From a virus, in IMG/VR virus record IMGVR_UViG_3300010354_000392, positions 1-30,004 of that record: a stretch of DNA of 30,004 nucleotides; one strand, given 5' to 3'. Made by a program: the position numbers and the translations under genes. The notes below the pieces were generated by a model. That model searched no databases. It worked only from the letters and a program-made list of their open reading frames with translations, and was not told the origin of the DNA. This document shows positions 1-30,004 of the stretch, piece by piece; the stretch's first letter is position 1; each line of letters starts with the position of its first letter.

Positions 1-1548
1 AAAGGCAAAAGAGCCAGGAATAGAAAGCTGTACCCAATCAGAAGTAAATATTGTAGTGGATACTGTAGTGGGGCTGGTTATTGTTCTGACCATTCTATAT
101 CTAAGTTCTGGAGAACCTGGACCAAACCCAGAATCACTATTAATTACTAGTGATAGAGTATTTGCCCGCACAGTACCATCAAAAGTTGTTTGTCCTGTAG
201 TAACGGCTGAAGTTACAAATCTGGCATTACCATTTGCCCACAATACGGATGTTGCCGAAATATCATTCGAAAGTTTACTTATAAGAATTTCAAGATACAC
301 TGATATATCAACTGCATCAATCCCACTAGGTATTGTCACTGTGGCAGATGCACCAGTTTTCCATGTGTCAGGTTGCGTATCAGATGCTACTTCTGCGTCA
401 GTTATATTTGATACTTGTTGCAGCCAATTGACTTGTGTTAAACCTACTGCACTTCCAGATATTATTCCTGCCACATTTAAATTACCAGCCACATCAATTT
501 GTGTAGTGTTGGCGTTTAGTACGGGAGTTTCATCAACTTCTAATGTCAAACTTCTGGTTGATACATTATGCCCAATTCTCATTGATGCCGAATCTACGGT
601 AATATAACCATTAAAATTGGAACCAGATATTGTAAAATGTCCATTTCCTAAAGGACCTGGAGGTATATTTCTAGTTGTAAGTATTTTTACATTACCTTGA
701 ATATTTAAATCAGAAAGAATTGCTCCAGTGACTATTAAATTTCGAGTATTTACTAAATTATTAACAGTTATATTACCTGGAGAAATATTGCTTGTTCCAT
801 CTGTTACGATTGGTCCTAAAACTGTTAAATTTCTCACAGTAATATTATTCGTAACAATCAAATTACCTGTAAAAATATTACTTGTCACATTTAGCGTATT
901 TGCGTTTATACTAAATGCATTCATTGTTACGGTATTGAACGAAATAATATTTCCAATGTTTGCAAGAATTCTATTTGCTACAACATTTCCTCCAGCCACT
1001 ACGTTTTGTGTAACAGATAAATTTTTGGAAATTGTGACATTTCCTGAAGCAGCCAAAGATAATTCTGTGTTAGTTAAATTGACTCTTCCTGAAAGAGTTG
1101 AAGTTTGCCCAGAAGTCTGATTAAGGTATGCGCCAACATTAATATAGTTTGAAACATTAGCGAATCCGCCTACTTGCAAATCACCGAAATTAACTTGTGT
1201 TTGAAGTGTTGCGCCTCTTACTGTTAGATTTCCTACAGTTAAATTAGCTACTACATTTGCATTACCTGAAATAAAAACACTGTTACCAACCCAAATCGAA
1301 TCTCTTACATTGGCACTAAATCCGGCTCCACTAACATTAATCGATATAGTGTTAATTGTATTTGAATTTAAGGTGTTTATTAAAGCGGTACCATGCACAT
1401 TTAATGTGCCGGATCCAGATATAATTATAGTAGAGTTAGTATTAAAAACTTGTCGATCACTTAATGAGTTTGTAAATGATATTAATTGAGTGGTTGTTGT
1501 TAACCACTGACCAAAGGTATTTGCCGTTGTTATCTGATTAATTGCCAT
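1..1548 (-). CDS. Tail fibre-like virion structural protein, 3' end beyond window
   Basis: The frame stays open for 516 codons from the ATG at 1548 to the left edge, so the C-terminus is missing. The ATG has a good ribosome site (GGGA about 8 nt upstream). The N-terminus MAINQITTANTFGQWL resembles the attachment end of fibre-like structural proteins in marine T4-type phages. The visible body (residues about 45-350) is made of short Asn/Val/Thr-rich strands such as NLTVGNLTVRG and NLIVTNNITVRNL, the pattern of a beta-helix or beta-prism shaft. A more globular part follows from about residue 385 (WLQQVSNITDAEVASDTQPD). It overlaps the upstream 81-aa gene by 11 nt and is probably co-translated. 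A receptor-binding or fibre role is inferred from composition and position. No chaperone or tip domain is visible. Confidence 0.8.
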   Translation of the reverse strand, partial: MAINQITTANTFGQWLTTTTQLISFTNSLSDRQVFNTNSTIIISGSGTLNVHGTALINTLNSNTINTISINVSGAGFSANVRDSIWVGNSVFISGNANVVANLTVGNLTVRGATLQTQVNFGDLQVGGFANVSNYINVGAYLNQTSGQTSTLSGRVNLTNTELSLAASGNVTISKNLSVTQNVVAGGNVVANRILANIGNIISFNTVTMNAFSINANTLNVTSNIFTGNLIVTNNITVRNLTVLGPIVTDGTSNISPGNITVNNLVNTRNLIVTGAILSDLNIQGNVKILTTRNIPPGPLGNGHFTISGSNFNGYITVDSASMRIGHNVSTRSLTLEVDETPVLNANTTQIDVAGNLNVAGIISGSAVGLTQVNWLQQVSNITDAEVASDTQPDTWKTGASATVTIPSGIDAVDISVYLEILISKLSNDISATSVLWANGNARFVTSAVTTGQTTFDGTVRANTLSLVINSDSGFGPGSPELRYRMVRTITSPTTVSTTIFTSDWVQLSIPGSFAF

Positions 1549-1783
1549 TTATATTTCCCGTATTTAACAAACTCAATAATAATTGCTTTATTTCAGAAAT
1601 ATCCGTCTCAATTTTATTGATACGATTATTGATTTTTTCTTTTTCCATTTTTTCTTGATCGCGCAGAGCCTTTTTCATTTTATAATCATTGTATTCATTT
1701 ATATCAGTATTTAGTATGGCGCCAGTAGTTGTATCGCGAACAAGTTTAGTTCCTTTAACTGGAATATATTTTGGTAAGTCCAT
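1538..1783 (-). CDS. Small coiled-coil protein of the baseplate/fibre operon, unknown function
   Basis: An 81-residue protein. It begins MDLPKYIPVKGTKLVRDTTTGAILN, a short conserved-looking head with a VRDTTTGAI motif. From residue about 35 it is strongly charged and helical (KMKKALRDQEKMEKEKINN, then heptad-like INKIETDISEIKQLLLSLL), so a coiled coil is likely. It lies 3 nt after the DUF4815-type gene and overlaps the following fibre gene by 11 nt, which points to translational coupling within the late operon. I recall similar small ORFs beside fibre genes of marine T4-like phages but know no function. A linker, fibre connector or assembly factor is possible and is inference only. Confidence 0.72.
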   Translation of the reverse strand: MDLPKYIPVKGTKLVRDTTTGAILNTDINEYNDYKMKKALRDQEKMEKEKINNRINKIETDISEIKQLLLSLLNTGNINGN

Positions 1784-1786
1784 ATA

Positions 1787-4700
1787 TTACACCGCAGGTG
1801 TTGCTATTGCTCTAAAATCGCGAATTCTAGGAACATCGACGGTATTTGTTCCAGACATTACAATTTTTATTGCAAATGAATTAAACTCGTAGAAGTTTCC
1901 AGAAGTTGCTGATGTATAAACGACAGAGTTGTTGGCTTTATTGTTTACACCAGGTGCAAATGTTAATTCTGTAAAATCATCAAACGAATTAGAAATATAA
2001 TTTGGATTTTCAATTTGCGTCATTAATTGCCATTCTCTATCTGGCCATGTTTCTGCATCTCCTGCTGCAAGAATTTTATAATAAACTAAAATATTAGAAC
2101 CAGCAGGTTTATGAGCACTCAAATAAACTCTTAAATCTCCAGAGTTGAATCCGTCCGCTAATGTTATTCTCTTTGTTATGTATCTGCAAAGTGAATTTCC
2201 TCCGTTCTTATCAGTTTCGCCATTACATACGGCGGTTGCGACATAACCACCGGTGGCTAAGGTGCCACCAGTAATAGATACAGTAGGTGAGGTTCTATAT
2301 CCAGAACCTCCATTTGTAATTATAAGTTTATCTATAAATCTGGTCGATCCAGTTCCGGCCACATTTGCCACCGCAATAGCTCCTCTTCCACCTCCACCAG
2401 AAATGGTAATAGTAAAATCAGTCGAAACCGTGGCAGAAGTATAAAGCCCAGTATTTGACATGAAAAAATCACCATTACTAAGTTCTAGATTATTAATTCT
2501 ATTTTCTATTGGAATTATAGAATACCGGTCAGCATCTAATATTGGAGTCACATCTGGATTATTAGTGGACAATGTAGCTTTAACTTTGAAAGAATTTACT
2601 GATGTTGGTTCTATAACTCTTGAACCAAAAGTATCTAACATTAAAGTTGTCATTCTAGGAATAGCTTGTACATATCCCGTTTCTTGTCCTCTCTTAGTTT
2701 TTGATGTGAATGTATGTTGTAAAAATGTATTTGGAAAATTTAAATCTTGTGTGGTTAAAACCATAACATCAACATTTGCATTTGATGTTAGTCTATTTTC
2801 CGAGTTGACCCAATCGAGAGTAAATACTGCGGTTCCTTCTATTGAAGTATCCCATTCATGTTTATACAATCTAAACATTAGATCGGCATCTTGATCGGCT
2901 GTCCATGTGGATCCATTCTGAGATTTAAAAAATGAACCAGCATAAGGTTGTTGTCCAACAGCATTTCCAGTATTAACATCCTTCTCATCTTTAACTGCTG
3001 TCCAAATAAAATAATTATTAGAATTAGAAAGGACCACTAAAGCGTGTTCTCCGGGCAATAAATGAACTGGTGATTCAAATTCAAATTCTGTATATTTTGA
3101 AGGATCATCAAAATTTGGAAAATCTGTTGTTTTAACTTTGTCTGGCATCAGAGTTACATCACTAAAGGGCACAAATTGACCAGCGGCAGGATAACCATTA
3201 ACACTAGGTCTTATCTGCACTCTAACAGGAAGTTGATCATCTCTACTTTGAAAACAAAGCCTAACTTTAGATAAAAAGATTCCATCTGGATGTGCAGTAG
3301 CATCTACTAAAAATGTTTCTGCTACAGGATCAATCCAAACGGTTGTTCCCATGACTCTTTCTTCTCTTAAAGTAGAAACAATTCTATTTTCCTCTAAATC
3401 ATCAACTACCGTTCTAGGAGAAATGGTTGAAAGAATTCTTTCTTGTTTTGTTTGCAGAGTGCCTTGAGCATAAAAGGATTCAATAGCTCTTGAAAATGGA
3501 TACTGAATTGAACCATCAACTTGATTTGATAATTTAAAAGATTTTGCTCCGGTTGTAAAAACTCCTCCAGGAATATGAAAAGCACCTGCAATACAGCCGT
3601 GTTTATCCATTTTCATATTTCCGATTTGAATAATAGAATTTGCTCCAGGTGCAATTGTAAATGCTGGGCTAACAGTCATCACTCTTGATGCAGTAGTATA
3701 TGTTGCCACTTTAGATTCTTGACCAGCACCAAGACCCTTAACTATTCTGACTGGAGTATCAGTTATATTTGTGCTAAAATTAAAATTGGCATTTCTTGCA
3801 TCAGGTGTTAGCGTAAATGTAGTTACCGTTGGTGCTGGAGTTGCATTAACAAAGCAAGAATTTAAATTATATGAAAGCACTTTTGCATTATAACTTGAAA
3901 CATTTCCTTCAACGAATATACTAGCAGACCAAGTTATTTCATTTGTTGTTCCTCTACCAATGTCAACATTGGTCACATAAAGTTGAGTATTTGAAATAAG
4001 AATTGCATCTGCATTACCTAGAACCGAAGCTCCTCGTTTAATATTAACTTTTTCAGGCATCGCATTGTTAGCATAGTAACCTAGATTTCCAGTATCGAGT
4101 GTAAAAATATTATATACAGAAACATTATTTGAAATACTTTGCTCATCAAAAAATGGATATGCCACTTCAAATGGTCGCATTCCATCTAATCTATATTGAA
4201 TGTCAATGGCCCTCATATAGGGAATCACAGAAGTATCAATGACAGTTTCGCCCAAACTGGTTTGAACTGTTTCTGGAACAAAATATGTTAATGTTCCATT
4301 TCTTCGTTGAGGTTGATCATTTCTAATTGTGTTTAACGTATCGGTCCTTTGCCATCTACGTCCACTGGTTCTTCCATCTGTAACTAATTGTGAACGCGAT
4401 GCAGTAACAGTATCAGTGGATTGTGCAGAATTATTCCACGAACCCCATTCAATTTCAGCCCACGAGGAAACTTCATTTATGAAATCCAACATATTTTGAT
4501 TTTCTGCACTATCAATAATTAAATCAGGAAGTGTAACGGTATCAATCCAAACATCAGATTTTGGACTTATTTTTAATGCTCCTAAGAAAAATTGAACATT
4601 AAAAGGATTAACACTAATTGGCGTTGTGGCAAAAGGCTGATCAACAAAAATTACATTAGAATTACTTGTTAAGTAAAGAATACTTCCATCTCTTCTGACA

Positions 4701-7700
4701 TTTTGTATAAGTGAAGAACCACTAGAATTTTCTGGTGCAACTAATTTAAAATATCTGTCTTGTATTTTTGTTGTGGTTGTTAGTTCTTTTGCGTCGCGAT
4801 TAATACCAGCTATGTAATCTCCTCCTGTATAATCGACTATATTAAATCCAACAAAACTATCAGTAATGATTCCGTTTTTGCTTCTACCATATAAAGATGT
4901 GTCAGATTTACTCATAGCATCACTTTCTAATAATGAAAGTGCTGTATAATATTCTACGGCTTTCAATCTTCTATCAATTTTACCAATATCTGCCATTGTA
5001 TATCTTCTATTATCATATGGCGTAATTTTAATTCTACGAACATCAGCAGTATAAGCTGGTATGCTTATTTCACATATTGTTACAGAATTGTCTTTGTCAG
5101 TAGGCGAAACTGGCGTAAGTGTTGGTGTTCCAGTAGAAACGTCGTATATACCATTTTGAGCGAGGTGTAGTTTATCAATTCTTGGTTGATAGTAATCAAA
5201 AGATACTAATATTTCGCCGCCGCGTTTTGGTATTTTTGGACCAATAGTTGTAAAAGTAAAAGATGAGGGGGTTGAGGTTTCATTTTGCCATGATGGACGA
5301 AAATCTAAACAATCACTTAAGCTGTATTCTTGACCTCCATTTTTTGAATAATAAACTCCTATATCCTGATATCTACGCATAATTTCGTTTATTTCAGTAA
5401 CGGGATTCAAACCAGTGAAGTAAGATTCTATACTAAAATAACCTTGAGTAGAAGAATGGTCATATCTGTCAAAGCAAACGACAATTGGACCGACAGGGGC
5501 CGTTTTTCCAGTTTTTAATCTAATAAAGGAATGCTTGTATTCACTATCTGTATCATTTTGATATAATTGATAGCGATCGGTTACATCAATGGCTGTAGCA
5601 AGATTTGTTTGATTAATTGCGGTTCCATTAAAATCATAAACTTTTTCTAATTTTACAACATCAACAAAATATAAAGATTGATTCCTATTGGTCGTTTTTA
5701 CGACAGTATTAGCTGTAATATGAACTTGACCATTGGCTGCATAAGAAAATACTCTATTAGAGAGAACTTGAACTGGTGTCACAGCCGTAGGAATAAAGGT
5801 TGTATTTCCTTGTACATAAGTTTTTGATTTTTGATCTGCACCACTTTCTAAAGTTGCCAAAACATCAATTTGCATTGCAGCGCCGCCACTAATCAGAATT
5901 GTAATGGAAGATGTGCCAGAATTTGTGATTGTAATTGCGGATGGAGGAATTATTTGTCCAACAGTATATGAAGAACCTCCAGCTGCCCTACAAGTTATAA
6001 TATAATTCTGTTTTATACCAGTTATATCCGTAGATGAATCTAAAGTTATGAATTTATCAGTTGTTCCAGAAGAAAGTGTTGTTTGTCCAGCATTTAAGGT
6101 AACACTAAATCTAGATTGAAATGTATATTTACTGACCTTTAATGTTCCAGGAACAATATTTGTTTGTCCAAGATAGAAAATAGCTTCTTCATTGTTACTA
6201 TCAAATAAAATAGCTTTATTAGTAGTTCCCTCTGATGTTGGATCTATACCGAGTCTAGTTGATATGTCAGCAGAGGCCGTAATATTAGTTCCTGAAACTG
6301 TGACTAAACTTTCAACATCTTGAATATTGAATTGAAGAGTAAAATTGGTGGCACCTGTGGGTATTGTAACAAATGGAGGAGAAACTGTAGCGGTTTGAGT
6401 TAATCCGTCATAATCAACAATTATTTTATCAGCTTCATTACTTCCTGGTCCAGAAACAATTGAAAGAAAACAACCCGTGTAAGCATCATCAGTTAAAGAA
6501 TAAGTTGAAGGAAATTGAATTTTGGTTCCATCAGGAGCCGCTGAAGCAACAGAACCTCTTAATAATCCAATATCAGCATTAAAAATTTCAGTTGCAAATG
6601 TAAAATTTGTTGTAACAGAATCACTAATTGTTGTTACAAACTCGCACGATTTTACTCTAGCCGTTCCTATTTTTGTATTTTGTATGGTTGCCGCTGAAGT
6701 TGTTCTAATTTTTGAAGCCGGAACACAATGTAAATCTACTGTCGATAGTGTGTTTATATTGAATGTGTTAGAATGATTTGTTGTATAGAAAAAATTTCCA
6801 TAATTTGCATTTATAAATCTTCCATTTACGTTAGCTGAAGTTCTTGCTCTATCTACTTCAATTGTTTCGGGATATCTAATGTCTACACGATAACCATTAA
6901 CATATGCAGTACCTCTACCAACAATAAGATTAAACTTTGTATTATCTGTTGGATGATCTTTAGCCCGAACAACGAAAGGATTTAAAACATAGTTTCCTGA
7001 TTCTTCAAATGTTCTCTTGGCCATCTCATCGCCAAGTTTACTATAAACTGTTGTTTTTCTAGTATTTTGATATTGTCCAGAAACGAATTGTGCTAATTGA
7101 AGAAAATTAACTAAATCGTCAGTGGCATCGAGTTCTCTTGTTGATAAAGTCAATTCTACTTTATAGCGATCTGCGCCGGGAGCTTGATAATTTGTGCCTT
7201 CTTGTGCTGGATCAATTAATGATGAATCATCAGATGCTTTTATAAAATATTCATTTATTTCTAATCCCACTTTTAGTGATGCTGATGTTGTGTCATATTT
7301 ACTTACAGCAATTGATTGTGCATCTATTTTTATAAAAAAGCCATTGTAAAAAATGACGCCTTCATTGATACTAAATGCCTGTCCTTCTCCTACAGACGAA
7401 CCGCCTGTTTGCAAAATTGTTGCAAAAAATGGTGTTGAATCATTAGTTTTAATCAATTCTGCTTCAGTAAAAGGTTCACCAAAAGTTTGTTGTATCAAAA
7501 GTGTTGGAGGATCACCTAATGCCTGATTCTCTTCAATAGCAACAATTACTTTTGCTCTTTTTGTATTATTACTATTGAAGATAATTTTATCTTTAAAATT
7601 GGAAATATTAATTGCAACTCCACCATATTCTTTTTCCAATTTTAGAAACGTGCAAATTTGTTTTGTATAGGATGCACCTAATACAGGAGAACCATTAACA

Positions 7701-7870
7701 AATATTGAGTTACCAAATCTTTCGATTTGTTTTTGAATTTGAGTTTGTAGTTGCGTTAATTCTCTGGCTTGAACAGCATATCCTGGCTTAAAAAGAATCC
7801 TGAGAAACTTTTTATCTTCATTAAAATCATCATAATAAGGATTAAAATTAAAATTATTAGTGAGTGCCAT
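1787..7870 (-). CDS. Giant DUF4815-type virion structural protein (baseplate/tail fibre)
   Basis: At 2027 residues this is the largest gene here. The N-terminal 65 residues (NPYYDDFNEDKKFLRILF, GYAVQARELTQLQTQIQKQI, ERFGNSIFVNGSPV) match the start of the DUF4815 family found in T4-like marine phages. The remainder is beta-rich and Ser/Thr/Asn-rich. A GxGY module (LIITNGGSGYRTSPTVSITG) lies near nt 2240-2340, and the C-terminus (RIRDFRAIATPAV) looks like a short closing domain. There are no transmembrane segments. AGGA 6 nt before the ATG supports this start. It directly follows gp8, where T4 keeps the fibre-connecting proteins gp9-gp12, so a peripheral baseplate or long-fibre role is likely. 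This is recognition from memory of the N-terminal family pattern; the function is inferred. Confidence 0.85.
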   Translation of the reverse strand: MALTNNFNFNPYYDDFNEDKKFLRILFKPGYAVQARELTQLQTQIQKQIERFGNSIFVNGSPVLGASYTKQICTFLKLEKEYGGVAINISNFKDKIIFNSNNTKRAKVIVAIEENQALGDPPTLLIQQTFGEPFTEAELIKTNDSTPFFATILQTGGSSVGEGQAFSINEGVIFYNGFFIKIDAQSIAVSKYDTTSASLKVGLEINEYFIKASDDSSLIDPAQEGTNYQAPGADRYKVELTLSTRELDATDDLVNFLQLAQFVSGQYQNTRKTTVYSKLGDEMAKRTFEESGNYVLNPFVVRAKDHPTDNTKFNLIVGRGTAYVNGYRVDIRYPETIEVDRARTSANVNGRFINANYGNFFYTTNHSNTFNINTLSTVDLHCVPASKIRTTSAATIQNTKIGTARVKSCEFVTTISDSVTTNFTFATEIFNADIGLLRGSVASAAPDGTKIQFPSTYSLTDDAYTGCFLSIVSGPGSNEADKIIVDYDGLTQTATVSPPFVTIPTGATNFTLQFNIQDVESLVTVSGTNITASADISTRLGIDPTSEGTTNKAILFDSNNEEAIFYLGQTNIVPGTLKVSKYTFQSRFSVTLNAGQTTLSSGTTDKFITLDSSTDITGIKQNYIITCRAAGGSSYTVGQIIPPSAITITNSGTSSITILISGGAAMQIDVLATLESGADQKSKTYVQGNTTFIPTAVTPVQVLSNRVFSYAANGQVHITANTVVKTTNRNQSLYFVDVVKLEKVYDFNGTAINQTNLATAIDVTDRYQLYQNDTDSEYKHSFIRLKTGKTAPVGPIVVCFDRYDHSSTQGYFSIESYFTGLNPVTEINEIMRRYQDIGVYYSKNGGQEYSLSDCLDFRPSWQNETSTPSSFTFTTIGPKIPKRGGEILVSFDYYQPRIDKLHLAQNGIYDVSTGTPTLTPVSPTDKDNSVTICEISIPAYTADVRRIKITPYDNRRYTMADIGKIDRRLKAVEYYTALSLLESDAMSKSDTSLYGRSKNGIITDSFVGFNIVDYTGGDYIAGINRDAKELTTTTKIQDRYFKLVAPENSSGSSLIQNVRRDGSILYLTSNSNVIFVDQPFATTPISVNPFNVQFFLGALKISPKSDVWIDTVTLPDLIIDSAENQNMLDFINEVSSWAEIEWGSWNNSAQSTDTVTASRSQLVTDGRTSGRRWQRTDTLNTIRNDQPQRRNGTLTYFVPETVQTSLGETVIDTSVIPYMRAIDIQYRLDGMRPFEVAYPFFDEQSISNNVSVYNIFTLDTGNLGYYANNAMPEKVNIKRGASVLGNADAILISNTQLYVTNVDIGRGTTNEITWSASIFVEGNVSSYNAKVLSYNLNSCFVNATPAPTVTTFTLTPDARNANFNFSTNITDTPVRIVKGLGAGQESKVATYTTASRVMTVSPAFTIAPGANSIIQIGNMKMDKHGCIAGAFHIPGGVFTTGAKSFKLSNQVDGSIQYPFSRAIESFYAQGTLQTKQERILSTISPRTVVDDLEENRIVSTLREERVMGTTVWIDPVAETFLVDATAHPDGIFLSKVRLCFQSRDDQLPVRVQIRPSVNGYPAAGQFVPFSDVTLMPDKVKTTDFPNFDDPSKYTEFEFESPVHLLPGEHALVVLSNSNNYFIWTAVKDEKDVNTGNAVGQQPYAGSFFKSQNGSTWTADQDADLMFRLYKHEWDTSIEGTAVFTLDWVNSENRLTSNANVDVMVLTTQDLNFPNTFLQHTFTSKTKRGQETGYVQAIPRMTTLMLDTFGSRVIEPTSVNSFKVKATLSTNNPDVTPILDADRYSIIPIENRINNLELSNGDFFMSNTGLYTSATVSTDFTITISGGGGRGAIAVANVAGTGSTRFIDKLIITNGGSGYRTSPTVSITGGTLATGGYVATAVCNGETDKNGGNSLCRYITKRITLADGFNSGDLRVYLSAHKPAGSNILVYYKILAAGDAETWPDREWQLMTQIENPNYISNSFDDFTELTFAPGVNNKANNSVVYTSATSGNFYEFNSFAIKIVMSGTNTVDVPRIRDFRAIATPAV

Positions 7871-7879
7871 GGCTGTCCT

Positions 7880-9436
7880 TTAAAATGTTAAAACAAATCT
7901 TAATAATTCTGCTTGCCCCGAAATTCTTTGTACCTTACCAAAATTTCGAGCATATAATATGTCTCCTGTATATGGTTGAAATTCTGGATATTTTATTTTT
8001 ATAGCATTTCTAGTTATTGACGACGTTTGACCTGTGACTATTTGCCCTAAACTAAATGAACCTTTTACTTTTGATAATTTTATTATTGAAGATGATTGTG
8101 AAACTACATAACCTGAAAAAGTTGCATTAGCCGCATCAGGTCCTTGATAAACGAATTCATCGATTGTATAAGAATTCCCCGTAACCAATGTTATCTCGTG
8201 AAGTTGTGATATGGTATTGTTTGCGGTTGTACTATTAACTGGTATTGTATTTCCGTATTTATGTGGATCTCTTAAGAATCCAAATTGCCTAAAAGTAGTG
8301 GCGTCAGAAATAAGACCACCTTCTGTAGAATCACCATCTCCAATTTTTATTGCAACCATAACGGAACTTGCACCTAATTCTTTTGCCGGATTATAACCGT
8401 GTCCGAATTTTGGTGAAATGACTGGGCGAATAACTGCGCCAGAACCAGCACCAAATATCGTCGCATTCGCTCTAGTATAACCCGTCCCAAAAGTTGCCAT
8501 TTCTAATCTTGTAATTTGACCAGAAATATTAAATATTGACTGAAGCGGGCCAGTACCGACAGTAGCACCCGAACCATCTCCAGTTATCACTACTCTTGGA
8601 GTAAAAGATAAAGGATTATTTGTTCTCGCATATGTGCCGGCTCCAGCGGGATTGGTGTTCGTAGAAAGAATTATTCTATTTTGTCCAACAATAATAGAAG
8701 ATACGATAGTTCCAGTTGCTACATTAGTTCCCGTCACAAGCATTCCATTTGCAACTCCAGTCAATGTGGTTAGTGTGATGGTGTTTTTATTTGCAGCAAA
8801 ATCTGTTGCATTTATTGTTGTTCTCGCATATCCTGTTCCTGGTGAATTTATTTCTAAATTATAAATTGCACCTTGATCTAAATAAGAATAGCTAGTTCCA
8901 TAACCACTTACGTTTTGACTTAAAGGTACCGGTATATAGTTTAATGAACTAAATTTGTTGCCACTTGGATAAGTGAACATATATTTCCACAAATATCTAT
9001 CCGTCGGTCTAATAACTCCTTTATTTGTTGCTGTGGGAGTTAAATTAGGTCTTACTGTACTACGACCTCCATTATTGTTATATAAACATTTCCAAACTCT
9101 TCTCGTACTGCTATCAACAACATAAAAGTTTTTTGCAGTCATATCCACAGAATCATCGTATTCATCATAAATGGTGCCAGAGGTCCACTCGACTACAGGC
9201 AAAACTATATTAATGTCGGAACCAGTTATTCTTTTTGCGGCAAGCATATTATCCCAAACTTCTCGCTCATCTTGCCAAGTATTTTCTATTTCATCAGGAT
9301 TTAATTCGTCGCTATAAGAAATGTTATTTCCAATAAAAACGTAGCCTATTGAAGTGGGTTCTGGCTCATAGAAACTTTCATTGAATTGTTCTGCAAGAAA
9401 CAGTGATAATTTATTGGATGTATAATTTTTTGCCAT
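7880..9436 (-). CDS. 8: Baseplate wedge protein gp8-like
   Basis: 518 residues against 334 in T4 gp8. Both ends align with gp8. The N-terminal third has SIGYVFIGNNISYSDE, NIVLPVVEWTSGTIYDEYD, NFYVVDSSTRRVWKCLY and GVIRPTDRYLWKYMF, comparable to the T4 segments around VIPRRDWGDTRY and EPGDGYVWEYLF. The C-terminus (YTGDILYARNFGKVQRISG...LLRFVLTF) parallels T4 GEMIYMENRPPI...INILFTF. The extra length is mostly residues 191-343, a beta-rich insert with GxGY motifs (SPGTGYAR, TFGTGYTR). gp8 is a dimeric wedge component that binds gp6, gp7 and gp10. It sits 19 nt after gp7. There is no Shine-Dalgarno; instead GATAAATA lies exactly 5 nt before the ATG (9442-9449). Confidence 0.87.
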   Translation of the reverse strand: MAKNYTSNKLSLFLAEQFNESFYEPEPTSIGYVFIGNNISYSDELNPDEIENTWQDEREVWDNMLAAKRITGSDINIVLPVVEWTSGTIYDEYDDSVDMTAKNFYVVDSSTRRVWKCLYNNNGGRSTVRPNLTPTATNKGVIRPTDRYLWKYMFTYPSGNKFSSLNYIPVPLSQNVSGYGTSYSYLDQGAIYNLEINSPGTGYARTTINATDFAANKNTITLTTLTGVANGMLVTGTNVATGTIVSSIIVGQNRIILSTNTNPAGAGTYARTNNPLSFTPRVVITGDGSGATVGTGPLQSIFNISGQITRLEMATFGTGYTRANATIFGAGSGAVIRPVISPKFGHGYNPAKELGASSVMVAIKIGDGDSTEGGLISDATTFRQFGFLRDPHKYGNTIPVNSTTANNTISQLHEITLVTGNSYTIDEFVYQGPDAANATFSGYVVSQSSSIIKLSKVKGSFSLGQIVTGQTSSITRNAIKIKYPEFQPYTGDILYARNFGKVQRISGQAELLRFVLTF

Positions 9437-9441
9437 AAAAC

Positions 9442-9449
9442 TATTTATC
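9442..9449 (-). promoter_or_regulatory. NATAAATA late-promoter-like element 5 nt before gp8 ATG
   Basis: Minus strand reads GATAAATA, then GTTTT, then ATG. It matches 7 of 8 bases of the T4 late -10 element TATAAATA and all of the looser NATAAATA form used in cyanophages. It fills most of the 19-nt gp7-gp8 gap, and no Shine-Dalgarno is present. With T4 late spacing, transcription would begin at or next to the A of the ATG. Confidence 0.45.
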
Positions 9450-9455
9450 TTGAAT

Positions 9456-12400
9456 TTAGGAACTAGTTGTAATTTCTATATCAGAAATCAAATCATTTTG
9501 GGTGATGTTTTCATTAAAAATAATATCTTCATCAGGCGTATATTCAGAAAAAATTGCCGTACCAGAAGGATGAAGTAATTTTAAAAATGATTCTTTATAT
9601 TTTGAAAATTGTTGCTTAGTTTTTAAAATATAGGAACCAGTGTTAAAAAGTCTACTATCTTGTAATTTTTTTGTACTTGATAAATGGCTACTATTATCTA
9701 AATATTTTCCTTCATATTCATAATATGAATTATTTATATCAGCTTCAAGAATGGCATTTCCATCACCAGAACCTGTCATTATAACAACTGGAGCCACCTT
9801 ATATCCTATGCCTTTATCGTATATCACAACTTCTTCAATTCCTCCTGGTTTTTTATCAGAACCAAGTTTTAATGATTCACCATCACCCATAATGGAGGTT
9901 ACAATTATTTCTGCTCCAGTTCCTGTTTGTGTTTCTATTGTGACTATAGGAAAATAATTCGATTGATATCCTTGTCCGCCTATGGGATAAGAATTATACA
10001 ATCCAATTTCAGTATTTGATTTAGTTATGGTGAATGGTTGACTTGTTATAATTTCAGTATTGGATACTAATCCACCTATAGAATTAATTGTTCTTTTTTG
10101 ATTAAAAATAATAATATCTCGCCCATTAGCAAAACCATCAATTAAAAATGTAGAATTATTTCCAATGACTACATTACTTCCTGCAATCACAGACACATCT
10201 AAACAATTTGATGTTGGAGGTGCGGGTTGAAATTGAATTAAAGTTATACCTCCAGAAGAATCGACTGAAGATACCGCTGCTCTACAGCCTATACCTAAAC
10301 CTCCAGGAACATTAGTAAAGTTTAATTTATCTCCAACTTTATACCCAGAACCTTTATTGATAATTTCTACTCTTCCTATTGAACCCATAAAATCTATAGA
10401 AAATGTTGAAGTAACAATACCTCTTCCGTTTGCAAATCGAGTGTTTGAAGAGATCGCATTAATATTATAAACACTCAAAACATTTGTAGATGCGGTGCTA
10501 GTTAAAACTATTGCCTCTGTTATAGATCCAATATCTGAAATTGTAGAATAAGAAAAGGTATCAATTAAACGAGTATTTACATTTGGAGAAGAAATTGTAG
10601 TATTATTGGAAAATAAAGAACTTAGCCTAAAATTCAAAGAATTTGCAGCAGCAGTTCCAATGTTCACATTGACCGAATCAAGAATCATGTCAGTGTTAAA
10701 AACATATGTATTGGGTGTGTTTGCTCCACTTTTATCAACATCGACTATCGCAGCAGTTACAGAATATGGTGATATATTTCCAACTATAATTGGAAATCCC
10801 GAAACAAATCCTGCACCACCATAATCTATAGTAAGTTGATTTAAGACTCCAGCAAACACTTTAGAAACGGCGACACAAGCACTTTGAATAAAATCGCCTC
10901 CTATTAAAATAACAGGATCACCAACATTATATGAGGTGCCCTCATCAACTATTCTTATTTTTTGTAGACCTGAATAACCAGGCAAAAATAAATTGATTAT
11001 ATCATCATTCTTACTTAAAACATCAGTTTTAAAATCTTCACCATTTATAAAATTATCAATGATTGTTTTTTCATCTATTTCGTATTCAAAAATATCAGAA
11101 TTTTCATTGTTATATGCAAGAACCGCCTCAACGATTGCTGATGCGCCTGAAGCATTTCCTGTAAGTTTTCTATTAATTAATATATTTGGATCAAAATTAT
11201 CGAAATCGACTTTTACAATACTTCCATTAGATAAAGGTTTTGGAAAAACCAATTTTTTGTATTCTTTTTGAATGTAATAGTCTGGTCCTATACCATATTG
11301 AAAAATTTTATCTGTAGTAGTGCCTCCATAATAAAGAACATCGCCTTCTGGTTTAACATTTAAAATAAATGCATCGATTTCGTTTTCAATATTTGGTATG
11401 AAAGTGGATTCTAAGGAAGAAGTAGAAATATCACCGGCAACTGACATATTATACTTTCGAATCTCATTGTTTAATTTAACAGACACATAATATGTTATAT
11501 CATCATTTCGAAAATTTAACCCCACAGGAGCACTAGTAGAACCATAACGAAATACTTTTTCTGTTGGATATGTTGCCGTAGCTATGTTCCATGGCGTACT
11601 AAGAGAAAATTGATATGTATTTGCAAGCACACCGTTCAAAACATACATTTTTGTTCCGGAACTATCAAATTTAACATCTCTCAAAGCACTTACGTTGGGG
11701 CTGGGAGAACCAGTTGAAGCTAGTAAAAAAGATATATTTGTATTAGCACTTACATATGCTGTCTGCAAATTCCAAACTTCAGTCATATCATATTGCCAAA
11801 TTCTTCCATCAGTTGATGTATAATCGGCATGATAAAAACTAGATCCATCAGGTTTAAATTCTAACCCTGCAAATTGACCTCTTGATCCAACTCCATAGTC
11901 GTTTATGAGAGTTGTTAAATTAATCGATTGACTGGCTGTTGCAGAAGTGCTTTGAATATTCCAGTCATCAGAAAGTGTGTGTTTATTCAAAGTATTATTT
12001 TGATCATCCAAAATAAACATTTCAAGACCATTAGGTCGAAAATAAATTTGTCTGGGAATTAAATAAGGAGTTTTAAAAGACTTCCCTGAATAAACTGCAT
12101 TTTCTAACTGCCAAAACTCCGATGTTTGAGATTGACCATCGACGGTTACGGTCACATCACCAAAAGAAACTTCTTGTGGTAAATAAAAATTTGTATTTGA
12201 TGCAACTCCATTAAATGTTGAATTGCCTGCAATATAAGTTGCATAAACTTGTGGAAAACTTCGCAAAACTTTAGTTATTTTCCAATTTCCACCAGAGGCA
12301 ACTAATACATCATTTCTAGGAATTTGTATGTTTATTTCTTCATCAAATAATGCTCTGAAAAAATACTTTATTGCTCTTTCATTTCCTTTTGAGAGATATA

Positions 12401-12695
12401 AAGGAATTGAATTTTTTATAAGCAATGATTTAGAAGCAAGTGTATCTCTGGGAAATAATTCGAGAAAAGTCTTAAAAAAATACTCTTCAAATTCAGATAA
12501 ATTTTCGTCAATGTCGGATATTGTATAATATTTTCTGGCCTGATAATTTAAATCATTTTTTTGATTTTCAAGTTTGTTTTCTAAAAATTCATAATAGGCT
12601 TCCATAAAACGAATAAAAGTTGGATAATCTTCTTTTACAAAATCTGGAAATTGATTTTGAATCAGAATTGATTGTTTATTATCAATTAAACTCAT
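9456..12695 (-). CDS. 7: Baseplate wedge protein gp7-like, with beta-propeller insert
   Basis: 1079 residues, close to T4 gp7 (1032). It lies between gp6 and gp8 as in T4. The N-terminus (IQNQFPDFVKEDYPTFIRF, FMEAYYEFLEN) and the C-terminal YKESFLKLLHPSGTAIFSEY are hallmarks of gp7-type proteins in marine T4-like phages. Residues about 195-470 hold a run of 40-50-residue repeats of beta-propeller type: IYFRPNGLEMFILD, LEFKPDGSSFYHAD, VKFDSSGTKMYVLNG and FSLSTPWNIATATY. Several GxGY beta-modules follow (DEGTSYNVGDPVIL, NKGSGYKVGDKL, DKGIGYKVAPVVIM). gp7 is the wedge initiator that recruits gp10, gp8 and gp6. Its ATG overlaps the gp6 stop (ATGA). The propeller's job is unknown; it may bind glycan or protein. 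Confidence 0.82.
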   Translation of the reverse strand: MSLIDNKQSILIQNQFPDFVKEDYPTFIRFMEAYYEFLENKLENQKNDLNYQARKYYTISDIDENLSEFEEYFFKTFLELFPRDTLASKSLLIKNSIPLYLSKGNERAIKYFFRALFDEEINIQIPRNDVLVASGGNWKITKVLRSFPQVYATYIAGNSTFNGVASNTNFYLPQEVSFGDVTVTVDGQSQTSEFWQLENAVYSGKSFKTPYLIPRQIYFRPNGLEMFILDDQNNTLNKHTLSDDWNIQSTSATASQSINLTTLINDYGVGSRGQFAGLEFKPDGSSFYHADYTSTDGRIWQYDMTEVWNLQTAYVSANTNISFLLASTGSPSPNVSALRDVKFDSSGTKMYVLNGVLANTYQFSLSTPWNIATATYPTEKVFRYGSTSAPVGLNFRNDDITYYVSVKLNNEIRKYNMSVAGDISTSSLESTFIPNIENEIDAFILNVKPEGDVLYYGGTTTDKIFQYGIGPDYYIQKEYKKLVFPKPLSNGSIVKVDFDNFDPNILINRKLTGNASGASAIVEAVLAYNNENSDIFEYEIDEKTIIDNFINGEDFKTDVLSKNDDIINLFLPGYSGLQKIRIVDEGTSYNVGDPVILIGGDFIQSACVAVSKVFAGVLNQLTIDYGGAGFVSGFPIIVGNISPYSVTAAIVDVDKSGANTPNTYVFNTDMILDSVNVNIGTAAANSLNFRLSSLFSNNTTISSPNVNTRLIDTFSYSTISDIGSITEAIVLTSTASTNVLSVYNINAISSNTRFANGRGIVTSTFSIDFMGSIGRVEIINKGSGYKVGDKLNFTNVPGGLGIGCRAAVSSVDSSGGITLIQFQPAPPTSNCLDVSVIAGSNVVIGNNSTFLIDGFANGRDIIIFNQKRTINSIGGLVSNTEIITSQPFTITKSNTEIGLYNSYPIGGQGYQSNYFPIVTIETQTGTGAEIIVTSIMGDGESLKLGSDKKPGGIEEVVIYDKGIGYKVAPVVIMTGSGDGNAILEADINNSYYEYEGKYLDNSSHLSSTKKLQDSRLFNTGSYILKTKQQFSKYKESFLKLLHPSGTAIFSEYTPDEDIIFNENITQNDLISDIEITTSS
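9731..9738 (-). promoter_or_regulatory. Exact TATAAATA inside gp7, possible internal late promoter
   Basis: A perfect T4 late promoter core on the coding strand of the operon, about 295 nt upstream of the gp8 start. It falls in sequence encoding ADINNSYYEYE, so it may be chance in an AT-rich gene. It could boost gp8 and the fibre genes. Confidence 0.3.
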
Positions 12696-14734
12696 CTTAT
12701 TGGTTCCATATCAATTTTTATTGTTTCAGAATCAATTCCGTCAATTAACACAATTAAATTCCTTTTAGAACTTATAACACTATCATTGGCAAAAGCTGTA
12801 AATCTTAATTCTTCTCCAGATTCAGTTAAAGATAAAATGAATAATTCATTTAATTCTAATAAGCCTTTTTCATAATAAATTGTTCCAGCATTATTATTTA
12901 CTATTTGAGCTAAAGAATTATCATCATAATAAATTGTTCTGACTTTTCCAATATTACCTTGAATAATTGGAATTGCTGATGCAGAAATTCCGTCACCTCC
13001 AGTTAATGTTACAGTCGCACTCGTATAATTTATTCCAGAATTTGTTATTATTATTTCTGATAATAATCCATTTTTTATAATTGCGCGTGCTTTGGCGCCT
13101 GTGCCATCTCCCGTTATTGTAACTGTTGGTGCAGATTTATAACCAAATCCTGGGTTTGTAATTTCTATAGATTCTATTCCACTGAAAGAATATGGAATTT
13201 CTTCTATAAAAATAGTTCTTCTCGTTCCTTGAAAATCGAGAATATCAAATGATTTTGAAATCAATTTATTAAATAAACCACCTCGCACCAATTCAACACC
13301 AAAATCGACTGTATATTTTTTGTATTGATTTAATGTGACCGGTATTCTTTTTTGTAATTTTGTTTCCACCACACTACCAATGAAAGATGGATCAGAGTTA
13401 TCTATATCATCTTGAAGTCTTGATTGAACATATCTTGATTCAAATGTTTCTAAGTATGTGTCATTATATAAATTTATGGTGGAAACTACTTTATTTCTTA
13501 AATCTGATTCTGTTAAATTAGTCTTAGAAGGATCATATTTTACTTTTCCATTTAATAAAATATAAAGATAATCAGGATCAACTATTTCTGCTTCTGTGGT
13601 AATAATTGCTTTTGGTTTTATTATTTCTTCAAGTATTCTTCTTTTTTCTTGTTCTGAAACATAATATCCATCTTTCAATTTTATTGAAATGAATGTTTTA
13701 TTGTAAACCACGGGTGTTTGTTCTTCTCCACCCCACACAGAAATAGATTGTATTCCTGGATATGATGATTTTAGATATGAAGAATAATCTTTTGCGGTGA
13801 CTAATCTATTTTGTGTAGCATATCTTTGTGGTGCAGAAAATTTAATTGACTGAACAGATTCCTTTTCAGAACCTCCACTGGCTGAATTTGTTGTGGTAAT
13901 CACAATATCAGCATAACCACCTATAGGTTGCGATGCAATAAATGAGGATGATTTATTTGCAGCCGTGCCATTGGTGACTAAGTAACTTACAGTAATAATA
14001 GAACCGTCAGGTAATTTTTTACTAATAAAATCATCACCAAAGAATATTTCATAAAATCCATTTCTACCTTCTTGTAGAAAAAATGCTTTAGATAGTGAAT
14101 TTAAATCTAAAATATCTTTTGAGAAAATATAAGTATCCGTTGTAGAATTTATTGAATTTTCTGTTACGGTTACCTTGAGTGTCCTTGTATCAATATTTTT
14201 GTCGGGCAACACAAATATTTGATTTGGATTTGAATTATTATTTTGTGTGAAATTTATGGTGTTTATTATTCCTTCATATAATTCAACATCTTCAAAAAGA
14301 TATTTCGTGCTCGATTTTGTTACCGTATAATTTTTAATCGTGACAAAATTATAATTAAAATCTCCAATAATTTCAGAAAGAAATTTTGTCCCTCTTGGAA
14401 TTGTAAGAGTATCACTTAAAGTATTATTTGTTTCTATTTCTATATTAACTGTTGCTATGGGAGCATTTCTAGAAGCGGGAATATATGCTAAAAGTTTAGC
14501 GTGAGAAACTACAGAATCACGAAGTAGTGCAGTATCCAAAAATGCTTCATTGGCAATCATGTTCAAATAATATGCATTATAATGTGTATTATAAGCTAAT
14601 AAATCTATTAGTATGCTTAGAGCAGAACCCTCGAAATTATAATCGGTAAATTCACTTTGTTGATTTAAAAATCGTTTTAAATTAGTTTTGATAGTATCAA
14701 AATCTAAATCTGTTACTTTGAGTCTTGATGCCAT
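12692..14734 (-). CDS. 6: Baseplate wedge protein gp6 (Baseplate_J-like)
   Basis: 680 residues (T4 gp6 is 660). The N-terminal signature RFLNQQSEFTDYNFEGSALS plus ILIDLLAYNTHYNAYYLNMI and NEAFLDTALLRDSVVSHAK is diagnostic of gp6, as is the core FSAPQRYATQNRLVTAKDY. gp6 dimers form the inner wedge ring that joins wedges into the hexagonal baseplate; it works with gp25 and gp53. Residues 519-592 carry two tandem GxGY units (NPGFGYKSAPTVTITGDGTG and NSGINYTSATVTLTGGDG) that I do not associate with T4 gp6 and that recur in gp7, gp8 and the DUF4815 protein. The ATG is contiguous with the gp25 stop (TAAATG), and the end overlaps gp7 by 4 nt, so translation is probably coupled. Confidence 0.93.
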   Translation of the reverse strand: MASRLKVTDLDFDTIKTNLKRFLNQQSEFTDYNFEGSALSILIDLLAYNTHYNAYYLNMIANEAFLDTALLRDSVVSHAKLLAYIPASRNAPIATVNIEIETNNTLSDTLTIPRGTKFLSEIIGDFNYNFVTIKNYTVTKSSTKYLFEDVELYEGIINTINFTQNNNSNPNQIFVLPDKNIDTRTLKVTVTENSINSTTDTYIFSKDILDLNSLSKAFFLQEGRNGFYEIFFGDDFISKKLPDGSIITVSYLVTNGTAANKSSSFIASQPIGGYADIVITTTNSASGGSEKESVQSIKFSAPQRYATQNRLVTAKDYSSYLKSSYPGIQSISVWGGEEQTPVVYNKTFISIKLKDGYYVSEQEKRRILEEIIKPKAIITTEAEIVDPDYLYILLNGKVKYDPSKTNLTESDLRNKVVSTINLYNDTYLETFESRYVQSRLQDDIDNSDPSFIGSVVETKLQKRIPVTLNQYKKYTVDFGVELVRGGLFNKLISKSFDILDFQGTRRTIFIEEIPYSFSGIESIEITNPGFGYKSAPTVTITGDGTGAKARAIIKNGLLSEIIITNSGINYTSATVTLTGGDGISASAIPIIQGNIGKVRTIYYDDNSLAQIVNNNAGTIYYEKGLLELNELFILSLTESGEELRFTAFANDSVISSKRNLIVLIDGIDSETIKIDMEPIR

Positions 14735-15145
14735 TTATCGAACTCTTTCAAGGAAAAAGGTTATTGTTATTGGAGTTAAAATATTTAATGGTTTAAATTC
14801 TAAAGTAACATCAAATCCATTTTCTTCCATTTTTGCAATTACTTTGACTGAAATAACTTGAACTCTCGGTTCAAAATTTTGTAATACGGTCTTTATTTCT
14901 ATTTCTAATGTTCTAGCAACTATTGCATCCAGTGGTTCAAATAAAAGTTTTCTTACATTAGAACCTAAAAAAGGTTGAAATGGGCGTTCATAATAATTAG
15001 TTAATAATAAATTTTTTATTGAATTGATTATTGCATATTCACCAATGACTTTATTAATATCTTTTTTGATTGGATGAATTGCAAAATTCATATCCAAATC
15101 TCTATACTCTCTCAATTGATTTGATGCAAGTGTGTTGTTTGTCAT
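14735..15145 (-). CDS. 25: Baseplate wedge protein gp25 (GPW/gp25 family)
   Basis: 136 residues, near T4 gp25 (132). Typical family features are FAIHPIKKDI near the start, then INSIKNLLLTNYYERPFQPF, GSNVRKLLFEPLD and the closing beta strands EENGFDVTLEFKPLN and ITITFFLERV. gp25 is the conserved wedge core subunit of contractile tails and type VI secretion (TssE), and it helps trigger sheath contraction. It sits directly before gp6, its structural partner. There is no Shine-Dalgarno before the ATG; a perfect TATAAATA lies 5 nt upstream, over the stop of the previous gene. Confidence 0.94.
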   Translation of the reverse strand: MTNNTLASNQLREYRDLDMNFAIHPIKKDINKVIGEYAIINSIKNLLLTNYYERPFQPFLGSNVRKLLFEPLDAIVARTLEIEIKTVLQNFEPRVQVISVKVIAKMEENGFDVTLEFKPLNILTPITITFFLERVR

Positions 15146-15150
15146 TTAAG

Positions 15151-15158
15151 TATTTATA
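15151..15158 (-). promoter_or_regulatory. Exact TATAAATA 5 nt before gp25 ATG
   Basis: Minus strand reads TATAAATA, CTTAA, ATG. It is a perfect T4 late -10 element. T4 late transcripts begin about 6 nt after the last A, which here is the A of the start codon, so the mRNA would be leaderless. It overlaps the stop codon of the 383-aa gene. Confidence 0.5.
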
Positions 15159-16305
15159 ATAGATTTTTTAGTTTATCTGTGCCTATTAAGTCCCTTAACA
15201 AAACTATTGCCGCTGGAGATTGTATATTTGTCAATGATAATATTTTAGTATATTCACTCAAAACCACTGTGCTTTTTTGAAAAAAGTTTTTATCGTGCTG
15301 TCTTCTCGTATCGACCAAAGAACTTATTGTATTAATTGTTTGAGATAAATTAGAAGAATCGTTTGCCGTAAAAAGTAAAACACCTATTCCAGCCCCAGTG
15401 TTTGGTGTATAATAATTTTCACTCGACCAAACACTTGGATCTATTGAATAGCCTTTTTCACCTTTCAATGTGTTTAAATTATTTAGATAGACTACCATTT
15501 CATCTTTTATAAAAAGACTTGTAAATGAACCTAAAATTGGAGAAAAATCGCTAATTCCATCAATTGAATTTGCATAGTACGCTATTGTTGTTCCTATAGT
15601 AATCGCTTTTTGATAGTCTGGATCTTCTGAATCAGATATAGTCACTCCAGATATTCTGTCGGTATGAGATTTAAATTGAGTTAAAGAGGCAATTAAAGTA
15701 TTAGATGTTGACACCAATATTTGCAGAACATTTGCATTTGCCTTTTCTTCTGGTATTTCTTCGCCGTCTATTTTTGTAGGTGGCGTAAAGATATTGCCGC
15801 CTACATATTTTGGTGTATTTGCAACTATAACTTGTTTAGCAACATCTCTTATCTTTATTATTTGATTTTTTAAATCTGTTATTGTTTCGGATAATGGATT
15901 TTGATAATACCCTGTATAATCGCTCGTTTTTATTAATTCTTTTTGCCAAGATTTGAATTTATAAGGATTTGCTTTATAGAAAGAATTTGAAAGACCATTC
16001 ACAGTAAGCGCATTACCAAATTTATCTACATTAAAATCAAAACCCAATCTATCCATAAAACTTGGACCAGAATAAACTACAGAATATTCGCCTTCAGCCG
16101 TCACTCCAGTTATTACTATTTCATCACCGGATGCTGCTGGAGAAGTTAATTCTACAAAAATTCCACTAGTGACTATAACGTCTGTATTCGCGGTTAATTT
16201 TATTCCGTTTCGATATACATTCAAATTTATGGGAGAATATTCTTTCGAAGTTTCGAAAGTAGTCTGCCCGTCTTCAGCTACAAAAAAATCAGTAAATAAA
16301 GCCAT
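15154..16305 (-). CDS. Unknown baseplate-operon structural protein (383 aa)
   Basis: I do not recognise a T4 homologue. The first about 70 residues (AEDGQTTFETSKEYSPINLN, VYRNGIKLTANTDVIVTSG, PAASGDEIVITGV) look like the small beta-domain at the N-terminus of many tail fibres and virion attachment proteins. The remainder is largely helical, with Lys/Ile/Leu-rich stretches (TDLKNQIIKIRDVAKQVIV, NTISSLVDTRRQHDKNFF) and no membrane segment. A strong site (AGGA, 8 nt) precedes the ATG. Position between the PAAR tip and gp25 suggests a hub-wedge linker or an assembly factor; that is inference. It could also be a minor spike-associated or injected protein. Confidence 0.75.
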   Translation of the reverse strand: MALFTDFFVAEDGQTTFETSKEYSPINLNVYRNGIKLTANTDVIVTSGIFVELTSPAASGDEIVITGVTAEGEYSVVYSGPSFMDRLGFDFNVDKFGNALTVNGLSNSFYKANPYKFKSWQKELIKTSDYTGYYQNPLSETITDLKNQIIKIRDVAKQVIVANTPKYVGGNIFTPPTKIDGEEIPEEKANANVLQILVSTSNTLIASLTQFKSHTDRISGVTISDSEDPDYQKAITIGTTIAYYANSIDGISDFSPILGSFTSLFIKDEMVVYLNNLNTLKGEKGYSIDPSVWSSENYYTPNTGAGIGVLLFTANDSSNLSQTINTISSLVDTRRQHDKNFFQKSTVVLSEYTKILSLTNIQSPAAIVLLRDLIGTDKLKNLL

Positions 16306-16309
16306 ATTA

Positions 16310-16612
16310 TTATCCTATTAAAATATTAGCCCAGCCGCTTGCTACAAAAGTAGGAGGAAACCCCGGATGTATCGCTGGACTAAACATAGTGATTGCTGGG
16401 ATTCCATTCATAAAAACATTAGGGCATCCCGCACAAACAATATCTGGTGCAGGAAAGGCAACAATTGATTCAGGTGGAGGGTGTGGAATATTCATTGAGC
16501 CTATCATTAAAGCTGGAATACCATTTTGAAAAATATTTGGATGAAAAGGAAACAAAAATGGTAAAGCCCAGTGAAATGAAACTGATATGCCTACTGATGC
16601 TGCTGGTAACAT
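16310..16612 (-). CDS. 5.4: PAAR-like spike tip protein (gp5.4-like)
   Basis: 100 residues, close to T4 gp5.4 (97). It is rich in Pro, Gly and hydrophobics in the PAAR pattern. It contains two near-repeats: HPNIFQNGIPALMIGSMNIP then H (residues 24-44), and CPNVFMNGIPAITMFSPAIH (63-82). Candidate metal ligands are H14, H24, H44, C60, C63 and H82; PAAR tips are known to bind one metal through three His and one Cys. The protein would cap the gp5 beta-helix and form the membrane-piercing point. It lies 3 nt downstream of gp5, the expected partner. No clear Shine-Dalgarno is seen, so it probably depends on coupling with gp5. Confidence 0.85.
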   Translation of the reverse strand: MLPAASVGISVSFHWALPFLFPFHPNIFQNGIPALMIGSMNIPHPPPESIVAFPAPDIVCAGCPNVFMNGIPAITMFSPAIHPGFPPTFVASGWANILIG

Positions 16613-16615
16613 AAC

Positions 16616-18784
16616 TTATGCCGTTGAATCGACTAGATTTAAAAAGGTTATGGGTGAATTTCTCATTTCTTGTTGTGCAGAATTCATATAAGTTGAGTTC
16701 ATATAATTTTGAAGTCCTGAAGCTATCTCTGAATTATTTAAGCCATTTTCTTTTCCAGTTTTGACCATATTTACTATAGAAAACTTAAAATTATCATCAG
16801 CGGACAAAGTGTCTGATACTCTATTTAAAACTGATGACAATCCATCAACGTTTGGCATAGAATCAAAAACCGCTTGTTGAGCAACATCTAAGAATGAATT
16901 AAATAATGGTTCTATAGAACCTATGGCTGAGTTTGTTGAATTGATATTCAGGTTTAAAGCACTCTGAATATCATTAAACGTTTGACCTATAAGGCTAGAA
17001 CCGCTATTCAAAAAATCATTTGCAGCAAATGCTGCTTCTTTTAACCCATCAAGAAATCCACCAGATCCTTGACTGAAAATATCAGCGGCACCACCTAAAC
17101 TGGATAAAGCACCAAGAGGATCATTAACTATAGAAATGCCAGTTTGATATAAATCTTTTGCAATATTAAACCCCTCTTTTAAAGAATCAAAACTAAATCC
17201 GCCTCCTAATCCATCACTTCCAAAAGAAAAATCACCCATGAAATTAGAAAAGGATTCTCCTAGCCCATCAGCAAGATCTCCCATGACAGTTGAGAATGCA
17301 TCAGAATTTAATATGGTTCCCAAAGGATCACTAATAGCATCTTTTACCGTTCCTATGACATCCATCAAACTTCCTGAACTGAGAGACTCAGTTATTGAAG
17401 AAAATGCATCTGATAATCCACTAAAAGATGTTAGCCCACTAAAAGCATCTCCTAAACCAGTAGTCAATTCACCTAATATTCCTCCTTGACTCAAAGTGTC
17501 TGAAAGCCCACCAAAAAAATCTGCACCAGAAAAACCAGCTAGATCGGATAAACCTCCAGCCAAACCTTCAGTAAATCCTCCTAATGATTCAAAAGTGCTG
17601 GAAAAGAAAGACCCAGCAGTTTCAGAAATTGCTCCCGCTGTAGCTTCTCCTATTTTATCGAGTAATGATTTATCCATAGATTCTAAAGCGGTATCACCAA
17701 CTTCACCTAGTGCTGCTCCACCACCCATTCCAATTAAAACTGTGGGACCAAATAAACAGGACACCGCTTTAGATTCTAATATCAATGCGCCGTCTGAAGA
17801 AAATGTTCCTAGTCCTTTTGCAGAAAGACTCATATTTCCTACTTTGGCACTGAGGTCCATATTTCCAGCTTTAGAAATAAGTGCCATATTAATCTGCGCG
17901 CTTCCAGTAATATTTTTCTTTGCTGAAATTCCTACGTCTTCTTTAGCAGATAGACTAGCTGATTTTCCAGCCGACATTCCTATAGCTTCTTTAGCAGAAA
18001 GACTAAAATTTTTACAACTAATAGAAAAGTCTCCATCAACTTGATAATTTGCATTTCCTTTAACAATAACAGTTAAGTTTTCTCCCACATATAATGTACT
18101 GCCAGCTCTAACTGTTTCGCTTTTTTTAGCTTGCACTTTTTCAGTAACAGAACCGTCAGCAGCATATTCAAAATAGGAACCCGATCTGTGAAACAATTGT
18201 ATTCTTTCATCTTTAGGAGTGTCGTCCATCTCAAAAAGATGCCCAGACTCAGATTCATATACATTGTTATAAGGGTAAACGGTTTTTGGTTTTTTTGGAG
18301 ATTCTGGAGAACCTGAAATGACATTGTTCATTTTTTGCTTGAATTGAGATTTATCCATACTCTCATTTCTAGCTGCTCTCGGTGTTGTGGGTTCATCAAT
18401 TGCCCTAGGATATTTTGAAAGTGATTCTCCAAAAACCTCAGGCTTAACTGGTGCTGTGTTCAACTGTGCAGCAGTTCTTGGATCATTGAATCCTAAAGTT
18501 TCGTTCGCCTTTCTCACTGGTATTCCAGATAAGACGCCCATCATGATTGGAAATTGAGCATCTTCACCATCCATGAAAAAACCTGTTACAGTTTCACCTT
18601 CTTTTGGTGCATATGGATTTGGATTATTCAAAGGCAAAACTGGATGAGCCCAAGGCAAATCCTCTGTTTTGAGTTCTTGTTTATTTTCTGTGTGATGCCC
18701 AAAAATTCTAACTTGGCATCTACCCAGCTTGAGTGGATCTATTCGATTTTCAACTACACCCACCCACCAAACAGAATTAATCAT
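16616..18784 (-). CDS. 5: Baseplate hub/spike protein gp5-like, no lysozyme domain, long C-terminal extension
   Basis: 722 residues. Residues 1-100 form the gp5/VgrG OB-fold (WWVGVVENRIDPLKLGRCQV, GETVTGFFMDGEDAQFPIMM, GVLSGIPV). Residues about 175-350 are the spike (ESGHLFEMDDTPKDERIQLF, then strand repeats GSTLYVGENLTVIVKGNANY and SLSAKEAIGMSAGKSASLSA). The T4 lysozyme domain that separates these parts in T4 gp5 is absent; only an about 75-residue linker with a charged Pro-rich stretch is there. Residues 360-722 are an unusual Gly/Ser/Phe-rich extension with repeated FSGLSD-like motifs, then helices. It forms the hub spike with gp27 and the PAAR tip. GGGGTG precedes the ATG. It is a trimer by analogy. 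Confidence 0.88.
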   Translation of the reverse strand: MINSVWWVGVVENRIDPLKLGRCQVRIFGHHTENKQELKTEDLPWAHPVLPLNNPNPYAPKEGETVTGFFMDGEDAQFPIMMGVLSGIPVRKANETLGFNDPRTAAQLNTAPVKPEVFGESLSKYPRAIDEPTTPRAARNESMDKSQFKQKMNNVISGSPESPKKPKTVYPYNNVYESESGHLFEMDDTPKDERIQLFHRSGSYFEYAADGSVTEKVQAKKSETVRAGSTLYVGENLTVIVKGNANYQVDGDFSISCKNFSLSAKEAIGMSAGKSASLSAKEDVGISAKKNITGSAQINMALISKAGNMDLSAKVGNMSLSAKGLGTFSSDGALILESKAVSCLFGPTVLIGMGGGAALGEVGDTALESMDKSLLDKIGEATAGAISETAGSFFSSTFESLGGFTEGLAGGLSDLAGFSGADFFGGLSDTLSQGGILGELTTGLGDAFSGLTSFSGLSDAFSSITESLSSGSLMDVIGTVKDAISDPLGTILNSDAFSTVMGDLADGLGESFSNFMGDFSFGSDGLGGGFSFDSLKEGFNIAKDLYQTGISIVNDPLGALSSLGGAADIFSQGSGGFLDGLKEAAFAANDFLNSGSSLIGQTFNDIQSALNLNINSTNSAIGSIEPLFNSFLDVAQQAVFDSMPNVDGLSSVLNRVSDTLSADDNFKFSIVNMVKTGKENGLNNSEIASGLQNYMNSTYMNSAQQEMRNSPITFLNLVDSTA

Positions 18785-18786
18785 TT

Positions 18787-20073
18787 TTACACCCCATCAT
18801 CTGAATCAATATCTGAATCAGATGCTATTTCTAAAATTGTATCATGTTGTGTTGGTCTTATTACATGTCTAACCGCTAATATCATATGTTTTCCTGAAAA
18901 AGAAGGATCTAAACTATCATCTTCTTTAATTTTTCCTCTTTTAGGATATTTTAAGTCAAGTATCATTCCAATTGTTAAATTAAAATTTCCTGGTAACATC
19001 AGTTTCATTTTTTTTGTATTTAGAAATGACATTATAGAAGAACGATGCCCATATGAAAATTCTGGAGAATGCAACTTTGCATCAGGAATTTTTTGTTTAG
19101 CATAATTGCTATTAAAAAATTGAGAATCCGTTACTAAAACAGTTCTTTTTGAATCATAAGCCTCATTAGCAAAAGTTCCTTTTCTATTAGAAACACTTGG
19201 TACTATTGGTTTTTGATTTAATCTAGATGCTTTATCATAATATTCTGATTTAATTTCTTGCTTGAAAAAAGTTCGTGTAATTAAATCAAACCCAAATATA
19301 GATCCTGAATAGCTTCCTTTTTTTATCGATTCAATTAAATTGAATTGTTTTGTTATTTGACTAGTTTTTGCACCAAATAATTCTGATTTTTGATCTTCAC
19401 CCTCTGCAACATTTTTTGTTGAGAAATTTATAGAAACACTATCCTGCAAAAAAAGATCTGATAAACTAATAAAATTAAATCCGTTTTTATTTTCAAAAAA
19501 TAAAACATCTGGAATATTTTTATTATTAACTGCTCTAGCTGCACACCAAAAAAGTGCATTTAATGGTGTTAGAGATGGAATTACAATATTTCTTATTCCG
19601 TTGGTTTCGCTTATAATTATATTTTCTTCTTCTATACTCAAAAACGAAGTCAAAATATTTTTTGCAATATTAGAAAAAGTGTCTTTGTAACCTCTGGACA
19701 CTCTGCTTTGTTCTGATAGAATCAACTCTTCTGAACAAAAGTATATCACATAGGATTCTGAATTAGGTGATTGCGCTTTTCTTTTTTCTTGTTTATAAAT
19801 TCTTAAAATTTTCTCGTATACAAAATCATTATTTCCTGTTTTTGATAATTTTATTTTTAAAAAACAAGAACCAGTTCTTAATAGTTTGCCGACATTAAAA
19901 GTGTCAGTCATAAGCATTGAACCAGTGATTACTGGAGATATTATATTTTCTGTAATTTCTAATTGATCCAATAGCCCTTTAATATTAAGAATTTTTTGAT
20001 TTCCAGAACTTTCGTAAATAATAGAAAGGTCATCTATGGAAAAAGTGCTAAATTCTTGATCTAGTGATGCCAT
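18787..20073 (-). CDS. 27: Baseplate hub protein gp27-like
   Basis: 428 residues (T4 gp27 is 391). Sequence identity to T4 looks low, but the C-terminal MLPGNFNLTIGMILDL followed by ILAVRHVIRPTQHDTILEI matches T4 gp27 (GNFNLTPGVKIIF, EFYVDEVIHELSNN) in order and spacing. The N-terminal part (LNIKGLLDQLEITENIISPV, GSMLMTDTF) fits the tube-like domain of hub proteins. gp27 trimers form the cylinder that adapts the threefold gp5 spike to the sixfold tail tube. It sits between gp53 and gp5, 2 nt upstream of gp5, consistent with hub co-expression. The C-terminus is acidic (SDSDIDSDDGV). There is no obvious Shine-Dalgarno. Confidence 0.8.
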   Translation of the reverse strand: MASLDQEFSTFSIDDLSIIYESSGNQKILNIKGLLDQLEITENIISPVITGSMLMTDTFNVGKLLRTGSCFLKIKLSKTGNNDFVYEKILRIYKQEKRKAQSPNSESYVIYFCSEELILSEQSRVSRGYKDTFSNIAKNILTSFLSIEEENIIISETNGIRNIVIPSLTPLNALFWCAARAVNNKNIPDVLFFENKNGFNFISLSDLFLQDSVSINFSTKNVAEGEDQKSELFGAKTSQITKQFNLIESIKKGSYSGSIFGFDLITRTFFKQEIKSEYYDKASRLNQKPIVPSVSNRKGTFANEAYDSKRTVLVTDSQFFNSNYAKQKIPDAKLHSPEFSYGHRSSIMSFLNTKKMKLMLPGNFNLTIGMILDLKYPKRGKIKEDDSLDPSFSGKHMILAVRHVIRPTQHDTILEIASDSDIDSDDGV

Positions 20074-20074
20074 T

Positions 20075-20707
20075 TTATAATTTAGCTAAATTTTTAAATT
20101 CATCTTCAACTCTTGAAACAAATTCTTTTTTCAATACCTTGATTGAGCGCCTTTTTTCATTTTCTTCTGTTTCATAATCAAATATGGTTTGTGTTAATTT
20201 TGAGGTTACAATCTCAACTGTAAAGTTTTCTGAATTGGTTAAAACTCTAGATGTTTGAGAAGGAATAAAATTATTATATGTTTCAAAATCCGTTTCTACA
20301 TCTTCAATGATCTTTTTAGTTCCATCATAAAATGATATGGATCGTTCTTCTCGAAGAATATATTTTTTAATTGTGTTCATTGTATAAGGTATTCCACCAT
20401 TATCTGCATATTTTTTTTCCAAATACTCATTGAAAACATAATAGTCCTTGTACCAATCAAATTGAGGATCAATAATTTCATTAAATAATAAAAGAATCCA
20501 ATGTCTTTCCACAGAACCATAAAATTTTAAAGCCAAAGATTCTGGGGTTTCTCCCGCAATATTGTCGTATGTAAAAAAAGAAGAAGCTACATTCTTCACA
20601 TCATCTATAAATTTAAAACGACTAATTATATTAGTGACAAAATCAAGCCCCTGATGATCATCTATAAAATATGCAGTTTTTGGAAAAAAGTTAAAATATT
20701 TTGCCAT
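20075..20707 (-). CDS. 53: Baseplate wedge protein gp53
   Basis: 210 residues (T4 gp53 is 196). The diagnostic part is the LysM-like segment near residues 48-85: DNIAGETPESLALKFYGSVE followed by RHWILLLFNEIIDPQFDWYK. This pattern is shared by gp53 proteins of T4-like phages. gp53 is the last wedge component to bind and promotes association of six wedges around the hub. It starts on the last base of gp48 (TAATG overlap), so its translation is probably coupled to gp48. The C-terminus is strongly charged (EENEKRRSIKVLKKEFVSRV). In T4, gene 53 also lies just before gene 5. Confidence 0.9.
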   Translation of the reverse strand: MAKYFNFFPKTAYFIDDHQGLDFVTNIISRFKFIDDVKNVASSFFTYDNIAGETPESLALKFYGSVERHWILLLFNEIIDPQFDWYKDYYVFNEYLEKKYADNGGIPYTMNTIKKYILREERSISFYDGTKKIIEDVETDFETYNNFIPSQTSRVLTNSENFTVEIVTSKLTQTIFDYETEENEKRRSIKVLKKEFVSRVEDEFKNLAKL

Positions 20708-21972
20708 TAGAATGATGAACCTCTAGCATCTAAATTGCCTTGATTTAAAGTAGTAGAGAATGAACCTTCGGTTCGGAGCAATTCTTTTGTTATCATGGTC
20801 ATTTCTTTAAATCTCACTTGCATACGAATTCCTACGGGCATACCTGTTTTTCCTAAAAATGGAGTATTTTCACCCTGTACTTCATATGCAGCCCAACCAT
20901 TTGGAGCATAATCCACATTAATATTTTCACAAACACAAGTTGATATTCTTGGAAGATTTACGTTTCTCTTGCCATTATAAAAAAAACCTATGTCAAAAGC
21001 TGATGGAGCTAAAAGATATCTTCCGCCTCCTCCTGAAATAATCTCTGGAGCCGCATGAAATTTGAATGCAGATATTATATTTTGTACCTCAAGTGCTTCT
21101 TGCTCATTTTGAGGATAGAACATAAAATCAAATTGAAAATTTCTTAAACTTGTAGCTTGATAAACGACTTCAAATTGTGGATTAATTGCAAATCCTAGTG
21201 CAGCTTGTCCAAGCTCACCCGCGGCCGGTGATGCACTAGATAACACGTCCACAAGAAATGGTGACAAACCTTTCAATTTACCACCAGCCATATTAGCTGC
21301 TGCTGCAACTCTCTGTGTTGCAGAAACTAGAGGATTTTCACTTAATGAAAGATCTTTATATGAATGATTGTAATCGAAATTCAATGTGTCTGGCATATAA
21401 AGAACTATGGATTGTGTGGTGCGTTTTAAAGAATTGAAAGCATTTTTTGCATCATTTGCTAATTGATCAAATGCTCTATTTGCGAGAGAAGAAGCTCTCG
21501 TTCTTGCTCTTGTTGCATATGCTGAATTTGGGCCTCCAAATAAATCATTAATGCTTGTCAGTTCCGTATCTGCTCTATTAGCTATATCAGAATTTGAACC
21601 ACCAAAAAGATTATTGATACTATTTAAAGGATCCTGAAAGCTACCGGCTGCATTCTGAACTGCATTAATTGCCTGAGAACCAAGAGATGTATCAGCAACA
21701 CTATTTAATGCTCCAGATAAACTGCCACCACCCCTAGTTTGCGCCAATGCTTTTCTGATGATATAATCGGTAGGGCTGCCCTCTCTAGTTTCGACACCAA
21801 AATCTGGATTTATATTTTCTCTCACATAAATGTCAAAAATCATATAATGGCCAACTTTACCTGAGCCCACATTAGAAGGATAACGATAAATGTTTAAATC
21901 GGTACTAAAGCGATGAGATTCTATTGGTTGCTGGGCGCTTCCAAAAACAATTTCGTTTAAATTAAATAACAT
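20707..21972 (-). CDS. 48: Baseplate tail-tube cap gp48-like
   Basis: 421 residues (T4 gp48 is 364). The C-terminal third matches gp48: ISTCVCENINVDYAPNGWAA, then a strand ending VGIRMQVRFKEMTMITKELL, comparable with T4 IRFDKTPNGNFNGLAIA...FTLEITMREIITLNRASL. The N-terminus (LNIYRYPSNVGSGKVGHYMI) is followed by an Ala/Ser/Asn-rich, probably flexible region with two copies of an NDLFGG-like motif (residues about 110-170). gp48 caps the hub and, with gp54, starts tail tube polymerisation; both share the tube fold. This is the first gene of the minus-strand operon. AGGA precedes the ATG, 22001-22008 is its late promoter, and it is divergent from gp4 with only a 35-nt gap. Confidence 0.85.
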   Translation of the reverse strand: MLFNLNEIVFGSAQQPIESHRFSTDLNIYRYPSNVGSGKVGHYMIFDIYVRENINPDFGVETREGSPTDYIIRKALAQTRGGGSLSGALNSVADTSLGSQAINAVQNAAGSFQDPLNSINNLFGGSNSDIANRADTELTSINDLFGGPNSAYATRARTRASSLANRAFDQLANDAKNAFNSLKRTTQSIVLYMPDTLNFDYNHSYKDLSLSENPLVSATQRVAAAANMAGGKLKGLSPFLVDVLSSASPAAGELGQAALGFAINPQFEVVYQATSLRNFQFDFMFYPQNEQEALEVQNIISAFKFHAAPEIISGGGGRYLLAPSAFDIGFFYNGKRNVNLPRISTCVCENINVDYAPNGWAAYEVQGENTPFLGKTGMPVGIRMQVRFKEMTMITKELLRTEGSFSTTLNQGNLDARGSSF

Positions 21973-22000
21973 TTGTTTGTCCTATTGTGTATGACATATA

Positions 22001-22008
22001 TATTTATA
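22001..22008 (-). promoter_or_regulatory. T4-type late promoter (TATAAATA) for the minus-strand tail operon
   Basis: A perfect TATAAATA on the minus strand, 28 nt before the gp48 ATG. Using T4 late spacing, transcription would start near 21995, leaving a roughly 22-nt leader that contains the AGGA ribosome site. It is the only strong promoter-like signal at the head of the about 22-kb run. Its first base pairs with the A of the opposite-strand gp4 start codon. Confidence 0.75.
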
Positions 22009-22457
22009 TGAGCTATAAAGGTAAGTTTATACCAAAAAATCCAGAGAAATATAAGGGCAACCCCTCAAACATAATATATCGTTCATCATGGGAACTGAAA
22101 GTTATGAAATTCTTTGATGATAATTCAAACGTACTTTCATGGGCATCGGAAGAATTGATTGTTCCTTATTTATCCCCTTTGGATGGAAAAATCCATAGAT
22201 ATTTTCCAGATTTTATTGCAGAAATTAAAAAGAAGAGCGGTGAAAAAGAAATTTATATGATAGAAGTGAAGCCATTTAAAGAAACAAAAGTTCCAGAAAA
22301 ACGTGGAAAAAAAAGACAGAGATTATTGAATGAGGCGATGACGTATGCCGTTAATCAAGAAAAATGGAAAGCTGCTGATATTTTTTGTCAAAAGAAAGGT
22401 TGGAAATTTAAAATAATCACCGAAAAGGAATTAGGCTTGAACGGCGCGAATAAATAG
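22008..22457 (+). CDS. 4: Head completion protein gp4 (PD-(D/E)XK nuclease-like)
   Basis: 149 residues from MSYKGKFIPKNPEKYKGNPS, which lines up with T4 gp4 MAYSGKWVPKNISKYRGDPK; an in-frame GTG at 21987 would add seven residues unmatched in T4 and is rejected. Further matches are YRSSWELKVMKFF and NEAMTYAVNQEKWKAA with KFKIITE near the end. Residues E29, D68 and E86-x-K88 (PDF ... IEVK) fit a PD-(D/E)XK nuclease core as in TnsA-like proteins. gp4 acts late in head maturation, before head-tail joining, perhaps trimming or sealing the DNA end. No Shine-Dalgarno is visible, and the start overlaps the gp48 late promoter on the other strand. Confidence 0.93.
   Translation: MSYKGKFIPKNPEKYKGNPSNIIYRSSWELKVMKFFDDNSNVLSWASEELIVPYLSPLDGKIHRYFPDFIAEIKKKSGEKEIYMIEVKPFKETKVPEKRGKKRQRLLNEAMTYAVNQEKWKAADIFCQKKGWKFKIITEKELGLNGANK
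22449..22456 (+). promoter_or_regulatory. NATAAATA element 5 nt before the 198-aa gene
   Basis: AATAAATA, then GTTTT, then ATG at 22462. The 16 bases ATAAATAGTTTTATGG are identical to the gp8 start region on the other strand. It overlaps the gp4 stop codon, and no Shine-Dalgarno is present. The first T of the strict T4 consensus is replaced by A, so promoter activity is uncertain. Confidence 0.4.
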
Positions 22458-22461
22458 TTTT

Positions 22462-23058
22462 ATGGACAATTCATTACTCTCTAAAATACATAAAGAATTT
22501 GATTTCTTGGGATATCCTTTATCCTCACGCGATGCAAAAAAATGGTTGCGTTTAAAATTAAAGGAATTAAGATTCTCTCCAAGAACACTTATGGGTGATT
22601 TAGAGCGTCATAGAAAAAATTCATTGATTGGAAAAATGTATTTTTTCTTTTATGATCCAAAAACAAAAGAAGAACTGCCTTTTTATGATAAATTTCCTCT
22701 AGTTATTCCATTAGAGAAATACGGCGATGGTTTTCTTGGATTAAATTTACATTATGTTCCACCCGCAATGCGATTCGTTATCATAGAAAGGTTGTCTAAA
22801 AAATTAAATAATCAAAAAATGGATGAAACAACAAGAATGCGAGTGAGTTACGATTATCTATCATCACTTAAAAACTTTTCTTTGTTTCAACCTTGCATTA
22901 AAAGATATTTGTATAGTCACATAAGATCGAGATTTCTTTTTATTGAACCAAATGAGTGGTATTTTTCTTGTCTATTACCTTTTGAAATGTTTAGAAAGCA
23001 ATCTAAGAAAAAAATATATTCTCAAATAGGAACACCTGTAGGAACAACCCTAGGCTAA
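22462..23058 (+). CDS. Conserved T4-like phage protein of unknown function (198 aa)
   Basis: I recognise this as a protein family recurring beside gp4/gp54 genes in marine and environmental T4-like phages, but not as a T4 protein with a known role. Visible landmarks are GKMYFFFYDPKTKEELPFYD, KFPLVIPLEKYGDGFLGLN and LHYVPPAMRFVIIERL, then IKRYLYSHIRSRFLFIEPNE and a basic tail (RKQSKKKIYSQ). It has aromatic-rich strands and helices, no membrane helix and no obvious catalytic motif. It lies 4 nt after gp4 and 4 nt before gp54, so it is probably a late virion or assembly protein. Another head- or neck-completion factor is possible. Confidence 0.8.
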   Translation: MDNSLLSKIHKEFDFLGYPLSSRDAKKWLRLKLKELRFSPRTLMGDLERHRKNSLIGKMYFFFYDPKTKEELPFYDKFPLVIPLEKYGDGFLGLNLHYVPPAMRFVIIERLSKKLNNQKMDETTRMRVSYDYLSSLKNFSLFQPCIKRYLYSHIRSRFLFIEPNEWYFSCLLPFEMFRKQSKKKIYSQIGTPVGTTLG

Positions 23059-23062
23059 AAAT

Positions 23063-23821
23063 ATGGCATTTTCACCAAGTTTATTTTTCTCTAACATGAG
23101 AAAACATGATGGTCCAGCAAGACCATCCAAGTTTCAAGTTATTCTTCCTATTCCTCTTTACATAGGAAATTTTATTAGCATGTCAATGCTACAACAAATT
23201 ATTGATATAAGTGGGATAATACAAGATTTAACAACAAATTTTTTGAATAATTTAATTTCTGGAGAAGGTTCAAATTTAAGCGGAAGTTCAGATCCCACTA
23301 TTACTCGTTATTTAAGTCTTCAATGCGATTCGGCAGAATTGCCTGGACTATCACTAATGACTGCGGATAGTAGAACCTACGGACCTACAATTAAATTACC
23401 ATATCAAAAATCGATTGGAGATATTGGTTTATCTTTTATTTGCACAAATGATTTTTATGAGAGAAAACTTTTCGATAAATGGATAGAATGTATTATGCCA
23501 AGTGATACAAATAATTTGCGATTTCCAAAAGGAAATAATTCTAGATATTTAACTGATATTACTGTTATTCAGTATGATGAATTCATAAAACAGATATACG
23601 CCGTAAAATTGAAGGATTGCTATCCATATAATGTGGCCTCAATGCCTTTAAATTGGGCAGATGATTCTATTCATAGATTATCAGTGCAGTTTGCTTGCAA
23701 TGGTGGATATGAATTTATTCATGAAGGAAAATATGATATAGGTCAAGCTGTAGGAAGTGCGCTTGGAACAATCTTAAATAATTTTCTTGGAGATTTTCAG
23801 CAATCTATATTCACTACTTAA
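23063..23821 (+). CDS. 54: Baseplate tail-tube initiator gp54-like
   Basis: 252 residues (T4 gp54 is 320). The central part has the tail-tube fold signature of the gp19/gp54/gp48 group: CDSAELPGLSLMTADSRTYG, then KSIGDIGLSFICTNDFYERK and LFDKWIECI, then VKLKDCYPYNVASMPLNWAD and RLSVQFACNGG. T4 gp54 has the same order around MPENRLGYEMDKF and VISFRMDHQASNYRAMQDW. It would sit on gp48 and nucleate gp19 tube polymerisation. The length and C-terminal tail (AVGSALGTILNNFLGDFQQS) argue for gp54 rather than the shorter tube protein gp19. AGG about 10 nt before the ATG is a weak ribosome site. Confidence 0.83.
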   Translation: MAFSPSLFFSNMRKHDGPARPSKFQVILPIPLYIGNFISMSMLQQIIDISGIIQDLTTNFLNNLISGEGSNLSGSSDPTITRYLSLQCDSAELPGLSLMTADSRTYGPTIKLPYQKSIGDIGLSFICTNDFYERKLFDKWIECIMPSDTNNLRFPKGNNSRYLTDITVIQYDEFIKQIYAVKLKDCYPYNVASMPLNWADDSIHRLSVQFACNGGYEFIHEGKYDIGQAVGSALGTILNNFLGDFQQSIFTT

Positions 23822-23832
23822 TATATTTAATT

Positions 23833-23836
23833 GGAG
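23833..23836 (+). promoter_or_regulatory. Ribosome binding site fixing the gp26 start
   Basis: GGAG lies 6 nt before the ATG at 23843 and itself overlaps an in-frame TTG at 23831. This spacing selects the ATG start (MLPKIDVPIYELKL, the family's usual beginning) and rules out the TTG. Confidence 0.75.
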
Positions 23837-23842
23837 AAAAAA

Positions 23843-24562
23843 ATGTTACCAAAAATTGATGTGCCCATATATGAATTGAAATTATTATCACAAAAAAATC
23901 CAGTTCGATTTAGACCATTTTTAGTAAAGGAACAAAAATTGCTATTGATGGCCCAAGAAGAATCAGAATCAGAAAATTCAATTTCATTAAACACCATAAA
24001 ACAAATATTAACTAATTGTATTTTATCTGAAGTAAATGTTGATGAATTGCCCATGTTTGATATTGAATATTTGTTTTTAAATTTACGCGCAAGATCCATG
24101 GGAGAAATTGTAAATCTGAGTTACAGATGCATGAAGGAAACTGAATCTGAAAAATGTAATAATATAGTTAATTATGATTTAAATATTTTGAACATAAAAC
24201 CTTTTGTTGATGAAAGACATTCCACAAAAATAGAAATAAATGATAATCTTGGAATAATAATGAAATATCCCGATTTGAACATGATTAATCGAATAGATCA
24301 AAATGATGAAAATTCTATTATAACAATAATTTTAAACTGCATAGATTCAATATACGATTCAGAAACAATTTACTATGCCAAAGATATTCCTAAAAAAGAG
24401 TTAGAAGATTTCGTTGATAGTCTTCCGACTTCTATAGTTGAAAAAATAAAATTGTTTTTTGAAACAATGCCAAAAATAAGAGAAACATTGCATTTCAAAT
24501 GTAATAAGTGTTCACATGAAGAAGATATTTTAATTGAGGGGCTAGACTCTTTTTTCGAATAA
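23843..24562 (+). CDS. 26: Baseplate hub assembly/tail chaperone gp26-like (zero-frame product)
   Basis: 239 residues. The start MLPKIDVPIYELKLLS, then NPVRFRPFLVKEQKLLLMAQ, is the signature of the T4 gp26-type baseplate family (Pfam T4_baseplate). Two cysteine pairs, C96/C105 and C220-x2-C223 (FKCNKCSHE), could bind zinc. gp26 is an assembly factor for the baseplate hub in T4. Here it lies directly before the tape-measure gene, the position of the tail assembly chaperones in lambda-like phages. The frame ends GLDSFFE-stop, and the last codons form a slippery T TTT TTC heptamer, so this is probably the shorter of two products. Confidence 0.88.
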   Translation: MLPKIDVPIYELKLLSQKNPVRFRPFLVKEQKLLLMAQEESESENSISLNTIKQILTNCILSEVNVDELPMFDIEYLFLNLRARSMGEIVNLSYRCMKETESEKCNNIVNYDLNILNIKPFVDERHSTKIEINDNLGIIMKYPDLNMINRIDQNDENSIITIILNCIDSIYDSETIYYAKDIPKKELEDFVDSLPTSIVEKIKLFFETMPKIRETLHFKCNKCSHEEDILIEGLDSFFE

Positions 24563-24599
24563 GTTTACATAATGATAATTTAAAAAATTATTATGATGT
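24536..24599 (+). other. Candidate programmed -1 ribosomal frameshift signal
   Basis: Three parts are visible. GAGGGG at 24536-24541 is an SD-like stimulator 8 nt before the slip site. T TTT TTC at 24550-24556 is a slippery heptamer in the correct zero-frame phase (TCT TTT TTC). A hairpin of about 15 bp follows (24567-24581 pairing with 24585-24599, AAA loop, one A.G mismatch, one G.U pair), after a 10-nt spacer. Stem and spacer were worked out by hand. The zero-frame stop is at 24560-24562. Confidence 0.72.
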
Positions 24600-24771
24600 T
24601 AATTTCGCACTAATGCAACATCATAAGTATAGCCTAACGGAACTTGAACAAATGATTCCGTGGGAAAGAGAAATTTATTTAACAATGTTAATGAAATATA
24701 TTCGTGAGGAAAATGAAAAAATTAAATTAAGACAATCAGAAATAAACGCAAAACAAAGAATTGGACGCTAA
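24556..24771 (+). CDS. -1 frameshift extension of the gp26-like chaperone (T-like domain)
   Basis: After a -1 slip the ribosome would read CGA ATA AGT and add 71 residues, giving a 309-residue fusion. The added part is RISLHNDNLKNYYDVNFALM, then QHHKYSLTELEQMIPWEREI, then YLTMLMKYIREENEKIKLRQ and a short basic end. The HHKYSLTEL...PWEREIY pattern looks like a real conserved domain and is typical of small ORFs beside gp26 in T4-like phages. The only in-frame ATG early enough (24613) has no ribosome site. The stop (24769-24771) is 1 nt before the tape-measure ATG. By analogy with lambda gpGT, it would load chaperone onto the tape measure. If it is not made by frameshift, it would need re-initiation at 24613. 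Confidence 0.75.
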   Translation, partial: RISLHNDNLKNYYDVNFALMQHHKYSLTELEQMIPWEREIYLTMLMKYIREENEKIKLRQSEINAKQRIGR

Positions 24772-24772
24772 A

Positions 24773-27418
24773 ATGGCAGATGGAATAAAAAATTCAAGGC
24801 TCGCAGAAATATTTCTGGCTCAACAAAAGGCCGGCAGAGGCACTCTTGGTGCATTAGCAGGTACAATTGGAGGGCGCGCCAGAGAAAAATTAGATATTCG
24901 AAATGTTCTTTTTGGACCTTCATACAAAAAACCAACATCTTTAGCCCAATCTATAGGAAGATCAATATTTGGAACTGGATATTCGGCTGCACCGAGAAGA
25001 GGTCTTGAAAGAGAAATGGGAGCTCCTTTAGAGACTTCACAAAAAACTGTAGAAGTATTGAGCGCGGTGAGAACCAGTCTATCGTCTATTGATAATAAAA
25101 TGACAATTCTAGCAAAAAATTCTATTCAACAAAATAAGGTTGCTAGAGATGTAAATGTGATTCGACAAAATGTGATAAGGTTGACTAAAAATGCAACTGG
25201 AAAAGCAGCTACTTCAGCGGATATGTTTTTTATGCGAGCCAAACAAAGAGAAAGTGAATATGAAAAACAATTCAAAGAAAAGCGTGAAACGATTGGTGAA
25301 AAATCAACAGATAAAGGTTCAACAACAGGATCTGAAAAATCTTCATTATTCGGAAAAACATTAAAGACTGGTGCAAGTTTTGCCGCAATTTATGCAATAT
25401 TTCAAAGTTTAGAAACTATTGTCAATTCTATTCAGAAAGCCTTTGAAAATTTTAAACCCGAATCAATAAAATCATCTATTGAAAATTTTCGTAAAAATTT
25501 TTCATTTGCCGACATTTTAGAATCTATAAGCAAAGGATATGCTTCTGTTATGAAATTTTTGAAAGATGGCGTTAATAAAATTCCTAGTGAAAAAATTGGT
25601 GAATTTATAACTTTTATGACAAATAATTTTTTAGAAACTTTTAAGTTTGCTGCTGAGACTTTTTGGAGAGGGTTTCAAACTCTCAGCCCAGAACAAATGG
25701 GAATTGCTGCTGGCGCTAGTGCAATTTATGGATTACTTTTTGGTGGTGGTCCTTTAGGAATAGGAATAGTTGGAGTTCTTTTGAAAAAAGTTTTTAAAGC
25801 AGTTGCCACCACCATAGCAGCTAATCAAATAGGAAAAAGTATAGGTGGTGTCATTTCGGGTACTTTAGGTGGTTCGATGAAAGGAATGGCCTCTTGTTGT
25901 TGTGATGCTGCTGGAGTAAATACTTCTGGAAGTGGTGATAAAAAAGGAAGAAAAGGCTCCAAAGGAAGTAGTCGTGGAGGGCGTCTTGGATCTTTGGGTG
26001 ATAAAGCAAAAAAGGCTACAAAAACATTAAAAGGTGCTCTTTCAAAAGTACCTAAAGGACTTAAAGGTGGTTTGGGCGGATTATTGGCTTCGGTTGGATT
26101 AGAGGTTGCCGCTAATTCTGCTAGAGAAAGTGGGCAAGAAGATTTGGCCGATGGTATAGATGATGTTAATACTGTTTTGAGTGCTGCAAGTGCAGGGGCA
26201 ATGATTGGTTCTATAGTTCCGGGAGTAGGAACTGCGGTCGGCGCGGCCGTAGGAACCGCAGTAGGCGCAGGTTCAGCAATATTTGATAGATTAAGTGAAA
26301 TGGATCCCGTAAATACTAGAGGAAGAGGAGCACCAGGAAAATCCGCAGGCGATTCTGGTGAATTGTCACAATGGGAAAAAGATTTTGATGCAAGAATGGA
26401 AAGAAAAAATGCATTGGCTAGAAGACAAGCTGCTGCTAATGCCGTTGGTGGTGCGGGCTCAAATGTTAGACGAACTGGTGGTGGAGGAATTACTGGAAGT
26501 GGAACTGCACAAAAAGTTAATTCTACAGGAGGCGCAGAAGAATTAACACAATGGGAAAAAGATTTTGACGCAAGAATGGAAAGAAAAAATGCACAAGCTC
26601 AAAGGGTTCCAGCAGGAACTTTGCCATTATCTTCGGCCGTTGGGGGACAAGTGCAACAAGTTTCAGGTTCTTCAGTTAATCTTCCTACTAATTTAGATTT
26701 TGATGCTTATAAAAATAAGGTTGGTTATTTTGAAAGTAGAGGAAATTATGCTCAGCCACCAAACAAATTTGGATATGTTGGTAAATATCAATTTGGAGCT
26801 CAAGCTCTAGAAACTTTAGGTTACTTAAAGTCTGGTTCTTATTCTAGGTTTAAAAATAAAGCCTTGTTAGATCCAAACAATTGGAAAAACGGATTATCAT
26901 TAGAAACTTTTTTGAATAGTCCAGGATTGCAAGATGAAGCATTTGCTAAATTAACAAAAAATAATTTTGATACACTTAAATCTAAAGGTGTTGTAAATGA
27001 GAATATGACTTCAGATCAATTATCTGGTTGGTTATATGTAGCTCATGGAGTTGGTGCAGGCGGCGCAATTAAATTTAGTCAGGGACAAAATCCTTCTGAA
27101 GGATTTGGCACGACCGCTAGTCAAATGTTTGCAAAAGCCTCTGGACAAGTGCCTACAATGCCAGCTGGAGGAATTGGAGGAACTGGCGCTTCTCCTTCCT
27201 ATTCTGCATCTCTACCTAAGATGACTGGAGATATGTTCACTTCACCATTTGGTAATGAAATGAAAGCCTTCGGCGATAACATTGTTAATGTAATTAACAA
27301 TACAATGGCTAAAGGAGAGCAGGCCGCTAGTGAGGCTTTAACTTCAGTGGATATGGATTCGATAAAAGATATGTTTAATCCAATGATTGCTAGAGCCACA
27401 TATGGATTTACATTATAA
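24773..27418 (+). CDS. 29: Tape-measure protein with C-terminal muralytic (transglycosylase-like) domain
   Basis: 881 residues from ATG 24773; an in-frame TTG at 24761 is rejected because GGAC before this ATG and the 1-nt gap to the chaperone stop fit better. Order: a basic N-terminus, helical region, hydrophobic segments (EQMGIAAGASAIYGLLFGGG onward, residues about 313-350), a rare Cys triplet (375-377), a glycine-zipper stretch (VGTAVGAAVGTAVGAG, about 485-500), and a 60-residue duplication at 530-649. From about 640 a lysozyme-like domain begins: YFESRGNY with candidate catalytic Glu654, then GYVGKYQFG at 667-675, as in lytic transglycosylases. The position after the chaperone and the hydrophobic helical build indicate the tape measure (T4 gp29 role). 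The enzyme part probably opens peptidoglycan during DNA entry. Confidence 0.85.
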   Translation: MADGIKNSRLAEIFLAQQKAGRGTLGALAGTIGGRAREKLDIRNVLFGPSYKKPTSLAQSIGRSIFGTGYSAAPRRGLEREMGAPLETSQKTVEVLSAVRTSLSSIDNKMTILAKNSIQQNKVARDVNVIRQNVIRLTKNATGKAATSADMFFMRAKQRESEYEKQFKEKRETIGEKSTDKGSTTGSEKSSLFGKTLKTGASFAAIYAIFQSLETIVNSIQKAFENFKPESIKSSIENFRKNFSFADILESISKGYASVMKFLKDGVNKIPSEKIGEFITFMTNNFLETFKFAAETFWRGFQTLSPEQMGIAAGASAIYGLLFGGGPLGIGIVGVLLKKVFKAVATTIAANQIGKSIGGVISGTLGGSMKGMASCCCDAAGVNTSGSGDKKGRKGSKGSSRGGRLGSLGDKAKKATKTLKGALSKVPKGLKGGLGGLLASVGLEVAANSARESGQEDLADGIDDVNTVLSAASAGAMIGSIVPGVGTAVGAAVGTAVGAGSAIFDRLSEMDPVNTRGRGAPGKSAGDSGELSQWEKDFDARMERKNALARRQAAANAVGGAGSNVRRTGGGGITGSGTAQKVNSTGGAEELTQWEKDFDARMERKNAQAQRVPAGTLPLSSAVGGQVQQVSGSSVNLPTNLDFDAYKNKVGYFESRGNYAQPPNKFGYVGKYQFGAQALETLGYLKSGSYSRFKNKALLDPNNWKNGLSLETFLNSPGLQDEAFAKLTKNNFDTLKSKGVVNENMTSDQLSGWLYVAHGVGAGGAIKFSQGQNPSEGFGTTASQMFAKASGQVPTMPAGGIGGTGASPSYSASLPKMTGDMFTSPFGNEMKAFGDNIVNVINNTMAKGEQAASEALTSVDMDSIKDMFNPMIARATYGFTL
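26360..26593 (+). repeat. 180-bp-spaced internal direct repeat in the tape-measure gene
   Basis: Copies at 26360-26413 and 26540-26593 both encode QWEKDFDARMERKNA and differ at only a few bases. The start-to-start distance of 180 nt is 60 codons, so a 60-residue unit seems to have been duplicated. After the 54-nt core the copies diverge into Gly/Ala/Arg-rich linker. Confidence 0.85.
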
Positions 27419-27443
27419 AAAAGGGGAGCCTAGCTCCCCTTTT
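27419..27443. terminator. Bidirectional intrinsic terminator between tape measure and gp32
   Basis: Perfect 11-bp stem AAAAGGGGAGC / GCTCCCCTTTT with a 3-nt loop. The plus strand ends in TTTT and the minus strand in six Ts, so it can stop both converging operons. It begins right after the tape-measure stop codon and ends 5 nt from the gp32 stop. It is the only strongly GC-rich hairpin I noticed in an intergenic gap. Confidence 0.92.
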
Positions 27444-27447
27444 AATT

Positions 27448-28353
27448 TCAGTCTTCTTCTGCTAGATCTTTAAAATAATCTAGATCAGAATCCGAATCTT
27501 CTTTAAACGAAAGAGTTATACTATCATCAATATCTTCAATACTCTTAGTCTTCTTAACCTTATGTGATTCGGGAATCACATCTTCTTCTCGCTGAGGAAG
27601 TTCGCCTCGCTCACCAAGAACTGCATTAAGGCGTTCCTTAATCTTATCATAGGACTTGAACTGTGATGGCTGAATAAATTCCTTAAGAGAATATTCCTTC
27701 TTCCACAAAGATTCTAGCTTTTCATCATTACCATCATATAGTGCAGTGGGCGAATCAAACTCAGAACGATCATAGTTTCGATAACCTTCAACTTGACGAA
27801 TCTTTACCTTGAAGTTTGCGCCTTCCCAGAAATCAAATGGGTTGATTGCGGTTTCATCTTCAAACTCTGGATTCATTGCTTCTGTAATCTTATCGAAGAT
27901 CTTCTTACCAAACTTGAAAAGAAATACCTTACCTTCATTATCTGGATTCTTGGGGTCCGAAATAACTAGAATGTTAGAAATGTAAGTGAGCTTACGCTTA
28001 CGCTTGCGAACAATTTCTTTGTTCGCCTCTAAGCCTGAATTCCAAAGAACAGAATTGTTTTCACAAACTGGGCACTTTTCATTTAGCGTCGTAAGACAAT
28101 TTTCAATAAGCCAACCGCCAGGTCCTTGAAAACCATGAGAGAAAGTACGAACCCATGGAAGGCCCTCTTCACCATCAACAGCGGAAGCTGGAAGAAATCT
28201 AATAATTGCTGAACCATTGCCTGCCTTATCTGTTTCTGGATACCAGAAACGATCATCATTACCTGAATTTTTTTCTGAAAGATTCTCGATTGCCTTTGAT
28301 AGCTTGTCGAGACTGCCTTTGGACTTCTTTAGATTAGAGAATGAATATGTCAT
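27448..28353 (-). CDS. 32: Single-stranded DNA-binding protein gp32
   Basis: 301 residues, the same size as T4 gp32. The N-terminal basic segment (FSNLKKSKGSLDKL) corresponds to the cooperativity (LAST-type) region. The core OB-fold is marked by FWYPETDKAGNGSAIIRFLP and GLPWVRTFSHGFQGPGGWLI. Zinc ligands are H73-x12-C86-x7-C94-x2-C97; T4 has the same order with nine residues in the middle gap. The C-terminus is very acidic (SFKEDSDSDLDYFKDLAEED), the docking tail for gp59, gp43 and other replication partners. It is the last gene of the block, downstream of gp59. GAGG 7 nt before the ATG is a good ribosome site. Confidence 0.96.
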   Translation of the reverse strand: MTYSFSNLKKSKGSLDKLSKAIENLSEKNSGNDDRFWYPETDKAGNGSAIIRFLPASAVDGEEGLPWVRTFSHGFQGPGGWLIENCLTTLNEKCPVCENNSVLWNSGLEANKEIVRKRKRKLTYISNILVISDPKNPDNEGKVFLFKFGKKIFDKITEAMNPEFEDETAINPFDFWEGANFKVKIRQVEGYRNYDRSEFDSPTALYDGNDEKLESLWKKEYSLKEFIQPSQFKSYDKIKERLNAVLGERGELPQREEDVIPESHKVKKTKSIEDIDDSITLSFKEDSDSDLDYFKDLAEED

Positions 28354-28364
28354 TTATATACCTC

Positions 28365-28392
28365 GTATGTTTTAATATATTTTTGTATGTTT
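28365..28392. repeat. Pair of 8-nt direct repeats in the gp32 leader
   Basis: On the minus strand AAACATAC occurs twice, at 28365-28372 and 28385-28392, 20 nt apart (about two helical turns). It surrounds an A/T-rich stretch directly upstream of the gp32 ribosome site. It could be an operator or an RNA site for gp32 self-repression, as T4 gp32 binds its own AU-rich leader. The function is inferred. Confidence 0.35.
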
Positions 28393-28401
28393 ACTTGTCC
28401 A
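28374..28401 (-). promoter_or_regulatory. Candidate sigma-70-like promoter for gp32
   Basis: TGGACA (28396-28401), a 16-nt spacer, then TATATT (28374-28379) on the minus strand: 5 of 6 matches for each box. The predicted start near 28367 leaves a roughly 14-nt leader with GAGG. This 70-nt gap is the only sizeable non-coding interval in the block, which suits a separate promoter for a highly expressed protein. Confidence 0.35.
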
Positions 28402-28423
28402 CAATAATATGATATCAATTTAT

Positions 28424-29020
28424 TTAGCAAGTTGCAATCTGCTCCTTCAATATCTTCCTAAACTTGAAAGTTTCGAAAGAAAGAAATGGCGTATACTTTT
28501 TACACGTTAGTGAAAAATCTGGCCATCTGAAAGTATCAGTTATTTTCTTATTCCAAATAGGAACAAACTTTAATATAGAATCGAGAATGATGAAAGTTTC
28601 TAGATGAACATCTTTCTGAAAAGTCATTTTTAATAATGGTGGATAAGTGTTATCTGAAACTTTCAACATTTCGTTTAAATTCTCAAATTTTTCTTTTAGC
28701 ATTTCAATGTCATTTCTGAACACATAAGAAAGTGATTGAAGAATTTTTTGCTTTTCTATAAAGCAATCATTAGCTTCATCTGTAAGCAATTCTTTCGACC
28801 ATGCTTTGGGATGAACTAAAAAATTAGAAACAAAAAACAATTCCATTTCGTCATCTGAATATTTTCTTGATAATTTGACGAAATCATATTTGTCTTTTCG
28901 CTTCTCAAACGTATCTTTAGCTACATTTACTTTTCTATTATATTTGAAATAGTCAAATTTTTCAGAACCAAAATGTAACTTCAGAGCACTATACATTATG
29001 AATGATTCGTATGGCGTCAT
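28424..29020 (-). CDS. 59: gp59 helicase loader
   Basis: 198 residues (T4 gp59 is 217). The N-terminal half matches gp59: FDYFKYNRKVNVAKDTFEKR, then KDKYDFVKLSRKYSDDEMEL and FFVSNFLVHPKAWSKEL, parallel to T4 VIKYNWCMRVSDAAYQKRRDKYFFQKLSEKY and ALIFISNLVANQDAW. Later, HLETFIILDSILKFV matches T4 ISFETFILLDSFLN. gp59 loads the gp41 helicase onto gp32-coated forked DNA. It lies between gp33 and gp32 as in T4, and its ATG overlaps the gp33 stop by 4 nt. It has no Shine-Dalgarno, so coupling to gp33 is likely. Confidence 0.93.
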   Translation of the reverse strand: MTPYESFIMYSALKLHFGSEKFDYFKYNRKVNVAKDTFEKRKDKYDFVKLSRKYSDDEMELFFVSNFLVHPKAWSKELLTDEANDCFIEKQKILQSLSYVFRNDIEMLKEKFENLNEMLKVSDNTYPPLLKMTFQKDVHLETFIILDSILKFVPIWNKKITDTFRWPDFSLTCKKYTPFLSFETFKFRKILKEQIATC

Positions 29021-29238
29021 AGTGGTAGTGTATTTGCTTTTTGCAAAAGATTTAATTCTTCTGCCTCTTCTCTTATTTTTTGTTTTAAGTTTTGACTTAT
29101 AAGTGCAGAAATTGTTTCTACTTCTATTTCATGCTTTTCACAATAAGCAATGATAGATTCTAGAATGCCTAAATTAGAAGTCTTAGCAAAAGACTCTATC
29201 TTCTGACTAAAGGTTAAAATTTCTTCTTCGGTTGGCAT
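29017..29238 (-). CDS. 33: gp33-like late transcription co-activator
   Basis: 73 residues, shorter than T4 gp33 (112). The C-terminal half lines up with T4: LESIIAYCEKHEIEVETISA, LISQNLKQKIREEAEELNLL and final QKANTLPL, compared with T4 YLEATTAFLEENSIPE...SGIIEKIQSEAIDENLL...EKTNTLDFLL. The missing part is the T4 N-terminal extension. gp33 bridges RNA polymerase and the gp45 clamp and, with late sigma gp55, fires TATAAATA promoters such as 22001-22008. The placement between dsbA and gp59 equals T4 order and supports the call more than similarity alone. The start overlaps the dsbA stop (TAATG). Confidence 0.85.
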   Translation of the reverse strand: MPTEEEILTFSQKIESFAKTSNLGILESIIAYCEKHEIEVETISALISQNLKQKIREEAEELNLLQKANTLPL

Positions 29239-29498
29239 TACTTTACAATCGATTCATACAAAGTTTCAAACTGTTCATGTTCAGCCACCTCTTCTTGAAA
29301 TGTTTGCTTATGGTAAACCTTGACCATTCGATTTAAAACCTTCTTTTCTAATTGAAGTTCTTCGCCTACCTTCTTCTTCATTTCACGAATCAAATCTCGC
29401 TCGCTCTCAATTCTAGTGAGACTGTTCGACGCTTCTCTCAACATATCTAGCAACTTTTTCTGGTCTGCTGGATTTGATAGTAGTGTTTGATTACTCAT
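29238..29498 (-). CDS. dsbA: DsbA-like double-stranded DNA-binding protein
   Basis: 86 residues (T4 DsbA is 89). It is helical and charged: LREASNSLTRIESERDLIRE, MKKKVGEELQLEKKVLNRMV, then KVYHKQTFQEEVAEHEQFET and LYESIV. T4 DsbA has the same plan (KFIKEASDHKLKISGYNELIKDIRIRAKDELG...FNRLLALYHKDN...EVVELYDTVF). The T4 protein binds dsDNA near late promoters and is thought to help late transcription. It sits immediately before gp33 as in T4. GGAG 7 nt before the ATG is a good ribosome site. It is unrelated to the periplasmic disulfide enzyme of the same name. Confidence 0.87.
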   Translation of the reverse strand: MSNQTLLSNPADQKKLLDMLREASNSLTRIESERDLIREMKKKVGEELQLEKKVLNRMVKVYHKQTFQEEVAEHEQFETLYESIVK

Positions 29499-29508
29499 AT
29501 ATTCTCCA

Positions 29509-30003
29509 TTATCTATAAAACAAATGATTTTCTATTTTAGCCACAAAGGTTCTGTTTTGATGAAATTGTGGACGTACCTTGTCAGAGTGAAAGTATAGCA
29601 CATTTTTCATCTTGTCGATAGCAATCTCATCAAACTCTCCATTTAATGCGCGAAAAGCAACTTCCTTTGATTCCTGCCAATTGTCACCAGATGGAAGTTG
29701 TCTTCTCTTACAAAAATAAGAGAATTGACAATTTTGATTTCTATAACGCTGTGATACTACACCACAAACCGAATATGGAAAATTGTTGTGTGTCGTTCTA
29801 TTTAAAATAACGAGTGCCACAGCTTCTTTACCTTTTTGCGATTGCGTGCCGGCTTCATAAAAAATTGCTTCAGATAAACAACGATACTCTTTGGTGTTTG
29901 TTATTTCGTTTCTGACAACTCTAGGCTCAAATGGCAAAGGTATTTCATGCACCTCAACCGATTGCTTTTTTTCTAGAGACTTCTCTAGATTTACTTTTAG
30001 TTC
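29509..30003 (-). CDS. SleB/CwlJ-like cell-wall hydrolase (Hydrolase_2), 5' end beyond window
   Basis: 165 codons are visible and the frame remains open to the right edge, so the true start probably lies outside; a GTG at 29952 would give a 147-residue form but lacks a clear ribosome site. The family core is clear: CLSEAIFYEAGTQSQKGKEA with VALVILNR, then NVLYFHSDKVRPQF and the closing IENHLFYR, as in SleB/CwlJ spore cortex hydrolases and many marine phage hydrolases. The two Glu of SEAIFYEAG include the likely catalytic residue. It would cleave peptidoglycan, for lysis or another step. It stands where T4 has rnh, 10 nt ahead of dsbA. Confidence 0.87.
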   Translation of the reverse strand, partial: ELKVNLEKSLEKKQSVEVHEIPLPFEPRVVRNEITNTKEYRCLSEAIFYEAGTQSQKGKEAVALVILNRTTHNNFPYSVCGVVSQRYRNQNCQFSYFCKRRQLPSGDNWQESKEVAFRALNGEFDEIAIDKMKNVLYFHSDKVRPQFHQNRTFVAKIENHLFYR

Positions 30004-30004
30004 T

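Follow-up and report, generated by a model that had tools for sequence, protein, structure and literature searches.

The locus examined here raises the question of whether a gp26-type gene of a T4-like phage yields two products, the longer of which acquires a further domain through a -1 ribosomal frameshift just ahead of the gene's stop codon. The locus lies in a window of 30,004 nucleotides (the whole stretch of DNA that was analysed, positions 1 to 30,004 of IMG/VR virus record IMGVR_UViG_3300010354_000392), whose other genes are nearest to those of T4-superfamily pelagiphages, methylophages and cyanophages; the phage is marine and T4-like, a relative of the pelagiphages and cyanophages. A sequence-only reading of the window had proposed that a Shine-Dalgarno (SD)-like element, a slippery heptamer and a hairpin form a three-part frameshift cassette in the position of lambda G/GT. 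It is very probable that the window holds a T4-like tail assembly chaperone locus, in which a -1 shift adds a gp51 domain to gp26. At the level of sequence, a -1 frameshift that appends a conserved tail domain to a gp26-type protein, before a putative tape-measure gene, is well supported; that the shift takes place in cells, and its rate, we infer.

Layout of the locus and identity of its products

The gp26-like gene occupies 23843..24562 on the plus strand (ATG 23843, TAA 24560-24562) and encodes a protein of 239 amino acids, the short form and the equivalent of “G” or TAC-N. This zero-frame protein is T4 gp26-like, matching Pfam T4_baseplate (PF12322, E 2.8e-59) and PHROG 150 (baseplate hub, E 2e-64), and its AF2 model has a pLDDT of 92. 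The SD-like GAGGGG stands at 24536-24541 and is followed, after a gap of 8 nt, by the slippery heptamer T TTT TTC at 24550-24556, which is in phase with gp26 and two codons ahead of its stop; both plus-strand elements are where the sequence-only reading had placed them. The -1 frame (24556..24771, plus strand) runs for 71 codons from C24556 to the TAA at 24769-24771 and is the equivalent of “T” or TAC-C. A shift would yield a predicted fusion of 309 amino acids with the junction peptide CSHEEDILIEGLDSFFR, in place of the C-terminus CSHEEDILIEGLDSFFE predicted when no shift occurs. Because the -1 frame is closed upstream by a stop that overlaps 24535-24537, the shift is confined to approximately 24538-24562, and T TTT TTC is the fitting site within that interval. 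In-phase XXXYYYZ heptamers are otherwise common in the A/T-rich genes of the window, but in the last 12 codons of the five plus-strand genes the one at 24550 is the sole in-phase heptamer; in the plus-strand genes of the window, the -1 frame stays open for 71 codons at 14 of 1718 positions (0.8%).

The claim that the open -1 frame encodes a conserved domain is upheld by its match to PHROG 634 (baseplate hub assembly catalyst, E 1e-25), which is the cyanophage “gp51” domain, and by tblastn matches in 564 phage records, chiefly from cyanophages and vibriophages, in many of which the domain match begins on the final base of the match to gp26. The domain also matches the final columns of the gp26 family's own profile, PHROG 150, and is 42% identical to Aeromonas gp51 over 43 amino acids. 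A fold search of the PDB with both AF2 models gave nothing significant, so that no solved tail chaperone is among the significant matches, and a sequence search against solved structures gave no match. The top-probability fold matches of the gp26-like model, 3klu (YqbN, which we take to be an XkdN-type tail chaperone; probability 0.30, E 1.8) and 3fgx (probability 0.23, E 4.6), were discounted on their E values. The gp26-like protein (23843-24562) also carries zinc-ribbon-like Cys pairs, such as CNKC near the C-terminus, which are replaced in many cyanophage relatives.

The -1 frame has its first ATG at 24613, within the conserved domain and with no SD sequence, in agreement with the earlier statement that the frame has no ribosome site of its own; as had likewise been noticed, the next gene begins (ATG 24773) 1 nt past the -1 stop. 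This gene (24773..27418, plus strand) encodes a putative tape-measure protein of 881 amino acids, a role suggested by its position and length. None of the family searches with this protein marks a tape measure, the sole library match being a lysozyme-like segment at residues 639-793. This segment resembles profile positions 339-491 of PHROG 27932, its lysozyme part, and a later part of that profile (528-699) is matched by the gp5-like hub protein of the window (16616-18784); the latter gene is adjoined by that of a small PAAR-like protein (PHROG 281, 16310-16612), the likely spike tip. The tail lysozyme may have been transferred from the hub to the tape measure.

Conservation of the junction among relatives

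The sequence-only reading had proposed an alignment of gp26-type genes with their 3' neighbours as its own check, and junctions were compared at a total of 207 loci from isolate genomes and IMG/VR, collected by single-protein scans. The gp26 protein and the domain lie in separate frames at 194 of these, and the domain is in the -1 phase at 194/194; a domain in another phase with its own start, which the reading had named as evidence against itself, was not encountered (0/194 in the 0 or +1 phase). The other 13 loci are those of the T4 group, with in-frame fusions or with gp51 present and gp26 on the opposite strand, and two in which the domain was missed by the profile; in both of the latter, inspection revealed a -1 frame that resembles the domain. 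When the set is dereplicated at 50% gp26 identity, 32 lineages remain, whose slip sites are TTTTTTC in 21, TTTTTTT in 8, and TTTTTTG, AATTTTC and GGTTTTC in one each, so that the heptamer T TTT TTY/G is conserved in 30/32 lineages.

The codons around the slip site are constrained beyond the amino acids that they specify. The codon ahead of TTT, which is AGT, GAT, TCT, AAT or GCT and encodes S, D, N or A, ends in T in 110/110 genes at 90% dereplication (log10 P -15.1) and in 30/30 at 50% dereplication (log10 P -6.2), probabilities that assume independent lineages and are indicative. The second Phe codon is TTC in 100 of 109 genes, compared to a background of 27%. At codon -5, GAG, which produces the SD-like GAGGG, is used in preference to GAA in 64/82 genes at 90% dereplication (background approximately 25-26%, p 7e-23) and in 12/18 at 50% dereplication (p 1e-4), a bias which indicates that the upstream SD-like element is under selection. 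From the slip point to the core of the domain, the -1 frame has entropies of 0.93, 0.68 and 1.41 by codon position and contains no stops, and the gp26 frame closes in 71/71 aligned genes; this pattern shows that the -1 frame is under protein-coding constraint from the slip point on. Such conservation across relatives excludes chance as the source of the layout, and the proposal of a gp26-type frameshift in the G/GT position is borne out by the conservation of both the signals and the -1 frame.

Conservation thus extends to two parts of the proposed cassette, namely the heptamer and the SD-like element, but the third, the downstream stem, is lineage-specific. A hairpin is present in the window, as had been described, at 24561..24605 on the plus strand, with its main part beginning 10 nt past the heptamer, but it is imperfect and A/T-rich (-9.0 kcal/mol), and its z-score of -3.2 on 49 nt weakens to -1.0 on 84 nt, when 35 nt are added; it is a possible weak stimulator. 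Across 83 lineages the mean z of the downstream stem is -0.84, compared to -0.29 in control stretches, and values below -2 occur in 22% compared to 7% of the control stretches. When the stem of the window was sought in its near relatives, it was found in partial and weaker form in the nearest one (L012) only and was absent from the others. The hairpin was rejected as a conserved third element of the signal. An Rfam search of the window gave no match.

The T4 group provides a natural control for the remaining elements. The T4-type gp51 (in Escherichia phage PP01 and Aeromonas phage 60AhydR15PP) consists of a full PF12322 body plus the domain in a single frame; it matches Pfam T4_baseplate with E 4e-55, its alignment is continuous through the junction (DVF-KLLVNPDEIFTFYQIN versus SFF-RISLHNDNLKNYYDVN), and its AF2 model has a mean pLDDT of 87. 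T4-type gp26 and gp51 are also related to one another (BLASTP E 1e-5). In the gp26 genes of this group the Phe-Phe pair or its position is mostly kept, with codons such as GAG TTC TTT that offer no slippery site. Judging by these codons, phages that encode the long form in a separate gene have lost the slippery site.

A second departure is seen in the Ackermannviridae (L010, L183-L197, L202, L203 and L206), where the domain lies in the -1 frame behind gp26 with no tandem heptamer. The slip region there reads R ATT TTC ATY followed by a stop (TAA), or G GTT TTC ATC followed by a stop (CAG GTT TTC ATC TGA), and only the re-pairing from TTC to TTT is good. It can be suggested tentatively, as a possibility that is rather doubtful, that these phages use a different, single-tRNA shift at NTT TTC, in which case the fusion would have persisted after its signal was lost. 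The domain is unannotated in both of the annotated records in this branch that were inspected (L010 and L203).

Several other loci show individual peculiarities. In a single pelagiphage-like contig (L067, 2980-3030), GTT TTC replaces TTT TTC at the slip site and the -1 domain is intact. The gp51 domain of the large Aeromonas phages AS-yj and Ah1 (L198 and L205) is unannotated in the -1 frame behind T TTT TTC, and in L002, L003 and L207 the deposited gp51 coding sequence begins at an internal codon, so that the first conserved residues of the domain are lost.

Alternatives to a ribosomal frameshift

If gp26 and gp51 were two separate genes, then gp51 would be translated independently, or by termination-reinitiation after gp26, with no frameshift. 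The overlap or adjacency of an ATG to the gp26 stop in nt-1, S-CRM01, phiM7 and RHph_N34 is in favour of this explanation, and many GenBank records annotate gp51 as a separate coding sequence. It is nonetheless improbable, because the first -1 ATG of the window lies inside the conserved domain and has no SD, only 8/79 dereplicated loci offer any SD-backed start in the opening 25 codons of the -1 frame, and conservation of that frame sets in at the slip point, ahead of the annotated starts; it also offers no account of the T kept at the wobble position or of the single-frame T4-type gp51. Reinitiation may contribute in the lineages that have an ATG at the gp26 stop.

Transcriptional slippage, in which the T run gains a base and a population of fusion mRNAs results, is suggested by the six-T run at 24550-24555 and is less probable still. 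Six T residues are short for slippage by bacterial RNA polymerase, the run sits in a constant codon phase, the SD-like element is selected, and the Ackermannviridae, with only four T, retain the -1 layout. The strong preference for TTC over TTT as the second Phe codon also argues against it, since the T run is not lengthened.

A sequencing or assembly error, in which one missing T has split a single open reading frame such as that of the T4-type gp51 at a six-T homopolymer, has a negligible probability and is excluded by conservation, because the six-T or an equivalent layout is repeated in isolate genomes and IMG/VR contigs of many lineages.

Proposed mechanism and comparison with known systems

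In the frameshift mechanism proposed for the window, the majority of ribosomes would terminate at the gp26 stop and produce the 239-residue short form, and a minority would be held up by the SD-like GAGGGG, possibly with help from downstream structure. The most likely event is then tandem -1 slippage, in which the tRNAs would move from T TTT TTC to TTT TTT and the shifted ribosomes would continue in the -1 frame to make the 309-residue gp26-gp51 fusion. If the lambda G/GT pair is taken as a guide, the short form would coat the tape-measure protein, the C-terminal domain of the long form would recruit tail tube subunits, and both forms would be absent from the virion. A chaperone role is suggested by gene order, domain make-up and T4 genetics, and the earlier statement that two chaperone forms are made “in a fixed ratio” is likewise an extrapolation from lambda. 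T4 gp51 is needed for assembly and is not found in the particle, its function being unknown (PMC3004832), a combination which is as would be expected for a GT-type chaperone.

The sequence-only reading knew of no description of frameshifting in the gp26 family, a claim that does not stand. Vladimirov and colleagues reportedly found frameshifting to be conserved in several T4-like groups, with separate genes 26 and 51 in T4, and are said to have identified gp26 as the short form and the gp51 part as the C-terminal domain. Their paper (Vladimirov et al., Virology 2022) is cited in the PRFect paper for T4-like phages with a short gene and a fusion gene (PMC10885494) and in the Adele paper for slippery signals made of T runs in the chaperone genes of T4-like phages (PMC12846349). 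Two older sources are accounted for by the gp26/gp26-gp51 reading: a 2016 review which describes G-T frameshifting as general in long-tailed phages “except T4” (PMC5009743), and a 2010 comparison in which cyanophage gp51 lacks approximately 200 N-terminal residues and gp51 is missing in Aeh1 (PMC3037559). On that reading, the short cyanophage gp51 is what a shift adds to the end of gp26, and the absence reported for Aeh1 is probably an annotation artefact. Because the explanation has been published in outline, the value of the present work lies in confirmation, in a new instance, and in the correction of database annotation, since databases usually split, truncate or miss the fusion.

The single-frame T4-type gp51, together with a T4-group gp26 that has no slippery site, marks gp26/gp26-gp51 as the equivalent of lambda G/GT in the T4 superfamily. 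The window shares with lambda the order of tail tube gene, short chaperone, -1 extension and tape measure (putative in the window), and differs in that no sequence relation is shown, the window has an SD-like element, and its heptamer is T TTT TTC where that of lambda is G GGA AAG. The lambda pair binds the tape measure and recruits tail tube subunits (PMC5009743). PF12322 is common to the window and to T4 gp26/gp51, which are hub assembly chaperones (PMC3004832), and T4 gp51 equals the predicted frameshift product in domain make-up; unlike the window, T4 has both forms as separate genes and its gp26 has no slippery codons. With E. coli dnaX the window shares an SD-like element approximately 10 nt upstream of an in-phase heptamer, but the stem of the window is weak (-9 kcal/mol), rich in A/T and no general feature of its relatives. 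Relative to the systems of Vladimirov et al. 2022, as that work is represented in the papers that cite it, the window is an uncultured pelagiphage/cyanophage-like contig, and the measures of wobble and SD constraint, like the finding that the stem is not conserved, come from the present analysis.
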